Assembly (NCBI GenBank): GCA_028345195.1
Contig: JAOMCX010000002.1
Span: 1 to 64,000 of the forward strand
Direction of reading: 5' to 3'
Length of the DNA: 64,000 bases
DNA from: Candidatus Nitrosopelagicus sp.
GTDB lineage: Archaea > Thermoproteota > Nitrososphaeria > Nitrososphaerales > Nitrosopumilaceae
Shown here: one piece after another, positions 1 to 64,000 of the stretch
Layout of the letters: every line of letters begins with the position of its first letter
Position numbering within the stretch: position 1 is the stretch's first letter
Made by a program: the position numbers and the translations under genes
The notes under the pieces: generated by a model
The model's input: the letters and a program-made list of their open reading frames with translations, nothing else
What the model was told of the DNA's origin: nothing
Databases searched by the model: none

Positions 1-1227
1 CCACATCCAGATATAGAAAATATGACCCCATTACAAGCAGCAAAAACACCAAACATGGACAAACTAGCAAGAAATGGAAAGATGGGAGAAGTGATTTCAG
101 TTGGAAAAGGAATCGCCCCAGAATCAGATATTGCAGTTTTCAATATGCTAGGATACAAGTTTCACCACGCAGATTATGCAGGTAGAGGAGTGATTGAAGC
201 AATCGGAACTGGAATAGATTTCAAAGATGGAGATTTAGCACTGCGCGGAAACTTTTCAACATTAGATGAAAAAGATGTAATCATAGATAGAAGAGCAGGA
301 CGTCACATCGAGAAAGAAGATGCAAAAGCTGTATCTGAAGAAATTGAACAAAAATTAAAATTTTCAAGTCCACTTGCATCAGTAGTTGTTTCACCAACTA
401 TCGGTCATAGAGTTATTGTTAGAATAAGAGATGAGCACCCATTATCTCCAAATGTTACAAACACAGATCCAGCTTATTCAAGAGTGGATGGAATGGGAGT
501 AGCAAAGGCTGTAGGAGATTTCCTAAAAATTGAAAGATGTTTACCTTTAGATGAAACAGATGCTTCTAAATTATCTGCAGAATTAGTCAATGAATTTACA
601 GAAGAATCATTGAAAATTCTAAAAGAAAGTGAAATAAATAAAAAAAGAAATTCCCAAGGAAAAAAATTACTGAACAGTATTTTGTTACGAGATGCAGGAA
701 ACAAATATCCAAAAGTAGAGACAATTAATGAGAAATATTCTATGAATTTTTCATGTATTGTAGATATGCCAGTAGAAATTGGGATATCAAATGTTCTTGA
801 AATGAAAGCATACAGTGCAGGAGGATTGACAGATTATGAAGAAAAAGCAACGGTTGCTGCAAAATCTATGGAAACAGAAAATGCAATTTATGTTCATTTG
901 AAGGGACCAGATGAATTTGGTCATGACGGAGATGCAATAGGAAAGATGAAAAATATTGAAGAAATTGATGAAAGATTTTTTGGTACACTTTTAAAAAATA
1001 TTGATACAAACAAGGTAGCAGTTATGATTTCAGCAGATCATTCAACCCCATGTATTAACAAAGGACATAGTGATGATCCAGTACCAGTGTTAATTTCAGG
1101 AGATAGAATTGAAAATGATGGTTCAAAAAGATTTACAGAAGAATTTGCCAAGAAAGGTGAAATCGGATTATTAGAGGGTGCCCAAGTAGTAGATAAAGCG
1201 ATAGAGATTATTAAATCAAAAAACTAG
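1..1227 (+). CDS. apgM: 2,3-bisphosphoglycerate-independent phosphoglycerate mutase, archaeal type (5' end off window)
   Basis: Interconverts 3- and 2-phosphoglycerate in glycolysis/gluconeogenesis; cytoplasmic. The reading frame is open to base 1 and encodes PHPDIEN before the first visible ATG at 22, so the N-terminal residues lie outside the window. The piece TPLQAAKTPNMDKLA near the start is typical of archaeal iPGM of the alkaline-phosphatase superfamily. Near the C-terminus, SADHSTPC and GHSDDPVPVLISG carry the Asp-His and His metal ligands. Its last 17 bases overlap the convergent DUF309 gene. With pckA further along it would support gluconeogenesis. Family assignment is firm; only the start is missing. 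Confidence 0.95.
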   Translation, partial: PHPDIENMTPLQAAKTPNMDKLARNGKMGEVISVGKGIAPESDIAVFNMLGYKFHHADYAGRGVIEAIGTGIDFKDGDLALRGNFSTLDEKDVIIDRRAGRHIEKEDAKAVSEEIEQKLKFSSPLASVVVSPTIGHRVIVRIRDEHPLSPNVTNTDPAYSRVDGMGVAKAVGDFLKIERCLPLDETDASKLSAELVNEFTEESLKILKESEINKKRNSQGKKLLNSILLRDAGNKYPKVETINEKYSMNFSCIVDMPVEIGISNVLEMKAYSAGGLTDYEEKATVAAKSMETENAIYVHLKGPDEFGHDGDAIGKMKNIEEIDERFFGTLLKNIDTNKVAVMISADHSTPCINKGHSDDPVPVLISGDRIENDGSKRFTEEFAKKGEIGLLEGAQVVDKAIEIIKSKN

Positions 1228-1774
1228 ACACATCTTTTGAATTTATCATTTCAGTGATAGTTTTTTTAATTTTATCAATGTCAATATTATGATATTCACC
1301 ATTTGAGTTTTCTAACTTTTCTAATGCACGATTAAATATGCTTATACAAATTGTATCTTCATCTTTTTGATAATGAACCAATCCAGCTGCAACTAAAATT
1401 AATCCTTGAACTAAAAATTTTTCATTGCCATCACAGTTTTTCCAAACACCTTCAAGAATTTCATGACATTCCCAAAACCTTTCATTATTGAAATAGTCTA
1501 CACCTTCAGAGATTGCTTTTTCTTTTTCAACAATTTCTTCAATTACATGTTTTGCATGATCTAATGGGCCAATAGATGATAATTTTTCGATTAATTCATC
1601 TAAATCTGATTTAGATATAGTAGTATCAAATTCAACATATTTTTTTGACACTCTACAATCACGTAAAGTTAAATTCATTCCAGATGTGATAACCCTGGAT
1701 TTTCGTAAAATGTCTTTTGCCATTTTACGATTTAGATCAGATGAGTTTTTGAGATGAAGCATGTAACGTTCCAT
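1211..1774 (-). CDS. DUF309 domain protein
   Basis: 187 residues. The central part (about residues 95-136) has the DUF309 signature: NNERFWECHEILEGVW followed by the hydrophobic helix GLILVAAGLVHYQ. DUF309 proteins are small helical proteins of unknown biochemical role; the conserved Glu/His residues suggest a ligand or metal pocket, which is inference. The N-terminal 80 residues are a lineage-specific extension not recognised. The start could be residue 1 or Met5. It is convergent with the phosphoglycerate mutase (17 bp overlap) and divergent from the S24e gene. Confidence 0.8.
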   Translation of the reverse strand: MERYMLHLKNSSDLNRKMAKDILRKSRVITSGMNLTLRDCRVSKKYVEFDTTISKSDLDELIEKLSSIGPLDHAKHVIEEIVEKEKAISEGVDYFNNERFWECHEILEGVWKNCDGNEKFLVQGLILVAAGLVHYQKDEDTICISIFNRALEKLENSNGEYHNIDIDKIKKTITEMINSKDVSSFLI

Positions 1775-1823
1775 GACTATTAGGGATTAGAATTTCTTAA
1801 ATTTCTTGTTAATTCATTGAAGA

Positions 1824-1830
1824 TTTATAA
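1824..1830 (+). promoter_or_regulatory. TATA box of the S24e-S27ae operon
   Basis: TTTATAA is centred 27 nt before the ATG at 1854, the spacing expected if transcription starts at the start codon. This predicts a leaderless mRNA; no Shine-Dalgarno is visible. Inference from spacing alone. Confidence 0.6.
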
Positions 1831-1853
1831 GAACTATTCAGAGGTTTTGCTAT

Positions 1854-2222
1854 ATGTCAATGATTGAGACAGTAAGTGATGTTGAAAATTCATTCCTATC
1901 AAGAAGAGAAATTACGTGTAATTTTCAAGGTCTAGGTGGAAAATTAAAGAGAAAAGAGGCTATCGAAATGATTACAAAAGAATTCAACTTATCAAATAAA
2001 ACAGTCATTGCAATCAATATGAAAAATCAAACAGGCAGACCAAATGTTACAGGAATGTTTTATGTTTATGATAGTGAAGAATTAGCAAAGAAACAGGTTA
2101 ACCCAACAATATTTGAAAGATTGGAAAGACAAGCAAAGAAAGATGCTGAAGAAAAAGCAGCTGAAGCACCTGCTGAAGAAAAAGCAGCTGAAGCACCTGC
2201 TGAAGAGGAGAAGAAAGAATAA
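1854..2222 (+). CDS. rps24e: 30S ribosomal protein S24e
   Basis: Small-subunit ribosomal protein shared by archaea and eukaryotes. The core (residues about 10-95) shows the S24e pattern, including RKEAIEMITKEF and TGMFYVYDSEELAKKQ. The last about 30 residues are a low-complexity acidic/Lys/Ala tail made by two copies of a 27-base repeat (2145-2198). A second in-frame ATG lies 6 nt downstream; 1854 is chosen because the TATA box sits 27 nt before it. The stop overlaps the S27ae start by one base (TAATG), so the two are translationally coupled. Confidence 0.95.
   Translation: MSMIETVSDVENSFLSRREITCNFQGLGGKLKRKEAIEMITKEFNLSNKTVIAINMKNQTGRPNVTGMFYVYDSEELAKKQVNPTIFERLERQAKKDAEEKAAEAPAEEKAAEAPAEEEKKE
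2145..2207 (+). repeat. 27-bp in-frame tandem repeat in the S24e tail
   Basis: Two exact 27-base units (2145-2171 and 2172-2198) plus 9 bases of a third. Each encodes AEEKAAEAP. Because the unit is a multiple of three, copy-number change would lengthen or shorten the tail without frameshift. Confidence 0.9.
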
Positions 2223-2407
2223 TGCCTGTAGAGAAAAAAGGTCACAAAGGAGTGAGTCCGAAAGTGAGTCAATATTACAAAGTTGATAACGATAAAGTAA
2301 CAAGAGAACGAAAATCATGTGCAAGATGCGGTAAAGGTGTGTTCATGTCAGAACATAAGAATAGAAGAACTTGCGGTAAATGTGGCGATACCGAATTTAT
2401 TCAGTAA
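2222..2407 (+). CDS. rps27ae: 30S ribosomal protein S27ae
   Basis: 61-residue zinc-ribbon ribosomal protein. Two CxxC knuckles are visible (CARC and CGKC in the C-terminal half), which bind one zinc. It corresponds to the ribosomal half of the eukaryotic ubiquitin-S27a fusion, without ubiquitin. It is coupled to S24e by TAATG overlap. In many archaea kae1 follows; here an opposite-strand metallopeptidase-like gene overlaps its last 7 bases instead. Confidence 0.95.
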   Translation: MPVEKKGHKGVSPKVSQYYKVDNDKVTRERKSCARCGKGVFMSEHKNRRTCGKCGDTEFIQ

Positions 2408-3105
2408 AGTTTTTTCTTTCGTAGTTTAGAATTTTTTGTTTTAATTATTTCTAGCTGCTGTAATAATAATTCATCAAGTTTTATGTTTGATAATTGAGTA
2501 GCATTTAATTTGACAGTATTAGTATCAAGAGATATTTTAGATGCGGGTAATTTTTTTTCAATCCATAATTTAAGGACTTTATCTTCTAACTTATAATCAC
2601 GGAATCCAGAAGGGAATCTTTTTGTGATATGAGATATCAAAGTATTGTCATTGAAAACACTTCTAGGTTCAAGTAATCTAGTGTTATCAGAATAAACATT
2701 CTCAAATAAATTACTTGAAATTTCATCAGAGATTAATTCATTATTTGATAGACGTGTTACTAATTCAAGATAATGAAGAAATTCGTGTGCTAAAATTGCA
2801 TGGATAGTTCCTTTGAGGCCGTAAGCAACTAAAGGTGCAGATACTTGGATTACTACATGAATAGAATCATCCATGATTAATGGGATTGTTCTAGCATATA
2901 GAATTCCAATATCAAGAGAATTTGTATTTCCAGAAATAATAATTGATGGCTCTACGTAAGATATTGGATATTTTATTGAGGATGCTTTTTCAATTCTTGC
3001 AATTCCGTCAGAAACTAGAGGAAATCTTTTTTGGATTAATTCATAGGAAGATTCAGGAATCATTCCATTTTCAAAAGATTGGGATACTTTTTGTAGTGGA
3101 TTCAT
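2401..3105 (-). CDS. Predicted HExxH metallopeptidase-like protein
   Basis: 234 residues, not assigned to a named family. The visible feature is HEFLH (residues 107-111) in a hydrophobic helix context (HAILAHEFLHYLELV), the zinc-binding and catalytic motif of zincin peptidases. A downstream SDEISSNLFEN stretch could provide the third ligand, which is inference. The C-terminus is Lys-rich. There is no signal peptide or obvious membrane segment, so it would be cytoplasmic. Convergent 7 bp overlap with S27ae. Whether it is a peptidase or a non-catalytic relative cannot be decided from sequence alone. Confidence 0.65.
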   Translation of the reverse strand: MNPLQKVSQSFENGMIPESSYELIQKRFPLVSDGIARIEKASSIKYPISYVEPSIIISGNTNSLDIGILYARTIPLIMDDSIHVVIQVSAPLVAYGLKGTIHAILAHEFLHYLELVTRLSNNELISDEISSNLFENVYSDNTRLLEPRSVFNDNTLISHITKRFPSGFRDYKLEDKVLKLWIEKKLPASKISLDTNTVKLNATQLSNIKLDELLLQQLEIIKTKNSKLRKKKLY

Positions 3106-3145
3106 GTTTAGAATTGAAAAATTACTATAAAAAAGCTTGATTTAT

Positions 3146-4288
3146 TCAAACAATGATATTTTTGAAGTCAATTTTTCTACAATGACAATTATTTTGTAAT
3201 AACTCAGATACGTTAGGGGTTACATCAGAACTTTGGATAAAAAATTTGATAGGAATCCCACCATCTGCAAATAAATCTAAACGAAAAGAGGTTTTATCTA
3301 TTTTTTTGTAACGTATTTGATAGATCTGTTTGTTAAGATTTTTTTTATCTTTTGAAAGATCATGAATTTTAACATTTTCCAGAATATTCAATTTTTTCAA
3401 ATCATTCAATAAAATTGGCTTTTCAGTATCAATAATTATTGAGACTTTAGATTTGAACGAAATGGAACCTTTAGGTTGTACTAGTATTTTTTTTAATTCC
3501 AATAGAGAAATACCTTCTAAATTTGAAGATTTACGCAGTACTCTATTACGTTTTTTTGGGTTTAATATTTTTGCAAAAAATGGTCTTCCATTACCAAGAA
3601 CTAAACTAGATTGATCCTCGCCACCTATCCAATTAATTTTTACTTGATTACCCTCAAATTTTTTTATTAGAAGATTTGAAATTTTACCTTCTATACTTTC
3701 TATGTTTTCTAATCCTCTAAAATTACAATTATGACAACCAATTCCATTACAACTTTTACATGATATCTGTTTTTGAGGAAGTCTCCTAATTTTTTTATTA
3801 TATCTCCCATATACAAAAATGGGTTTTGTTCTAATAGTAGAAGATTCATCTTTAAAATTTGCTTGTATGAATAGTTCAGGATCATTCATAATTCTTTTAG
3901 ATTTTGTTTTTCGAGAAATTTTTTTTGACATCTCTGTAGATATTGCAAATTTAAGATTTTCAATTCCTTTAATTTTAAATTTTGATTTTATTAGATCATC
4001 TCGTTCTAAAAATGAATTTTTTAGAATTAAGCCAAGATTGAAGGTTTTAAAATCAAGATTACATGATTTTTCAAAAATGTTAGATAACATTGAATCAAGA
4101 TTTTCAAAAATATTTTTACATACATAACATTTTGTATCAGATGATTTACCAAATTTTTTGAGATATTTTTTTCCAAGTAATTTAGATGATGGTTTTCCAA
4201 CTAATTTTGAAACAAAACGACCTGTACAATATTCACACAAGTCATAATTTTTTAAAATTCTAGAAATTTGAACATATTCTGATTTCAC
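3146..4288 (-). CDS. pus10: tRNA pseudouridine(54/55) synthase Pus10
   Basis: Makes pseudouridine at positions 54 and 55 in the T loop of archaeal tRNAs. The N-terminus has CEYC (18-21) and CYVC (54-57), forming the Zn-binding start of the THUMP-containing accessory domain. A second Cys cluster CKSCNGIGCHNC occupies about 177-188, as is usual in archaeal Pus10. The catalytic Asp is in GGEDQSSLVLGNGRPF (D225). The 380-residue length is normal. Its product would act on the tRNAs in this window, although tRNA-Met here has A54. Strong family match. Confidence 0.93.
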   Translation of the reverse strand: MKSEYVQISRILKNYDLCEYCTGRFVSKLVGKPSSKLLGKKYLKKFGKSSDTKCYVCKNIFENLDSMLSNIFEKSCNLDFKTFNLGLILKNSFLERDDLIKSKFKIKGIENLKFAISTEMSKKISRKTKSKRIMNDPELFIQANFKDESSTIRTKPIFVYGRYNKKIRRLPQKQISCKSCNGIGCHNCNFRGLENIESIEGKISNLLIKKFEGNQVKINWIGGEDQSSLVLGNGRPFFAKILNPKKRNRVLRKSSNLEGISLLELKKILVQPKGSISFKSKVSIIIDTEKPILLNDLKKLNILENVKIHDLSKDKKNLNKQIYQIRYKKIDKTSFRLDLFADGGIPIKFFIQSSDVTPNVSELLQNNCHCRKIDFKNIIV

Positions 4289-4356
4289 ATAGTTAGATAG
4301 ATTATTGATTTAATGAGTATTTGTCAGACAGATTAGTATTAAATATGAGATTTCTT

Positions 4357-4363
4357 AAGGAGG
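4357..4363 (+). promoter_or_regulatory. Shine-Dalgarno deciding the start at 4369
   Basis: AAGGAGG lies 5 nt before an in-frame ATG at 4369. Neither of the upstream in-frame candidates (TTG 4321, ATG 4345) has such a site, so translation most likely begins at 4369. Confidence 0.7.
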
Positions 4364-4368
4364 TTTTA

Positions 4369-4920
4369 ATGGAATATGTAACAAAATATCCAAAAACGGT
4401 TTCGCTTGAAGGTGATGAAAATAATGAAATTCATGTTGATAAAATGACAGGAGTAGAAGAATTACATTTGATTGTTAAAGAGAGTGCAGAAAAAATGCGG
4501 AAAATTTTATTTAATGAAGGATTCACTACAGTGAAATTTGAACATAAACAACCACTTCAAATTGGCGATGGATTATCATTAAAATTAAAAAAGCCATGGG
4601 AAATGCATGTCAGATTATTTTCGAACACAGAAGATAGTATTTCGATTCAAGGTGAAGTTGAAATATCAAGAGATTATTTACAACATTTGTTCAGTCAGCG
4701 TACAGCAGTTATCTACGAAATTGAAACAATCTTGAAGAGAAATGGAATAAGTTATGATATTTTGAACAAGAGAATTAGTAAATATGTCAACAAAGTTTTA
4801 GATGAATATAACATAAAATTAGTTACGCCGGATATTCCAGTTTTTGCATGGAAGCCAATGTTGTTTATGATTGGAACTGTAGGCGCAATGTATTTGTGGA
4901 AATATTTGCATACACTTTGA
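4369..4920 (+). CDS. Conserved hypothetical protein with C-terminal membrane anchor
   Basis: 183 residues from the SD-supported ATG. No family recognised. It is a mixed alpha/beta soluble protein with many charged residues, ending in one hydrophobic segment (PMLFMIGTVGAMYLWKYL) about 20 residues from the C-terminus. It therefore looks like a tail-anchored protein with its body in the cytoplasm. It is followed 32 nt later by another unrecognised gene on the same strand, possibly an operon. Longer versions starting at 4321 (TTG) or 4345 are possible but lack ribosome-binding sites. Confidence 0.6.
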   Translation: MEYVTKYPKTVSLEGDENNEIHVDKMTGVEELHLIVKESAEKMRKILFNEGFTTVKFEHKQPLQIGDGLSLKLKKPWEMHVRLFSNTEDSISIQGEVEISRDYLQHLFSQRTAVIYEIETILKRNGISYDILNKRISKYVNKVLDEYNIKLVTPDIPVFAWKPMLFMIGTVGAMYLWKYLHTL

Positions 4921-4952
4921 AGCTTTAATTATTAATTAGAACAATAGACTTC

Positions 4953-5492
4953 GTGTCAAATCAAATAAAACCATTATTGATGAAACATTATGGTATTTCT
5001 CCTTGGGAAATTAATGTAATTACAAGTATTTTAGATAAGAGATTTAAAACTGAAGATGAAGAAATTGAAAATACATATGAAGATAAATTTGTCAGTCACC
5101 TAGAGATAGCATTTCCATATTCATTCAATGATGAATTTTTCAAATGGTTTGATTTTAAAGAATGGGATAGACTAAAGGGAGTTTTCAAAGAAATGAAACG
5201 TAGAAGAGGTGATGGAAAAGCAATAAAAATTGAATTGAATTTTTCAGGAGATCCAGATATTAATTTTATTCTTCAATCAGATCAAAGTCAATGGTTTAAG
5301 ATGGAAGTTGAAAAAATCGATTTTGTTGTAGAGTTATTACCATATCATCTTGATAAAGATAAAATTCCAAAAAATGTAAAGAGTGTAATTTATAATTTTG
5401 ATCAAGAAGCAGCTAGATGGAAAATAATTACTGTATTTACAGATGTGGGAAAATTTGTGAATTCCGTAAGCGGTTGGAAATTAACTACTTGA
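4953..5492 (+). CDS. Conserved hypothetical protein
   Basis: 179 residues starting with GTG. No recognised domain, signal peptide or membrane helix. It is rich in aromatic and acidic residues (FKWFDFKEWDRLKG, WFKMEVEKIDFVVELL). It lies 32 nt after the tail-anchored protein gene on the same strand and is convergent with the next unknown gene, sharing 8 bp of 3' end. The frame is uninterrupted and compositionally like its neighbours, so it is very likely real. Confidence 0.6.
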   Translation: MSNQIKPLLMKHYGISPWEINVITSILDKRFKTEDEEIENTYEDKFVSHLEIAFPYSFNDEFFKWFDFKEWDRLKGVFKEMKRRRGDGKAIKIELNFSGDPDINFILQSDQSQWFKMEVEKIDFVVELLPYHLDKDKIPKNVKSVIYNFDQEAARWKIITVFTDVGKFVNSVSGWKLTT

Positions 5493-5919
5493 TCTCTTTT
5501 TCAAGAGGTTCAACTAATTCATGTAATTCCTTATATTTTGATTCTATAAAATTAAGTGATTCATCTAACTTTTTGGATTTTCCATATTTGTAACGAACTA
5601 ATTCACGATGGTGCCAAAAATTTTTTCCTTCTTCTACAGAAATAGTCGTAAAATAATCTGTTCCCTTTAGGTTGTCAGGTAATTTCATTTGATATGGAAA
5701 TAGGAATTCTGTAATGAACCATTCATCTCCATCAGGATAATCATTGCCAGTTTCAACATCAAAGAAGATATGAAGTAAATTAGATTGCATTAGACCATCT
5801 GTAGAAATTTCCGGATGTTTAACATTTGATTTTTTAAAATCAAGCTTTGTTAGTTCAGGAATAAAAAATTCATTAATAATTGATTTTCGAAATATCCTGT
5901 TTACATCTGTTATATTCAA
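5485..5919 (-). CDS. Conserved hypothetical protein
   Basis: 144 residues; no recognised family. Predicted soluble, with an acidic central region (DVETGNDYPDGDEW) and a charged C-terminal helix (KYKELHELVEPLEKEIK). It is convergent with the preceding hypothetical gene (8 bp overlap) and lies just downstream of korB on the same strand (gap about 47 nt), so it could be read through from the kor operon. Confidence 0.55.
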   Translation of the reverse strand: MNITDVNRIFRKSIINEFFIPELTKLDFKKSNVKHPEISTDGLMQSNLLHIFFDVETGNDYPDGDEWFITEFLFPYQMKLPDNLKGTDYFTTISVEEGKNFWHHRELVRYKYGKSKKLDESLNFIESKYKELHELVEPLEKEIK

Positions 5920-5966
5920 TAGTTGTAAAATAGAAAAAACTGTCTAATAATCATTTGTCAATGAGA

Positions 5967-6932
5967 CTATACTTTGTACAAATCAAGAATTTGATTAATC
6001 TTTGTAATAGGAGCGTTGTTTTTTGAGATATTTTGTAATGCTGAAGGATTTTCTATATAATTTGGAATTTTATCAGTTAATCTTCTAGTATATGGCGTGA
6101 TTAATTCATTTTTATAAAATATTCCAGTAGGAATTTTTTCATCCCATTCAAGTGATCTGACAATAGCCTGTGTTTTTTTCTGATTTAATTCAGTTTCATC
6201 ACTATAGTGTACGACAGGATCATAATCAGTATCTTCTAATTTGTAAATACGTGGCATAGCCTTTTTGGTCGTTTCATCAATTCTATCTACACCACTAAAC
6301 CAATCTTTTGTGTTGATATCATTGTATGTTGGGCAAGGTTGTAAAACATCTACAAATGCCAAACCTTTGTGATTAACCGCAGCAATGATTAGATCTTTTA
6401 ATTGACGAACATCATACGAGTATCCTCTAGCTGCAAATGTAAATCCACTAGCAATTGCAAGCCCAATTGGATTTACATTATAATTTGTGTTTGGAGTAGG
6501 TAATGATTTAGTTTTTTCACCCAATTTTAGAGTAGGGGACGCTTGACCTTTAGTTAATCCATATACTGCATTATCAAAAATTATGTATGTCATATCCACA
6601 TTACGTCTACCAGCTGCAACAAAATGACCTGCACCTATTCCAAGACCATCACCATCACCACCAACAGCTATAATTTCCAAATTTGGATTTGATATTTTTG
6701 CACCTTGTGCAAAAGGTAAGACACGTCCATGCAAAGTATGAACTCCAAATACATTAATGAAATGGGATGTTTTTCCAGAACAACCAATACCAGAGAATAT
6801 TGCAGTTTGATGTCGAGGAATTTCCATTTCTGCCAATGCCATCTGAATTGAATTCACAATTCCAAAATCACCACATCCAGGACACCAATCATTATGGACA
6901 TCTGTTTTGTAGTCACCTATCTTAAGCGCCAT
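5967..6932 (-). CDS. korB: 2-oxoacid:ferredoxin oxidoreductase, beta subunit
   Basis: Thiamine-diphosphate subunit of an OFOR, converting a 2-oxoacid plus CoA to acyl-CoA with reduction of ferredoxin (probably 2-oxoglutarate/succinyl-CoA). Visible are CPGCGDFGI at the N-terminus, GIGCSGK, and the ThDP/Mg site [13 protein letters not shown] followed by [16 protein letters not shown]. Cysteines in these motifs and QPCPTYN would bind the proximal 4Fe-4S cluster. 321 residues is normal for the two-subunit archaeal form. Its start overlaps the end of korA by 11 bp. Substrate (2-oxoglutarate versus pyruvate) is inferred from neighbours. Confidence 0.92.
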
Positions 6933-8832
6933 ATGTCAAAACCTCTCTTTTTTGTGCAGTACCATTAACTATTTTTTTTAACGTATCGTATAATTCAGTA
7001 CATGTCATTGGTCTTCCTGTGAATTTTAGAATATAATAATCAGGATCCTTTTCTAAATTTTGCCTAATTAATGAACCTAGTTGACCAGTATAGTTTGCTT
7101 CAATGTCAATAATAGTTTTAGAATTAGAAAATAATTTTTTTAAGAATTCTTTTGGAAATGGTTCTAAAAGCTTTACTTCAACAAATCCAATATTGATACC
7201 ATCATCTTTCAACATTTCTATTGCATCTAGAATTGGACCTTGAGTTGAGCCCCAAGAGACAACACAAAAATCACCTTCAGAGTGTTTTACGATTTGTTCA
7301 GTTTCAGGAATTTTTTCAAGTATGTAATCTAGACGAGATTGTCTTTTATCCATCATTTGAACACGATTTACCGGATCCTCAGATATGTGACCTTGTATAT
7401 CACTTTCATCACCAGTGTTCCAAAATATTCCATTTTCTAAACCTAGTTTTGACCTTGGTGACAATCCATCTTCTGTATGTTCAAATCTTCTATAATTGTC
7501 CGAAGGAATTTCATTCAGTAATTTTCCTCTATCAATATTCACTCTAGTTTCATCAAATCTTTGACAGGTTGTGACAGAACTAGCAATGAATTTATCCATC
7601 ATGTGTATTACAGGAACTTGAAAAACATCTGCATAGTTAAACACCTGAGTTGTATCATAGAAACTATCAGAGACACTACCTGATGCGTAAACAATTCTAG
7701 GGAATTCTCCAACACCAGAATTTATTGCACACATTAAATCATCTTGACCATGACGTGTAGGTAAACCAGTGGATGGGCCACTTCTTTGATAAAAAGTGAT
7801 TACAACTGGAACTTCATTGATTCCTGCCCAACTCAGACATTCAATCATTAATACAAAACCAGGTCCAGAGGTACATGTAGCAGAACGTACACCAGTTAAT
7901 GATGAACCAATTGCCATACCTATTGCAGAAATTTCATCTTCAGTTTGAATAACAAGTGTTGAGCCAGGACGATCCTCATTAATTTCAAGTATTTCATTAG
8001 TTTCAAGGAAATTACTTTCATCAGTTGCAGGTGTAATTGGATAATATGATTGAAATCTGCACCCAGCGATAATTTTTCCAATTGAGGTACCATAATATCC
8101 TTGAACCAGAAGCGTATTTTCTTCAATTTCTTTTTCCTCGAATTTGAGACCAATATTATCAAATTTGGCAGTTGCATAATTGTAAGCAAAATTTGCTGCA
8201 GAGACATTCATTTCAGCTATAGATTTTTTCTTTGAAAATATTGAGTTTACAGATTCAGTTAATTTTTCCGAGGGAATCATTAACAATCCTAATGAAAGAG
8301 AAACTCCCAAAACATTGAACATACGACTCATGTTTTTAATTCGGGGGTTCTCTAATTTTTCAGATAATTCAGCTAATAGACTACGAAAAGAAACGGAATG
8401 TATCGAGGTACCATTTTCAGATGCCAATTCCAATATTCCTTTAACAGTATCTTCTTTGTTTTTAGATTTTAGAAGATTCCCTAAACGTTCTTTAAAATCA
8501 TTATCAAATGTAATAACATCTGAAACTTTTACATTTTCTAAAGTTGAATCATAAATTATAATTCCATTTTCTAAAACATCATCTGCATGACGGAAAATGG
8601 TTTCAGCATCAAATGCAATAAGCATATTTGTCCCTTTTACACTAGAGCGAATTTGTTTTTCAGAAACTCTTACTGCAAAATAGCTATGTTCACCTTTAAT
8701 GTTTGAATAATATTCACGTTTTCCAAATATTTGATAACCCATTTTTGAGAAAACCTGAGAGAAAATATTAGCTGCAGTTTCAACTCCACTTCCTTGAGGT
8801 CCACCAATCATCCATGTAAAATCAGTTATCAT
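6922..8832 (-). CDS. korA: 2-oxoacid:ferredoxin oxidoreductase, fused gamma-alpha subunit
   Basis: An N-terminal gamma domain (about residues 1-190, beginning [22 protein letters not shown]) binds CoA. The alpha domain follows, with [21 protein letters not shown] and the OFOR signature [19 protein letters not shown] chose the ATG at 8832 rather than the longer 8889 start: it lies 1 nt after the stop of a newly noticed small ORF, and the protein then begins exactly at the conserved gamma-domain strand. No ferredoxin-like delta subunit is fused or adjacent, apart from the cysteine-rich mini-gene. Confidence 0.92.
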
Positions 8833-8833
8833 T

Positions 8834-8968
8834 TCATGCCCCCGTTGCGGCATCAAATAATGCACATTCACATTTGTCACGTTCTCCACAATAGGGGCAA
8901 ACGCAGATACATTGTTCTATTGGTTTTTCACATTCAGAACAATTTAGTAAATCATCAGAAGAAGACAA
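8834..8968 (-). CDS. 44-residue cysteine-rich protein coupled to korA
   Basis: Small ORF from TTG (8968) to TGA (8836-8834), ending 1 nt before the korA ATG. It encodes eight cysteines arranged CxxC-x6-CxCxCxxC-x5-CxC (motifs CSEC, CICVCPYCG, CEC). This looks like a zinc-ribbon-like or small metal-binding protein; a role as electron carrier or assembly factor for the oxidoreductase is inference. A TATA-like TTTATAAT at about 8989-8996 lies about 25 nt before the TTG, so the mRNA may be leaderless. It appears to be the first gene of the kor operon. Confidence 0.7.
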   Translation of the reverse strand: MSSSDDLLNCSECEKPIEQCICVCPYCGERDKCECALFDAATGA

Positions 8969-8984
8969 TACTCCTATTATGATT

Positions 8985-8997
8985 AAATATTATAAAT
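8985..8997. promoter_or_regulatory. Shared bidirectional TATA region for the kor operon and the 2-hydroxyacid dehydrogenase
   Basis: An AT-rich near-symmetric element (TATTATAAAT on plus, ATTTATAATA on minus) sits about 25-26 nt from the ATG at 9016 on one side and from the TTG at 8968 on the other. A single TATA region could therefore serve both divergent, probably leaderless, transcripts. Confidence 0.5.
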
Positions 8998-9015
8998 GGT
9001 TTGACCAAACATTCA

Positions 9016-9984
9016 ATGAAAAAACGTTTCAATGTATTAGTTACAAGACGACTACATAGATCTGCACTAGATGAATTAGGAAAGAAATGCAATGTCTCAT
9101 TACATACAGGTAAAATTCCAATTCCAAAAAAAAAATTAATTAATGAAATTAAAGATGTTGATGGAGTGATTTGTCATCCATATGATACGATAGATAAAGA
9201 AGTTATTAGTAATGCAAAAAATCTTAAAGCGATTAGTACTTTCAGTGTAGGTTTTGATCATATTGACATAAATTTTGCTAAATCCAAAAAAATTAAAATT
9301 GGCTATACGCCTGAGGTTTTGACAAATGCTACAGCTGAATTGACAATTGGATTAATTTTAGATGTTTTAAGACGAATTTCTGAAGGAGATAGAATAATCC
9401 GTAATAAAAAGTGGAATCAAGTCTTTGGCGCATATGATTATACAGGTACAGAAGTTGCAGGAAAAACTATCGGAATTATAGGAATGGGGAGAATTGGAAA
9501 AGAAGTAGCAAAAAAAGCAAATGGGCTAGGCATGAATGTGATTTATCATAATAGAAGACCAGTATCAAAGAGTACAGAGAAGATTTTGAAAACAAAATAT
9601 GTTTCAGAAAATACATTGTATAAAAAAAGTGATGTAATTTCATTACATCTTCCATACAATAAGGATACACACCATTTAATGGATTCAAAAAAATTTAAAA
9701 AGATGAAAGAAACTTCTTTTTTGATAAATACATCTAGAGGAAAAATTGTAAATGAAAAACAACTAGCAACAGCTTTGAAGAAAAAACAGATTCAAGGTGC
9801 AGGAATGGATGTTTATGAGTCAGAGCCTATTAAAAAAGATAATTCATTACTAAAACTAGAAAATGTTGTTTTAGCACCACATGTAGGAAGCTCAACGAAA
9901 GAAACAAGACAAAAAATGTCAGACATTACAGTAAGAAATTTAGTTTTGGGATTAGAGGGGAAAAAATTACTTTATTCGGTTTAA
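9016..9984 (+). CDS. D-isomer-specific 2-hydroxyacid dehydrogenase (glyoxylate/hydroxypyruvate reductase-like)
   Basis: NAD(P)-dependent reductase of 2-oxoacids. Rossmann motif GMGRIGKEVAKK is visible mid-protein, followed by the signature LINTSRGKIVNEKQL and the catalytic-His region APHVGSST. I start it at ATG 9016 (KKRFNVLVTRRL...) rather than TTG 9001, because 9016 is 26 nt from the TATA box. About 322 residues, no ACT domain, so a short GyaR-like enzyme rather than full serine-pathway SerA. Divergent from kor; 4 bp shared with the convergent next gene. Confidence 0.88.
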   Translation: MKKRFNVLVTRRLHRSALDELGKKCNVSLHTGKIPIPKKKLINEIKDVDGVICHPYDTIDKEVISNAKNLKAISTFSVGFDHIDINFAKSKKIKIGYTPEVLTNATAELTIGLILDVLRRISEGDRIIRNKKWNQVFGAYDYTGTEVAGKTIGIIGMGRIGKEVAKKANGLGMNVIYHNRRPVSKSTEKILKTKYVSENTLYKKSDVISLHLPYNKDTHHLMDSKKFKKMKETSFLINTSRGKIVNEKQLATALKKKQIQGAGMDVYESEPIKKDNSLLKLENVVLAPHVGSSTKETRQKMSDITVRNLVLGLEGKKLLYSV

Positions 9985-10247
9985 TCTAATTGGATTAATG
10001 CGTCATCAGGATTTCCTTTAACACAGTCAGTTCCAACAGCTTTAAGTTTTTGAAATTCAAGTGTCCCTTCAGGTATTTTCCCTATTTTTTGTAGTTCACC
10101 AATTTTTACAGTTACAACACCTTTGTGTTTTTCACATGTAATTCCAACCATGTAAGAATCATCATTATGAACTATTTCTACAACATATTCTGGTGGATTT
10201 ACACAGTCATGCCCATTTTGTTTTACAGAACATCTATCGGGAAACAT
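9981..10247 (-). CDS. Small conserved hypothetical protein with four cysteines
   Basis: 88 residues, no recognised family. Cysteines fall in RCSVKQNGHDC, GITCEKH and TDCVKGNP; the Cys/His arrangement (CSVKQNGHDC ... CEKH) suggests a zinc-binding fold. It lies 23 nt downstream of the FAD oxidase gene on the same strand and shares a 4-base stop-stop TTAA with the convergent dehydrogenase. No membrane segment. Confidence 0.6.
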   Translation of the reverse strand: MFPDRCSVKQNGHDCVNPPEYVVEIVHNDDSYMVGITCEKHKGVVTVKIGELQKIGKIPEGTLEFQKLKAVGTDCVKGNPDDALIQLD

Positions 10248-10270
10248 AAAATTACCATTTTGAAGGAATA

Positions 10271-11569
10271 TTAAATTCGTTCTATTATTGAATTAAAGTT
10301 CCATAATGAATTTTTTTGAGAATTTGGAGATTTCAAAATGCCTTTATCCTGTAATTTTTTAACAACTAAAGCAGAATATGCAGGAGCCCCAGTTGCACCA
10401 GGTGAATTATAGTTCACAATATGAAATGAATTATGTCCTTCACGTTCCATAACATCGGAAATAAAAGTTCCATCTGGAGATATAACTGGAGTGCGTATTC
10501 CTGCAGTTCCTTTTTTTATGAAATACTCTGGTTTTAGAGATGGAATAAAATCCATAACACGTTGAACCATGGCATCTTTTGATATTGAGCTCCTAAACTC
10601 CTTTGTAACTAAAGATATGAAATCAGGATTAAGAAATAATTTTTTTGCACCACCTGTTAAAATTTCGCCTAATTTTGATATAGTCGATGGAATATCAGTT
10701 ACAAAACCATCATAGGTTTCAGGCGTAGGTACAGGCACAGCATTTGGGCCAATCTCAGTGGTTCCATTAGCACGTTTAATCCAATGAGGATCAAGAAAAG
10801 GAAATTCAGGATGTCTTGCAACTGAGTAAATGTTTGTTTTTACAATATCAGCATAACTGCTATCAGCTATCCAGTATTCACCTCTAAAATGTAGATCAGA
10901 GTGTGATTGAAGTAAATCAAATTCTTTTGCGATATCAAGTGAGTTACCACCAGAGCAATTAATTAAATAATTACATTCAATCGAAGTGTTATCTGTAAAA
11001 TTTATTTGGATTATATCATTATTTATGAGAAATGATTTAACATTTTTCTGAAAAAGGAATTCAGTTGAATTTTGGATAGATATTTTCTGTATTTCTTGAG
11101 TAAGTTTAGAATAATCAGTAGAGACATCACTTTTACATAATAATCCAGAATGACATTCAATATTTTTTTCTTTTTGTTTCAATTCATTTGAATCAAGTAA
11201 TGACAAATTATTTTCAGAAACACCATTTTGTATTCCCCATTTATGATATTTTTCCAAAGTTTTATGTTGTGTTTCATCTAAAGCAACTTCTATAGTTCCA
11301 ATCTCATTCCACGGTGACATTGTATTTGTTGCTAGTGTTTTCCATAAATCATGTGATACATGTGCAGATTTTGCAAAAATTTTTTTTGTTTCAGGATTTA
11401 AGTAAAATGGAGTATGAACAACTCCAGTATTTCTTCCACTCGTATGTTTAGCAACATTGGACTCCTTTTCAATAACACAAACACTGGAATCATAAAGATT
11501 TGATATCCAATATGAAATTGTAGTACCTAAAATTCCTCCACCGATAATTGCAATATCAAATTTTTTCAA
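10271..11569 (-). CDS. lhgO: L-2-hydroxyglutarate oxidase-like FAD-dependent oxidoreductase
   Basis: DAO-superfamily flavoprotein. The N-terminus carries the dinucleotide-binding motif IIGGGILGTTISYW, and SGRNTGVVHTPFYLNP matches the LhgO/L2HGDH family. The C-terminal part has GTAGIRTPVISPDGTFISD and NSPGATGAPAYSALVV, typical of the FAD-closing region. Such enzymes oxidise L-2-hydroxyglutarate to 2-oxoglutarate. With kor and a 2-hydroxyacid dehydrogenase next door this fits a 2-oxoglutarate neighbourhood. 432 residues is slightly longer than bacterial LhgO. Substrate is not proven by sequence. Confidence 0.82.
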   Translation of the reverse strand: MKKFDIAIIGGGILGTTISYWISNLYDSSVCVIEKESNVAKHTSGRNTGVVHTPFYLNPETKKIFAKSAHVSHDLWKTLATNTMSPWNEIGTIEVALDETQHKTLEKYHKWGIQNGVSENNLSLLDSNELKQKEKNIECHSGLLCKSDVSTDYSKLTQEIQKISIQNSTEFLFQKNVKSFLINNDIIQINFTDNTSIECNYLINCSGGNSLDIAKEFDLLQSHSDLHFRGEYWIADSSYADIVKTNIYSVARHPEFPFLDPHWIKRANGTTEIGPNAVPVPTPETYDGFVTDIPSTISKLGEILTGGAKKLFLNPDFISLVTKEFRSSISKDAMVQRVMDFIPSLKPEYFIKKGTAGIRTPVISPDGTFISDVMEREGHNSFHIVNYNSPGATGAPAYSALVVKKLQDKGILKSPNSQKNSLWNFNSIIERI

Positions 11570-11610
11570 TATTACTGATCAGATTCTCTTGAATTTTAAA
11601 TTAAAGATGG

Positions 11611-11709
11611 CGCCGAGAGAGAGATTTGAACTCTCGATCCCTTGCGAGAACGTGCTTTATGGTTTAAACATTTCCAGGCACGCGCCCTACCAGGCTAGGC
11701 GACCTCGGC
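11611..11709 (-). tRNA. tRNA-Ser(GGA) with a 15-nt intron
   Basis: Acceptor GCCGAGG pairs with TCTCGGC, discriminator G73; a CCA triplet follows in the genome (top-strand TGG 11608-11610). D stem GCCT/GGGC, T arm GAGAG-TTCAAAT-CTCTC. A 15-base variable region with a UCUC/GGGA stem makes it class II, and G73 points to serine. The anticodon stem CGTGC/GCACG encloses 22 nt instead of 7, implying an intron of 15 nt after position 37 and anticodon GGA. The gene lies between the FAD oxidase and a membrane-anchored protein gene. Confidence 0.88.
11657..11671 (-). other. tRNA-Ser intron (predicted)
   Basis: Placed after nucleotide 37, the canonical archaeal site, leaving a 7-nt loop CTGGAAA. Anticodon bases TGG can pair with CCA inside the intron, compatible with a bulge-helix-bulge for the splicing endonuclease. 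Exact ends could shift by one base because of A runs. Confidence 0.6.
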
Positions 11710-11764
11710 ATTAGCTTTCGCTAAATAATAATTCAATAGTGATTATAAAAATGCATTATATTAT

Positions 11765-12211
11765 TTATTTGAAAACATGAATTATAACAATTTTTTCTAT
11801 TATACTTCCATCAAGTGTAATGGCTTTTGATGTAATTTTGTATGTACCTTCCAGTATATGTTCCCCATTATTTTTTATTTGATCCCAAACAAAAGATACT
11901 TCCTCATGTGAATCAAGTTTAGAAATTACTTGAGAGGAGATAGGTGAAAAAATATGTATGCTATCTAGTTGTTTTATTATTAATCCATAAGATGTATCAG
12001 GAAATTTTAATTCATCCGTACCGGAATTGATGATTTTGATTGAAATGGGTTCGCCTAATGTGAAATTAGTTTTTTCTGTAACAATAGATAATGATGTACC
12101 ATCAACATAGACCAATTGATCTTCTACCCCATATTCATACAAAATTATTCCAAAAATTGGTCCAGATATAACACCAACAATTATTGCAAAAAGTAAGCCT
12201 TTTGGAAACAA
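11765..12211 (-). CDS. Membrane-anchored extracytoplasmic protein with Ig-like (BsuPI-type) domain
   Basis: 148 residues. An N-terminal hydrophobic segment (LLFAIIVGVISGPIFGIIL) serves as signal anchor. The rest resembles a BsuPI-type immunoglobulin-like beta domain: TNFTLGEPISIKIINSGTDEL, then SFVWDQIKNNGEHILEGTYKITSKA. Such modules are common on archaeal cell-surface proteins; no specific function is known. It is 3 nt downstream of cbf5, so it is likely the last gene of the long ribosomal-secretion operon, an odd place for a surface protein. Confidence 0.65.
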   Translation of the reverse strand: MFPKGLLFAIIVGVISGPIFGIILYEYGVEDQLVYVDGTSLSIVTEKTNFTLGEPISIKIINSGTDELKFPDTSYGLIIKQLDSIHIFSPISSQVISKLDSHEEVSFVWDQIKNNGEHILEGTYKITSKAITLDGSIIEKIVIIHVFK

Positions 12212-12214
12212 TTT

Positions 12215-13210
12215 TTATTCTTTTTTTGGTGTGCTAGTACGCCAGTTTTTTGGATAAGTGTTTGGTTTCATTATGATTCGTTTTGTTTGAAAAGCATATC
12301 CTTTTGTTTGATCTTTAATTTCATTTTCAGATAATAGAGATTCAGCCAAAGCAACAATCTCACCTTTCTGAGAATAAATTCCAACTAGATCACCTTTTTG
12401 CAAATATGGAGAAACTTGTAAGACACCAGGTATTGCTAATTGTGCGCCATGACACATAGAGTCTATTGCAGAATCACGAATAACTACAGATTTTATTTCA
12501 CTGAATGTTTCCTCTACAGGTCTAATAATTTTCATAAGTTTTGATTCATCTTTATTTTCTTTCCATGTTGCATATGCATCTGCTAGTTGATGCATAGTAA
12601 CAAGATTTTTTTCATCAAACTGATGTACACGTGAACGACGTAATTCTATCATTGAACCACCAGGTCCAAGTAATTCACCCATATCATAATATAATTTTCG
12701 GATGTAAGTTCCTGCTTCACATAATACTCGTAACAAAACTAGACGTTCTTTTTGTTCTAGTAACTCTAATTCATAGATGGTTCTACTTCTGGTTTGTCTT
12801 ACCACAGCAGAACGTTGTGGTGGTTTTTGAAAAATTTCACCACGAAATAATTCAAGTATTTGTTCAAGTTTTTCTTTAGATGGTAACGAATGCAATCTAC
12901 CTAGTGCATGGTATTCTTTTGGACCTAACAATAATACACCAAGAGCTTTTGTTCCCTCACCCAAACCTAAAGGTAAAACACCTGAAACTTGTGGATCAAG
13001 TGTTCCACTATGACCAGCTTTAGGAATTTCTAGAATTCTTTTTGCCCAAGCGACAACTTCATGACTTGTAGGTCCAGGAGGTTTATCAATCAAAATCAAA
13101 CCATATTCTAAAAGTTGTTCAATAGTTCTTTTATTGTAATATGTACCATTTTCAGGATTAGTCATATCCTCATCAATTTTTACAAGATTTTCAAGTTGTT
13201 TTAGAGTCAA
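12215..13210 (-). CDS. cbf5: H/ACA RNP pseudouridine synthase Cbf5 (TruB family)
   Basis: Catalytic subunit of archaeal H/ACA guide RNPs, modifying rRNA; can also act on tRNA U55. Conserved LIDKPPGPTSHEVVAW starts the catalytic domain, and GHSGTLDPQVSGVLP contains the catalytic Asp (D72). A C-terminal PUA domain (about 250-320, DSMCHGAQLAIPGVLQV, LVGIYSQKGEIVALAE) binds the guide RNA. 331 residues is standard. Its ATG overlaps the cmk stop by 4 bases (ATGA). Confidence 0.95.
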   Translation of the reverse strand: MTLKQLENLVKIDEDMTNPENGTYYNKRTIEQLLEYGLILIDKPPGPTSHEVVAWAKRILEIPKAGHSGTLDPQVSGVLPLGLGEGTKALGVLLLGPKEYHALGRLHSLPSKEKLEQILELFRGEIFQKPPQRSAVVRQTRSRTIYELELLEQKERLVLLRVLCEAGTYIRKLYYDMGELLGPGGSMIELRRSRVHQFDEKNLVTMHQLADAYATWKENKDESKLMKIIRPVEETFSEIKSVVIRDSAIDSMCHGAQLAIPGVLQVSPYLQKGDLVGIYSQKGEIVALAESLLSENEIKDQTKGYAFQTKRIIMKPNTYPKNWRTSTPKKE

Positions 13211-13767
13211 AGTAGTTCTCTCACAGTTGATTTTGCAATTTCTAACACTTGTTCTGCATTTATGCCATCAGTTTGAATAATTTTATTAAAAACTGAAAGA
13301 TCATCCCCAAATTCAAAGTTGTATAGATTTTTGTAGATTGCTTTATTTTCATTGAATCGTTTGTTAACAACTTCTAGCGCAGAGGATTCTTCCATGTTAT
13401 CACGATTCTGCATACGTTTTGCACTATTTTCCATAGTACCATTTAACCATAATTTTATTCCACTATCAATTAACCAAGGAAGTGTGTAACTAGTAATTAC
13501 AACATCACCTTTTTCAAATAATTGGATCAATTTTTCATCGACTTTTTTATCAAATTCTGAATTTTCTTTTCTCTGATTAAGAAATTTCATTCCATCTTCA
13601 GTATCCCACCAATCATCTCCACTAGAAGAAAATCCTTGTTCACTTGCAAGTTCTTTTAAGATATCTCCACCACTAAGATAATTTAGATTGAATTCTTTTG
13701 CAAGTCCCTTTGCTACAGTAGTCTTTCCAATAGCAGGAGGACCAGACACTACAATGGATTTTGACAA
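13207..13767 (-). CDS. cmk: Cytidylate kinase, archaeal type
   Basis: Phosphorylates CMP/dCMP with ATP. The P-loop SGPPAIGKTT is at the N-terminus (about residues 8-17), followed by the NMP-binding GGDILKELA. An archaeal-type LID region containing MQNRDNMEESSALEVVNKRF follows. 186 residues matches archaeal Cmk. The order adk - DUF106 - cmk - cbf5 is the conserved archaeal spc-operon tail, which supports the call. Confidence 0.92.
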   Translation of the reverse strand: MSKSIVVSGPPAIGKTTVAKGLAKEFNLNYLSGGDILKELASEQGFSSSGDDWWDTEDGMKFLNQRKENSEFDKKVDEKLIQLFEKGDVVITSYTLPWLIDSGIKLWLNGTMENSAKRMQNRDNMEESSALEVVNKRFNENKAIYKNLYNFEFGDDLSVFNKIIQTDGINAEQVLEIAKSTVRELL

Positions 13768-14388
13768 TTATCCTAAATCCATTTGTGTTTTAGTTAGTTT
13801 CATAATGAGCCCACTAAATGCAATGGATGATAGGAAATACCAGGCCCACAAATATAGTGCATTTTCTTCACCACAGTACAATCCTTCTTCAACTTTGAGA
13901 GCAGTACATGTTAGTTCAAACCAATCACCAGGAATTACATTTAGTGGAATTGGTGAAACTGCAACAGTATATGAAAATAATTGTGGCAGTACAAAATAGA
14001 AAATTAACATTAATGGAATAATTGTAATCATCATAGGTCGTATATTCATCTGCATCATTTCCATATTCATTTTGTTCATGTAAGCAGATTTTTTGTTTGC
14101 AGTTGCAATTCTTGCTTGATCCTTTGATCTAAATGCAGCCATTCGTTCTTTTTGCCATGCTCTTACTTCTTTTGTAATTCGTCTCTGTTTTACTTGATCA
14201 ACCATCTTACGTCGAATTGATGAATTGATTAAATTCAATGCAATACCAAATCCAGCAACTGCAAGCATTGAGAGAATTATGCCCTTTATCATTGGATCAT
14301 CACTACCCAAAGGACCTTCTCTCATACCAAAGAAATCCATTTGGAGGAATACTACATCAATAAAGTTTAATATAAAATTTAATTCCAT
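13768..14388 (-). CDS. DUF106 / EMC3-TMCO1-family membrane insertase-like protein
   Basis: 206 residues with about three transmembrane segments: one near the N-terminus after an initial amphipathic stretch (GIILSMLAVAGFGIALNLI), one at MITIIPLMLIFYFVLP, and one near the C-terminus (LWAWYFLSSIAFSGLIMKL). A charged coiled-coil lies between (KQRRITKEVRAWQKERMAAFRSKDQ). This is the Oxa1/YidC-superfamily layout of archaeal DUF106 proteins, related to eukaryotic EMC3 and TMCO1. Its place directly after secY and adk fits a role in membrane protein insertion. The family is firm; the insertase activity is inferred. Confidence 0.85.
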   Translation of the reverse strand: MELNFILNFIDVVFLQMDFFGMREGPLGSDDPMIKGIILSMLAVAGFGIALNLINSSIRRKMVDQVKQRRITKEVRAWQKERMAAFRSKDQARIATANKKSAYMNKMNMEMMQMNIRPMMITIIPLMLIFYFVLPQLFSYTVAVSPIPLNVIPGDWFELTCTALKVEEGLYCGEENALYLWAWYFLSSIAFSGLIMKLTKTQMDLG

Positions 14389-14973
14389 TTAAGCACCAAC
14401 ACCTATTGCATCTATTACATTTTGCGCTGCTTCATCAATTTTTCCCTCATTGTTTAGTATAACTTTGAGTGGTGATCCAGATAATACAGAACAACTTGCC
14501 AACATTGCATCTTGTACTGCTAGTTCCTTTTTTATTGCTTCTATTGAAATTTTATCCCGATTTCTAGTATCATCTTTCATTCTACGATTGTAAATCTCTT
14601 CAGGTCTTGCAGAAATAGCAATAAGATGTGTCGGTTCAAGAATTTGAATTACATGGTATGGAAGACCTGGATAAAATCCTTCATCTGTAGAAATGAATGC
14701 ATGTGTATCAATAAACACCACATCATCAGTTAATTCAGATATTTTTGTAGCTGCTTGTTTTTGTAAATCTTTTTGCTGAGATACTGGTAAATGTCGAAGA
14801 TTATCTCTATCAGAGATTTCACTACCTTCTGCTTCACCCATCATTACAGTTCCGTAACTATGTACACTAGCACAATGTTTTTCTGCGTTTATCAATTCGA
14901 CAATACGTGTAACTAGAGAAGTTTTCCCTACACCCGGGATTCCAACTATTACGACTTTTTTACGTTCTACCAA
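14389..14973 (-). CDS. adkA: Adenylate kinase, archaeal AdkA type
   Basis: Interconverts AMP, ADP and ATP. The P-loop VGIPGVGKTSLVTRI sits at the very N-terminus. SDRDNLRHLPVSQQKDLQKQAA and the Asp-rich FIDTHAFISTDEGFYPGLP follow the archaeal AdkA pattern, distinct from bacterial Adk. I prefer TTG at 14973 (VERKKVVIVG...) preceded by an AGGTG Shine-Dalgarno; a GTG at 14982 would add three residues. It overlaps the secY 3' end by about 14 bp and abuts DUF106. Confidence 0.9.
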   Translation of the reverse strand: MVERKKVVIVGIPGVGKTSLVTRIVELINAEKHCASVHSYGTVMMGEAEGSEISDRDNLRHLPVSQQKDLQKQAATKISELTDDVVFIDTHAFISTDEGFYPGLPYHVIQILEPTHLIAISARPEEIYNRRMKDDTRNRDKISIEAIKKELAVQDAMLASCSVLSGSPLKVILNNEGKIDEAAQNVIDAIGVGA

Positions 14974-16390
14974 GTAAAGCACCTAACCGTGGCATGACAA
15001 CTTCCACCTGTTCTTTTACTAATTGGTTATAGTAATTAATTAGAATATCTACAGAAAGCAAAATTCCAATTCCGGTACCGAATACACCTAATACATCTGA
15101 AACACCTGCAATCAATCCAAGAATTGCAGAACCGATTATTGTAACTGATGGAATGTATCTGTTAAGTAAAGTTTCAATTGGTTTGTTTGAACGTCTGAAT
15201 CCAGGTACTTGTACATCTGCATCCAAAAGATTTTGTGCAGCTTTCTTTGGAGAAAGTCCACCAAGCTCTACCCATAATCTTCCAAAGACAATTACAATTC
15301 CAATCATAAATATGACATATCCAATAGCTCGTATAGGATCTTGCGCTGCCAGATCTAAACCTCTTGGAGGAGTGATAAAGTAGACAATACCGCCAGTTGG
15401 TGAAGAGGGGCTTGTAGGATCAAATTGTCCCAAAATATTCAAAAATACATTATTATTCCGCGGGTTGAACTGTGACCAGAACATTTGTCCAATAAATACA
15501 GCATTTGCAGTTAAGGCTGAAGCTAGAATAACAGGAATGTTTGAAACATACATCATCTTAATTGGGTAAGTTGCTGCAAATCCTCTATACTTTGTAGAAA
15601 CAATTGGAATTTCTACCTTCATACCTTGAGTGTATACAAGTATTGCAAGAATTCCTGCAGTTAAGAACAGACCAAAGACACTCGGCAGTTGGTTAGAACG
15701 GAACAATGCATCAGCTACATCACCATACGCAGCCATCTGACCAATAAATGGGAATATGCCTATAGCACCACCATCACCTGCAGGCATTGGACTAAACAGA
15801 CTCCAAAGAATTTGTTGAGCAACTCCGGCCATAATGAAGATACTAATTCCACTGCCTATACCCCATCCTTTTTGGATAGTTTCATCTAGGAACATTACAA
15901 TAACAGACGCACCCATTAACTGTCCAATCAGTATGTACAGCACCGTGGGATCTGTAATTCCAGGTCCATAAACAGCAATAGCATATACGATGGATTCTGC
16001 TACAATTACAATGTAGGTTACAAGTTTTGTTGCAGTTTGGAATACACCACGTTCTGCAGGATTTTTGAAATCAAATTTCAAAATATCAGAACCACGAAGT
16101 AATTGCATTAACAAACCACCTGTGACTATTGGTCCAATTCCTAATTCAACAAGAGAACCTTGTTGTGATGCAAAAATTACTCTTGCAAATGCTAAGAAAT
16201 CAAATTCAGGTGCAGTTGCTCCGAATAATGGAGTTTGACCCATCACTAGATAAATTACTAAACAACCAGAAGTCCACAATATTTTTGATTGTAATGGGAT
16301 TTTCTTTTTTGGTTTTGGGACTTGAGGAATGTAAGGTTCAGCCTTGGCTACAATTTTTCGTATAGTTTCAGTTAGTGTTCCTTCAGCCAT
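14960..16390 (-). CDS. secY: Preprotein translocase subunit SecY
   Basis: Main channel subunit of the Sec61/SecY translocon. 476 residues with ten hydrophobic helices. Recognisable pieces include the plug-region QTPLFGATAP, GIGPIVTGGLLMQLLRGSDIL, the GWGIGSGISIFIMAGVAQQ helix, and the cytoplasmic loop with PIVSTKYRGFAATYPIKMMY. It overlaps the L15 end by 8 bp and the adk start. SecE is encoded at about 27.6 kb. Confidence 0.96.
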   Translation of the reverse strand: MAEGTLTETIRKIVAKAEPYIPQVPKPKKKIPLQSKILWTSGCLVIYLVMGQTPLFGATAPEFDFLAFARVIFASQQGSLVELGIGPIVTGGLLMQLLRGSDILKFDFKNPAERGVFQTATKLVTYIVIVAESIVYAIAVYGPGITDPTVLYILIGQLMGASVIVMFLDETIQKGWGIGSGISIFIMAGVAQQILWSLFSPMPAGDGGAIGIFPFIGQMAAYGDVADALFRSNQLPSVFGLFLTAGILAILVYTQGMKVEIPIVSTKYRGFAATYPIKMMYVSNIPVILASALTANAVFIGQMFWSQFNPRNNNVFLNILGQFDPTSPSSPTGGIVYFITPPRGLDLAAQDPIRAIGYVIFMIGIVIVFGRLWVELGGLSPKKAAQNLLDADVQVPGFRRSNKPIETLLNRYIPSVTIIGSAILGLIAGVSDVLGVFGTGIGILLSVDILINYYNQLVKEQVEVVMPRLGALLGRT

Positions 16391-16862
16391 CGTTATTTTC
16401 TACATTTTCAGTTTTTTCTTGTGATTTTTCTTCAGTTTTTTGAATAGGGAGAATTACTTCACCACCTGCTTGTTTTACTTTTTCAATTGCAGAAGGTGTT
16501 GCATTTTTTACTTTTATTGTGTATGCGGTGTTAATTTTACCTCCACCGAGTAATTTTTCAATTTTAAGTGATTCTAGATCTAAAGTGTTTTTAGAATTTT
16601 CAGATTTTCCAGATTTAGAAAATAAATCATTCAAGTCTCTAACATTTACCCAAACTTTTGTAATACTTGGATGTGGTGAATGAGTTCCTTCATGACCAAA
16701 ATGATCTTGATCCTCTTTAATTACAGTACTTGCAAGATGTTTGAGATGTCCAGAACGACCAAGTCCACCTTTATGACCAAAGGATCTGTGTTGTGCAACT
16801 TGTCCCCAACCCATGTGTCTTCCACCTCGGAGTCTTCTAGTTTTTCTTAATCTTGTTGCCAT
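16383..16862 (-). CDS. rpl15: 50S ribosomal protein L15
   Basis: 159 residues. The basic Gly/His-rich N-terminus RKTRRLRGGRHMGWGQVAQHR and GHKGGLGRSGHLKH are characteristic of archaeal L15/eL27a. A short Glu/Lys tail ends the protein. It sits between L30 and SecY, the conserved order, with gaps or overlaps of less than 10 nt. Confidence 0.95.
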   Translation of the reverse strand: MATRLRKTRRLRGGRHMGWGQVAQHRSFGHKGGLGRSGHLKHLASTVIKEDQDHFGHEGTHSPHPSITKVWVNVRDLNDLFSKSGKSENSKNTLDLESLKIEKLLGGGKINTAYTIKVKNATPSAIEKVKQAGGEVILPIQKTEEKSQEKTENVENNDG

Positions 16863-16863
16863 T

Positions 16864-17331
16864 TTACATCATCCTCTTTACAATAACTAAAAGTTCTTTG
16901 TTATGACCTAAAACGCCTTTCTGGCCATAGAGTTTTTTACAGCTTCTTTTGAATCCATGTCTTGGAGGATCTAGTGCAAACCAAGGTTTTAGAGGTTTTA
17001 ATTTTGAAAGTGAGGTTTTGCCTTCAGCTAATGCAGAGGCTAATTCATCTACAGATTTGTATCCTAATGCAGTAATATCTTCAGAAGTGATTTTCTTATA
17101 GCCAGATTTTCGTGCTTTTTTATCTAAAAGTTCTTTTGCTGTTTCAACATCAAGTTCTTGCCAAGCAACATAATGTTGGACCTTTCTAAGCATTCCAATA
17201 GTATTATCTATTTCAGGAATAATTACAGCACGGTGTTTCTTTTCTAACTTTAGTAAATTCATTGTAGTAGTAGCCCAATAAGGTACATCAGCAGTTCCAC
17301 TAATTCTTACAACAAGATATGCTTTAGACAT
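16864..17331 (-). CDS. rpl30: 50S ribosomal protein L30 (uL30)
   Basis: 155 residues from ATG 17331, encoding SKAYLVVRISGTADVPYWATTT at the N-terminus, the usual uL30 first strand. Upstream in-frame ATG at 17367 would extend into the end of rps5 and adds residues not seen in the family. The C-terminal extension (DPPRHGFKRSCKKLYGQKG) is typical of the long archaeal/eukaryotic form. It starts 5 nt after the S5 stop. Confidence 0.94.
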   Translation of the reverse strand: MSKAYLVVRISGTADVPYWATTTMNLLKLEKKHRAVIIPEIDNTIGMLRKVQHYVAWQELDVETAKELLDKKARKSGYKKITSEDITALGYKSVDELASALAEGKTSLSKLKPLKPWFALDPPRHGFKRSCKKLYGQKGVLGHNKELLVIVKRMM

Positions 17332-17336
17332 GATAA

Positions 17337-18065
17337 TTACCCTTGGCTGAATGTCTGTCGTAGACATTCAAGTAATGCTTTTGATGTTGAATTCATTGTT
17401 GCAGTAGAACCATTTGTATGAGTCCATGCATCTTTTACACCTGCTAATTTTAATAAATTACGAATTTTTCCGCCTGCAACGAGTCCTAAACCTCTTGGAC
17501 CAGGTAAAATTTCGATTGTTACACTTCCACCTTTACCTTTAACTGTAAATGGTACCGAATGTTTTTGATCACATCTACATTCCCAACTTCCACATCCAAG
17601 TTTAATTGGACTGACATTTAGAAATGCAGCATTGTTTGCTTTTTCAATTGCAATTCTCATTTGTTTTGATTTTCCAAGACCAATTCCAAGCCAACCATTT
17701 TGATTACCTGCTGCAACCAGAGCTTTGAATCTTGTAGACTGACCGTTTGGAGTCATTTTTTGAATTAAACCAACATCGATAACTTCAGTTTTTAAATCAG
17801 GTAATAATTTTTTAATGATTCCAGATTCTTGTATACGTAAACCTTTTTCATAAATTTCCTCCATAGTAGTAATTTCACCAGACGCAACTTTTTTTCCTAA
17901 CATTGTTTTTGGTTCCCATACTTCAACGACTGGTTCACGTCTTGGTCTTCGTGGTCTATCACCTTGACGCCCACCTCTACCTCCAGGTCCACCAGGTCTA
18001 CCTCCAGGTCCACCAGGTCTACCTCCAGGTCTACCTTGTTGACGTTGTGGTGCAGATTGACTCAT
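17337..18065 (-). CDS. rps5: 30S ribosomal protein S5 with Gly/Arg/Pro-rich N-terminal extension
   Basis: The core from about residue 48 (VEVWEPKTMLGKKVASGEI) to the end has the S5 double-stranded-RNA-binding signature and FKALVAAGNQNGWLGIGLGKSKQ. The CGSWECRCDQKHSVPF stretch is the archaeal form. The first about 45 residues are an RGG-like low-complexity tail built on GRPGGPG repeats (17981-18035), absent from most S5 proteins. L18 overlaps its start by 4 bases (ATGA). The tail probably contacts RNA, by inference from its composition. Confidence 0.95.
   Translation of the reverse strand: MSQSAPQRQQGRPGGRPGGPGGRPGGPGGRGGRQGDRPRRPRREPVVEVWEPKTMLGKKVASGEITTMEEIYEKGLRIQESGIIKKLLPDLKTEVIDVGLIQKMTPNGQSTRFKALVAAGNQNGWLGIGLGKSKQMRIAIEKANNAAFLNVSPIKLGCGSWECRCDQKHSVPFTVKGKGGSVTIEILPGPRGLGLVAGGKIRNLLKLAGVKDAWTHTNGSTATMNSTSKALLECLRQTFSQG
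17981..18035. repeat. 21-bp in-frame repeat in the S5 N-terminal tail
   Basis: Two identical 21-base units (17981-18001 and 18002-18022) followed by a partial third. On the minus strand they encode the GRPGGPG pattern. It is a coding minisatellite, not a CRISPR or IS remnant. Confidence 0.85.
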
Positions 18066-18550
18066 TTGGTTTTTACCTCACTATCAATTTTTGATTTAAC
18101 ACTTGCAATATCGTTTTTAACTTTAAGATGTTCACCGTTAATTCTTTCATCAGCGGGAAATGCTTCTTCATCAGCTGGAACTTTAACACCAGCATCAATT
18201 ACACCTTTTAATGCTGCAGCCATTCTGTCAGTATATCTTCTAGTACCACTATACAAAATTGCATCAGTAACACCATTTGATAATGCTTTTTTTCCAGCCA
18301 TGTAACCGGTCAAATAGGATGCAGGAATATTCTTTCGTGAACCCTTCCAGCCATCTTTGAGTAGGAATCTGGAATGTGCAGATGCTAAAACTTTATCCCC
18401 TTTAATCTCAGGTTTTACGATTTGGACTTGAGTATTTTCATTTGTAACATTAACGGTAATGAAATCACTCTTTCCCATAAGCATGATTTTTCGTTTTCGA
18501 TAGTTAGTTTTCTCACTACGAATTCTTTGTAATATCTTTGAATATGCCAT
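18062..18550 (-). CDS. rpl18: 50S ribosomal protein L18
   Basis: Binds 5S rRNA. 162 residues: RIRSEKTNYRKRKIML at the start, VNVTNENTQVQIVKP, the basic SRFLLKDGWKGSRKNIPASYLTGYMAG and the RRYTDRMAAALKGVIDAG region are archaeal uL18. In this window it is the first gene of the L18-S5-L30-L15-SecY-Adk-DUF106-Cmk-Cbf5 run. In most archaea it follows L19e, which here lies 7.5 kb away on the other strand. Confidence 0.95.
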   Translation of the reverse strand: MAYSKILQRIRSEKTNYRKRKIMLMGKSDFITVNVTNENTQVQIVKPEIKGDKVLASAHSRFLLKDGWKGSRKNIPASYLTGYMAGKKALSNGVTDAILYSGTRRYTDRMAAALKGVIDAGVKVPADEEAFPADERINGEHLKVKNDIASVKSKIDSEVKTK

Positions 18551-18575
18551 CTATAGAGGGAAAACTTGAGATTGG

Positions 18576-18584
18576 TATTATAAA
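18576..18584 (-). promoter_or_regulatory. TATA box for the L18-SecY-Cbf5 operon
   Basis: TTTATAATA on the minus strand, centred about 30 nt before the L18 ATG (18550), in the short gap after argF. It indicates that the operon has its own promoter rather than reading through from argF. Confidence 0.6.
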
Positions 18585-18586
18585 CC

Positions 18587-19507
18587 TTAGACGCCAAGAA
18601 GGTGAACTAACAATGCTTTTTGAACATGTAAGCGATTTTCAGCTTCATCCCAAACAACAGATTGTGGGCCATCAATGACATCAGAAGTTACTTCTTGATC
18701 ACGTTTTGCAGGAAGACAATGCATGAAGATAGCATCTTTTTTGGCCTTATTCATCAAGGACTGAGTGACTTGGAATTTTGGAAGAAATTTTTTAACGCGA
18801 TCAGAATTTGTGTTATGAATAGAAACAAAAGTATCAGTCATTACAACATCTGCATCTTTTACTGCCAGTTCAGGATTATCGGAAACCTCTAAAATTTCAT
18901 GTTCTTTACCTGTTTTGATAACATCAAAATCAGGTTCATACCCATCAGGAATAGCAACAGAGAGTTTTATCTTTAATTTTGCACATCCCAATATCAGTGA
19001 GTTACAAACATTGTTCCCATCACCTATCCAAGCGATTTTGATTTTCTTTAGATTTTTTTTATGTTCTTTAATTGTCATTAAATCTGCAAGGATTTGACAC
19101 GGATGAAATGAATCAGATAACCCATTAATTACAGGGATAGAAGAATTTCGTGCAAAAGTTTCTAATGATTTATGATCATAAACACGAGCCATTATCACAT
19201 TTACATAACGAGAAAGTGTCTTTGCAGTATCACCAATAGATTCACCGCGAGATAATTGAAGATCGTTTGGAGATAATGTAAGTGCATGACCTCCAAGTTG
19301 AAACATTCCTGTTTCAAAACTCACACGTGTTCGAGTAGATGGTTTTTCAAATATCATTGCAAGTGTTTTATTTTGTAAAAGTGGTTTTATTTTTCCTTTT
19401 TTTTGCTCTTTTTTCAAATCTATTGCTAAATCAATTATATTATTAATTTCCTTAGATTCTAATTCATCTAACGTTAGTACATCCACATTATGCGGTTTGT
19501 GAGTCAT
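18587..19507 (-). CDS. argF: Ornithine carbamoyltransferase
   Basis: Makes citrulline from ornithine and carbamoyl phosphate in arginine synthesis. Carbamoyl-phosphate site STRTR (57-61, in FEKPSTRTRVSFETG), the SLSDSFHPCQ-type motif (GLSDSFHPCQILADLMT) and the catalytic MHCLPAKRDQEV near the C-terminus are all present. 306 residues is standard. It stands alone between ftsY and the L18 operon, with 36-40 nt gaps on either side. Confidence 0.95.
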   Translation of the reverse strand: MTHKPHNVDVLTLDELESKEINNIIDLAIDLKKEQKKGKIKPLLQNKTLAMIFEKPSTRTRVSFETGMFQLGGHALTLSPNDLQLSRGESIGDTAKTLSRYVNVIMARVYDHKSLETFARNSSIPVINGLSDSFHPCQILADLMTIKEHKKNLKKIKIAWIGDGNNVCNSLILGCAKLKIKLSVAIPDGYEPDFDVIKTGKEHEILEVSDNPELAVKDADVVMTDTFVSIHNTNSDRVKKFLPKFQVTQSLMNKAKKDAIFMHCLPAKRDQEVTSDVIDGPQSVVWDEAENRLHVQKALLVHLLGV

Positions 19508-19546
19508 AGATTACAGAATAGAAGATGTTTCTTATAGTTTTGTAAA

Positions 19547-20713
19547 CTAAGGTTTTGGTCTTCCATCTTTAATCCATTTCTTAATTTGATTAGCTAATTT
19601 TTTTGCTTCATTATCAGTTTCTGGTGGAGGAATGTCATACATATCAGCATAATTGTTAATGTCATCAGTTTCAATTCCATTGAAAGGATCATCACTTTCT
19701 TCGGATTCTGGTTCTGGTTGTGGTTCTGGTTGTGGTTCTGGTTGTGGTTCTGGTTGTGGTTCTGGTTCTGACGCTTTGATTTCAGATAATGATGGAACAT
19801 CAATATCAGTGGATTCAAAAACATTTTCAAGAAAAGTTTGCTTATTGAATTTTACAATATCATCATATTCTTGACCTATACCTACAAAGATAATTGGAGT
19901 TGATGTTACTTTTACAATAGATAGTGCTGCACCGCCTCTAGCATCTGCATCACTTTTTGTTAAAATTGAACATTCAAAATTTACCTGTTTGTGGAATTCA
20001 CGTGCTTGATTTACAGTATCATTACCTGCTAGTGAATCACCTACGAAGATTTTCATGTCAGGCTTTACCACTTTGGTAATCTTTGCAATTTGTTCCATTA
20101 AGTTAGAACTGGTCTGCATTCGTCCCGCTGTATCAACCAAAACACAATCAACTTTGTGAGATTTAGCATACAAAACAGCATCTTTTGCAACAGCAGCAGG
20201 ATCAGAACCATAATTTTGTGCAATAATTTTAAGATTAAGCCTGTTTGTATGTTCACGAAGTTGCTCAATAGCACCTGCACGATAAGTATCTGCAGCTGCA
20301 ATAACAACGGATAATTTCTCATTTTTTAACATATTTGCAACTTTAGCTAGTGAGGTTGTTTTTCCAGTACCATTTATTCCAACAAATACAACTATGAATG
20401 GTTCATTTGATGATTTTTTTTCATTAATCCTAGCCACTAAATCAACGTGACCCGCATTATCAAAAGTTTCACTAATAAACTCGATTAGACTTTGTTTTAC
20501 AAAACTTTGTATGTTTTTCTTTTCAACTCTAGAACCAATTATTTTTTCTTTCAAACTATCTTTAATTGAATCTATTACTTCGGTAGCCACATCAGATTCA
20601 AGTAGATTAATTTCCAATTCAAATAAAACATCTTCAATATCTTTTTCGTTAAGATCCTTTTCACTAAATCCAGTAGAAACATTAGAAAATGCTTTTTTTA
20701 GATTATCAAACAT
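19547..20713 (-). CDS. ftsY: Signal recognition particle receptor FtsY with unusual C-terminal extension
   Basis: SRP receptor GTPase that delivers ribosomes to SecY. The N-terminal NG helices are followed by G1 GINGTGKTTSLAKVA, the I-box VVIAAADTYRAGAIEQL, G3 DTAGRMQTS and G4 TKSDADARGG. The GTPase core ends around residue 290 (FVGIGQEYDDIVKF). About 90 further residues follow: four or more PEPQ repeats and a conserved-looking Lys/Asp tail. FtsY normally carries its acidic region at the N-terminus, so this layout is odd. pfdA lies 5 nt upstream. Confidence 0.95.
   Translation of the reverse strand: MFDNLKKAFSNVSTGFSEKDLNEKDIEDVLFELEINLLESDVATEVIDSIKDSLKEKIIGSRVEKKNIQSFVKQSLIEFISETFDNAGHVDLVARINEKKSSNEPFIVVFVGINGTGKTTSLAKVANMLKNEKLSVVIAAADTYRAGAIEQLREHTNRLNLKIIAQNYGSDPAAVAKDAVLYAKSHKVDCVLVDTAGRMQTSSNLMEQIAKITKVVKPDMKIFVGDSLAGNDTVNQAREFHKQVNFECSILTKSDADARGGAALSIVKVTSTPIIFVGIGQEYDDIVKFNKQTFLENVFESTDIDVPSLSEIKASEPEPQPEPQPEPQPEPQPEPESEESDDPFNGIETDDINNYADMYDIPPPETDNEAKKLANQIKKWIKDGRPKP
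19710..19769. repeat. 12-bp in-frame tandem repeat in the FtsY C-terminal extension
   Basis: Four perfect copies of a 12-base unit (GGTTCTGGTTGT on the plus strand) plus a fifth differing in the last base. On the minus strand each encodes PEPQ or QPEP. Likely to vary in copy number between strains. Confidence 0.92.
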
Positions 20714-20718
20714 AATTA

Positions 20719-21144
20719 TTATGATTGTGGTTGTGATTGCGGTTGTTGCATAATTTGTTGCATTTGCTGTTTTCCTTGTTCTAGGTTTGCAGCAATTTGT
20801 TGTCTTTGTGCATTTGTTTCTTGTAATGCAACTTCTAATTCTTTAATTTTTGATTCCAAATAACTAAGTGCCGAATCATGATCTTTTTCTATTGCAACTC
20901 CAGCACCAACATTAACCACAATTTTTTCATTTGGAATAGTTTTAGTTTTGATAAAAGTGCCCATTCCAACTGGGACTAAATTTTCAGAATCAGGATTTGC
21001 TTTAATTTCCTGAATTGATTTTATTGCAGAATCAGCATCACGCATTATATTTTTTATAGAATTCTCTTTTTGTGACATTTCTGCATACATGTTTTCAAGC
21101 ATTTGCATTTGTTGCAACATTTGTTGGGCTTGTTCTTCGCTCAT
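20719..21144 (-). CDS. pfdA: Prefoldin subunit alpha
   Basis: Subunit of the hexameric prefoldin chaperone. 141 residues: N-terminal coiled coil (QAQQMLQQMQMLENMYAEMSQKE), the beta-hairpin region LVPVGMGTFIKTKTIPNEKIVVNVGAGVAIEKD, and a second coiled coil (ESKIKELEVALQETNAQRQQI). The C-terminus is a Gln-rich QQPQSQPQS tail. The pfdA-ftsY pairing is ancestral in archaea. A TATA-like TTTTATACAG lies about 26 nt before the ATG, so it is probably leaderless. Confidence 0.93.
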   Translation of the reverse strand: MSEEQAQQMLQQMQMLENMYAEMSQKENSIKNIMRDADSAIKSIQEIKANPDSENLVPVGMGTFIKTKTIPNEKIVVNVGAGVAIEKDHDSALSYLESKIKELEVALQETNAQRQQIAANLEQGKQQMQQIMQQPQSQPQS

Positions 21145-21209
21145 GAGTTTGAATTGTATATACTGTATAAAAATTAGAGTTTTTGATGAAAAGAAAAAAG
21201 AAAAGAGTA

Positions 21210-21830
21210 TTACTTTGCTTTTGAGAATCGATCGTTTACTTCATCCCAGTTGATGACATTCCACCAAGCAGCTATGTAATCAGGTCTTTTGTTTTGATAC
21301 TTGAGATAGTATGCATGTTCCCAAACATCTAATCCTAATAGAGGAACTAAACCCTCAGTTCGTGGACTAGTTTGGTTTGACATTGCCTTGTATTCGACTT
21401 TACCAGAGTTTGGATTGTATACAAGCCAACCCCATCCGCTTCCTTGAATTGGAGCTGTTTTGCTAGAGAATAATTCTTTAAACTCTGCAAAAGATCCAAA
21501 GGAATCATTGATGGCATCAGCAATTGCACCAGTTGGTTCACCACCACCGTTTTGTTTCATACTGTTCCAAAACAGTTTATGGTTATCGTATCCTCCACCA
21601 TTAAAGTTAATGGCACCCTTGACATCGTCAGGGACTTGATTGATGTTTGACAAGATTTCTTCAATTTCCTTTTCCTGTAATTCAGGACTAAGTTTTTCTA
21701 ATGCACCATTCATACCATCAGTATATTTTTGATGATGTTTTGAATGATGAATTTCCATTGTTTGTGCATCAATGTGAGGCTCTAGTGCATCATATGCATA
21801 AGGCATCTCAGGAAGTGTATATTTTCCCAT
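21210..21830 (-). CDS. sod: Superoxide dismutase, Fe/Mn family
   Basis: Converts superoxide to peroxide and oxygen; relevant to an aerobic ammonia oxidiser. 206 residues. Metal ligands are visible: His in LEPHIDAQTMEIHHSKHHQKY, and the Asp/His pair of LDVWEHAYYLKYQNKRPDY. The AAWWNVINWDEV ending is typical. It has its own short 65-nt upstream and downstream gaps, so it is probably monocistronic. Metal preference cannot be read safely. Confidence 0.95.
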   Translation of the reverse strand: MGKYTLPEMPYAYDALEPHIDAQTMEIHHSKHHQKYTDGMNGALEKLSPELQEKEIEEILSNINQVPDDVKGAINFNGGGYDNHKLFWNSMKQNGGGEPTGAIADAINDSFGSFAEFKELFSSKTAPIQGSGWGWLVYNPNSGKVEYKAMSNQTSPRTEGLVPLLGLDVWEHAYYLKYQNKRPDYIAAWWNVINWDEVNDRFSKAK

Positions 21831-21902
21831 ACTGGTGGATAATATGGAAGTAATTTATTGCTTTTCTAAAGGAATTATTACTAATCAAAAATTACAACAT
21901 AT

Positions 21903-23963
21903 ATGAGAAATTTTTTATTTTTTACATTACTGTTAGGTGGACTCTTTTCTTTTGTAATTGTAAATTTTGTCACTTTGGATGAGAATTCTGAATTATTTTT
22001 AGATAATAGCGGACCATACATAGGTGCAGAATTTCCAAAAGAGTTGGGTTTTACAGGAAAGGGCATAAAGATTGGAGTCATCGATACTGGGATTAACCTA
22101 AGTCATCCAGATTTTTTTAATCAAGATGAAACATCTAGATTTTTGAAAGGATATGATTTTGTAGATAACGATACAGTTCCACAAGACACAAACGGACATG
22201 GAACACAAGTAACAGGAATAATTGCAGCTGATGGACAACTAAAAGGAATAGCACCTATGGCAGAAATTTTTTCATATAGGGTTTCATCAGATGGTGAATC
22301 AGTTCCGTCAAATTTGATAATTAAAGCAATCAACCAGGCAGTTGAAGATAGAGTGGACATCATTAACATCAGTTTAGGAGTTAACATGACTCATAACAAA
22401 ATCGATGAGGCGGTAAATAATGCAATTAATCAAGGAATCGTGGTTGTTGCTGCGGCAGGAAATAGCGGTCCGGATAAGAGTACTATTGGAAGTCCAGCAA
22501 AAAATCCCAATGCAATCACTGTAGGAGCCACTTACAATAACCGTGATTCAAGCATGGTTTCAACACTAGAAGTTGAAGATACACAATTCCAAGTTTTACC
22601 AATGTTAGGAACAGATATAATTTCAGATCCAATATCAACTGAAATTGTATTTGGAAAATACAGTAGAGAAAATGATTTTGATGGAATTGATGTTAGAGGT
22701 AAGATAGTTTTGGCAGAAAGGGGTGGAGAAACACCAGATGAAATTGTTTTTTTCTCAGATAAAGAAATTTTTGCATCAAATAATGGTGCAAAAGGATTAA
22801 TCGTATACAATAATCAACCCGGAATATTTTTTGGAGAATTAATTCATGAGTATGTGAGTGAAGATTACTATCCAACAATACCTACAGTTTCAATGACAAG
22901 AGAAGAAGGATTAGAATTAAAAGCAATTCTCGAGAGTGGAACATCAGGAACACTTAATGTGTTTAATCATCCAGATTTTCTTGCAACATTTAGTTCAAGA
23001 GGACCAGTTTCTCCGTTTTATCTAAAACCAGATTTAGTTGCACCGGGGGTTTTTGTAAATACAACTTCATTGAAGAATTTCTATAATATTACAAGCGGAA
23101 CAAGTTATGCTGCTCCACATGTTTCAGGAGCAATTGCATTGTTATTAGAAAAGAATCCAGATTTCACACCTCATGAAATTAAATCCATACTAGTTACAAC
23201 TTCAGATATCATCACAGATGAGTACAAAAAAGAATTTGAATTTGATGCCGGGGGAGCAGGAAGAATTGATTTGAAAAAAGCATTTAATTCAGAATTAATA
23301 TTTGAACCACCAAAGTTGATTTTCAATCTATCTGAGCACAAGACATTAGAAGAAAACGAAATTAAGATTAGTTCGTTATATGAAAATATCAATATTCAAA
23401 AAGTAGAATTTTCAGATATAGAAAATGTTGAGTTTGATTACGAGATAAGAGATTCAGCATTATACATAACTTCAAAATTAATTGAAAAAGAGTTAGGTGA
23501 TTTTGAAACTAGAGCCTTCATTACTAACAATGACATAATGTATCAGATTCCAATAATTGTTCGAGTTAGTGAAGCATCAATAGTTATTTCTGAATCTAAA
23601 AATGAATTATCTTTTCAAGTGAAACAACCATTAGACTGGGAATATGCAAAAATAACTATTACCAATAGTGAAACATTTGAAGAACGTAGTATTTCTATGA
23701 CGCCAACAAAATTTGAGAGTTTGAAATTATATGATGCAGGGGAATATTGGATTGAAGTAAATGTAAAAAGCGGTAAAAACACATTTGACGTGTATGAAGT
23801 TTATGATATCAAAGAAGATTTGAGTGAACAGAAACCAATTGTTGAGAATTCAGAATTACCAGAAAGAGCATTAATAATTTTAGGGATAATTTTTGGCATT
23901 GTAATAATTGTAGGATTAAAATTTAGAAAGAGTTCTAGCGAAGTTGTGGACCAGCATCTCTAA
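21903..23963 (+). CDS. Membrane-anchored subtilisin-like (S8) serine protease with PA domain
   Basis: 686 residues, extracytoplasmic. N-terminal signal segment FLFFTLLLGGLFSFVIV. Catalytic Asp61 (VIDTGINLSHPDF), His99 (TNGHGTQVTGI), oxyanion Asn187 (AAAGNSGP) and Ser401 (SGTSYAAPHVSG) form a complete triad. A protease-associated (PA) domain is inserted at about 225-355. A C-terminal beta-rich region (about 445-640) and one membrane helix (ALIILGIIFGIVIIVG) anchor it outside the cell. Probably degrades or processes surface proteins. Its 3' end overlaps pckA by 29 bp. Confidence 0.92.
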   Translation: MRNFLFFTLLLGGLFSFVIVNFVTLDENSELFLDNSGPYIGAEFPKELGFTGKGIKIGVIDTGINLSHPDFFNQDETSRFLKGYDFVDNDTVPQDTNGHGTQVTGIIAADGQLKGIAPMAEIFSYRVSSDGESVPSNLIIKAINQAVEDRVDIINISLGVNMTHNKIDEAVNNAINQGIVVVAAAGNSGPDKSTIGSPAKNPNAITVGATYNNRDSSMVSTLEVEDTQFQVLPMLGTDIISDPISTEIVFGKYSRENDFDGIDVRGKIVLAERGGETPDEIVFFSDKEIFASNNGAKGLIVYNNQPGIFFGELIHEYVSEDYYPTIPTVSMTREEGLELKAILESGTSGTLNVFNHPDFLATFSSRGPVSPFYLKPDLVAPGVFVNTTSLKNFYNITSGTSYAAPHVSGAIALLLEKNPDFTPHEIKSILVTTSDIITDEYKKEFEFDAGGAGRIDLKKAFNSELIFEPPKLIFNLSEHKTLEENEIKISSLYENINIQKVEFSDIENVEFDYEIRDSALYITSKLIEKELGDFETRAFITNNDIMYQIPIIVRVSEASIVISESKNELSFQVKQPLDWEYAKITITNSETFEERSISMTPTKFESLKLYDAGEYWIEVNVKSGKNTFDVYEVYDIKEDLSEQKPIVENSELPERALIILGIIFGIVIIVGLKFRKSSSEVVDQHL

Positions 23964-25527
23964 TTTCAGAAGAAACATCTTTGAATTTTGTAAAGTTTTC
24001 TCCAAACATTTGCGCTAGTTTCTTTGCCGATAAATCGTAAGAATCTTTATCCACCCATGTATTTTTTGGATCTAATACATCAGAAGGTACGCCTGGGCAT
24101 TCAGTAGGAACATCTAGATTGAAAGTATCATCATGTCTGAACTTTATCAAGTCAAATTTTCCGGTTAACGCAGCCGTGACCATTGCACGACTATATTTTA
24201 TGCTAATTCTTTTTCCAACACCATATGGACCACCAGACCATCCAGTGTTAATTAGATATACAACGGTATTATGTTCAAGAATTTTTTCTCCTAACATTTT
24301 TGCATACACGGATGCAGGACGAGGCATAAATGGAGAACCAAAGCATGCAGAAAATGTTGCTTTTGGTTCTTTAATTCCACGTTCAGTACCAGCAAGTTTA
24401 CTAGTATAGCCAGACATGAAATGAAACATTGCACTTTCTTTTGTTAATTTTGATACTGGCGGAAGAACACCTAATGCATCAGCGGTTAAAAATATTATAA
24501 CTTTAGGATGACCACCTACACTTGGAATTACAGCTCCTGGTATGTAATCTAAAGGATATGCTGCACGAGTGTTTTCAGTTAAACTGCCATCGTCAAAATC
24601 TGGCTTTAAACTATCTTTGTTTACAACAACATTTTCAAGAACGGCTCCAGATTTAATAGCATTCCAAATTTGTGGTTCTGCTTCTTCATTGAGATTGATA
24701 CATTTTGCATAACAACCACCTTCAAAATTAAAAACACCACTTTGAGACCAACCATGTTCATCATCACCAATTAACATACGTTCAGGATCCGCAGACAAAC
24801 TTGTTTTTCCAGTTCCAGATAAACCAAAGAATAATGCTGTATCACCGTCTTTACCAATATTTGCAGAACAATGCATTGGAAAAACACTTTTTTTTGGCAT
24901 CAAATAGTTCATTACTGCAAACATAGATTTTTTCATCTCTCCTGCATAATTAGTTCCACCAATCAATACAATTCGTTTTGAAAGGTTAACTAAAATGAAA
25001 ATATTTGTTCTAGTTCCATCAATTTCAGGAATTGTTTCAAAATCATTTAGACATAAAATTGTAAAATCAGGTTCATGTGAATTTAATTCTTCATTTGAGG
25101 GTCTAACAAACAGTTGTCTACAAAAAAGATTTTGCCATGCATGATCATTAATTACACGAATTGCCAATCTATTTTCTTTATCAGCACCAACGAATCCATC
25201 AAAAACATAAAGATCTTTACCTTCTGCATGTTTTTTCATTTTCTCAAAAACCGAATTGAATTTTTCAGTTGGAAATTGTCTGTTGACGTCACCCCAGTCA
25301 ATGGTTTCATGAGTTTCATCATCATAAATGATGTAACGATCTTGAGGAGAACGACCGGTATATTTTCCAGTTTTTACAGATAAAGAGCCAGTAGAAGTTA
25401 ACATTCCTTCATTTGTTTCAATTGATTGTTCAACGAGTTTTTCGACAGATAGATTTCTATGAATTGAATGAGGGTTTACTCCAAATGCCATTAATTGATC
25501 ATGTACTTTTGAACTAGTGTCAGACAT
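23935..25527 (-). CDS. pckA: Phosphoenolpyruvate carboxykinase (ATP)
   Basis: Converts oxaloacetate plus ATP to PEP and CO2, the entry to gluconeogenesis. 530 residues, the ATP-type family: kinase-1a P-loop GLSGTGKTSLS, metal-binding DDEHGWSQ, and TGRSPQDRY in the N-terminal part binding the substrate. GYTSKLAGTERG and NTGWSGGPYGVGKR are also conserved. It starts at ATG 25527, preceded by a strong SD. It shares 29 bp of 3' end with the protease gene. Confidence 0.96.
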   Translation of the reverse strand: MSDTSSKVHDQLMAFGVNPHSIHRNLSVEKLVEQSIETNEGMLTSTGSLSVKTGKYTGRSPQDRYIIYDDETHETIDWGDVNRQFPTEKFNSVFEKMKKHAEGKDLYVFDGFVGADKENRLAIRVINDHAWQNLFCRQLFVRPSNEELNSHEPDFTILCLNDFETIPEIDGTRTNIFILVNLSKRIVLIGGTNYAGEMKKSMFAVMNYLMPKKSVFPMHCSANIGKDGDTALFFGLSGTGKTSLSADPERMLIGDDEHGWSQSGVFNFEGGCYAKCINLNEEAEPQIWNAIKSGAVLENVVVNKDSLKPDFDDGSLTENTRAAYPLDYIPGAVIPSVGGHPKVIIFLTADALGVLPPVSKLTKESAMFHFMSGYTSKLAGTERGIKEPKATFSACFGSPFMPRPASVYAKMLGEKILEHNTVVYLINTGWSGGPYGVGKRISIKYSRAMVTAALTGKFDLIKFRHDDTFNLDVPTECPGVPSDVLDPKNTWVDKDSYDLSAKKLAQMFGENFTKFKDVSSEIRDAGPQLR

Positions 25528-25534
25528 TCAAAAA

Positions 25535-25542
25535 ATCTCCTT
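25535..25542 (-). promoter_or_regulatory. Shine-Dalgarno of pckA
   Basis: AAGGAGAT on the minus strand, 7 nt before the pckA ATG. Unlike its leaderless neighbours pckA therefore has a true 5' leader of several tens of bases; nothing riboswitch-like is evident in it. Confidence 0.7.
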
Positions 25543-25627
25543 AATGTTATGTGTAGTCAAGGTTTTTTGGGAAAAATTGAATATTATTATCTCTTTCTCA
25601 GATCTAATAATTTGAAACTTAGATACG

Positions 25628-25635
25628 TATTTATG
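25628..25635 (+). promoter_or_regulatory. TATA box of the L32e-L19e operon
   Basis: TATTTATG centred 26 nt before the L32e ATG at 25658, predicting a leaderless transcript. It lies in the divergent gap shared with pckA. Confidence 0.5.
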
Positions 25636-25657
25636 TTAAATTTCAAAGTTTAACTCT

Positions 25658-26056
25658 ATGCCAATCAATAAAGAAAAACTTCAGGCAAGAGAACAAGCAA
25701 GAATGAGTAGACCTGAATTTATTCGTCCAGAGAGCTGGAGATATACTAGATTGGAAACTGGTTGGAGAAAACCAAAAGGAATGGACAACCATCAAAGAAA
25801 ACAGAAAAGTCGCGGTCGTCCAGGATTAGTTAAAGTAGGATATGGTACACCAAAAATTGCTCATGGATTACATCCATCAGGTTATACAGATAATTTAATA
25901 CATAATGCAGGGGATTTAGATAATCTTAATCCAAAAGAAGATGGAATTAGATTTGGACATAGTGTAGGAGCAAAAAAAAGAAGAGAAATTATGAAAATTG
26001 CAATAGAAAAAAAATTCAAAGTGTTTAACGCAAGAGTGAGTCAAAATGCCAGTTAA
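25658..26056 (+). CDS. rpl32e: 50S ribosomal protein L32e
   Basis: 132 residues. ESWRYTRLETGWRKPKGMDNHQR and GRPGLVKVGYGTPKIAHGLHPSGY are hallmark eL32 stretches; VGAKKRREIMKIA follows. The L19e ATG overlaps its 3' end by 11 bases, so the two are co-translated. In most archaea this pair sits directly before L18 in the spc operon. Confidence 0.95.
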   Translation: MPINKEKLQAREQARMSRPEFIRPESWRYTRLETGWRKPKGMDNHQRKQKSRGRPGLVKVGYGTPKIAHGLHPSGYTDNLIHNAGDLDNLNPKEDGIRFGHSVGAKKRREIMKIAIEKKFKVFNARVSQNAS

Positions 26057-26501
26057 TCTTAAATCAAAAAAGAGACTTGTCTCAAGAATTGTAGGTGTTG
26101 GCGTAAATCGTGTAAGATTTGATAATGATCACTTAGACGATGTTGCAGATGCAATTACCAGAGATGATATTAGAAGTTTGATTACTGCAAATACAATTAC
26201 AATTAAATCATTTACAGGTACATCTCATGGAAGAGCACAAGCAAAAAGAATTCAAAAAGCAAAGAGAGGTACAAAACAAGGTTCTAAAAAAGGAAGAAAA
26301 GGTGCACGGGTTGGTAAGAAAACAGTATATGTAAACAAGGTTCGTGCTTTAAGATATCTTCTCAAAGTGTCAAAAGATCGTAAAGAGATTACTAACGAAT
26401 CATTCAAATCAATTTATAAAAAAATTGGTGGTAACACAATACGAAATAAAGCACATCTAAGAACTGTAATTGCAGAAGAAATCACTGTACAAAAATCTTA
26501 G
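26046..26501 (+). CDS. rpl19e: 50S ribosomal protein L19e
   Basis: 151 residues. Begins NLKSKKRLVSRIVGVGVNRV; AITRDDIRSLI, GRAQAKRIQKAKRGTKQGSKKG and the RALRYLLKVSKDRKEITNESFKSIY helix match eL19. It overlaps L32e by 11 bp and shares a 4-base TTAG stop-stop with the convergent alkyltransferase gene. Confidence 0.95.
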   Translation: MPVNLKSKKRLVSRIVGVGVNRVRFDNDHLDDVADAITRDDIRSLITANTITIKSFTGTSHGRAQAKRIQKAKRGTKQGSKKGRKGARVGKKTVYVNKVRALRYLLKVSKDRKEITNESFKSIYKKIGGNTIRNKAHLRTVIAEEITVQKS

Positions 26502-26797
26502 AAACGAAATAGATTTTTTTTAAAGTCTGAAATTTTATTATTATTGATTTTTAGTCCTTCTTTGGATAACATATGTTTTTTTCTTTCAGAACCATATGCA
26601 TAACCACCTATAGTTCCGTCAGATTTCACAACACGATGACATGGAACAATTACAGGGAATGGATTTTTTTTCATTATTTGTCCTACAACTCGTTGACCAT
26701 TTTTTAGATTAATTGCTTTTGCAAGATCACCATATGTAGTTACATAACCTAGAGGAACTTCTAATAGTTTTTGATAAATTTTTTCCTCTATTTTCAA
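26498..26797 (-). CDS. ogt: Methylated-DNA--protein-cysteine methyltransferase, minimal form
   Basis: Transfers alkyl groups from O6-alkylguanine in DNA to its own Cys. Only 99 residues: the C-terminal DNA-binding domain without the usual N-terminal domain. Active-site VPCHRVV has Cys53, so it is not an ATL-type (Trp) protein. LGYVTTYGDLA and the QRVVGQIMKKNPF Arg-finger helix are present, GGYAYG follows. Its start overlaps the dtdA stop by 4 bases, forming a two-gene quality-control operon. Confidence 0.9.
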   Translation of the reverse strand: MKIEEKIYQKLLEVPLGYVTTYGDLAKAINLKNGQRVVGQIMKKNPFPVIVPCHRVVKSDGTIGGYAYGSERKKHMLSKEGLKINNNKISDFKKNLFRF

Positions 26798-27570
26798 ATT
26801 TTTATAACCTCCAAATTAGTAGTTGATAGAAGATCAATTAGAAGTTGTTTTTGTTTTCCTAAACTTTTCCAATCAAGTAAAGCTGCTTCTGCACCATAAT
26901 TTTGGATAATCAAATGTTCAAAGAGATCAGGATTCAAAAACTCTAATGCGTGTTTTGGCATCACAGTTCCTAAGGCATATTTACCAAAAAGCAATTCTTT
27001 GGTAAATTTTTCAGAATAATGAGTTCCACCAAAACAGATAGCAAAAGGATGTGAATCAAATGGGTTCTCAAGTGTTTCCACTACCAATTTGGCTATAGAT
27101 GAACAAAGAGTTTCATCATTCCATTGTAATTCAGTGGTTCCAACTTCTACAAAGATTGATGGTTTCCTGAGATGAGTAGGTCCATGATGAGTAGCTTCTA
27201 TGGTTATTTGAAAATCTGAAAAAGAATCACGATGATCCCAAAGTTTTTGTAAATATTTTTTCTGTAAGTTGGGATATGGTATTGCTAATTCTTTTGAATT
27301 TCCACCAAATTTAGCTTCACTGAAGTTTCCAGTACTATGACAAGTTAAAGCAAGAGTTCCAGATTCAGCTGCATGTTTTGATAGGAAAATAAATCCATCA
27401 TAATCATATTTTTCATCCAGCCAATCTGCAGAGATAGCAGGAGAATCAATTTCAATTAAATCAAATCTATTTCCACGGTACACATCCCCATCTTTCTCCA
27501 TCTTTTGAGAGATGAATTTGGCCATATTATGGCCTACAGGGTCATTTTTGAAAGCAACCAGTAAATCCAT
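26794..27570 (-). CDS. dtdA: D-aminoacyl-tRNA deacylase, archaeal/plant type
   Basis: Removes D-amino acids mischarged onto tRNA. About 258 residues from ATG 27570 (DLLVAFKNDPVGHNMAKFI), preferred over a GTG 21 nt upstream because the family starts at this strand. IFLSKHAAESGTLALTCHSTGN and the conserved EATHHGPTHLRKPSIFVEVG block are diagnostic of DtdA/GEK1. ICFGGTHYSEKFT is another family motif. Transcribed with ogt; divergent from secE. Confidence 0.93.
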   Translation of the reverse strand: MDLLVAFKNDPVGHNMAKFISQKMEKDGDVYRGNRFDLIEIDSPAISADWLDEKYDYDGFIFLSKHAAESGTLALTCHSTGNFSEAKFGGNSKELAIPYPNLQKKYLQKLWDHRDSFSDFQITIEATHHGPTHLRKPSIFVEVGTTELQWNDETLCSSIAKLVVETLENPFDSHPFAICFGGTHYSEKFTKELLFGKYALGTVMPKHALEFLNPDLFEHLIIQNYGAEAALLDWKSLGKQKQLLIDLLSTTNLEVIKI

Positions 27571-27627
27571 GAATAAAAGATATATTGACACTTTATTATT
27601 TTTCTTTATAATTTGAATCCAAAACTC

Positions 27628-27795
27628 ATGTTCAAGAATATAGTTAACACTATAAAATTAACGAAGAAATCCGACAAGGAGGTTTACAAACAGCACCTCA
27701 GATTAGTCTTGTTTGGCTTTGCTACAGTAGGACTGTTAGGATTTGGAATTCAATTCATATTCGCAACGATTTCACCAGGAATGATATTCAAATAG
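27628..27795 (+). CDS. secE: Preprotein translocase subunit SecE/Sec61 gamma
   Basis: 55 residues from ATG 27628 (FKNIVNTIKLTKKSDKEVYKQ), chosen over TTG 27613, which lies too close to the TATA-like TTTATAA (27605-27611). An amphipathic N-terminal helix is followed by one membrane helix (LVLFGFATVGLLGFGIQFIFA). Partner of SecY. Spt5/NusG follows 9 nt later, the usual archaeal order. Confidence 0.85.
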   Translation: MFKNIVNTIKLTKKSDKEVYKQHLRLVLFGFATVGLLGFGIQFIFATISPGMIFK

Positions 27796-27804
27796 AGAGA
27801 TAAA

Positions 27805-28260
27805 ATGTCAGAAGTATCTAATTCCCACCTATTCGCACTCAGAACTACCGGAGGTCAAGAAAAAGTCGTTTTAAGACAACTTGAAGCAAAGATGAGAAGT
27901 GGCGAACTAGAGGTCCAATCAGTTCTAATTGTTGAAAATCTAAAAGGATATGTTGTAATTGAAGCAAATGATCCTCAAGTGATGTTTATGGCAACACAAG
28001 GATTACGACATGTGAAAGGACAATTAAGAGGAGAATTAGAGTTTAGTGAAATAGAAAATTATCTCGTGAAAAAATCTACAGTTTCAGAATTAGCAGTTGA
28101 CGGTACAGTTGAAGTAATTGGCGGACCGTTCAAAGGAATGAAAGCTACAATTACAAGAGTTGATCATGATAAAGAAGAAGCTACAGTAATTTTGTTAGAT
28201 GCACCATATCAATTACCAGTAACAGTAGATGCAAACTATCTAAAGCCGGTTGCATCATAG
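27805..28260 (+). CDS. spt5: Transcription elongation factor Spt5/NusG
   Basis: Binds the RNA polymerase clamp. 151 residues: NGN domain (FALRTTGGQEKVVLRQLEAK ... GLRHVKGQLRGELEF) and C-terminal KOW domain (VDGTVEVIGGPFKGMKATITRVDHDKEEATV). In the secE-spt5-L11 group typical of archaea. Confidence 0.94.
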   Translation: MSEVSNSHLFALRTTGGQEKVVLRQLEAKMRSGELEVQSVLIVENLKGYVVIEANDPQVMFMATQGLRHVKGQLRGELEFSEIENYLVKKSTVSELAVDGTVEVIGGPFKGMKATITRVDHDKEEATVILLDAPYQLPVTVDANYLKPVAS

Positions 28261-28296
28261 GAAGGAATAAATCATTAAAAAAAATACAGATTTCAA

Positions 28297-28782
28297 ATGG
28301 GCGACAAACAAACAATTTCAGCACAAGTAACAGGAGGAGAAGCTTCTGCAGGTCCGCCATTAGGTCCAGCACTTGGTCCGTTAGGAGTAAACATTATGGA
28401 AGTCATTAACAAAATTAATGAGAAAACAGGTGACTTCAAAGGAATGAAAGTTCCAGTTACAGTTAGTGTCGATACGGATACCAAAGAATGGGATATTGAA
28501 GTTGGAATCCCATCAGCTTCAGCACTTATACTAAAAGAAGCAAACATAACAAAAGGTTCAGGTACAGCAGGTACGGAATGGGTTGCAGACATTGGAATGG
28601 ATGCAGTAGTTAAAGTTGCTAATGTTAAACTTGAAACATCATATGCATCAGAAATAAAATCAGTCGCAAAACAGATTATCGGTACATGTCAATGTTTAGG
28701 TATTAAAGTAGAAGGCAAAACACCAAAAGAAATTACTATCGAAGTTAATGATGGTAAATGGGATGCAAAATTAGTTAACTAG
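28297..28782 (+). CDS. rpl11: 50S ribosomal protein L11
   Basis: 161 residues. GGEASAGPPLGPALGPLGVNI is the highly conserved N-terminal rRNA-mimicking proline loop, IPSASALILKEANI ends the N domain, and IIGTCQCLGIKVEGKTPKEI is in the 23S-binding C domain. It is followed not by L1 but by a convergent Lrp-family gene that overlaps it by 8 bp. Confidence 0.96.
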   Translation: MGDKQTISAQVTGGEASAGPPLGPALGPLGVNIMEVINKINEKTGDFKGMKVPVTVSVDTDTKEWDIEVGIPSASALILKEANITKGSGTAGTEWVADIGMDAVVKVANVKLETSYASEIKSVAKQIIGTCQCLGIKVEGKTPKEITIEVNDGKWDAKLVN

Positions 28783-29230
28783 ATAGATACATCGGAGATT
28801 TTTCAGTTCTTTCTAATTCAACAAATGTTTCAGTATTCTGAATTCCATCAATTTTGCCTATCTTATCAACTACAATACTATGCAATTGTTCCAAATCTTC
28901 TGCTAAAGCACCAACCATTAAGTCAAATCTTCCTGTAACCTCAATGATTCTATCAATTTCTGCAATTTCTAGTAAATTTTCATGGATTTCTGTTTTAAAT
29001 TTAGGATCTCTATTAATTCCAACATATGCTTTTACACCAAACCCCAATTGATTTTCATCAATATCAATAGTGAATTTCTTTATCATCTTCTTTTTTATCA
29101 GTCTCTTTATTCGACTATACAAAACAGATGCATTGATGTTTAGTTTTTTTGCTAAAAGTGGAATAGAGATACTTCCATCTTTTTTCAGTTCAGATAATAA
29201 TTTTAGATCTAAATCATCAACTTTAGCCAT
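28775..29230 (-). CDS. Lrp/AsnC-family transcriptional regulator
   Basis: 151 residues. N-terminal winged HTH (DLDLKLLSELKKDGSISIPLLAKKLNINASVLYSRIKRL) and C-terminal RAM/AsnC ligand-binding domain (YVGINRDPKFKTEIHENLLEIAEIDRIIEVTGRFDLM). A local regulator, target unknown. It is wedged between L11 and L1, which are normally adjacent, and it is divergent from L1. A perfect 17-base palindrome in the divergent gap is a candidate operator. Confidence 0.9.
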   Translation of the reverse strand: MAKVDDLDLKLLSELKKDGSISIPLLAKKLNINASVLYSRIKRLIKKKMIKKFTIDIDENQLGFGVKAYVGINRDPKFKTEIHENLLEIAEIDRIIEVTGRFDLMVGALAEDLEQLHSIVVDKIGKIDGIQNTETFVELERTEKSPMYLSS

Positions 29231-29284
29231 TTCTTAAAATAAGTAAATTATAGTAGTAAATGTAAGTTTTGGCATAATAAATCA

Positions 29285-29301
29285 AAATTTTACTAAAATT
29301 T
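29285..29301. promoter_or_regulatory. Perfect palindrome in the lrp-rpl1 gap, possible operator
   Basis: AAATTTTA-C-TAAAATTT, eight-base arms around one base, 55 nt before the lrp start and 88 nt before the L1 start. Lrp proteins bind AT-rich palindromes as dimers or octamers and often autoregulate, so it is a plausible site. In AT-rich DNA a chance occurrence is not excluded. Confidence 0.4.
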
Positions 29302-29388
29302 AGAAAAAGATGTAGCAATTTTAGAAAAATGATGTAATCATAAATAATTACTCTAAACGATAATAAGTGAGAGATTGAGGTTTTTGAC

Positions 29389-30045
29389 ATGGTAAACGAG
29401 TCTGAAATAGTTACATTAATCCAAGAAGCAAAGAAAAGTGAAAAAGAACGTAAGTTTAAAGAATCACTAGAACTTTACATCACTCTAAAAGATATAGATG
29501 TGAAAAAAGGATTTGCGTTCAATGAAGTAATTCAGCTACCAAATCAAATGTCAAAACCAGCAGCAATTTGTGTAATGGCGGAAGGTGATATGGGACTAAA
29601 AGCAAAGGATGCAAAAGCAGATGAAGTTTTAGATAACGATAGTGTGACTAAATTAGCAGAAGACAAAAGAGCTTCCAGAAAATTAATCAACAAATATGAT
29701 TTCTTTTTGGCAGATACAAAACTAATGCCTGTAGTAGGTAAATCATTAGGACAGCTTTTGGGACCTAGAGGAAAAATGCCAACACCAGTTCCATTTAATG
29801 CACCTATTGAATCATTTCTAAGTAGATTCAAGACTTCAATTAGAGTTAGAGTAAAAAATTCACTTTCAATCTCATGTAAAATAGGAGATACTACAATGGA
29901 TGAACATCAAGTAGCCGCAAATGCAATGGCAGTAATTAATAATTTAAAAACTAAATTTCCAAATGGAGATAAAAATATCAGAAAATATATGGTTAAAACA
30001 ACTATGGGTAAAGCAGCAAAATTAGTGCACAAGGTGACAAAGTAA
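29389..30045 (+). CDS. rpl1: 50S ribosomal protein L1
   Basis: 218 residues; binds the L1 stalk of 23S rRNA. KYDFFLADTKLMPVVGKSLGQLLGPRGKMPTPVP is the conserved uL1 signature. NSLSISCKIGDTTMDEHQVAANA follows. A TATA-like CATAAATAATTA about 45 nt upstream and a GAGG motif suggest a short leader, unlike the leaderless neighbours. P0 begins 1 nt after its stop. Confidence 0.95.
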   Translation: MVNESEIVTLIQEAKKSEKERKFKESLELYITLKDIDVKKGFAFNEVIQLPNQMSKPAAICVMAEGDMGLKAKDAKADEVLDNDSVTKLAEDKRASRKLINKYDFFLADTKLMPVVGKSLGQLLGPRGKMPTPVPFNAPIESFLSRFKTSIRVRVKNSLSISCKIGDTTMDEHQVAANAMAVINNLKTKFPNGDKNIRKYMVKTTMGKAAKLVHKVTK

Positions 30046-30046
30046 C

Positions 30047-30913
30047 ATGCACGAGAATAGGACTACATATCCAAAAAAGAAAGCACAGATGTATCAACAA
30101 TTACAAGAGCTTCCAAAAAAATATAGCGTGATGGCACTTGTTAGAATGGAAAAAGTTAGAGGTTCACAATTATTACCATTAAGAAAAAAACTTCAGGGCG
30201 AAGTTGAAGTTGTCAGTATCAAAGATAAAGTTGCAAAACTTGCCTTTGCTAAAGCTGGAGTTACCGGTGTAGATAAATTATCTGAAAAAGTGACAGGTCA
30301 ATGTGTCTTTATGTTTACAAACATGTCACCATTCAAACTTAACGTTCTACTAGGAAAAAACAAAGTTATGCTATTTGCAAGAGGCGGAGATACTGCAAGC
30401 ATGGATGTTGTAATTCCGCCAAAAAATACGGGAATTGCACCAGGACCAATGTTAACTGACTTTAAAGAAAATGGAATTGCTACAAAGATTGACCAAGGTA
30501 CAATCTGGATTATGAAAGAAACAGTGCCTGTAAAGAAAGGAGAACCAATCTCTGAAAAACTTGCTGGACTTTTAACTAAATTAGACATTAAAGCAATTGA
30601 AGCGGGTATAGTTTTGAATGCTGCGTTAGAAGAAGGTTTAGTCTATCAACAAGAAGAGATGATTATTGATGTTGATAAATTCAGAAATGATTTGGCCCAA
30701 GCACACCAACAAGCAATCTCACTTTCAATTGAGGCGGCATATATCACTGCAGATAACATTGAACAAGTATTGGCAAAGGCAGCACAATCTGCACGTTCTG
30801 TTTCAACTGAAGCAGGATATCTAACTGAAGATACCAAAGAACAAATATTACAAAAGGCACACGGTCAAGCACAAGGCGTAGCCTCAAAAGCAAAAGATTA
30901 CTCACCAGCATAA
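30047..30913 (+). CDS. rpl10: 50S ribosomal protein L10/P0 lacking the usual C-terminal peptide
   Basis: 288 residues. The N-terminal L10 domain includes RGSQLLPLRKKLQGEV and a P0-specific insertion (VIPPKNTGIAPGPMLTDFKENGI ... KETVPVKKGEPI). The C-terminal part is made of helical spine segments (SIEAAYITADNIEQVLAKAAQ, STEAGYLTEDTKEQILQKA) that bind L12 dimers. The protein ends in SKAKDYSPA and lacks the acidic hinge and terminal LFG-type peptide seen in many archaeal P0 proteins. No frameshift is apparent near the end. Confidence 0.93.
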   Translation: MHENRTTYPKKKAQMYQQLQELPKKYSVMALVRMEKVRGSQLLPLRKKLQGEVEVVSIKDKVAKLAFAKAGVTGVDKLSEKVTGQCVFMFTNMSPFKLNVLLGKNKVMLFARGGDTASMDVVIPPKNTGIAPGPMLTDFKENGIATKIDQGTIWIMKETVPVKKGEPISEKLAGLLTKLDIKAIEAGIVLNAALEEGLVYQQEEMIIDVDKFRNDLAQAHQQAISLSIEAAYITADNIEQVLAKAAQSARSVSTEAGYLTEDTKEQILQKAHGQAQGVASKAKDYSPA

Positions 30914-30914
30914 A

Positions 30915-31550
30915 TTAACTACTTTTTACTTTTGGTAAATTCCAGTTATACTTCATTGCAACCATTCTAAGTCCAGTAGCGAGTAATAATCCAGAAATTG
31001 TTCCAGCATAGACATCATTTGTAAAAAATATCACTAAATAGAATACAGAAGCACCCAAAAAACTAGCAGAAGCATACAGCTCCTTTACAAATACTATAGG
31101 AGTTTGACTAACGAATACATCGCGAAGTATTCCACCACCGATTGCGGTAAGCATGCCTGATAGTACAATAACAAGGAAGTTCATTCCAAACATGTTATAG
31201 GCAAAAGTAGCACCAATTACGGTGAAAACACCAAGTCCAATAGCATCAAATTTTAGAAATACATTCCAATGTTTTTTCATTTTAGAGTGTAAGAGGAAGA
31301 TTATGATTGCAGATGCAACTGTAATTATGACATATGAAGGATCAATTAGAGAGTTAGGAAGAGATTTTCCAAGTATAACATCACGTATTGTCCCACCTGC
31401 AACACCAGTTATTGTTGCAAGAATTATTATTCCAACAATGTCTGCTTTGTGTTCAATAGCCTTGAATGCACCAGTTACAGCAAATGCCATCGTACCGAAT
31501 AGATCTAAAACATAAATGAAAAACTCAATTGACAAAGTAGAATCTGCCAA
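30915..31550 (-). CDS. TRIC/UPF0126-family cation channel-like membrane protein
   Basis: 211 residues, about seven hydrophobic helices in two homologous halves. Each half carries the family glycine/arginine motif: GGTIRDVILG in the first, GGGILRDVFV in the second. This is the prokaryotic TRIC (UPF0126, YadS-like) layout, a K+-permeable channel family; the physiological role is not known. It separates P0 from L12. One base separates it from the P0 stop. Confidence 0.88.
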   Translation of the reverse strand: MADSTLSIEFFIYVLDLFGTMAFAVTGAFKAIEHKADIVGIIILATITGVAGGTIRDVILGKSLPNSLIDPSYVIITVASAIIIFLLHSKMKKHWNVFLKFDAIGLGVFTVIGATFAYNMFGMNFLVIVLSGMLTAIGGGILRDVFVSQTPIVFVKELYASASFLGASVFYLVIFFTNDVYAGTISGLLLATGLRMVAMKYNWNLPKVKSS

Positions 31551-31605
31551 GATAATTAGAATAAAAAATAGTTACTAATAACGTTAAGAAAGTTCTGGGC
31601 TTAAT

Positions 31606-31917
31606 TTAGCCGAATAGAGAGGATAAACCTTCCATTGCTGCTTCTTCCTGTTTTTCACTTGGTGGCTCTGCTTTCTTTTCTTTCTTGTCGTCGCCACCTG
31701 CTGCTGCGTCTGCTGCCGGTGCTGCGGCTGCTGCAACTGCTACAGGTGCTGCTTTAATAGCCTCTTCAATGTTAACATCAGCCAATGATGCTACAAGTGC
31801 TTTGACTTGTGCTTCGTTAACTTCTGCGCCAGTTGCTTTAACTACGCTTGCAACGTTTGCTTCGTTGACTTCTTTCTCTAGTTTGTGCAACATTAAGGCA
31901 GCGTAAACATATTCCAT
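31606..31917 (-). CDS. rpl12: 50S ribosomal protein L12/P1
   Basis: 103-residue stalk protein from ATG 31917 ([21 protein letters not shown]), the invariant archaeal start; a longer in-frame start at 31992 is not family-like. The helical dimerisation domain is followed by an Ala-rich hinge, an acidic/Lys region ([13 protein letters not shown]) and the C-terminal EGLSSLFG that recruits translation factors. It is on the strand opposite to L1-P0, with the TRIC gene between, instead of being the last gene of the L11-L1-P0-L12 operon. A TTTTTATTA TATA-like box lies about 30 nt upstream. Confidence 0.94.
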
Positions 31918-31964
31918 GTACGAAAAAGCCGTTAGGCATAATAAAAAGCTATCAAAAATTGTCT

Positions 31965-32480
31965 TTAGATCAGGATCTTTAGGCTTCGACAAACAGAATA
32001 GAGATTTTTCTTTAATTCCTTATCATAAAGATTCTCCATTTTCTGTTTTAGGATTCTTCTGGCATGTTCTTGTTCTGGACCTTCTGGAAGAGATAGTACA
32101 TTATTGATTAATTCAGATAATGATTCTCTGATCCAACCATCAAAAATAGTGAAGACTTTTTTTGAGATGAATTCAACCTTGTCAGAGCCAATATCCAAGA
32201 CTTCGGTAAAATTTTCATATTCAATTCTATAGATTAATGCAAAAATACAATTTTCAGAGGTAGGATTAGTAAGAATCTCTTTTGAGCGTGGACCAGCTTT
32301 TCCTTGAGAAACTTTATTTTTTAATCCAACAGGATTTACAAAGAAACCATTTACGCCAATTTTATTTCCATCAACACCGGTAACGGTTCCAAATATGATA
32401 TTGTTATAATCACCATCGTCTTTTCTTGAAGTAAATACAAAATCTCCCTCTTTTACTTCACCCTTTTTTCTTCCGAACAT
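31965..32480 (-). CDS. Conserved hypothetical protein
   Basis: 171 residues, not recognised. The N-terminal 70 residues look beta-rich and SH3-like ([39 protein letters not shown]), the remainder is helical and charged ([25 protein letters not shown]). No membrane segment. It is 47 nt upstream of L12 on the same strand and divergent from alaS. Long intact frame; likely real. Confidence 0.6.
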
Positions 32481-32554
32481 GAAATGTTTCTACATTTTTC
32501 TATATTTAACGGTTGAATCGACAGTCCTTAATATCGGCACTAGGTCAAAAATTA

Positions 32555-35248
32555 GTGAATAAAAAAGAGATTCTTGAGAAATTTTCAGCAGACCCGCAGA
32601 GGTACTACAACGTTAATCTTTTCGAAGATCAGGGATTTGAACGAAAATCATGTAAAAAATGTAATAGATATTTCTGGACTTTAGATTCAGAAAGAGACAA
32701 TTGCCCAGAATGTTCTGATGATATGTATTCATTCATCGGAGATCCGCCGACATCAAAGAGATTTGACTATACACAATCATGGAAAGAAGTTGAATCTTTT
32801 TTTGTAAAAAATAATCACACATCAATAAATCGTTATCCAGTTGTGTGTAGATGGCGAGATGATCTTTATTTTACAATTGCATCAATTGTTGATTTCCAAA
32901 GAGTAATGGGAAGTAAAGTTGTATTTGAGTTTCCTGCAAACCCACTGATAGTTCCACAGACATGTTTAAGATTCAAAGATTTAGAAAATGTCGGAGTAAC
33001 TGGTAGACACTTTTCATCATTTTGTATGATTGGTCAACATAGCATTCCAAATGATAATGGTTATTGGAAAGATGAATGTGTTAATTTAGATTTTAATTTA
33101 CTAACACAACAATTTGGAATTGATAAAAAAGAAATTACATTTGTAGAAGACGTTTGGGAAGGAGGAGGTTCTTTTGGTTCGTCATTAGAATATTTTGTAA
33201 GAGGTTTAGAACTTGGTAATGCAGTGTTTACAGAATTTCAAGGTGATCTTTCAAATTACAAAACACTTGATCAAAGAATTATCGATATGGGTGCAGGTCT
33301 TGAAAGATTTGCATGGATTACAATGGGAACACCTACAGCGTACGATTGCTGCTTTGGACCAATCACAAAAAAATTAATTGAGCAAGCAGGAATAGACACA
33401 AACTCCTCAGTACTTACCCCATATTTCACCGAAATAGCAAAGAATTTGGAATTATATGAAGACTTGACACAAGTAAGGAAAAATGCCATCAAAACAACTG
33501 GATTAACAGATGAACAGATTAATCGTATTATTACTCCGCTAGAAGGAATTTACCTAATAATTGACCACATCAGAACACTAATCTTTGCAATTTCAGATGG
33601 AGCACTTCCTAGTAATGTTGGAGGAGGATACAATCTTCGAATAATGTTGAGAAGAATTGTTTCAACTATGGACAGATTGAAGCTAAAATTTGATTTAGAT
33701 GAGATAATCGACATACAAATAGATTATTTAAAAAATACATATCCAGAATTAGAAAAAACTAGAGAAGATGTAAAAGAGATAATATCAATTGAAACAGGAA
33801 GATATGATAGCTCAAAACAAAGAATGCAAAAAATTGTTAGTAAATTAAACAATGAACCAAAAGTTGAAGATTTGATAACGCTTTACGAATCAGATGGAGT
33901 CACACCAGAATATCTTAAAGAAATGAAGGTAATATCAGAGATTCCATCGTCATTTTATTCCAAACTTTCTGATTTACATCAATCAAAAAAACAAAAGGAA
34001 CAAGTAAACTTACCATTAGAAGGAATTCCAGATACAGAACTACTATTCTATAATGAAGATCCAAGAGAGTTCGATGCAAAGGTTTTGAAATCATTTGAAA
34101 ATTTTGTTGTTTTAGATAAAACAGCGTTTTATGCAAGAGGAGGAGGTCAAGAACCAGATCATGGAAAAATTTCTGGTCAGGAGATAGTAGACATTACAAA
34201 ACATGGAAACATTGTTGTTCATGAAATTAAAGGAGAAATTCCAAAAGAGGGAGACAAAGTTACTTGTGTAGTAGATGCAAAAAGACGAGATGGAATTACA
34301 AAAAATCATACAAGTACACACATCATCAATACTTCAGCAAGAAGTGTTCTAGGTTCATGGGTATGGCAACACTCTGCATTCAAAGAAGAAGACCATGCAA
34401 GACTTGACATCACACATCATTCAGCATTAACTGATGAGGATGTAACAAAAATTGAAGATGTAGCTAATTCCATTATTGAAAAAGCTATACCAGTGAAAAT
34501 AGAAAATTTTGATCGTGGTACTGCCGAACAAAAATATGGATTTAGAATTTATCAGGGAGGAGTTGTGCCTGTAAAATCAGTTAGAATTGTGTCAATAGGC
34601 GATTTAGACATAGAAGCTTGTGGAGGAACACATGTAGCAAATACATCAGATATTGAACAGATTAAGATTACAAGAACAAAAAGAATTCAAGATGGAGTTG
34701 TAAGAATTGAATTTGTGTCAGGAGATGGTGCAAAGGATTTTGTGAAAAAGAAGAAACAAGATTCAGAAAATAAGGAGAAAGAAGAAAAGCTAAAAGAACA
34801 AGAAAAAGAAAAAAGATTAGAACAAAGACAAATTGCTAAAGAAAGAATACCAATCATAGCTAAATCACTATTAGAATGTAAACAAGGAACCACAACAATT
34901 GATGAAATTATAATTGAGATAGCAGAATCTGGAAAAGCTAATTTTTGTTATTCAGACAGTAATAATTATGATGATGTTTTTCATATTGGATTAGGAGAAG
35001 TGTTATGCAAATCTGATCCTAAGATGGTTTATTGTGGATTATTTGAACAAGGAGAAAAAATTAGAGCTATAGTTTATGCCGGAGATGAGATATCAAAAGA
35101 AAAGAGTGCAGGCGATATTGTAAAGAGTATTTCCCAGATTTTAGGCGGTGCAGGAGGAGGAAGTGCCAAATTTGCTCAAGGTGGAGGAACCGACAAATCA
35201 AAGAAAGAAGATGCAATTAAAAATGCGAAGTCCATGATTATCGAATAG
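32555..35248 (+). CDS. alaS: Alanyl-tRNA synthetase, archaeal type
   Basis: Charges tRNA-Ala. The start is placed at GTG 32555 (NKKEILEKFSADPQRYYNV), where archaeal AlaRS normally begins, with an AGGT ribosome-binding-like site before it; a TTG at 32513 would add 14 residues. Zn-binding CKKCNRYFW and CPECSDD precede the catalytic core (motif WRDDLYFTIASIVDFQRVMGS). The editing domain has NHTSTHIIN and the Zn ligands of CGGTHV. Near the C-terminus is a highly charged Lys/Glu coiled coil, then the glycine-rich C-Ala end AGGGSAKFAQGGG. About 897 residues. Confidence 0.95.
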   Translation: MNKKEILEKFSADPQRYYNVNLFEDQGFERKSCKKCNRYFWTLDSERDNCPECSDDMYSFIGDPPTSKRFDYTQSWKEVESFFVKNNHTSINRYPVVCRWRDDLYFTIASIVDFQRVMGSKVVFEFPANPLIVPQTCLRFKDLENVGVTGRHFSSFCMIGQHSIPNDNGYWKDECVNLDFNLLTQQFGIDKKEITFVEDVWEGGGSFGSSLEYFVRGLELGNAVFTEFQGDLSNYKTLDQRIIDMGAGLERFAWITMGTPTAYDCCFGPITKKLIEQAGIDTNSSVLTPYFTEIAKNLELYEDLTQVRKNAIKTTGLTDEQINRIITPLEGIYLIIDHIRTLIFAISDGALPSNVGGGYNLRIMLRRIVSTMDRLKLKFDLDEIIDIQIDYLKNTYPELEKTREDVKEIISIETGRYDSSKQRMQKIVSKLNNEPKVEDLITLYESDGVTPEYLKEMKVISEIPSSFYSKLSDLHQSKKQKEQVNLPLEGIPDTELLFYNEDPREFDAKVLKSFENFVVLDKTAFYARGGGQEPDHGKISGQEIVDITKHGNIVVHEIKGEIPKEGDKVTCVVDAKRRDGITKNHTSTHIINTSARSVLGSWVWQHSAFKEEDHARLDITHHSALTDEDVTKIEDVANSIIEKAIPVKIENFDRGTAEQKYGFRIYQGGVVPVKSVRIVSIGDLDIEACGGTHVANTSDIEQIKITRTKRIQDGVVRIEFVSGDGAKDFVKKKKQDSENKEKEEKLKEQEKEKRLEQRQIAKERIPIIAKSLLECKQGTTTIDEIIIEIAESGKANFCYSDSNNYDDVFHIGLGEVLCKSDPKMVYCGLFEQGEKIRAIVYAGDEISKEKSAGDIVKSISQILGGAGGGSAKFAQGGGTDKSKKEDAIKNAKSMIIE

Positions 35249-35257
35249 GTAAACAAG

Positions 35258-38128
35258 ATGGAAATAAACTGGAATCAACTAGATGTAAAGTGGAGAACCA
35301 AATGGCATGAATCCAAAGACTTTGAAACCAATCCTAATGAAAAACCGAAAAAATTCATTACAGTTGCATACCCATATCCAAACTCACCTCAACACATAGG
35401 ACACGGACGGACATACACACTAGCTGATGTCCATGCAAGATTTTATAGAATGAAAGGGTACAATGTATTATTTCCAATGGGATTTCATTACACTGGCACT
35501 CCAGTTCTTGGAATGGCAACAAGGATTGAATCAGGAGAAAAAGAAATTCTTGATGGACTACGAAACATCTATCATGTTCCAGAAGATGTAATCAAAACAT
35601 TTGTTGAACCAATTAAGATTGCAGACTATTTCCATGAAGAGATAAAGTCGGGAATGATCGAGATGGGTTATTCCATCGACTGGAGACGAGAATTTACAAC
35701 AATAGTTCCAGGTTATCAGAAATTTATTGAATGGCAGATTACTACATTACGTGATAATGACAAAATTATTCAAGGTTCACATCCAGTAGGATGGTGTCAA
35801 GTTTGTCAAAATCCAGTATCACAACACGATACAATGGGAGATGTAGAACCAAAGATAAATGATGAAAACTATCTTGTAAAATTTAAACTAGATGAATATA
35901 TATTTCCAATTACAACGTTAAGACCTGAAACACTCTTTGGCATTACAAATCTCTGGGTAAATCCAAATACCATATACAAAAAAATTAAGGCAGATAACGA
36001 GAAATGGATTGTTTCACAAGAATGTGCGGAAAAATTGAAATTCTTTGGAAAAGAGATTACAATTGAAGGAGACATCAAAGGAACAGAAATTATAGGTAAA
36101 TTTGCAAAAACACCACATACAGAACAAGAAATTCCAATTTTTGAAGCAGAGTTTGTTGAATCAGGAATGGGAACTGGTTTAGTAATGTCAGTGCCAGCAC
36201 ATGCACCTAAAGACTATCAAGCATTGATGGATTTGAAATCAAAAAATCATGAATTAGCATCTAAAATCGAACCAATACCAATCATAATAACAGAAGGGTA
36301 TGGTAAAATTCCTGCAAAAGATGTGTGTGAAAGATTAGGAGTTACTGATCAAGTAGATGAAAAATTAGAAGAAGCAACAGAAGAATTGTATCTTAAAGAA
36401 TTTGTTAATGGAAAATTAAATGAAAAATGTGGAGATTTTGTTAATGAGAAGGTAGAATTTGGACGAAACAAAGTTAGGGATTGGTTAAAAGACAAAAATC
36501 AACTAGAGTCATTTCCAACTTTACAAAATGCCCCAATTCAATGCCGCTGTGGATGTGAATGTGTTGTCAAAGTTTTGAATAATCAATGGTTTCTCAATTA
36601 TGGCGATGAAGAATGGAAAAAGCTGGCAAGAAACTGTCTTGATGGTATGAATATTCTTCCAAATAAGATTAAAACAGAATTTCATGATGTAATTAATTGG
36701 CTACATGAGCGAGCATGTGCAAGACAACGAGGACTTGGAACAAAACTTCCATGGGATAAGGACTGGATTGTTGAATCATTATCAGATAGTGTAATTTACA
36801 TGGCATACTATACCATATCGCGATTTGTAAATGATGGAACAGTAAAACCTGAGAATCTTACAAAAGAGTTCTTTGACTATCTTTTCTTAGATAAAGGAGA
36901 TTTAGAAACAGTAGCAAGTTCAGCAAATCTTTCAGAAGATGTAATTAATATAATGAAAAAAGAGTTTCAATATTTTTATCCAGTAGATGCAAGACATTCT
37001 GGACGAGATTTGGTACAGAATCACTTGTCTTTTTTTGTTTTGAATCATGCGGCCATATTTGAAGAAAAATTGTGGCCAAAGGAAATCGTTGTTAATGGTT
37101 CTGTCATGATGGATGGCGCTAAGATGTCTAAGAGTATGGGAAATATCATTCCACTTCGTACAGCAATACGAGATCATGGTGCAGACCCAATTAGATTAGC
37201 AATAATTTCATCAGCTGAGCTACTCCAAGATGCTGACTTTAACATGGAATCAGTTTCAGGTATCAAAAGCAAGTTGGAGTCACTATTAGACGAATGCTCC
37301 ACACTAAAAAAAGATGAAATTGGTGATTTACAAACAGAAGACAAGTGGATTTTATCTAAAACTCAAAGTAAAATTGAAGAAGTTACAGAAGCTGTAGAAA
37401 AAATGAGGTTGAGAGAAGCATTACATGATATTTTATTTACATTTGAGAGTGATTTGAGTTGGTATCAAAAAAGAATTCAAGCTAAAGAAAGAGATAATGT
37501 TTCAGGTATTTTACATCAGATTAACTCAGTCAGAGTTGCAATGCTTTCCCCATTTGCACCACATGTAGCAGAAGAGATGTGGGAAAAATTAGGAAATGTA
37601 GAACCAGTATCAAAATCATCTTGGCCAGAATATTCTTCAGATAAATTTGATGCAAGTATAATTCAATCTGAGGAATTATTAAAATCAACTATTGAAGATA
37701 TTGCAAATATTCTTAAAGTTACAAAAATTAATCCACAAAAAATTGTAATATATGCGAATTCAGATAGTATGAAATCAAAAATTTATCGAAAAATTTTGAG
37801 TGTGATGGTAGGGGGTCAAAACAATATGGGAGTTGTGATGAAAGAATTAATTGCAGATCCTGAAACTACAGATGCTAAAAAAATGCCAGACTATGTTCAA
37901 AAAGTGATCAAGGATTTACATTCAGAATCTGAATCAATCAAAAAGATGAAACTTGAATCAGAGTCATTTAATGAAAAAGAATTTCTGTTGTCAGAATTAT
38001 CTAGTATTGGAAGAAAAGAGTTTGGAGTAGAGATTCAAGTGTACTCCGAATCTGATGACAATGTTTATGATCCTAAAGGAAAAGCAAGACATGCAAGACC
38101 ATACAAACCAGCAATTTTGATTGAATAA
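35258..38128 (+). CDS. leuS: Leucyl-tRNA synthetase
   Basis: Charges tRNA-Leu. 956 residues, archaeal/eukaryotic-cytosolic type. Class I motifs: HIGH in YPYPNSPQHIGHGRTYTLAD and KMSKS in MDGAKMSKSMGNIIP. The CP1 editing domain lies between (TTLRPETLFGITNLWVNP, GTGLVMSVPAHAPKDY). A Cys cluster CRCGCECVV may bind zinc. Starts 9 nt after alaS, forming a two-synthetase operon. Confidence 0.96.
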   Translation: MEINWNQLDVKWRTKWHESKDFETNPNEKPKKFITVAYPYPNSPQHIGHGRTYTLADVHARFYRMKGYNVLFPMGFHYTGTPVLGMATRIESGEKEILDGLRNIYHVPEDVIKTFVEPIKIADYFHEEIKSGMIEMGYSIDWRREFTTIVPGYQKFIEWQITTLRDNDKIIQGSHPVGWCQVCQNPVSQHDTMGDVEPKINDENYLVKFKLDEYIFPITTLRPETLFGITNLWVNPNTIYKKIKADNEKWIVSQECAEKLKFFGKEITIEGDIKGTEIIGKFAKTPHTEQEIPIFEAEFVESGMGTGLVMSVPAHAPKDYQALMDLKSKNHELASKIEPIPIIITEGYGKIPAKDVCERLGVTDQVDEKLEEATEELYLKEFVNGKLNEKCGDFVNEKVEFGRNKVRDWLKDKNQLESFPTLQNAPIQCRCGCECVVKVLNNQWFLNYGDEEWKKLARNCLDGMNILPNKIKTEFHDVINWLHERACARQRGLGTKLPWDKDWIVESLSDSVIYMAYYTISRFVNDGTVKPENLTKEFFDYLFLDKGDLETVASSANLSEDVINIMKKEFQYFYPVDARHSGRDLVQNHLSFFVLNHAAIFEEKLWPKEIVVNGSVMMDGAKMSKSMGNIIPLRTAIRDHGADPIRLAIISSAELLQDADFNMESVSGIKSKLESLLDECSTLKKDEIGDLQTEDKWILSKTQSKIEEVTEAVEKMRLREALHDILFTFESDLSWYQKRIQAKERDNVSGILHQINSVRVAMLSPFAPHVAEEMWEKLGNVEPVSKSSWPEYSSDKFDASIIQSEELLKSTIEDIANILKVTKINPQKIVIYANSDSMKSKIYRKILSVMVGGQNNMGVVMKELIADPETTDAKKMPDYVQKVIKDLHSESESIKKMKLESESFNEKEFLLSELSSIGRKEFGVEIQVYSESDDNVYDPKGKARHARPYKPAILIE

Positions 38129-38170
38129 AACTGGAATTGTATTTATTAGGTTAAGCACTAATCAGATCAA

Positions 38171-39184
38171 ATGAAAATTGCGGTTATGGGAATGGGTGTT
38201 GCAGGAAGTTATCTCATGGCTAGATTAAAAAATTCTGAACACGAAGTTACAGGATATGAGAGAATGCCTCTAGAAAGACATGATTCTATTTGCGCATGGG
38301 GTACAATAAAAGAAGAATTAACTAATTTTTGCAAAAAAACCGGCAGAAATTTTGATGATTTCTTAATTCATGATGGAAAAGAAATGCATGTCAAAATGAA
38401 CAATGATGTAAAATTTGATATTGGTTTGAAGGGACTTTGTACTTACAATAAACTTGGATTGATAAAAGATTTCATAAAAGATTGTAATGTAATTTATGGT
38501 AAGGCACCTAGATTAGAGGAGATTGAAAATGAGTATGACATGATAGTTGATTGTACAGGATTTAACAGGAGTTACCTACCAAAGATGAAACAGGATTTCT
38601 ATTTACCAACCTATGAGTACAAAGTCGAATATGAAAATGGAGTGCCATATGATGATTTTTACATCGAACCATTCCCAGGTATGTCAGGATACTTCTGGTA
38701 TTTCCCATTAGGGGAAAAATATGCACATATTGGTGCAGGAGATTATAATAAAAAACACATCAAAGCAACAGATGAATTTCTTGAAAAACATGGGGGAAAA
38801 GTTGTTGCAACTAAAGGACGCCCAATTAGATTAGCAACTCCAGATAGGTGCAAGCCATATTATTCTGGAAAAGTTGTTGGTGTTGGAGAATCAATTGGAA
38901 CAGTTTATGCACTGTTAGGTGAAGGAATTATCCCATCTATGCAATGCGTGGAAATCTTCTTAAAAAATATGAATGATTTCAAAGCATATGAAAAAGCAAT
39001 TGAAAAGCACTATAGCGTTTATGCCAAAGTGTTTAATTTTGTAAGAGCAAAAATTCATAACGACTTTAATTTCTTGAAAGCATTACCAGATTTTATAGCA
39101 ATATTCAGATACATGAAAAAGAACGAAGATAGATTTGGCATGCATATTAAAATTGCAGATTTATTAAAAGTGGCAAAAGCCTAA
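38171..39184 (+). CDS. Geranylgeranyl-reductase-like FAD-dependent oxidoreductase
   Basis: 337 residues. The N-terminus has GMGVAGSYLMARL, a Rossmann FAD/NAD fingerprint, then a conserved acidic residue (GYERMP). VDCTGFNRSYLP and the later VVGVGESIGTVYALLGEGIIPSM (FAD-binding DG/GE motif) fit the GGR family that saturates archaeal lipid isoprenoid chains. Whether it reduces geranylgeranyl chains or another prenyl group is unknown. Convergent with the next gene, sharing a 4-base CTAA stop-stop. Confidence 0.78.
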   Translation: MKIAVMGMGVAGSYLMARLKNSEHEVTGYERMPLERHDSICAWGTIKEELTNFCKKTGRNFDDFLIHDGKEMHVKMNNDVKFDIGLKGLCTYNKLGLIKDFIKDCNVIYGKAPRLEEIENEYDMIVDCTGFNRSYLPKMKQDFYLPTYEYKVEYENGVPYDDFYIEPFPGMSGYFWYFPLGEKYAHIGAGDYNKKHIKATDEFLEKHGGKVVATKGRPIRLATPDRCKPYYSGKVVGVGESIGTVYALLGEGIIPSMQCVEIFLKNMNDFKAYEKAIEKHYSVYAKVFNFVRAKIHNDFNFLKALPDFIAIFRYMKKNEDRFGMHIKIADLLKVAKA

Positions 39185-39885
39185 GACATACTAAGAGAAC
39201 CAAACCCTTCTTTTAAAGTTCGGCTTGATTTCATATTATAATCATAAATTGTTGTAGAATAATCGTCTAAGACTTCTTTCATGGAATCAAGTGAATCAGA
39301 AAGATAGAACCCAGGACAATCCCCAGTAAATTGGAATGTTGCATGAACACGTGCACGTCCTTTTTCATTTTGTGCCCATGTTGAAAAGGGATACATGTAA
39401 CAAACACCTGGGCGTGTAGGATGAATTCCACATCCACCCTCTCCATCTAAAAATCTACAAGAGATATGTGTTCCATCATCAGCTTCAGTTTCATCTGTTT
39501 TTCTTTTTAGACCGATATTTGTCATTACAGATAATCCACCAGAAGGAGTAGGCTCATCATGAGTTGCAACAAGAGTTTCATTTTTTACAAACTCTGATAT
39601 TTTTTGGTATTTCAAGCCTTGACCAATTTGAATTAAGTCATCAGAAGTTAGAGGTAAACGTCCCTGTCTATCACAGCAGTTATGACAATCAGGCCAATAA
39701 CATTTCCATAAAATGTATTTTTTTTCTTTTGGTAAATATGGAATATGAAATATAACATCTTTTACAGTCAATGAGAAATCTGTAACATCAGTATATTTTC
39801 CTAGAACAAAATCATGTAGAATTGGATCAACATCCCAATCTTTTTCAAGTAAATCTAAAGACTCTTGAATTTCTTTTTGAGACAT
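39181..39885 (-). CDS. YkgJ-family putative Zn/Fe-chelating cysteine protein
   Basis: 234 residues. The cysteine cluster is split: CYWPDCHNCCDRQGRLPLT in the first half and CRFLDGEGGCGIHPTRPGVCYMYPFSTW in the second, the PF03692 (UPF0153) pattern that binds zinc or an iron-sulfur cluster. Cytoplasmic; function not established. Divergent from a small DNA-binding-like protein gene, with a 32 nt gap. Confidence 0.8.
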   Translation of the reverse strand: MSQKEIQESLDLLEKDWDVDPILHDFVLGKYTDVTDFSLTVKDVIFHIPYLPKEKKYILWKCYWPDCHNCCDRQGRLPLTSDDLIQIGQGLKYQKISEFVKNETLVATHDEPTPSGGLSVMTNIGLKRKTDETEADDGTHISCRFLDGEGGCGIHPTRPGVCYMYPFSTWAQNEKGRARVHATFQFTGDCPGFYLSDSLDSMKEVLDDYSTTIYDYNMKSSRTLKEGFGSLSMS

Positions 39886-39917
39886 TATTTCTTATATTCA
39901 TAAAGTTTGATATTATA

Positions 39918-40238
39918 ATGTTGAGTGAAAAAGGTAAATATGCATCAGCGACTGAGAACAGAAGATTCGTCTGGAAAGAAATTGTGTGGCCACTAATTAT
40001 ACAAATTAACAATGCGGAATTTACTTTAGTACAATATCAAAAAAAACGTGATGAAATATGTATAAAATATGGAATGTCGGTAAATGCATTATCAAGAGGA
40101 TTAGCATCATTGATTCAAAGAGGATTACTCTACAAAGAAAACCAATCATACTTTATTCATTACAGATTAATTCCATACATGAGATTAAAAGCAGAAGTTG
40201 ATTATGGAACCGCTTTACATGAGATTAAGATCAGATAA
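39918..40238 (+). CDS. Small winged-helix-like protein
   Basis: 106 residues from ATG 39918 (LSEKGKYASATENRRFVWKEIVWP); longer in-frame starts run back into the divergent gene and lack a promoter. A predicted HTH with wing (QKKRDEICIKYGMSVNALSRGLASLIQRGLLYKENQSYFIHYRLIPYMRL pattern, here described in parts) suggests a DNA-binding regulator. A TATA-like ATTCATAAAG lies about 20 nt upstream. Target unknown. Confidence 0.6.
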   Translation: MLSEKGKYASATENRRFVWKEIVWPLIIQINNAEFTLVQYQKKRDEICIKYGMSVNALSRGLASLIQRGLLYKENQSYFIHYRLIPYMRLKAEVDYGTALHEIKIR

Positions 40239-40284
40239 TTTCTACAATAATGAATATATTCAAACATTATGTAATTTTCCATGT

Positions 40285-40356
40285 AGCCCGGTAGTGTAGC
40301 GGCAAGCATAGGGGCCCCTGGAGCCTTTGACCTCGGTTCGAGTCCGGGCCGGGCTA
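40285..40356 (+). tRNA. tRNA-Gln(CTG)
   Basis: Acceptor AGCCCGG/CCGGGCT with A73, CCA not encoded. D stem GTGT/GCAT, T arm CTCGG-TTCGAGT-CCGGG. Anticodon stem GGGGC/GCCTT (two G-U pairs) encloses a 7-base loop CCCTGGA, giving anticodon CTG. The A1-U72 first pair and overall sequence match archaeal tRNA-Gln. Position 33 is C rather than the near-universal U. A TATA-like ATATATT lies about 27 nt before base 1. Confidence 0.85.
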
Positions 40357-40419
40357 CTGTAAATTAATTTTATAAAATATTATCTACTTTAGAACTTAAA
40401 ATTAAGAAAATCTAGTCTA

Positions 40420-41043
40420 TTATCTTGAGGCTTGCGCAACTCTTTCTAATTCATTCTTCTTTTTTACAGAAGGAGCAGCAGGATCATTATTTGCGGCCAA
40501 TATCAAATGTTCTGCAATATATTCTTCAATTGGTTTTGGGTTTGAGAATGTTGCTTCCTTAATTGCATCTGCAATGAATCTTAATGCTAAGTCAACACGG
40601 CGGATTGGAGCAACATCAACTGAAACATGGTAAACAGTTCCACCGTAAACAATTCTGGTTGTATCTTCATTTGGTGCAGAATTTTCAACTGCACGAACTA
40701 GTACTTCTACAGGATTTTGACCAGTTTTTAGATTAATAATATCAAATGCGACTTCAATAATTTTTAAGGAATGTTGTTTTTTACCACCTTGTCTTCCAGT
40801 GTTTTTCGCATATTTTTTACCAAAATGCATTAATTTGTTTGCTAATCGCTCTACAATGTGCACATCACCTTTGTTGAATCTCTTTAGTGCTGAACGACCA
40901 TAATCAATTGGATAAATTAATGGTTTAAGTGAAATTGATGAAAGAGTTTTGTCTCCAGATACATGTGTTTGTAAACCTAGATCTTTAATCTCAATTTCAG
41001 AAGTATCCCATTTTCTAAATAAGAGTAATTTTTTTTCAGCCAT
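40420..41043 (-). CDS. rps7: 30S ribosomal protein S7
   Basis: 207 residues. GKKYAKNTGRQGGKKQHSLKIIEVAFDIINLKTGQNPVEVLVRAVENSAPNEDT (seen in parts) is the archaeal/eukaryotic uS7 core, and VDVAPIRRVDLALRFIADA follows. Four bases after the S12 stop; the last gene of the nusA-S12-S7 run. Confidence 0.95.
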   Translation of the reverse strand: MAEKKLLLFRKWDTSEIEIKDLGLQTHVSGDKTLSSISLKPLIYPIDYGRSALKRFNKGDVHIVERLANKLMHFGKKYAKNTGRQGGKKQHSLKIIEVAFDIINLKTGQNPVEVLVRAVENSAPNEDTTRIVYGGTVYHVSVDVAPIRRVDLALRFIADAIKEATFSNPKPIEEYIAEHLILAANNDPAAPSVKKKNELERVAQASR

Positions 41044-41047
41044 ATCT

Positions 41048-41485
41048 CTATCTTCGTGGTTTTTCCTTCTTTCCTTCTACTAATTGACGTAATGATGTAT
41101 TGTTAACTTTGAAAACTTTGAATCTTACACCGGGAATATCTCCCATTGCACCACCTTGTGTTGCACCCATACCTTCAACGTGTACTTCATCGTGTTCATC
41201 AATGTAGTTCATTGCACCGTCACGTGGAAGAAATGCGGTAATTGATTTTCCATTTTTAATTAATTGTACTCTAACACATTTCCTTACAGCAGAGTTTGGC
41301 TGTTTTGCTTCAACACCAACTTTTTCTAAAACAATTCCTTTTGCTTGAGGAGCACCTGCAAATGGGTTTGATTTTCTATCTAAGCCTAATTCTCTTCTTT
41401 TGTAAGTCGATATAGCCCAACGTTGTTGTTTCTTCTTATTACGAAGATCTCGGCCTGCAAATAGTCCTAAGGGTGATTTTGCCAT
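41048..41485 (-). CDS. rps12: 30S ribosomal protein S12
   Basis: 145 residues from ATG 41485 ([18 protein letters not shown]), 2 nt after the nusA stop; an upstream GTG overlapping nusA is less likely. [20 protein letters not shown] is the invariant decoding-site stretch and [18 protein letters not shown] follows. In the conserved archaeal L30e-NusA-S12-S7 order. Confidence 0.95.
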
Positions 41486-41487
41486 TA

Positions 41488-41976
41488 TTACCACTCGAAA
41501 GCTTGTTCCTTGCTATTAATCATTACATATGTAATGTTGAAGTATCTTCTAGAAAGGATTCTTGCCTTTTCAGCATTACGACCTTCTCGTCCCACTACAA
41601 CTCCTTTTTTTGCACCATCAACTTCCACATTAGCTTGGAAGGAACCATCTAATCTTTCAGAAATTTTAATGTCAGTGATATATTTTTCATTTAAGATATT
41701 TTTTAAAAGTTTGATTGGGTCTTCGTTATATTCTACAAGTTCAACGGCTCTATCAATTTTATTTTGAAGTGATTTTATGTGTGCACCACCTTTACCGATT
41801 GCTAAACCCATTTTACCTTCATTTACAACAAAAATGATTCTATCACGTTTTTCATCTTCAATGCAATCGCGTGCTGTTGCTTTAGTAATATTTTGGAATA
41901 ATGACATTAGCTTCATTTGATCAGTAGTTAATTTGATTTCTTGTGAGATAGGTTTGATTTCTTGTGTCATAGTCAT
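41488..41976 (-). CDS. nusA: NusA-like transcription termination/antitermination protein (two KH domains)
   Basis: 162 residues, the short archaeal NusA with KH domains only and no polymerase-binding or S1 domain. KH1 has [32 protein letters not shown]2 has [28 protein letters not shown]. Starts at 41976 or two residues later. Transcribed just before S12. Confidence 0.93.
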
Positions 41977-42052
41977 TCTAATTATTCAAAAAAATTTTCA
42001 GTCTCATTTAAACCTTGATTGGTTTTTGATTTTGGATAAGTTTTTAACAACA

Positions 42053-42367
42053 TCATTGGGATTCGGTTTCTTTTTGTAATGTTTTGATATCGGCATCAGC
42101 GATGTTGGTTAGAGAAATGGCTGAAACTCTAAATTGTAATCCACAGAGTTTTCCAAGGTTAACAGAGGTGTCATCGTACGAAATTGTTGAAACATTTGAT
42201 TTTTTTGCGTCATCTTCTATTTTTTCACTGATATGACTTGGTACAGATCTTGAAAGAAGTACAAGTTTGGATTTTGAAATATTACCAGAAACTTGTTTTG
42301 TACCAATAATGTATGCATCTTCTTTGATTGCATCTTTGAGTGTCTTTTCTAGTTGTTTTTTTATCAT
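42053..42367 (-). CDS. rpl30e: 50S ribosomal protein L30e
   Basis: 104 residues of the L7Ae/L30e/S12e fold. AYIIGTKQVSGNISKSKLVLLSRSVPSH and GKLCGLQFRVSAISL are characteristic. In archaea L30e follows the RNA polymerase subunit genes; here no rpo genes are within the window, and the upstream neighbours are a zinc-finger mini-gene and 5S rRNA. A short inverted repeat precedes its start codon. Confidence 0.93.
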   Translation of the reverse strand: MIKKQLEKTLKDAIKEDAYIIGTKQVSGNISKSKLVLLSRSVPSHISEKIEDDAKKSNVSTISYDDTSVNLGKLCGLQFRVSAISLTNIADADIKTLQKETESQ

Positions 42368-42385
42368 GTTGCTTGTACGAACAAC
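42368..42385 (-). promoter_or_regulatory. Inverted repeat directly before the L30e start codon
   Basis: 18-base imperfect palindrome (GTTG...CAAC arms with TGTACGA centre, 8 of 9 pairs counting one G-T). A TATA-like ATCTATAAG (about 42398-42406) places the start of transcription near 42376, so the element would straddle the transcription start or the first bases of the leader. Operator or weak hairpin; function unknown. Confidence 0.35.
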
Positions 42386-42416
42386 TCAATTTTAGCGACT
42401 TATAGATTTATTGTTG

Positions 42417-42545
42417 TCAATACCCACGACTATTACGATCTGGTTTATCCACATTTGGATTTCTAAAGCCATGTTTTTCCATCATATGATTCAAAAATCG
42501 TATATCATTATCAAATTTTTCACCACATACAGTACAATTTGCCAT
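42417..42545 (-). CDS. 42-residue C2H2 zinc-finger protein
   Basis: ATG (42545) to TGA (42419-42417). It contains one classical finger, CTVCGEKFDNDIRFLNHMMEKH: C-x2-C-x12-H-x4-H, followed by a basic Asn/Arg tail (NPNVDKPDRNSRGY). Archaea hold many single-finger mini-proteins of this kind, some of which bind DNA; function here is unknown. It lies between L30e and 5S rRNA on the same strand. The spacing of ligands and the hydrophobic core positions (F, L) make a chance ORF unlikely. Confidence 0.8.
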   Translation of the reverse strand: MANCTVCGEKFDNDIRFLNHMMEKHGFRNPNVDKPDRNSRGY

Positions 42546-42591
42546 GTTTTGATAAGATATGGCAGTAACTTAAGTTAATTGAATTAAAAAG

Positions 42592-42709
42592 ATGCCAGCA
42601 CTGCTACTTCCCAACGGCTCTCGCATGTCAGTAACACAGCAGCGACATTTGGTTTGACTTCCAAGTTCGGAATGGGATTGGGTCGCACCCAAACGCTATG
42701 GCCGGCTTA
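42592..42709 (-). rRNA. rrf: 5S ribosomal RNA
   Basis: The minus strand reads CCCATTCCGAACTTGGAAG, the universal loop-B/C sequence of 5S rRNA. Helix I forms between GCCGGC (5', top 42701-42706) and GCTGGC (3', top 42594-42599). About 118 nt. No 16S or 23S adjoins, as in other Thaumarchaeota where 5S is a separate transcription unit. Ends are approximate by a few bases. Confidence 0.93.
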
Positions 42710-42819
42710 ACATTTTAACAAATTATCTTTCATAATAACCTAACTAAAAAATCATGAATAGATTTTTTGAAGATATATTATTCATAGAAGTATAAATTAA
42801 ACCGACAGAGAATAACGTT

Positions 42820-44604
42820 ATGACACATCGTGTTGCTGTATTAGACAATGAATTATGCCAGCCCAAAAAATGTGGGTTAGAATGTATCAAATATTGTCCG
42901 GTGAATAAATCAGGTGCAGATTGTATTGTTCTCAATGAAGAGACCCACAAAGCAAGAATAGATGAGGATATTTGCAATGGTTGTGGAATTTGTGTTAAAG
43001 TTTGTCCATTTGATGCAATTACAATAGTGAATTTGGCTAGTGAATTGAAGACAGATAAGATTCATCAGTATGGGACGAATTCTTTTAGATTATACAAACT
43101 TCCAACTCCGAAAAAAGGTGAGGTCGTAGGATTACTAGGAAGAAACGGAATGGGAAAAAGTACAGTCGTCAATATTCTTTCAGGTGTCTTAAAACCAAAT
43201 CTTGGAAATTATGAACAACCACCAGAATGGGATGACATTTTAAAATATTACAAAGGTACCGAATTAAAAGCTCATTTTGAAAAAATAAAAAATGGCGAAA
43301 TTAAAGCATCGATTAAACCACAACAAGTCCATACCATTGCAGATGCATTTAACGGAACAGGAAAAGAACTTTTAGATAAATTTGATCAGAGAGGAGTTTC
43401 TCGAGAATTGGTTAGACAGTTAGGATTAGAAAATTCTTTGGAACAAAGTCTTAAAGAACTCAGTGGTGGAGAGCTACAAAGATTATCTGTTGCAACTGCA
43501 GCATCAAGAGATTCAGACTTTTACTTTTTTGATGAGCCATCATCTTACAATGATGTATTTCAAAGAACAGGTGTCGCAAGAGTAATTCACAAACTCGCTG
43601 AAGAAGGAAAAAGCGTAATGGTTGTAGAGCATGATCTAACATTACTCGACTATCTTAGTGACTACATTGAGGTATTGTATGGTGTACCTGCAGCATATGG
43701 AATTGTTTCAACTGTACTATCAACCAAAGTTGGAATTAATGTATTTCTTGATGGTTATTTACCAGCAGAAAATGTTAGATTTAGAGATAAAAAATTCACT
43801 TTTGATGCATCGACATCAGGAGATGAAATACTAGAAAGTGATACAATAGTTTCATATCCAAAATTAGAAAAAAAATATGATTCATTTTCAGTTACAATTG
43901 AACCAGGAACTGTAAGGAAAGGAGAGTTACTTGGGATAATGGGTGCTAACGCATTAGGAAAAACAACAATGATGAAGATGATAGCAGGAGTTGAAAAACC
44001 AAGTGAAGGTTCAGTAGATAAAAAGATCAACATATCATACAAACCACAATATCTTTCAAATGATATTGATATTGAGGTAATTGCAGTTTTAGAAAAATCA
44101 AATGGTTCCACAATTGAAGGAAGTGCAGAAGAAGAACAGATTTTGGACCCATTGAAATTAAAAAAGTTGTATAACAAATCAGTGAAGAATTTGTCAGGAG
44201 GAGAACTTCAAAAGGTCGCAATTGCATCCTGCTTATTACAAAAAGCAGATTTGTATGCACTAGATGAACCATCAGCATTTTTAGATGTAGAAGATAGAAT
44301 CGCAGTTGCCAAATTTTTACAGAAATTCGTTCGTTCATTTGGAAAATCTGCGATAATTATAGATCACGATTTACAATTGATGGACTTGGTCTCAGATTCT
44401 ATGGTAATTTTTGAAGGAACTTCAAGTGTAGCAGGAGTTGCTACATCTCCAATGCCAAAAAAAGATGCCATGAATAGATTCCTAGAATCACTTGACATTT
44501 CATTTAGAAGAGATGAGAAAACAAGTAGACATCGTGTAAATAAAGAAGCAAGTAGGTTAGATAAAGAACAAAAATCAACAGGCAATTATTATTTTAGAAA
44601 ATGA
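42820..44604 (+). CDS. abcE1: ABCE1/Rli1 ribosome recycling ATPase
   Basis: Splits ribosomes after termination together with aPelota/aRF1. 594 residues. The N-terminal region has two 4Fe-4S clusters (CGLECIKYCPVNKSGADC and CNGCGICVKVCPFDAI). ABC1: Walker A GLLGRNGMGKSTVVN, signature LSGGELQRLSV. ABC2: GIMGANALGKTTMMK, signature LSGGELQKVAI, Walker B YALDEPSAFLD. Complete. Overlaps the next gene start by 4 bases (ATGA). Confidence 0.97.
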   Translation: MTHRVAVLDNELCQPKKCGLECIKYCPVNKSGADCIVLNEETHKARIDEDICNGCGICVKVCPFDAITIVNLASELKTDKIHQYGTNSFRLYKLPTPKKGEVVGLLGRNGMGKSTVVNILSGVLKPNLGNYEQPPEWDDILKYYKGTELKAHFEKIKNGEIKASIKPQQVHTIADAFNGTGKELLDKFDQRGVSRELVRQLGLENSLEQSLKELSGGELQRLSVATAASRDSDFYFFDEPSSYNDVFQRTGVARVIHKLAEEGKSVMVVEHDLTLLDYLSDYIEVLYGVPAAYGIVSTVLSTKVGINVFLDGYLPAENVRFRDKKFTFDASTSGDEILESDTIVSYPKLEKKYDSFSVTIEPGTVRKGELLGIMGANALGKTTMMKMIAGVEKPSEGSVDKKINISYKPQYLSNDIDIEVIAVLEKSNGSTIEGSAEEEQILDPLKLKKLYNKSVKNLSGGELQKVAIASCLLQKADLYALDEPSAFLDVEDRIAVAKFLQKFVRSFGKSAIIIDHDLQLMDLVSDSMVIFEGTSSVAGVATSPMPKKDAMNRFLESLDISFRRDEKTSRHRVNKEASRLDKEQKSTGNYYFRK

Positions 44605-45440
44605 CCAAGATGCTAAAAAGAGTATTACAAGATGTTCTCTCCCAAGAAGAAAATGAACAATTGATTTCTGCATTTGATCAAATTGGAGATATCATAATAG
44701 TGAGAATTCCAGATTCATTAGTTTCAAAAAAACAGATCATTGGAAAAACACTATTAGAACAAGTTAGTACAGCAAATTCTATTTTTTATCAGTCATCACC
44801 GGTAGAAGGTGATTTTAGAACTAGAAAATTGGAAGTAATTGCAGGAGAAGATAAAACTCAAACAGAATACAAAGAGAATGGATGTAAATTCATAGTAGAT
44901 GTTGAAAAAGCATTCTTTTCCCCACGACTGTCAACAGAAAGAGAACGAATTGCAGGACTAGTAAAAGATGGAGAAGTGATAATCAATATGTTTGGTGGTG
45001 TAGGAATGTTTTCCTTACTTGCTGCAAAAAATACCCCATGTACAGTATACAACATTGATCTAAATCCGATTGCAGCACAGTTGTGTAAAGAAAATGTTCA
45101 GATTAACAAGCTCAAAGGAGAAGTGATTTCATTAAACGGAGATGCAACAGAAGTGATTAATGAACAATTAATTGGAAAAGCAGATAGAGTTTTGATGTTG
45201 TTGCCTGAACGTTCTGATGAATTTTTAGATTCTGCATTAAATGGACTAAAAGATAAAGGAATAATTCATTATTATTCCCATATACATGCGGACAAAAAAC
45301 AAGATGCAGGAAAATTATCAGAAGAACATTTTATGAGCATAAATAAAACAAATGCAGAAATAATAACTTCACGAAATGTTAGACCGGTAGGACCAAGATT
45401 TTATCAAACCGTAGTAGATGTGAAAATTTCTAAAAATTAA
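44601..45440 (+). CDS. trm5: Trm5-family tRNA (guanine-N1)-methyltransferase-like protein
   Basis: SAM-dependent class I enzyme; Trm5 makes m1G37, and the Trm5/Tyw2 family makes wyosine intermediates. 279 residues. FSPRLSTERERIAGLV precedes the SAM motif IINMFGGVGMFSLLAAK and motif YNIDLNPIAAQLCKENVQINKL. A catalytic-loop LLPERSDEFLDSAL replaces the NPP-type motif only loosely, so m1G37 specificity versus Taw-type is uncertain. Co-translated with ABCE1. Confidence 0.85.
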   Translation: MTKMLKRVLQDVLSQEENEQLISAFDQIGDIIIVRIPDSLVSKKQIIGKTLLEQVSTANSIFYQSSPVEGDFRTRKLEVIAGEDKTQTEYKENGCKFIVDVEKAFFSPRLSTERERIAGLVKDGEVIINMFGGVGMFSLLAAKNTPCTVYNIDLNPIAAQLCKENVQINKLKGEVISLNGDATEVINEQLIGKADRVLMLLPERSDEFLDSALNGLKDKGIIHYYSHIHADKKQDAGKLSEEHFMSINKTNAEIITSRNVRPVGPRFYQTVVDVKISKN

Positions 45441-45655
45441 TCATCTTCAATTAACGAAGAAGGTTTTGCAGATGTTGTAGCCATTTGATAACCAATCCAG
45501 GAAACTATTCCTAAAACACCACCTACAACCATCAATATTGTCAATTGTAAAACAATTGGGCTCCATTCAGAGAGCATCAAAAGATATGCGTATACAAAAA
45601 ATGCGGCTATGCAAGATACAAAGATGAAAACACCCATTGATTTTCGTCGTGACAT
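45437..45655 (-). CDS. Small two-helix membrane protein
   Basis: 72 residues, no family recognised. Two transmembrane helices (SMGVFIFVSCIAAFFVYAYLLML and IVLQLTILMVVGGVLGIVSWIGY, seen in parts), basic N-terminus, acidic C-terminus. It lies 24 nt downstream of the acetyltransferase gene and shares a 4-base TTAA stop-stop with the convergent Trm5-like gene. Confidence 0.6.
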   Translation of the reverse strand: MSRRKSMGVFIFVSCIAAFFVYAYLLMLSEWSPIVLQLTILMVVGGVLGIVSWIGYQMATTSAKPSSLIEDD

Positions 45656-45679
45656 GTCGATTCGATCAAAAACTGTAAT

Positions 45680-46177
45680 TTAATTGAACTCAATAGCCAT
45701 CATATAGGCATCTTCACCATCGCGATAATACGTCTTGAGTCTTTGTTTGATATCCATACCCAAGTCCTGGTATAATTTTACAGCCTCTGTATTGCTACAA
45801 CGAACTTCAAGATACATTTCATCACATTGTTTTTCTTTGACTCCCTTGAACGCTTCATTGACAAGAACTTTTCCATATCCATTTCCACGTTGTTCTTCTA
45901 ATACTGCAACAGATACAACGTGGCCTTTTTTTACAAATCCAAGTTTTTTAAAGTTAGAAAATCCAAATTCAGTCTTACACATGATATATCCAATATGCTG
46001 ACCGCTTTTTTCAGCAATCAGAAACGCTTCAGGTGCTTCTGTCAAGAGGCTTTCATAGAAATAATCAGAATAATGTTCAGGTAATGTTTTCATATTAATT
46101 TCCATTACACCGATAAGATCACTAGGCTCACAACGTCTGAATATGGCTCCATTGTGCTCACGTAGGATTACCTGCAT
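45680..46177 (-). CDS. rimI: GNAT-family N-acetyltransferase (RimI/Ard1-like)
   Basis: 165 residues from ATG 46177 (QVILREHNGAIFRRCEPSDL); an upstream ATG four codons earlier is possible. Acetyl-CoA motif VAVLEEQRGNGYGKVLVNEAF with the RxxGxG signature, and the Tyr-containing C-terminal strand YLEVRCSNTEAVKLYQDLGM. Probably acetylates protein N-termini, as archaeal Ard1 does. Divergent from the M50 protease gene. Confidence 0.87.
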   Translation of the reverse strand: MQVILREHNGAIFRRCEPSDLIGVMEINMKTLPEHYSDYFYESLLTEAPEAFLIAEKSGQHIGYIMCKTEFGFSNFKKLGFVKKGHVVSVAVLEEQRGNGYGKVLVNEAFKGVKEKQCDEMYLEVRCSNTEAVKLYQDLGMDIKQRLKTYYRDGEDAYMMAIEFN

Positions 46178-46250
46178 AATAGTACACAAAATTTATCATA
46201 TTTATTTCGATACTGGAAAAACAATTATGTTCAGATAACACACGATCTTT

Positions 46251-47348
46251 ATGATAGAGCCTACACAGGAGTTTATTAAAAAAGTTGTAGAGAATCATTT
46301 CGATGTTTCTGATATAGAAATAGGTCTAGTAAAGATGCAATTTTATTTTGAGGACCAAGATTTCAAAGAAAAATTTGTTCGCTTGACACAAGAATTAGAG
46401 ACTAACAATTTACTATGTACGCTTGAAAAAGAGGGATACAGACACATGGTAGTTGTATCAAAATTACCTAAAACAAAAAAGAGAAAGTGGTTATCAAAAT
46501 CTTGGACACCGAGAATAATGTTTGCTGCAACTGTTGCAATGGTGTTAATTGATGGATTTTACAGAACTGCAATGCTTAACACATTTCCACTTATCAAACC
46601 AATTGGGGATCCACTTGGAGTTGCAGTAGTATATGCTTGGGCGTTGTTAGGCATCTTAGGAGTTCATGAAGCAGGACATTTGATTGCTGCAAAGTGGCAT
46701 AAAATAAAGACAACATGGCCATACTTTATTCCAGGAATACCAATTGTAGGAATACCAACATTTGGTGCATTCATTCAATCAAGAAGTCTTACAGTAAATA
46801 GAGATATTTTATTTGATATTGCAGTAGCTGGTCCAATTGCAGGATTAGTGGTTGCAGTAGTTGTTGTGATTTTTGGTGCATGGACATCACCGGTAATTGA
46901 TAGTCAGATAGCAGAAGACCTGATGATGGGTTCAACACTGTTCCCTATGAATGAAAATTTGATCATGAAAGGTGCACTTGCATTATTTGACAAGGATGGA
47001 GATGATGTTGAAGTCATAATGTCTCCAATAATGTTTGCAGCATGGCTTGGATTTTTAATTACATTTTTGAATTTGCTACCTGCGTGGCAGTTAGATGGTG
47101 GTCATATGTCAAGAGTAATTTTGGGACGAAAATGGCACAAGTATGCAACATATGCAAGTTTAGGAGTTTTAGCATTACTGAATTATTGGATGATGGCAAT
47201 TTTCATCTTGATTTTAAGTTCAAGAAGTAAAGATGCACAACCGTTAGATGACATATCACCACTATCAAAGAATAGAAAAATTGTTTACGTTGGAGTTATT
47301 GTTTTAGCGGTTTTGTGTGCACCACTGCCGCAATCAATTTTCCCGTAG
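46251..47348 (+). CDS. M50-family (site-2-protease-like) membrane metalloprotease
   Basis: 365 residues. An N-terminal soluble domain of about 90 residues is followed by at least six hydrophobic helices. Zinc motif HEAGH in LGVHEAGHLIAAKWHKIK and the second metal-binding motif LDGGH in LPAWQLDGGHMSR are both complete. Cleaves membrane-spanning substrates within the bilayer in this family. The substrate is unknown. 3' end overlaps the convergent LarA-like gene by 15 bp. Confidence 0.92.
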   Translation: MIEPTQEFIKKVVENHFDVSDIEIGLVKMQFYFEDQDFKEKFVRLTQELETNNLLCTLEKEGYRHMVVVSKLPKTKKRKWLSKSWTPRIMFAATVAMVLIDGFYRTAMLNTFPLIKPIGDPLGVAVVYAWALLGILGVHEAGHLIAAKWHKIKTTWPYFIPGIPIVGIPTFGAFIQSRSLTVNRDILFDIAVAGPIAGLVVAVVVVIFGAWTSPVIDSQIAEDLMMGSTLFPMNENLIMKGALALFDKDGDDVEVIMSPIMFAAWLGFLITFLNLLPAWQLDGGHMSRVILGRKWHKYATYASLGVLALLNYWMMAIFILILSSRSKDAQPLDDISPLSKNRKIVYVGVIVLAVLCAPLPQSIFP

Positions 47349-48422
47349 TAAAGTACGTGCACCATCTTCAATGACCTGCACTTTTTGTCTTGGACCTTGA
47401 TTTTTCAAAATATAGTCCATTGATTTTTTGATTCCATCAACAGGAATCATTCCGAGTTTTTTGATGTACAGTTCAGGTAAGATTGATGTTATAGCAATCT
47501 GAGCATTTTTCTGAATTTCTGATAAGAATAGGAGATTTTCCATTCCATCTTCATACTTTGATGCATTTTTGATCTTTTCAGGTGTGATACGACCGTCAAT
47601 TAATTTTTGAAATGTTTCTGAACCCAATCCAGCCATACATTCAGCTACCAGTATGATTAATCCCTGATTTTTTACAGCTGTATGAAAATTCCATACAGAA
47701 TTTAATGAAGAAGATAATGTTTGATTACTTGCATCCCGTCCTGTACTAATTATCATTGTACGAAACTTTTCTTCAAAGGTTGCAGTAGATTTTAGAAGTG
47801 TTTGAGATATAGATGATGTTTTTGATGGATGTCCGATCTGCAAGCCTGAAATTCCCTTTTTGTTTCCTGTAATTTCTATACATGAGACCTCAAATCCATC
47901 TGTAAACTTTTTTGCATCACCAAGTGATGGAGAATCAGTACCAGGTGTTGGTAAATTTCCTGAGCGATGTGAAAATGCCTCTAGCATTTTATCTGCACCA
48001 AACTTACGAAGTAATCTGGTTGCAACAGTTTCATATCCAAATAAACCATCAAATTGTACTTCACCGAGGAATACTAAATTTGAATTTGATAGTTCCTGTT
48101 CTTCAAACTCGTTGATACTAATAGTATCAGGATTATTTGCTTTGATTAGAGGAAGATTTCTTTTGTCAACTAACAGTTTTGGTTTTGATAAGGATTTGAT
48201 TTCACATTTTTCATAAAGTTTTCCAAGAATTTTTTGTATTGTTATACTATAATTTTGAATTACAATTTCAGTTGGTTTTGACAGGTCTAATGCTTCTAAA
48301 TTTTCATTAATCTCTGAATCATCTATTACCGGTTGTTCAAACTTGATTTGTTCATCTAGGTTTTCAGCCATAATATCTAGAACGACTTCATTTTTTCCAT
48401 AGTTCAACCAGATTTCAGGCAT
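47334..48422 (-). CDS. LarA/DUF2088-like protein
   Basis: 362 residues from ATG 48422 (PEIWLNYGKNEVVLDI), the typical first strand of the LarA (nickel-pincer lactate racemase) family; a start 14 codons upstream is less family-like. The central HRSGNLPTPGTDS and EITGNKKGISGLQIGHPSK stretches and the C-terminal GPRQKVQVIEDGARTLLREN resemble the family. I cannot confirm the nickel-pincer Lys and His residues. Function therefore stays open: racemase, epimerase or inactive relative. Divergent from a large secreted protein. Confidence 0.6.
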   Translation of the reverse strand: MPEIWLNYGKNEVVLDIMAENLDEQIKFEQPVIDDSEINENLEALDLSKPTEIVIQNYSITIQKILGKLYEKCEIKSLSKPKLLVDKRNLPLIKANNPDTISINEFEEQELSNSNLVFLGEVQFDGLFGYETVATRLLRKFGADKMLEAFSHRSGNLPTPGTDSPSLGDAKKFTDGFEVSCIEITGNKKGISGLQIGHPSKTSSISQTLLKSTATFEEKFRTMIISTGRDASNQTLSSSLNSVWNFHTAVKNQGLIILVAECMAGLGSETFQKLIDGRITPEKIKNASKYEDGMENLLFLSEIQKNAQIAITSILPELYIKKLGMIPVDGIKKSMDYILKNQGPRQKVQVIEDGARTLLREN

Positions 48423-48478
48423 GATTAATGAATAAAATGAACTAAAATAAATACAGCTTTGCAAAAAGTTCAGATCTC

Positions 48479-50812
48479 TTGCAGGGTTTTCTTTTAGCTA
48501 TTCTAGTGTTGACTCTAATAGTTCCAATTGGAATGAGTGAGGTATTTGCAGAACTTACAGTAGTTGAAACAGCATCAAGAGCAGAGGTTGCTCTACAAGA
48601 TTGGTATGATGATTCTTGGGAATTTAGGAAAAACATCACGCTATCCCTGAATACTGGAACAGGAGTTGATTCAGATCTTACAGATTTCCCTGTTTTAATT
48701 TCGTTTACCGATACAGATTTGATTCAAACAAACGAATCTCTAGGAAGAGACTTTGTTTTTACAGAATCAGATGGAACAACAGTGCTTTCTCATGAGATTG
48801 AGAAATTTGACAATACTACAGGTGAAATAATTGCATGGGTAAAATTACCAACAATGTCTGCATCAACATCAACTGAGATGTACATCTATTACAAAGGAGA
48901 CACTATTGGGTTTAATTCTGCAAACGTATGGAATGATGATTATGTTATAGTGTGGCATCTAAACCAAACATCAACTGGAACAGCGGGAGAGTTTCGTGAT
49001 GCAACTAGTAACGGTAATGATGGAAGAGGTGGTGGTGGAACCAAGGTTGGATATTCTGCTGGAAGAATTCCTCATGATACAACTGGTCAAATAGGAAATG
49101 GACAAGAACTCAAAGGTCCAACAACTACAGGAACTGGTGAAGGTTCTGGAGATATAATTTGGACTAATGGGAAAATACAAGGAATGCCATCTAGAGATGT
49201 TACAATAGAACTTTGGGTTGGAGATATTACTAATACTCCGTCTGGCGGAAATGATTCCCTCCATAATGACTTGGTGGGTTTTTGTACAACACATACAAAT
49301 GATGCAAATAACAATTGGTCAAACCATTTGACTTTATGGAGGGCGGGAAATGTCAAAATGAAGGCGGTAAACCAATTCTATGTTAGCACAACTGATCCTG
49401 GTCATCCAGTTGATGATGATAACCCTGCATCATTCACAAATTGGAATCATATTGTTGCAGTTTACAACATGAAAGATGCAGACGGTACACAAGGAAACAG
49501 CCAGCTATACATTAACGGTGAATTAGTAAAAGACCAAAATCGTTCAGGAAACCTCAATCATGTCATCAAGACAAGTGATTTGAGAATGGTTTTAGGAGGA
49601 GATGTTGATGGGGCAAATAATAATAATTGTGCCAAAGTTAACAATGAGCTAAAAGGAAAAGTTGACGAATTAAGAATTTCAAGCGGATTACGTACTGCAT
49701 CTTATGCTGCAGCATCTTACTTTAACCAAGGAGATCCAGATACATACACAACAGTAAATGTTGAAGAAACTCAGATTGAAAAGAAAACTGGAGTAAGTGG
49801 CGGATGTGGTTTTGACAGAGACTGTACACCACCGAGAATTACAAATCATGGAGAATCAGAAACTCCTGACGGATTTTCCATAAATGATAATGTTTTTGAA
49901 GAAAATCAAGAACGTTTCAACAAAAATCCAACAATGCGATTAGAAGTGGGAGAACCTGTGAATGTAACTATTAGAACATGGGAAAATATGGGAACTGACA
50001 GAATTAGTTTGGCAATCGCATATCTTGGAATGCACGGAGAAAAACCAGATTGGAGGGATTCAAAAGCAAACGTAGAATTTAGAGTTCAACAAGATGAGTT
50101 CAAGGTTTACGATAAAGATAAGATTTTTTCAGCAGTAGGCGTACAAACTGAGAAAGTGACAGACCCATATGGTGATAATCCAGCATTAGAATTGTTAGAC
50201 ATCACATTTACCTTAATTTTTGCAAAACCAATGGAACCATCACATGTTGGAATACAAACGATTGATGATACCAATAACTATGATTTGACATACTTTGATG
50301 CTGCACTAGAAATTTTACCGAAAGAGATTGTAGAAGTTGAAGAGGTTCCAGAAATCATACCTGAAGAGGTTCCAGAAATCATACCTGAAGAGGTTCCAGA
50401 AGAGTTTGTTCCAGAGCCTGAGCCACCAGTAAAAGAACCTGAACCTGAAGTAATGTTTACAGCAAGTACTGAGAAAACTGTTTTAGAATTTGTTGATGAG
50501 AATATGCCAGCTAAACATTACGTGAAGCGTTACATCACAGAAACTGAATACAGAGAATGGTTTGATGTAAACTATTCAGAGTATCAGTTCTGGGAAGGGA
50601 TTGGAATTACACAGGAAAGATTTGATCAAATAGTTCTAGAGATTCAATCAGAACCTGAACCAAGAATAATTGAAACAGGATTTGTGTTAGTTCCTGATAA
50701 TCAAAAGTCATTTCCTCTAGTAGAAGAAACATTTGAATCTGAACCAGTAGAGTTAGAGCCTGTAAAAGAGAAAAAAGGATTCTTTGACTGGCTGTTTGCC
50801 CTTTTTGGCTAA
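48479..50812 (+). CDS. Secreted multidomain protein: DUF2341, LamG-like domain and Pro/Glu-rich repeats
   Basis: 777 residues starting with TTG. A signal peptide FLLAILVLTLIVPIGMSEVFA is followed by a DUF2341 domain (about 40-140; DWYDDSWEFRKNITL ... MYIYYKGDTIGF). A LamG/concanavalin-like region (about 150-420; NDDYVIVWHLNQ, ITNTPSGGNDSLHNDLVG, YINGELVKDQN, LKGKVDELRISSGLR) follows. A Cys-containing thaumarchaeal surface domain begins GGCGFDRDCTPPRITNHG. The rest is a Pro/Glu-rich spacer with EVPEIIPE repeats and a hydrophobic GFFDWLFALFG end. AAATAAATA at about 48444-48453 would give a leaderless mRNA. Surface carbohydrate binding is inference. Confidence 0.8.
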   Translation: MQGFLLAILVLTLIVPIGMSEVFAELTVVETASRAEVALQDWYDDSWEFRKNITLSLNTGTGVDSDLTDFPVLISFTDTDLIQTNESLGRDFVFTESDGTTVLSHEIEKFDNTTGEIIAWVKLPTMSASTSTEMYIYYKGDTIGFNSANVWNDDYVIVWHLNQTSTGTAGEFRDATSNGNDGRGGGGTKVGYSAGRIPHDTTGQIGNGQELKGPTTTGTGEGSGDIIWTNGKIQGMPSRDVTIELWVGDITNTPSGGNDSLHNDLVGFCTTHTNDANNNWSNHLTLWRAGNVKMKAVNQFYVSTTDPGHPVDDDNPASFTNWNHIVAVYNMKDADGTQGNSQLYINGELVKDQNRSGNLNHVIKTSDLRMVLGGDVDGANNNNCAKVNNELKGKVDELRISSGLRTASYAAASYFNQGDPDTYTTVNVEETQIEKKTGVSGGCGFDRDCTPPRITNHGESETPDGFSINDNVFEENQERFNKNPTMRLEVGEPVNVTIRTWENMGTDRISLAIAYLGMHGEKPDWRDSKANVEFRVQQDEFKVYDKDKIFSAVGVQTEKVTDPYGDNPALELLDITFTLIFAKPMEPSHVGIQTIDDTNNYDLTYFDAALEILPKEIVEVEEVPEIIPEEVPEIIPEEVPEEFVPEPEPPVKEPEPEVMFTASTEKTVLEFVDENMPAKHYVKRYITETEYREWFDVNYSEYQFWEGIGITQERFDQIVLEIQSEPEPRIIETGFVLVPDNQKSFPLVEETFESEPVELEPVKEKKGFFDWLFALFG
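50342..50400 (+). repeat. 24-bp in-frame tandem repeat in the secreted LamG protein
   Basis: Two exact 24-base units (50342-50365, 50366-50389) and 11 bases of a third, encoding EVPEIIPE. Probably part of a stalk that holds the domains away from the membrane. Confidence 0.9.
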
Positions 50813-50844
50813 CATATATTGAATACAATTAACTAACTTTTAGT

Positions 50845-51447
50845 ATGGAATTTGCTAAAGAATTTTCAGCATTTCTTTATGAAAAAAAGATCATCAGATT
50901 TGGAGATTTCACATTAGCAAGCGGAAAAAAAAGCCCTTACTATATCGATCTTAGACTAGTTCCTAGTTTTCCAATTTACTATAGAAAAATGATCAAGGGA
51001 TTACAAAACTTGATTGCAGAAGATATAGGATTTGAAAACTTTCACTCCCTAGTTTCTGTTCCAACAGGTGGATTAGTAGTTGCAGCATCACTTGCAACTG
51101 AAATTCTAAAACCGCTCATCTATGTTAGAAAAGAAACAAAAGAACATGGAACAGGTAAAGCAGTTGAAGGTGTAATTTGTCACGACATGAAATTGTTAAT
51201 GATTGAAGATGTTGTAACAAGTGGTGGCTCTGTAATTAACGCGGTAAGATCAATCAAAGAAGAAAAGATGGTAGTGACTGATGCGTATGCAGTAGTTGAT
51301 AGAATGGAAGGGGCAACAGAAGCACTACAAAATGAAGGTGTCAAACTTCACAGTCTTTTGACTATCAAGGATATTGCAGAAAATCTATTTGAGCAAAAAT
51401 TAATCTCAGAAGACGTACTAAAGCAGGTTCAAGATAGGATAAAGTAA
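50845..51447 (+). CDS. pyrE: Orotate phosphoribosyltransferase
   Basis: Makes OMP from orotate and PRPP in de novo pyrimidine synthesis. 200 residues. TLASGKKSPYYIDLRLVPS, VSVPTGGLVVAASLA, YVRKETKEHGTGKAVEG and the PRPP-binding LLMIEDVVTSGGSVI are all canonical. It has its own 32-nt upstream gap after the secreted protein gene. Confidence 0.95.
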   Translation: MEFAKEFSAFLYEKKIIRFGDFTLASGKKSPYYIDLRLVPSFPIYYRKMIKGLQNLIAEDIGFENFHSLVSVPTGGLVVAASLATEILKPLIYVRKETKEHGTGKAVEGVICHDMKLLMIEDVVTSGGSVINAVRSIKEEKMVVTDAYAVVDRMEGATEALQNEGVKLHSLLTIKDIAENLFEQKLISEDVLKQVQDRIK

Positions 51448-51451
51448 AAGG

Positions 51452-51514
51452 GGCAGCTCAGTCAAATGCCTTTACATCATTAATCAGGTATAACTCTGAT
51501 TCTTCATTGCAGCC
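51452..51514 (-). ncRNA. C/D box sRNA with two guides, probably for 23S rRNA 2'-O-methylation
   Basis: On the minus strand: box C ATGAAGA (top 51501-51507), 13-nt guide, box D' CTGA (51484-51487), 3-nt linker, box C' ATGATGT (51474-51480), 12-nt guide, box D CTGA (51458-51461). GGCTGC (5') and GCTGCC (3') flank it and pair in 5 of 6 positions with one U-U. Guide spacing 13 and 12 nt is the archaeal norm. A TATA-like AAAATTTTAAT centred at 51541 lies 27 nt before the 5' end. The guides are complementary to 23S-like CAAATGCCTT and TATAACTCT. Fibrillarin, Nop5 and L7Ae would be its partners. Confidence 0.82.
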
Positions 51515-51535
51515 ATTTCGATAACAATTAGCTGG

Positions 51536-51546
51536 AATTAAAATTT
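51536..51546 (-). promoter_or_regulatory. TATA-like box of the C/D sRNA
   Basis: AAAATTTTAAT between tRNA-Met and the sRNA, centred about 27 nt before the predicted sRNA 5' end, so the sRNA may be made from its own promoter rather than from a tRNA-sRNA precursor. Both options remain open. Confidence 0.45.
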
Positions 51547-51549
51547 TAG

Positions 51550-51623
51550 TGGGCCCGATGGGCTTCGATCCCATGGCTCCTCGGTTATGAGCCGAGTACT
51601 CTACTAGGCTGAGTTACGGGCCC
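51550..51623 (-). tRNA. tRNA-Met(CAT), elongator type
   Basis: Acceptor GGGCCCG/CGGGCCC with A73. D stem ACTC/GAGT, anticodon arm CTCGG-CTCATAA-CCGAG, T arm ATGGG-ATCGAAG-CCCAT. Anticodon CAT. The anticodon stem lacks the three consecutive G-C pairs of initiator tRNAs and the first pair is G-C, so elongator Met is preferred; tRNA-Ile with lysidine-like agmatidine cannot be excluded. T loop begins with A54 rather than U54. CCA is not encoded. Confidence 0.85.
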
Positions 51624-51661
51624 TAGGAAAAAATAATTTCAACTTAGTAAAAAGTGTTAGA

Positions 51662-52297
51662 TTAGCAGTAAGACTCGTAACAACTGTCTAACAAGAGATT
51701 TTGTGCTGCAACAGATTTTTCGGCTGTTGATAGCATCACTGAGTCATCTACAGATGTATTATCGATGATTTTTTGCCAGGATGCTGCGTGTCTAATGTCA
51801 GCAGTCATGTGTTCTTCAAAGTATTCAATTGCATCTTTTGTATCAATGCCATAGAATTCTTTCAATCCTTCTAATTTGGTTTGACTTACTTTAGGAATTT
51901 CTTTTTCAAATGCATACATTGCGCATGCACCATTGTCAAAGGAGTCCATAAGTGAGCCTAAATTGGATACTGCTCTTTTGGTTTTCTCAAGACCTTCATA
52001 GCCTTGTAGTTCGGATTCAGAAATTCCCATAGAACCTGCAAATTTCTCCCATAGAGGAATGTGCTCTGATTCTTCTTTCATATTCTGAATTAACTCATCT
52101 TTCATATCGGAAGATGCATCATTTACCATTGGTTGCATGAATTGCGGGACCTGTTTCACTAGTTGATAGTACTCTTTAGAGTAGCCTTTTAGCGAATCTA
52201 GTTCCAGTTTACCATCAGACCACATTTCGTAAAATGGATGTTTGAGTAAACTTTTGTCTTCAATGATTTGATCGATTCGTTTGATTAGAGAACCCAT
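51662..52297 (-). CDS. CADD/TenA/PqqC-superfamily heme-oxygenase-like diiron oxidase
   Basis: 211 residues, all helical. Metal-binding residues are suggested by EESEHIPLWEKF and EEHMTADIRHAASW, the E/H and H...D..H pattern of heme-oxygenase-like diiron proteins. The family contains TenA (thiamine), PqqC and CADD, which makes p-aminobenzoate from Tyr in some bacteria. The C-terminus CYESYC is unusual. No thi genes are nearby, so a CADD-type role in folate precursor supply is the interesting alternative; unproven. Confidence 0.65.
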   Translation of the reverse strand: MGSLIKRIDQIIEDKSLLKHPFYEMWSDGKLELDSLKGYSKEYYQLVKQVPQFMQPMVNDASSDMKDELIQNMKEESEHIPLWEKFAGSMGISESELQGYEGLEKTKRAVSNLGSLMDSFDNGACAMYAFEKEIPKVSQTKLEGLKEFYGIDTKDAIEYFEEHMTADIRHAASWQKIIDNTSVDDSVMLSTAEKSVAAQNLLLDSCYESYC

Positions 52298-52375
52298 GAA
52301 TGATATTCTTGGAATTAGGATAAAAAAGCTTGTGATTACAAAAAGTTTTATGGATTAGAAGAGCCGGAATTTTAA

Positions 52376-52450
52376 GCTCCTGTAGTGTAGTCCGGTCAAG
52401 CATTTAGGCCTTTCACGCCTGAGACTCGGGTTCGAATCCCGACGGGAGCA
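52376..52450 (+). tRNA. tRNA-Glu(TTC)
   Basis: Acceptor GCTCCTG/CGGGAGC with A73 (75 nt, no encoded CCA). D stem GTGT/GCAT, anticodon arm TAGGC-CTTTCAC-GCCTG giving anticodon TTC, T stem TCGGG/CCCGA with loop TTCGAAT. A TATA-like AGTTTTATG lies about 25 nt upstream. In archaea its product also feeds tRNA-dependent pathways. Confidence 0.93.
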
Positions 52451-52502
52451 TTCAATTCTAAAGTTTAATATGTTATTTCAGAAAATTTTGATTAGATAAT
52501 TT

Positions 52503-53354
52503 TTGGACAGAAAAAATATAGAAATTAATCCACTTTTGGAAGTGTACAGCAAGTACATCGAGAAGATTGATTCAGCCTTACAAAATGAGTTAGAACTATA
52601 CTCAGAATCAGAATTTTGTGAGCCTCTAAAATATGCATTAGACGGTGGAAAACGAATCAGACCAATAATCTCACTTTTGGCAGCCGAATGTGTCGGAGAG
52701 ATTGATGAGAATGTGTATGCAGGAGCATGTGCAATCGAACTGCTCCATACAGAATCAGTCATACATGACGATATTATTGATAATGAAACTCAGAGAAGAC
52801 ACAAGGATCCATTCCATATCAAATATGGGTATAACACAAGTGTTCTAACAGGAGACTTTGTTCTAGGATTAATTCTAAACATTTCATCTAGATTAGACAA
52901 AGCACGAGTTACCAAAGATTTGGCAACAGCTGCAATGCTCATGAGTGAAGGAGAAGTGTTAGAAGGAAAACTAGAAGAAAGTGAAGATGTAACATTTGAA
53001 GATTACATCAAGGTGATGGATTACAAGACCGCAACTGCCTTTGAGATGGCAGCCAAACTAGGAGCAGTGATTGGAGGCGGAAGTGAGGAAGAAATTTCAG
53101 GATTAGCAGAATATGGAAAAAATATTGGAATTGCGTATCAAATTAAAGATGATTTGATGGATTGGAAAAATGAAGATAAATTATTTAATTTACTAGTTAA
53201 GAAGAGTTCAGATCCTAGAGTTGTATTCAACAAGATGGAAGAGTTATTGAAATCTTATTCGCAAAAAGCTCTTGAGAGTCTAAGAAAAGTAAAAGATTCT
53301 GATTCAAAACACAACTTGGAAGAATTAGTAAGTTTCACAGAGTTTAAGGCATAA
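52503..53354 (+). CDS. idsA: Polyprenyl (geranylgeranyl) diphosphate synthase
   Basis: Builds C20 prenyl diphosphate for ether lipids. 283 residues from TTG 52503. The first Asp-rich motif is HDDIIDNETQRR, the second is KDDLMDWKNED. GGKRIRPIISLLAAE and TGDFVLGLILNI are conserved. Residues before the first DDxxD control chain length (LLHTESVIHDD); C20 is most likely. Its 3' end overlaps nuoN by 11 bp (convergent). Confidence 0.92.
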   Translation: MDRKNIEINPLLEVYSKYIEKIDSALQNELELYSESEFCEPLKYALDGGKRIRPIISLLAAECVGEIDENVYAGACAIELLHTESVIHDDIIDNETQRRHKDPFHIKYGYNTSVLTGDFVLGLILNISSRLDKARVTKDLATAAMLMSEGEVLEGKLEESEDVTFEDYIKVMDYKTATAFEMAAKLGAVIGGGSEEEISGLAEYGKNIGIAYQIKDDLMDWKNEDKLFNLLVKKSSDPRVVFNKMEELLKSYSQKALESLRKVKDSDSKHNLEELVSFTEFKA

Positions 53355-54828
53355 CTGCAGTCATTGAAGGCGTAATCATTTCTACAAATTGTATTATTGG
53401 TTCTGGGTATACACCAATTGTTACCATAAAGATTACAGAGAATATCATTACACCTACAATTGATGCAGGTTCTTTGACTCGTTTTTCTGTTTCACCTTCA
53501 AAGTACATCTTTCGTATAATCCAACCATAGTATGCTAGAGATAATGCACTGTTCAATACTCCAGCTATTGCAAGCCATGGAGCCCACCAAACAACGCTTG
53601 TTGCATCAATGGCAGAACCAAACAGCATAAGTTTACTCCAGAATCCATTAAGTGGCGGTACACCAGCTAAAGCAAGTAATGAGATGACAAGACCAAATGC
53701 AGTAATTGGCATTTTTCTACCAAGTCCCTTGATTTTATCTAAATGTACAATTCCAAGTGTTGTGACAATTCCTGCTATTGCGATAAATGCTGCACCTTTC
53801 ATCACAGCATGATTTAGAATGTGGAATAATGATGCCTGTAATCCTAATCCGCTGAACGGCGCAAGTGAGATACCAATTAAGATGTAACCTGCATGACCAA
53901 TACTAGAGTATGCAAGCATTCTTGTGAGATTCTTTTGCATGATTGCTGCGATATTACCGATAGTCATCGTCATTATGGCAATCACTCCTAACGCTAACGT
54001 CCAGTCAAGGTTTAGCGCCGCAGCACCCATAATTACAACTCTTAATGCAGCAGCAAATCCTGCTTTTTTGGTTCCTGCAGCGAGTAATGCTGTGATTGGT
54101 GTTGGTGCACCTTCGTATGTATCTGGTAGCCACATGTGGAATGGAACAAGTCCCATTTTGAATCCAAATCCAGCAATGAACATACCAACTGCAAGTAAGC
54201 CAATCGGAAGCATGTCTGGAGATAGATTTGAGAATCCGTAAATGACATCACCGATGTTTGTAGAACCGGTAATTCCGTATGCAAGTGAGATGCCATATAT
54301 GATAATTCCAGAAGATAATGCTCCAAACAAAAAGTACTTGATGGCAGCTTCGTTTGATGACGGGTCTTTCTTGTTATATCCTGCAAGGATGTATGTTGGA
54401 ATACTCATCAGCTCCCATGCTACAAATAACATAACCAGGTCTGTTGAAAATGCAATCAAGACCATACCAATACTTGAAAGTAAAATTAATGAGAAGTAAA
54501 TTGCTGGATTTGATTTATTTCTCATGTAATTGAAAGAACCGGCAACTGCCATTATTGATACAATGAGCATTGCAATTGCAAAGAATGAACCAAATCCATC
54601 GTCAACTAAAACATCACTGGAGAAGATAGCGGCATCTGCAACAGAGTCTGTATAGAATCGGTAAATTACATAACCAAGGGATAAGAGTAATGCACCAAAT
54701 GCAATTAATCCATAAAATGTTGAACTACCCTGTTCTTTTCTTACAACATTGATTACAGGAATTATCATTCCTGCGATACCAAGAATTACCATTATGATTA
54801 TTGGGGTGGAAGTTAGTTCGATCATCAT
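53344..54828 (-). CDS. nuoN: NADH-quinone oxidoreductase-type complex I subunit N
   Basis: Proton-pumping antiporter-like subunit, about 494 residues and 14 helices. MWLPDTYEGAPTPITALLAAGTKKAGF and MLAYSSIGHAGYILIG are core proton-channel motifs. Start chosen at ATG 54828 (MIELTSTP...) rather than the GTG six bases earlier; an AGGTG SD-like site lies just upstream. Last gene of the nuo operon. Confidence 0.94.
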   Translation of the reverse strand: MMIELTSTPIIIMVILGIAGMIIPVINVVRKEQGSSTFYGLIAFGALLLSLGYVIYRFYTDSVADAAIFSSDVLVDDGFGSFFAIAMLIVSIMAVAGSFNYMRNKSNPAIYFSLILLSSIGMVLIAFSTDLVMLFVAWELMSIPTYILAGYNKKDPSSNEAAIKYFLFGALSSGIIIYGISLAYGITGSTNIGDVIYGFSNLSPDMLPIGLLAVGMFIAGFGFKMGLVPFHMWLPDTYEGAPTPITALLAAGTKKAGFAAALRVVIMGAAALNLDWTLALGVIAIMTMTIGNIAAIMQKNLTRMLAYSSIGHAGYILIGISLAPFSGLGLQASLFHILNHAVMKGAAFIAIAGIVTTLGIVHLDKIKGLGRKMPITAFGLVISLLALAGVPPLNGFWSKLMLFGSAIDATSVVWWAPWLAIAGVLNSALSLAYYGWIIRKMYFEGETEKRVKEPASIVGVMIFSVIFMVTIGVYPEPIIQFVEMITPSMTAVMP

Positions 54829-54834
54829 AAACAC

Positions 54835-56904
54835 CTATAGTAACAATATCAGAACTACGAAAAGTAGTCCAGCTCCAAATATGTAAAGATAAGATTGCGA
54901 TACGCCTGTTTGTGTTCCTTGAACAACTCTAGCACTCCAACCAACAGCTTTCTCAAATCCGATGTTCATTCCAGTATCAATTGCTGTACGTTCAAAGTAT
55001 CTCCAGATTCCACGTGCCATCCACAATGGTGCGACAACAAAGCCCCAATAAACAAAGGCATTGAGATACCATCTGTTCAAGAATAGTTTATGCATTGAGT
55101 AAAAGAAAATGTTAGAGTTTACAAATTTGGCCGGATCCACCCATCGTCCAATGTAGAAGATATATCCTAATCCAAAGCCTGTTGCAAATGCAACTAGTGA
55201 TGCTCCAAGTGCTACAGGGTTAAGTCCTGAAAGGAATCCAGGCAATACAGATTCTTCTCCACCATAGTGAGATGATTCGATTCCAAATGAGTGTACGAGA
55301 TATTCCTCAAATAGATGATGTAATTCCTCTTCTGCAGATAATCCGATTAATCCAATTCCTATTGTTAGTACTGCAAGAATTCCATATGGAATCCACATTG
55401 ATCTTGGTGCTTCGTGTATATGATTGCCTTCGCTTTCCATCTTTTCAATATGTTTACTGTTCTTTCCAAAGAATACCATTCCAATCATTCTTGTGGTGTA
55501 AAATGCTGTAATAACTGCAGTTAGAACTGCGATAAGGAATAACGGTAATGCCCAAGAACTGTCAGCTTCATAAACTGCTGCAAATATTGCATCCTTACTC
55601 CAGAATCCTGTTGTGATAAATGGAGCACCCATTAGCCCAAGACCTGCAGCCCACATGAACGCATACGTCTTTTTCATTTGTTTTTTCAGTCCACCCATAT
55701 CGGTCATGAACCGAGAACCAACTACATGCAGTAATGAACCCGCCGCCATGAATAATGATGCTTTGAACATTGCGTGAGATATTAAGTGGAAGAATCCAGC
55801 TGTGTAACCATCAACATATTGGTGTGAAAGACCTGCGACACCAAGGGCTAACATCATGTAACCAATTTGTGAACCGGTTGAGTATGCCAAGACTTTCTTA
55901 ATTTCAGGATTAACCATTCCTTGAGTTGCAAGTAATAATGCAGTGATTGCACCAACCCATGCAATGATTTCGAAGAATTGGTCTGCAAGAATTCCTGCAG
56001 CTGCTAATGCAAATACAATTGGTCCAATTCTTGCAACTAAAAATACACCAGCCTTGACCATTGTTGCTGCATGGATTAATGCAGATACAGCGGTAGGACC
56101 GGTCATTGCTTCTAAGAGCCATTCGTTAAGTGGGAATTGTGCAGATTTACCCATTGCACCACCAAATAGTAAAACAAATGCAGGAACTAACAATCCCTGG
56201 GCAGACATTTCTACCGCCCAAGCAGTATCAGAAACTAATTCTTTAAATCCAAATGTTCCAGCAAACAAGAAAAGAAGTAACATTCCTGAAAGCATCATTA
56301 CATCACCAACTTTGGTCATGATGAAGGCCTTCATTCCAGCATGTGTTGGAGAGAAATATTCCATAACACCAAGTGCAGAACGACCTTCTTGTCCAACGTG
56401 ATCTTTCTTCTTATCACGATACCAGAAGCTGATCAAAGCATACGACGCAAGACCCACTCCTTCCCAACCAAAGAAGACTTGTAATAGATTATCAGAAAGT
56501 ATGATCAGTTGCATGGAACCAATAAAGAACATCATCCAGAACCAGAATCGAGTGATGTCTTTGTCACCTTTCATGTAACCTGTACTGTAAACCATGATTA
56601 GGAAAGAAATCCATCCGACTACATTTGCCATTATGATTGATAGAGGATCAGCGAGAACACCTGCTTTGAGACCGATTGCATCAATCCACATAACTTGGTG
56701 ATGAATCTCATGTGCTTCCAATGCCATTGGGAACAATGTTGCTGCAGAAATTGCACTCATTAAAGCAAATGCAACTGCAACTCTACCGGTAGATAATTTT
56801 GAGAATTTACCAACTGCAGGAATTATCATGGCTGCTGCAAATGGAAGTATCCAGATTAACCAGACATTAAGTTCACTTACAGGGATTCCAAAGAAGTCTG
56901 CCAT
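54835..56904 (-). CDS. nuoL: NADH-quinone oxidoreductase-type complex I subunit L
   Basis: Largest antiporter-like subunit, 689 residues, about 16 helices. FFGWEGVGLASYALISFWYRDK, the LHAATMVKAG-like ALIHAATMVKAGVFLVARI and LAYSTGSQIGYMMLALG motifs are typical. The C-terminal lateral helix region contains PLWMARGIWRYFERTAID. Adjacent to nuoM and nuoN with gaps of 0-3 nt. Confidence 0.95.
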   Translation of the reverse strand: MADFFGIPVSELNVWLIWILPFAAAMIIPAVGKFSKLSTGRVAVAFALMSAISAATLFPMALEAHEIHHQVMWIDAIGLKAGVLADPLSIIMANVVGWISFLIMVYSTGYMKGDKDITRFWFWMMFFIGSMQLIILSDNLLQVFFGWEGVGLASYALISFWYRDKKKDHVGQEGRSALGVMEYFSPTHAGMKAFIMTKVGDVMMLSGMLLLFLFAGTFGFKELVSDTAWAVEMSAQGLLVPAFVLLFGGAMGKSAQFPLNEWLLEAMTGPTAVSALIHAATMVKAGVFLVARIGPIVFALAAAGILADQFFEIIAWVGAITALLLATQGMVNPEIKKVLAYSTGSQIGYMMLALGVAGLSHQYVDGYTAGFFHLISHAMFKASLFMAAGSLLHVVGSRFMTDMGGLKKQMKKTYAFMWAAGLGLMGAPFITTGFWSKDAIFAAVYEADSSWALPLFLIAVLTAVITAFYTTRMIGMVFFGKNSKHIEKMESEGNHIHEAPRSMWIPYGILAVLTIGIGLIGLSAEEELHHLFEEYLVHSFGIESSHYGGEESVLPGFLSGLNPVALGASLVAFATGFGLGYIFYIGRWVDPAKFVNSNIFFYSMHKLFLNRWYLNAFVYWGFVVAPLWMARGIWRYFERTAIDTGMNIGFEKAVGWSARVVQGTQTGVSQSYLYIFGAGLLFVVLILLL

Positions 56905-56907
56905 TTA

Positions 56908-58464
56908 CTATCCCCCCATCACTCCTTGCATGTATGGCATGATGTGTCCTAGGAATATGTCAGGATAAATTCCAACGACGATAGTAAATCCTGCTAAAAC
57001 CATCATTGGCGCAAGCATATACCAGCTTCCGTCTTTTACATTTTGTAAGTTCTCAGGTAATTTTCCAAAGAAGACTCGTTTTAGCATCCAAAGAATGTAA
57101 GACATTGTAAGTGCAGTAGCAATCAAACCTAATGCAAACATGAGACTTCGTAAATCGTTTCCTTCTTCTATTGCAGTTTCTAATGCACCATAGAAGACCA
57201 TCCATTCTCCCATGAATCCGCTTGTTGGAGGAATACCCATTATTGTTAATGCACCAATTACAGCACATACTGCGGTAATTGGCATTTTACTTGCAAGACC
57301 ACCAAGTTTAGAGAAGCTTCTTGTTCCAACTTGAACTATGATTACACCAGCGGTCATGAAGAGTAATCCTTTACCTAAACCGTGTGAAACATACATCATT
57401 TCCGCACCGGCTAGACCATAAGTAGAAAATGAACCAATTGCAAATAGCAGGTAACCCATCTGACTGATACTAGAATATGCAAGCATTCGTTTGAAATCAT
57501 CTTGCATTAACGCCATAGCGCCACCATAGAACATTGTTACAACACCCCAAATGTTCAACATTATTGAAATGTCGCCGTACGTTTGTGGCATGAACTCTAC
57601 GATTAACCTGAATAATCCATATGCACCAATTCCAATCATAGCTGGAGAAAGTAGAGCACTGATTGGTGTCGGAGCCGCACCATGAGCATAAGGCAGCCAA
57701 ACATGGAATACAAAGGCTGCAAGTTTTACACCCAATCCTAAGATTATAGCAACAGCAGATACCACCAGGATATCAGGGTCAATTGCTGCTTCATTGATAT
57801 CTACAAAATCAAAGCTTCCAACACTTAGACCGATTGCTAGGAAACCAAGTAATAGAACGACTGCACCAACGTGAGTCCAGAATAAGAATTGTAAAGCAAT
57901 TCTACGTCTATTTCCATCTCCATAGAAAGCAACTAGGAAAAATGATGGTATGAGCATAACTTCGAAAAATATGTAAAATTCAATGAGATTTGTAGATAAA
58001 ACGGTTCCAAGCATTCCCATTGCAAAGACTAGGAACATTGCAAAGTAGAGACCAGATTGACGGTTGACATAGGTCTGTAGTGCAACAGATTCAACTACTG
58101 CAGTTGTCTGACCATCAGTTGTTGCATTTTGATGATAATGTTCTTTGAATAATTCTTCGAATTTATGAACCATGTATGGTTTTGAGTATAGTGCAAGAAC
58201 TGTACACAATATGTAAATGATTATTGCAAATGGAGTAGCAAGTCCATCTAGCATGAAACCAAATTCACCGAACATTGTAGTCCATGGATAATGTTCTTCG
58301 TATGTTCCGCCTAATGCTGCATTAATCAGAATAACAGAACAGTATAGAAGTAAACCAAAGGTAAACCATGTTGCATATGTAGGACCATAATTTCTTCCGA
58401 TTAGATATGCAACCGGAGACAGTAACAGTGGTAAAAATACCGCCTGTAAAAGTACAAATTCCAT
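56908..58464 (-). CDS. nuoM: NADH-quinone oxidoreductase-type complex I subunit M
   Basis: 518-residue antiporter-like subunit. FFEVMLIPSFFLVAFYGDG, VWLPYAHGAAPTPISALLSPAMIGIGAYG and MLAYSSISQMGYLLFAIG are diagnostic. The long soluble loop after the third helix (HYHQNATTDGQTTAVVES) is a lineage feature. Starts inside the nuoK stop (TAATG). In the gene order M precedes L, the reverse of the E. coli order. Confidence 0.95.
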   Translation of the reverse strand: MEFVLLQAVFLPLLLSPVAYLIGRNYGPTYATWFTFGLLLYCSVILINAALGGTYEEHYPWTTMFGEFGFMLDGLATPFAIIIYILCTVLALYSKPYMVHKFEELFKEHYHQNATTDGQTTAVVESVALQTYVNRQSGLYFAMFLVFAMGMLGTVLSTNLIEFYIFFEVMLIPSFFLVAFYGDGNRRRIALQFLFWTHVGAVVLLLGFLAIGLSVGSFDFVDINEAAIDPDILVVSAVAIILGLGVKLAAFVFHVWLPYAHGAAPTPISALLSPAMIGIGAYGLFRLIVEFMPQTYGDISIMLNIWGVVTMFYGGAMALMQDDFKRMLAYSSISQMGYLLFAIGSFSTYGLAGAEMMYVSHGLGKGLLFMTAGVIIVQVGTRSFSKLGGLASKMPITAVCAVIGALTIMGIPPTSGFMGEWMVFYGALETAIEEGNDLRSLMFALGLIATALTMSYILWMLKRVFFGKLPENLQNVKDGSWYMLAPMMVLAGFTIVVGIYPDIFLGHIMPYMQGVMGG

Positions 58465-58769
58465 TAGCCTTTCAAGCTCCTGAAGTCTGCAATATCGATG
58501 TTTTTGTACATACGATATGCTACAATAATTAATGCAAGTCCGACTGCAACTTCTGCTGCAGCAATTGCAATTGAGAATAATGCAAGTGTTTGTCCACCAC
58601 TGTGTGGCATAAATCTAGCAAATGCAACAAGATTGAGGTTTGCAGCGTTGACAATAATTTCAACTGCAAATAACATTCTGATTGCATTTCTTTTTACCGC
58701 TAAACCATAAATTCCAATACCTAACAAAGCAACGGATACTAATACAAATTCAATTAGCTCATTGCTCAT
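58464..58769 (-). CDS. nuoK: NADH-quinone oxidoreductase-type complex I subunit K
   Basis: 101 residues, three helices. The conserved membrane glutamates are seen in NAIRMLFAVEIIVNAANLNLVAF and ALFSIAIAAAEVAVGLALIIVAYR (described in parts). Overlaps nuoJ by 11 bp and nuoM by one base. Confidence 0.95.
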   Translation of the reverse strand: MSNELIEFVLVSVALLGIGIYGLAVKRNAIRMLFAVEIIVNAANLNLVAFARFMPHSGGQTLALFSIAIAAAEVAVGLALIIVAYRMYKNIDIADFRSLKG

Positions 58770-59265
58770 TTTCTATTGTATCCTCCCTTCGTGCTAGAAC
58801 TAATGCACCCATGACAGAACCTGCTAAAATTAGGGCCATCAAGATTAATGCAGGCCAATAATATGTGAGAAAGTCACCACCAATTTCTCTAAAGTCAACA
58901 GGATCAGAGTCGGTACTGATTGTTTTAATTCCAGAATCCATAATGACTGCACCTAGTGCAAGAATTACAATTAACATTAAGCCAATTCCAGCGAATTTTC
59001 TTTTCGGGTCTTCAATTTTTTTGAATATGAGTTCTCTTTTTACAAGCATGACAGTGAATAAGATAAGAACAGCAATGGAGCCAACATAAACTGCTAATTG
59101 GAACATTGCGACAAATGGAGAATCTAACATTACGTAAAAGCCTGCAACACCACCTAATGTTCCCATTAATGCAATTGAACCGTAAACAAGTGAACGCATT
59201 TCAAGTGCTGCAATTGCAGAGCCGATTGTTAATACAGAAATAGCTAAGAACAGAGCATCAGCCAT
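58759..59265 (-). CDS. nuoJ: NADH-quinone oxidoreductase-type complex I subunit J
   Basis: About 168 residues from ATG 59265 (ADALFLAISVLTIGSAI), 7 codons after a longer possible start that reads into nuoI. Five hydrophobic helices, with the conserved FQLAVYVGSIAVLILFTVMLV segment. The central hydrophilic loop is longer than usual (DSGIKTISTDSDPVDFREIGGD). Confidence 0.93.
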   Translation of the reverse strand: MADALFLAISVLTIGSAIAALEMRSLVYGSIALMGTLGGVAGFYVMLDSPFVAMFQLAVYVGSIAVLILFTVMLVKRELIFKKIEDPKRKFAGIGLMLIVILALGAVIMDSGIKTISTDSDPVDFREIGGDFLTYYWPALILMALILAGSVMGALVLARREDTIENEQ

Positions 59266-59755
59266 GTCTGGCGCCCCGTTTATCAATAATTAATTCTGAA
59301 TCTTGTTGAACTTGTGGTTTAACCTGTAATTGTGCAGGTGTGTAAATTAAGCCCTCTTTTGTAAATGATGATAATTCATAATCATTTGACATGTATAATG
59401 CATAAAATGGACATGCGTCAACACATAATCCGCAAAAGACACATTTTCCATAGTCAATTTGTGGCATGATTGATTTTGCATTTTGTCCCCACTTGTCAGG
59501 AACTTTTACCATTGCAATTGCTTCGGCAACGCCTTCACATGCAATTGAACATAATTGGCATCCAGTACAATGATCATGGAATAACATGTGTCTACCCTTT
59601 AGACCTGCAATAGCAACACCAGATGCAGGATCAAATTGGTAACCATCTCCAACAAATTTCAATTTTTGTTCAGGATATCTCAAAGTAAAACGTTTTACTG
59701 CCAGATGTTTAATTCCGGAGTTTAATGCTTTGATGATTCCAGTTGCAGTTCCCAT
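59258..59755 (-). CDS. nuoI: NADH-quinone oxidoreductase-type complex I subunit I (two 4Fe-4S clusters)
   Basis: 165 residues. Two ferredoxin-type motifs, CTGCQLCSIAC and CVFCGLCVDACPFYALYM. The first ends CE rather than the usual CP. It lies close to cluster N2 in the electron path. Starts within the nuoH stop (TAATG). Confidence 0.95.
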   Translation of the reverse strand: MGTATGIIKALNSGIKHLAVKRFTLRYPEQKLKFVGDGYQFDPASGVAIAGLKGRHMLFHDHCTGCQLCSIACEGVAEAIAMVKVPDKWGQNAKSIMPQIDYGKCVFCGLCVDACPFYALYMSNDYELSSFTKEGLIYTPAQLQVKPQVQQDSELIIDKRGARHG

Positions 59756-61131
59756 TACAAAATTCCTCCAGGTCCTATTACTCCAGCATACACCAATCCG
59801 AGTGCAATAAAGATGTTAACGAAGGACAAACCAATTAGTTTGTACCAACCAATGTGCAACAACATATCGAGTCTGATTCTTGGGAATACACCTCTTGGTA
59901 ATAGTATAAAGAAAATTACTCCAACTGTTTTTAGTACAAACCAAATAACGCCGCTAACTAATAGCTGTCCGCTAGTATACACCAGTTCACCCTGTTCCTG
60001 CAGGACCCATTCGTTTGGATCTTTGTCAAGTAATGGTAAACCAGGTGTGTTAACTGTGAGAATTGGGTCACCAGCATAGTTTGGAATTGGAATACCTTCG
60101 GTAATTAGTTCAGTCTCTAATGGAGGCCAGAATACAGGACCGGTCCATCCACCTAAGAAAATTATTACAAATAATGCTGCAAACGCATAAAGTTTGAGAT
60201 AAGAACCTAATTGAACTAATCCATACATCATTCCAGAAAATTCAGTTAACCATCCTGCTACAATCTCACTTTCTGCTTCTGGAAGATCAAATGGAATTCT
60301 TTCTAGTTCAGCTAACATAGTAGTAAAGAAAACAATTGCACCAATTGGCATGAAGATAATCCAAGGGAAACTACTTTGAGATTCTACAATTTCACTAAGA
60401 TTAAGCGTTCCAGTTAAAATTACAACTCCCAATAGAGATAGGATTAATGGAATTTCAAACGATACCATTTGGTGAAGTGCTCTAATTCCACCAATGAATG
60501 GGAATTTACTGTTAGCAGACCATGCTGATAAAATTGTAATGATTGGGAAGAATCCAATTACTGCAAATACTGCAAGTAAACCTACATCCAAGTCTGCAAC
60601 AACCCATCCACCAGGTGCAACAGGAATTAATGCGACAAATGCAGCAGCAGTACCGACAAATAATACCGGCGCTGCCCAGAATAATGGTTTGTCAGCTTTT
60701 GCAGGAATGATAATTTCTTTTGAGATTAATTTCAAGCCATCACCTGCTAGTTGTAAAATACCTTCAACTTTGCCACAATAAAATGGACCAACACGAAGTT
60801 GTAGTTTCGCTAACATTTTTCTTTCAACAAAGATTGTTCCTGCAGCTATCAATGCTGCAAAACCAAATCCAGGGAAGGCTACAATTCTAAATAAATCAGA
60901 ATAGATAAGCGCCTTGATTAATGGAATCTGCATTGTCGGGTTAAACAGCCATGTAAATGCCAAGAAAGCGGTTAGAAGTTCACCGTCAATTACCGGTAAC
61001 TCTAGATAGAATAATACAATTTGAATTGCTGGAATTCCTGCAAGTGTTACAATTGTTAGAATCCAAAAGGCATTATCAAAAATTCCTTTTAGAAAATATC
61101 CAAGACGGAATTTTGGTGCAATAACAGACAT
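59755..61131 (-). CDS. nuoH: NADH-quinone oxidoreductase-type complex I subunit H
   Basis: 458 residues, about eight to nine helices; forms part of the quinone chamber. VERKMLAKLQLRVGP (with FVERKMLAKLQ), RALHQMVSFEIPLILSLLG and LERIPFDLPEAESEIVAGW are invariant motifs. The protein carries a longer than usual loop after the seventh helix (DPNEWVLQEQGELVYTSGQ region), as in other Thaumarchaeota. Confidence 0.95.
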   Translation of the reverse strand: MSVIAPKFRLGYFLKGIFDNAFWILTIVTLAGIPAIQIVLFYLELPVIDGELLTAFLAFTWLFNPTMQIPLIKALIYSDLFRIVAFPGFGFAALIAAGTIFVERKMLAKLQLRVGPFYCGKVEGILQLAGDGLKLISKEIIIPAKADKPLFWAAPVLFVGTAAAFVALIPVAPGGWVVADLDVGLLAVFAVIGFFPIITILSAWSANSKFPFIGGIRALHQMVSFEIPLILSLLGVVILTGTLNLSEIVESQSSFPWIIFMPIGAIVFFTTMLAELERIPFDLPEAESEIVAGWLTEFSGMMYGLVQLGSYLKLYAFAALFVIIFLGGWTGPVFWPPLETELITEGIPIPNYAGDPILTVNTPGLPLLDKDPNEWVLQEQGELVYTSGQLLVSGVIWFVLKTVGVIFFILLPRGVFPRIRLDMLLHIGWYKLIGLSFVNIFIALGLVYAGVIGPGGIL

Positions 61132-62283
61132 TTATCGGTCAGCCTCCACGGGCCAATAGTTTAGACTCCAATAAACTGCAGGCATGTTTCCAAGTTTTTC
61201 TCCTTTTAGCAAGTATGGTAATGCAATTAAATTTCTGAAAGAACTTACACTAAGTTTTAGACGATATGGTTCAGGTTTTCCTCTTGAAATGATGTGACAA
61301 CCTGCTGAACCTCTTCCACTTTCAACTCTACGATAAACTTCATCTTCTCTACCTTTTGGATTTGGTTTGAGTTTTGTTCTAATAGAGCCTGATTTTGGCA
61401 TTTTCTCTAATGCTTGTCTAATAATATTACAACTCTCTAACATATCAAGCCAAGGGATTTTAGAACGTGCATATGAGTCACCAGATTTTAGTACATTGGT
61501 ATGTACATCAAGTTCATCATAGACGTCATAGGGTTCTTTGATTCTTAGATCATAATCGACACCACTTGCGCGAAGAACTGAACCTGTAGTTCCTAAACGA
61601 ATTGCATCTTCTCTAGATAATACTCCGGTGTCTTCGGTTCGTGCTTTTAGAATTGGATTATCATAAAAGATATCAGCGTATTCTTTGATACGTTTTTCAA
61701 AGTAATTTACTTGACGTAAACACACATCTTCAAAGTTTGCAGGAACATCATTTCTAACACCACCTGGGATAAAGTATGCATGTGTTACTCTAGCACCAGT
61801 AATTTTTTCCATTAAATCAATTAAAAGTTCCCTATCTCCTGCAGGCCACATAAACATTGTAGAATGTCCAAGAAATATTCCATAGATTGCAAGCCAGTAT
61901 TGAATATAGATACATCTGTTTAGTTCTGCTGCAATTACACGAACATACTTTGCACGTTCTGGAACTTCAATTCCTACTAAATCTTCTACTCCTAAAACAT
62001 AAGGATACAAAATATTACAAGAATCATGAATTACAGGTCGCTCTAGATGAGGAATATTTGTAATGTAGTTTCTAGATTCAGCCATTTTTTCTTCACCACG
62101 ATGAACGTAACCAGGATCAGGATCTGCATCGACTATGTAATCACCATCAATCTTTACAATAATTCTCATGTGTCCAGAACCAGGATGTTGTGGACCGACA
62201 TTTAGTGTCATAATTCTATCGTCTATATTTTCTACCTGTAGACCAGGAGGCATTTTTTTAGTTGGAATTACTTGTTCAGCCAT
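61132..62283 (-). CDS. nuoD: NADH-quinone oxidoreductase-type complex I subunit D (49 kDa type)
   Basis: 383 residues. MTLNVGPQHPGSGHMRIIVK, VHRGEEKMAESRNYITNIPHLE (seen in parts) and LRASGVDYDLRIKEPYDVYDELD mark the 49-kDa subunit, related to the large subunit of NiFe hydrogenases; GSAGCHIISRGKPEPYRLK near the end. Participates with NuoB in quinone binding. Separate from NuoC, unlike the fused E. coli form. Confidence 0.96.
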   Translation of the reverse strand: MAEQVIPTKKMPPGLQVENIDDRIMTLNVGPQHPGSGHMRIIVKIDGDYIVDADPDPGYVHRGEEKMAESRNYITNIPHLERPVIHDSCNILYPYVLGVEDLVGIEVPERAKYVRVIAAELNRCIYIQYWLAIYGIFLGHSTMFMWPAGDRELLIDLMEKITGARVTHAYFIPGGVRNDVPANFEDVCLRQVNYFEKRIKEYADIFYDNPILKARTEDTGVLSREDAIRLGTTGSVLRASGVDYDLRIKEPYDVYDELDVHTNVLKSGDSYARSKIPWLDMLESCNIIRQALEKMPKSGSIRTKLKPNPKGREDEVYRRVESGRGSAGCHIISRGKPEPYRLKLSVSSFRNLIALPYLLKGEKLGNMPAVYWSLNYWPVEADR

Positions 62284-62284
62284 T

Positions 62285-63073
62285 TTATCTTCCTTTATTC
62301 CTAAAGTCCTTTCTTAGTGGAGGTAGATCTGCCCAATCTTCAGGCAATAGTAAACGTCGATTATCAGGATGACTTTCAAAGTAAACTCCAAGCATTTCAA
62401 ATATTTCACGTTCATGAAACTCAACACTGTAAAACATATCTCTCAAACTTGGTAATTTTGTAGAATCATTTCCAGGATTGGGATTTTCCTCACGTGGAAC
62501 TCTGGTTGCAAGTGCTAAGACTTGTTTTGAATAGGTAGGATCTGTGTAGGAACCCAAGTGGTATACAACGCCAATTTCCTTATCTTCAGGGAAATCAACC
62601 CCAGTAACAGATTCTGCATGATCGAAAGGTAAGTTATCTTTGATAAATTGTGCAACTTCGAGAATTTTCTCTTTTTTTACATTTACTCTAGTTCTATTTT
62701 CTTTGATATATCCAACTTCTACATCGCCAGTAAATTGACTTGAAATCTTATCAACGAAAGATTTTTCAAATTCAGGTAGAGATTCTTTTTCAGTATCTGT
62801 TTTTGAAGGAGGTGCTGCTTTAGGTTTTTCTTCTTTAGGTTTTGATTCCTTTGGTTTTTCTTCTTTAGGTTTTGATTCCTTTGGTTTTTCTTCTTTAGAT
62901 TTTTCTTTAACCACTTTTGGTAAAGTTTTGTTAGAACGTGTTGCTAAAGCTTCTTTTGCAAGTTCTTCTCGTCTTGCATTTGCTGCTGCAATAATTGCAT
63001 CACCAATAGCTTTTTCTTCAGATTTTTTCTTATCTTCATCTTTTGAAGTTACTTTTTTTTCAGACTTACTCAT
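62285..63073 (-). CDS. nuoC: NADH-quinone oxidoreductase-type complex I subunit C with KPKE-rich N-terminal extension
   Basis: 262 residues. The C-terminal part (about 120-262) is the 30-kDa domain: HAESVTGVDFPEDKEIGVVYHLGS, YSVEFHEREIFEMLGVYFESHPDNRRLLLPEDW (seen in parts) and LRKDFRNKG. The first about 115 residues are a highly charged Lys/Glu/Pro segment built on KPKEESKPKEE repeats (62823-62898), not found in typical NuoC (30-kDa) subunits. Such a tail may tether an electron donor; inference. Confidence 0.93.
   Translation of the reverse strand: MSKSEKKVTSKDEDKKKSEEKAIGDAIIAAANARREELAKEALATRSNKTLPKVVKEKSKEEKPKESKPKEEKPKESKPKEEKPKAAPPSKTDTEKESLPEFEKSFVDKISSQFTGDVEVGYIKENRTRVNVKKEKILEVAQFIKDNLPFDHAESVTGVDFPEDKEIGVVYHLGSYTDPTYSKQVLALATRVPREENPNPGNDSTKLPSLRDMFYSVEFHEREIFEMLGVYFESHPDNRRLLLPEDWADLPPLRKDFRNKGR
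62823..62898. repeat. 30-bp in-frame repeat in the NuoC extension
   Basis: Two exact 30-base units (62823-62852, 62853-62882) and half of a third. On the minus strand they encode KPKESKPKEE. The number of copies is likely to vary between strains. Confidence 0.9.
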
Positions 63074-63083
63074 AATTTTTTAC

Positions 63084-63599
63084 CTATCTAGCCTTCATCC
63101 TTTTGATTTTCTCTTGCAACAACATGCATCCTTGAATCAAGGTTTCAGGTCTAGGAGGGCAACCAGGAACATAGACATCAACTGGAAGAATTCCGTCGAT
63201 GCCAGGCAACACATTGTATGAATCAAAGTACAGACCGCCAGTAATTGCGCATGCACCCATGGCAATTACATATTTTGGTTCTGGCATTTGATCATAGACT
63301 AATCTAAGTCTTGGTGCCATTTTTCTTGTGATTGTTCCTTGTACTACGACAAGATCACACTGTCGTAATGATCCAAAAGCTTCGATGATACCGAATCTTT
63401 CTACGTCGTATCTTGGACTCGATGCTGCTCCAAACTCAACACTACAACATGCTGTTTCAATGTGTACTGGCCATAAAGACCACATTCTTCCCCAGTTGAT
63501 TGCCATACCTAATGGTTGATCAACTGCTTTGTACAAAATGTCGCCAAGTTTTCCAACAAACACATTTGCATTTTGTGGTGTAACGAGTTCTTTTAGCAA
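63084..63599 (-). CDS. nuoB: NADH-quinone oxidoreductase-type complex I subunit B
   Basis: 171 residues from TTG 63599, which has a GGTGAGG ribosome-binding site 7-8 nt upstream. Ligands of the terminal cluster N2: tandem cysteines in ETACCSVEFGAA, then GACAITGG and VPGCPPRPE. VVQGTITRKMAPRL is conserved. Confidence 0.95.
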   Translation of the reverse strand: MLKELVTPQNANVFVGKLGDILYKAVDQPLGMAINWGRMWSLWPVHIETACCSVEFGAASSPRYDVERFGIIEAFGSLRQCDLVVVQGTITRKMAPRLRLVYDQMPEPKYVIAMGACAITGGLYFDSYNVLPGIDGILPVDVYVPGCPPRPETLIQGCMLLQEKIKRMKAR

Positions 63600-63639
63600 C
63601 TTAGTCCCTCACCTTGATAGTTGTAACTAGTATATAGAA

Positions 63640-64000
63640 TTACCATATGTCTTTCCTCTTTGATTGGTATAACGCGTATGCCATTGCGGCAAACATAATT
63701 CCTAAGAAGGCAATAATTGGTAAAGTTGCAGTTCGTGGAAGGTCTAAAAGAGAGCTACCCCAAGCATACAGGAAAATTGCCATGACATCAAAAATAACGA
63801 ACATTAGAACATATGCATAATATTGCATCATGAAATGAGTTCGACCAGCACCAGATGGGACTTGACCACATTCCATAGGAAGTGTCTTTACAGGATTTGG
63901 TTGTTTCTTGTTTTCAGGAGATATCATTCTAGATACCAAAAGGGCAGGTGCCATTGCGGCACATGCAAAGCCAAACATGAGTAATACATTACTGTATGAT
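63640..64000 (-). CDS. nuoA: NADH-quinone oxidoreductase-type complex I subunit A (5' end off window)
   Basis: The first of the 11 genes. Three membrane helices; the conserved loop PMECGQVPSGAGRTHFMMQYYAYVLMFVIFDVMAIF (seen in parts) with the CG motif is diagnostic. The first visible ATG is at 63978, but the frame stays open to 64000 (SYSNVLL before it), and helix 1 would be shortened by using 63978. The true start is therefore probably beyond the window. Confidence 0.9.
   Translation of the reverse strand, partial: SYSNVLLMFGFACAAMAPALLVSRMISPENKKQPNPVKTLPMECGQVPSGAGRTHFMMQYYAYVLMFVIFDVMAIFLYAWGSSLLDLPRTATLPIIAFLGIMFAAMAYALYQSKRKDIW

Follow-up and report, generated by a model that had tools for sequence, protein, structure and literature searches.

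A 44-residue protein with eight cysteines, here called Z, is encoded directly upstream of korA in the 64,000-nucleotide stretch of Candidatus Nitrosopelagicus DNA analysed here (the window), and its ORF is real and coding, far above chance. It is highly probable that Z partners KorAB, the two-subunit 2-oxoacid:ferredoxin oxidoreductase (OFOR), in some form. Our preferred reading, which we put forward tentatively, is that Z is a zinc-ribbon-like partner that would help to insert, repair or shield the [4Fe-4S] cluster of KorB; we infer metal binding, contact with KorAB and action on an Fe-S cluster from sequence comparisons. New here are a natural fusion of Z with a NifU domain, an unrelated cysteine-rich protein (Y) that occupies the same slot ahead of korA, and Z paralogues that lie beside Lrp/AsnC proteins. 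OFOR is central to the carbon metabolism of archaea, and the ammonia oxidisers among them operate oxygen-sensitive Fe-S enzymes such as OFOR in oxic water.

Conservation of a short cysteine-rich ORF

The ORF (Table 1) runs on the minus strand from a TTG start codon (8968-8966) to a TGA stop codon (8836-8834), and the plus strand across 8834-8968 is interrupted by stops. Its product (MSSSDDLLNCSECEKPIEQCICVCPYCGERDKCECALFDAATGA) has exactly the CxxC-x6-CxCxCxxC-x5-CxC arrangement of eight cysteines in 44 residues that the first-pass annotation had read from this stretch, and the frame does end, as also stated there, one base before korA, with a single A between the TGA and the korA ATG at 8832. 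In 17 Nitrosopelagicus sequences, all eight cysteines and the TTG start are kept and no Cys codon is lost, and the loss of cysteines, the stop or the frameshift that had been named as evidence against the ORF was not found in relatives. The codon substitution pattern agrees with this, since the pooled pN/pS was 0.069 (pS 0.42, pN 0.029; 136 pairs from the 17 sequences). The low pN/pS, the intact Cys codons and the homologues found across the order, the class and the phylum identify Z as a real gene.

Table 1. Features around korA in the window (forward-strand positions) and loci of the Y family
Feature	Position	Strand	Remarks
Z, 44-aa protein with 8 Cys	8834..8968	-	C-terminal tail DAATGA
TATA-like box TTTATAATA	8988..8996	-	within conserved block TGGTCAAACCATTTATAATATTTAAT
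korA, 2-oxoacid:ferredoxin oxidoreductase alpha (fused gamma-alpha, 636 aa)	6922..8832	-	ATG 8832
korB, beta subunit (TPP domain and [4Fe-4S] cluster)	5967..6932	-	overlaps korA end
144-aa protein, downstream of korB	5485..5919	-	probable operon member
D-2-hydroxyacid dehydrogenase, divergent	9016..9984	+	PF02826 E=2.1e-63, PF00389; ATG 9016
Y family loci	L266, L267, L271-L273, L148, L150, L277-L306

Homologues of Z were detected in 41 of 61 relatives at E<=0.01, and most of those in relatives are about 40-60 aa long. A Z profile matched 161 of 200 genomes of the class, a few of them with weak scores only, and gave strong matches elsewhere in the phylum, in families f24, f26 and f45. An alignment of 25 diverse members showed C10, C13, C20, C22, C24, C27, G28, C35, T42 and G43 to be invariant and C33 and P25 to be nearly so, C33 being missing in one distant homologue. 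We define the KorA-linked Z family here by the motif C-x2-C-x6-C-x-C-x-C-P-x-C-G-x4-C-x-C, a C-terminal TG and a position directly upstream of korA, all of which the window protein shows. The tail itself reads DAATGA in the window and DAATGG in most relatives.

Searches of Pfam, NCBIfam and PDB with the single protein gave no match, a PDB profile search gave no relative, and Z stands outside every curated family searched (Pfam, NCBIfam). There was no Fer4 match and the CxxCxxCxxxCP motifs are absent, which sets Z apart from OFOR delta subunits and 2[4Fe-4S] ferredoxins, and the window protein is likewise no NifU/Nfu member, as it has no NifU domain (PF01106). PF13248 (Zn_ribbon_3) matched 4 of the 25 homologues weakly (best E 9e-4) and the window protein not at all. 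The open-access literature held no description of Z or of an OFOR accessory protein. Annotations easily miss a gene like Z, which has few codons, in many cases a TTG start and no matching model in Pfam or NCBIfam.

Among known proteins, the archaeal C(P)XCG microproteins (HVO_2753, HVO_0758, Brz) come nearest to Z. Like Haloferax HVO_2753 and HVO_0758, archaeal proteins with Cys4 zinc-ribbon-type sites (PMC10716476, PMC11241148), Z falls below 70 residues and carries CxxC(G) and CPxCG knuckles; CPYCG is present, and the first knuckle reads CSECE in the window and CxxCG in many homologues. Unlike them, it has eight cysteines, among which CxCxC and CxC are interleaved, shows an invariant (A)TG(G) tail at its C-terminus and is strictly linked to korA. 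Brz of Halobacterium salinarum, a small zinc-finger protein, likewise has its gene immediately ahead of the gene that it targets and in the same orientation (PMC2253796); Brz, however, is a regulator of bop transcription, and Z is likened to it by description and gene position. The CxxCG ... CPxCG pair further recalls rubredoxin/rubrerythrin-type knuckles, but Z has eight Cys instead of the four of the single rubredoxin Cys4 site, a 10-residue knuckle spacing and no match to the Pfam rubredoxin profile, which places it outside the rubredoxins.

Linkage to korA and organisation of the operon

We found korA immediately downstream of Z in 147 of 164 distinct contexts; the rest comprise paralogues and other loci, a single contig end and a single case in which the two genes are separated. 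A scripted scan of named genomes, covering the best 80 of 280 matches, placed korA after Z at 78 of these 80 loci, and the two exceptions are L219, where the contig ends, and L193, where korA is partly N and both korA and korB are present. The gap between Z and korA is usually 40-60 nt. Spacings of 1-2 nt are almost confined to Nitrosopelagicus, and the translational coupling proposed in the first-pass annotation is therefore not conserved: it fits the one-base gap of this genus but not the gaps of about 40-60 nt in most relatives. Co-transcription of Z and korA is general, and translational coupling is local to Nitrosopelagicus. Greater distances also occur, with an intact Z lying ~6 kb from korA on the same strand in genome G168 and a Z about 400 nt from korA in genome G026. 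The explanation of the TGG tail as merely a Shine-Dalgarno sequence for korA was rejected, as the tail is kept at gaps of ~50 nt and in paralogues away from korA.

The TATA-like box TTTATAATA lies 28 nt ahead of the Z TTG, and both the box and the block TGGTCAAACCATTTATAATATTTAAT around it are unchanged in 17 of 17 Nitrosopelagicus sequences, among which an AGGAG upstream of the TTG is not conserved. Because the box is only 28 nt from the start codon, the Z mRNA is probably nearly leaderless. The box had been described as Z's own; it is indeed present and invariant in the genus, but it is perhaps not Z's alone, because the short intergenic region (a 47-bp divergent promoter region, 8969-9015, whose TATA box is readable both ways) also serves the divergent 2-hydroxyacid dehydrogenase gene, which keeps its divergent orientation relative to Z in other genera. 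A palindrome-like TGGTCAAACCA overlaps the Z promoter and is conserved across Nitrosopelagicus. Downstream, the korA product matched NCBIfam NF041170 (E=7e-256) and Pfam POR, POR_N and PFOR_II, and the korB product matched NCBIfam NF041171 (E=2e-130). The 144-aa protein encoded after korB matched no family above the Pfam or NCBIfam cut-off; it accompanies korAB at L038, L044, L046-L049 and L125, and is kept throughout the Nitrosopumilaceae loci examined.

Co-inheritance of Z and KorA

On a quick, midpoint-rooted FastTree phylogeny of 85 KorA sequences, the presence of Z required 7 changes, compared with a mean of 26.8 for shuffled labels. The KorA proteins of three genomes from different families, G226 (f10), G044 (f9) and G083 (f20), form a supported group in which all have Z; KorA belongs to a different lineage in other f10 genomes, which lack Z, and G083 itself has two korA genes, one with Z and one without. 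Where KorA and taxonomy conflict, Z tracks KorA, and transferred korA cassettes are apparently included in this co-inheritance.

A korA without Z was found in the Sulfolobales-like families f40 and f43, in family f10 and in two Nitrosopumilaceae genomes of ~0.8 Mb (G034 and G181), and the Sulfolobales-like genomes showed no small Cys-rich partner just upstream of their Z-less korA. KorB cysteines 17, 20, 51 and 200 are kept almost everywhere, and loss of a cluster cysteine was looked for in the Z-less lineages and not seen. Since KorAB exists without Z, with the KorB cysteines intact where checked, Z is not universally required and not essential for the enzyme class. In the two ~0.8-Mb genomes (L132 of G034 and L131 of G181) Z is lost, and a frame resembling the FAD-dependent oxidase of the window (10271-11569) stands in its place. 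Among 114 Z-linked KorB sequences, five have the third cluster cysteine replaced (by Asn in four, by Gln in one), which suggests an altered Fe-S site; the KorB at L105 (G401) reads GIGNAGKTPHF at this position.

An unrelated protein in the same slot and a NifU fusion

Upstream of Z-less korA genes in other Thermoproteota we identified Y, a Cys-rich protein of ~100 aa with the motif C-x2-C-x14-C-x13-C ... C-x2-C and a conserved C-terminal tail EE..(S/T)AD. The Y profile matched 43 of 250 genomes of the phylum, none of which has a strong Z match, and in 29 of 32 contexts Y stands immediately ahead of korA; in the other three, korA is nearby and Y is divergent by coordinates. Homology between Z and Y was rejected (hhalign probability 3.5%). 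No credible NCBIfam match was obtained for the seven Y members tested, nor a credible Pfam match for the members tested. The occupation of the same position by two unrelated small Cys-rich proteins suggests that KorAB operons have a need in common.

In the two genomes G047 and G060, which belong to a single genus within the same order, Z forms the C-terminal part of a 118-aa protein encoded directly before korA. Residues about 8-70 of this protein match the NifU domain PF01106 above the gathering cut-off (E 2.7e-8 and 6.4e-7), and the NifU part keeps its CxxC (ACSDCK/ACSECK). Searches with PF01106 gave no second copy in either genome and none in the G000 assembly or in 12 of 13 other genomes checked, and were positive in 5 of 14 control genomes. 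Domain fusions of this sort are a standard hint of joint function, and this one points at Fe-S cluster delivery, for which KorB would be the obvious client.

A possible role at the KorB cluster

In the mechanism that we propose, Z would be the first gene of a korZ-korA-korB operon, and the eight cysteines of its product would fold around one or two metal ions. C10/C13 and C24/C27 may form rubredoxin-like knuckles, and C20/C22 with C33/C35 a possible second metal site, the pairing being a guess from spacing because the AlphaFold2 model built from 36 aligned sequences was too poor to use (pLDDT 57.8, pTM 0.28). The weak PF13248 signal in 4 of 25 members would favour zinc as the metal. Folded Z may then dock onto nascent or mature KorAB and help to insert, repair or shield its single, surface-near [4Fe-4S] cluster, and in one genus it would carry its own NifU-type cluster-carrier domain. 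The host operon resembles those of S. tokodaii StOFOR1/2 in its KorA/KorB families (NF041170/NF041171) and four KorB cluster cysteines; unlike the Z systems, StOFOR has no small Cys-rich partner described in the consulted parts of PMC5020499. According to this source, the sole [4Fe-4S] cluster of S. tokodaii OFOR lies close to the surface of a pocket that is the supposed ferredoxin-binding site, and this pocket is open beside the cluster at the place that a ferredoxin domain takes in other OFORs. In DaPFOR, an extra domain shields the cluster.

The first-pass annotation had suggested a small metal protein that might serve as electron acceptor, zinc ribbon or assembly factor. A real small protein tied to KorAB is borne out by the Cys conservation and the korA linkage, its metal binding being predicted, and the assembly-factor option gains independent support from the natural NifU fusion at the same locus. 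For the zinc-ribbon option, the CxxC(G)...CPYCG knuckles and the weak Zn_ribbon_3 match in 4 of 25 homologues are suggestive. The electron-acceptor option, in which Z would be a rubredoxin-like Fe or Fe-S carrier taking electrons from KorB in place of a delta subunit, is disfavoured. Eight cysteines, rubredoxin-like CxxC(G)/CPxCG knuckles and the operon position would suit such a carrier; however, a missing delta subunit is the norm for archaeal two-subunit OFORs, which pass electrons to free ferredoxin (PMC5020499). The genome moreover holds dicluster-ferredoxin frames of 101 and 108 aa elsewhere, many korAB pairs lack Z, closely related enzymes among them, and neither a ferredoxin or rubredoxin family match nor a PDB relative was found, so that we regard this role as quite improbable.

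The operon position and the co-inheritance would fit equally well a structural or stabilising third subunit, a zinc-bound clamp in mature KorAB that handles neither Fe nor S and lies, for example, over the pocket beside the exposed cluster, conferring O2 tolerance or tuning ferredoxin docking. The pocket beside the sole StOFOR cluster and the shielding domain of DaPFOR (PMC5020499) are in line with such a clamp, as is the unrelated Y in the same slot elsewhere. We nevertheless consider a third subunit unlikely, since the NifU fusion indicates cluster delivery, the S. tokodaii KorAB is complete as alpha-beta, and Z paralogues occur away from korA. A Brz-like regulatory microprotein, sensing metal, redox state or a metabolite and controlling korAB expression (in the case of the paralogues, an Lrp/AsnC partner), could draw on the precedent of Brz, whose gene directly precedes bop with the same orientation and which is required for bop mRNA (PMC2253796), on the AsnC ligand-binding neighbours of all eight Z2 loci examined (see below) and on the palindrome-like sequence over the promoter. 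But the Z gene travels with korA across lineages whose promoters differ, a NifU fusion would be odd for a regulator, and Z, as judged from its sequence, is acidic and without a basic surface; regulation by Z is thus distinctly unlikely in our view. Hardly credible is a leader peptide or upstream ORF that would regulate korA through Cys supply or translational coupling while the peptide itself has no job. The one-base spacing in Nitrosopelagicus would suit it, but it is largely refuted by the distance data, with a gap of ~50 nt elsewhere, the Z of G026 and the Z that persists intact in G168 at a distance of 6 kb. The paralogues, the domain fusion and conservation at the level of side chains throughout the phylum speak against it as well.

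The preferred reading, in which Z acts on the KorB cluster, may be widened to the possible but doubtful proposal that archaeal two-subunit OFORs need a dedicated, clade-specific Cys-rich metallo-microprotein, Z or Y, for maturation or protection of the [4Fe-4S] cluster. If true, this would be an Fe-S chaperone system specific to its client, invented twice independently in one slot and fused once, naturally, to a NifU carrier. Such a microprotein would be needed to produce active OFOR and would help to explain how this oxygen-sensitive enzyme functions in oxic water.

Z copies away from korA

Several Nitrosopumilaceae carry extra Z copies away from korA, namely Z2 (...LPHCHCKCPYCGERDKCECALFDAATGG) and Z3 (...EDFAEYTKC...). 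Stand-alone Lrp/AsnC ligand-binding (RAM) proteins (PF01037) are encoded near Z2 in 8 of 8 loci examined (L115-L121, L124); PF01037 neighbours are lacking at most Z3 loci taken alone and at korA-type control loci, and Z3 is sometimes adjacent. In family f45, Z adjoins a peptidyl-tRNA hydrolase gene (PTH2). The Z fold thus serves as a module alongside several partners, and our confidence in a purely KorAB-specific chemistry is lower for that reason. A complete Z-like ORF also ends a 5.7-kb IMG/VR 'viral' contig, where it stands beside phage-like genes (L314:2956-3147); a chimera, the edge of a provirus and a viral copy are all conceivable.
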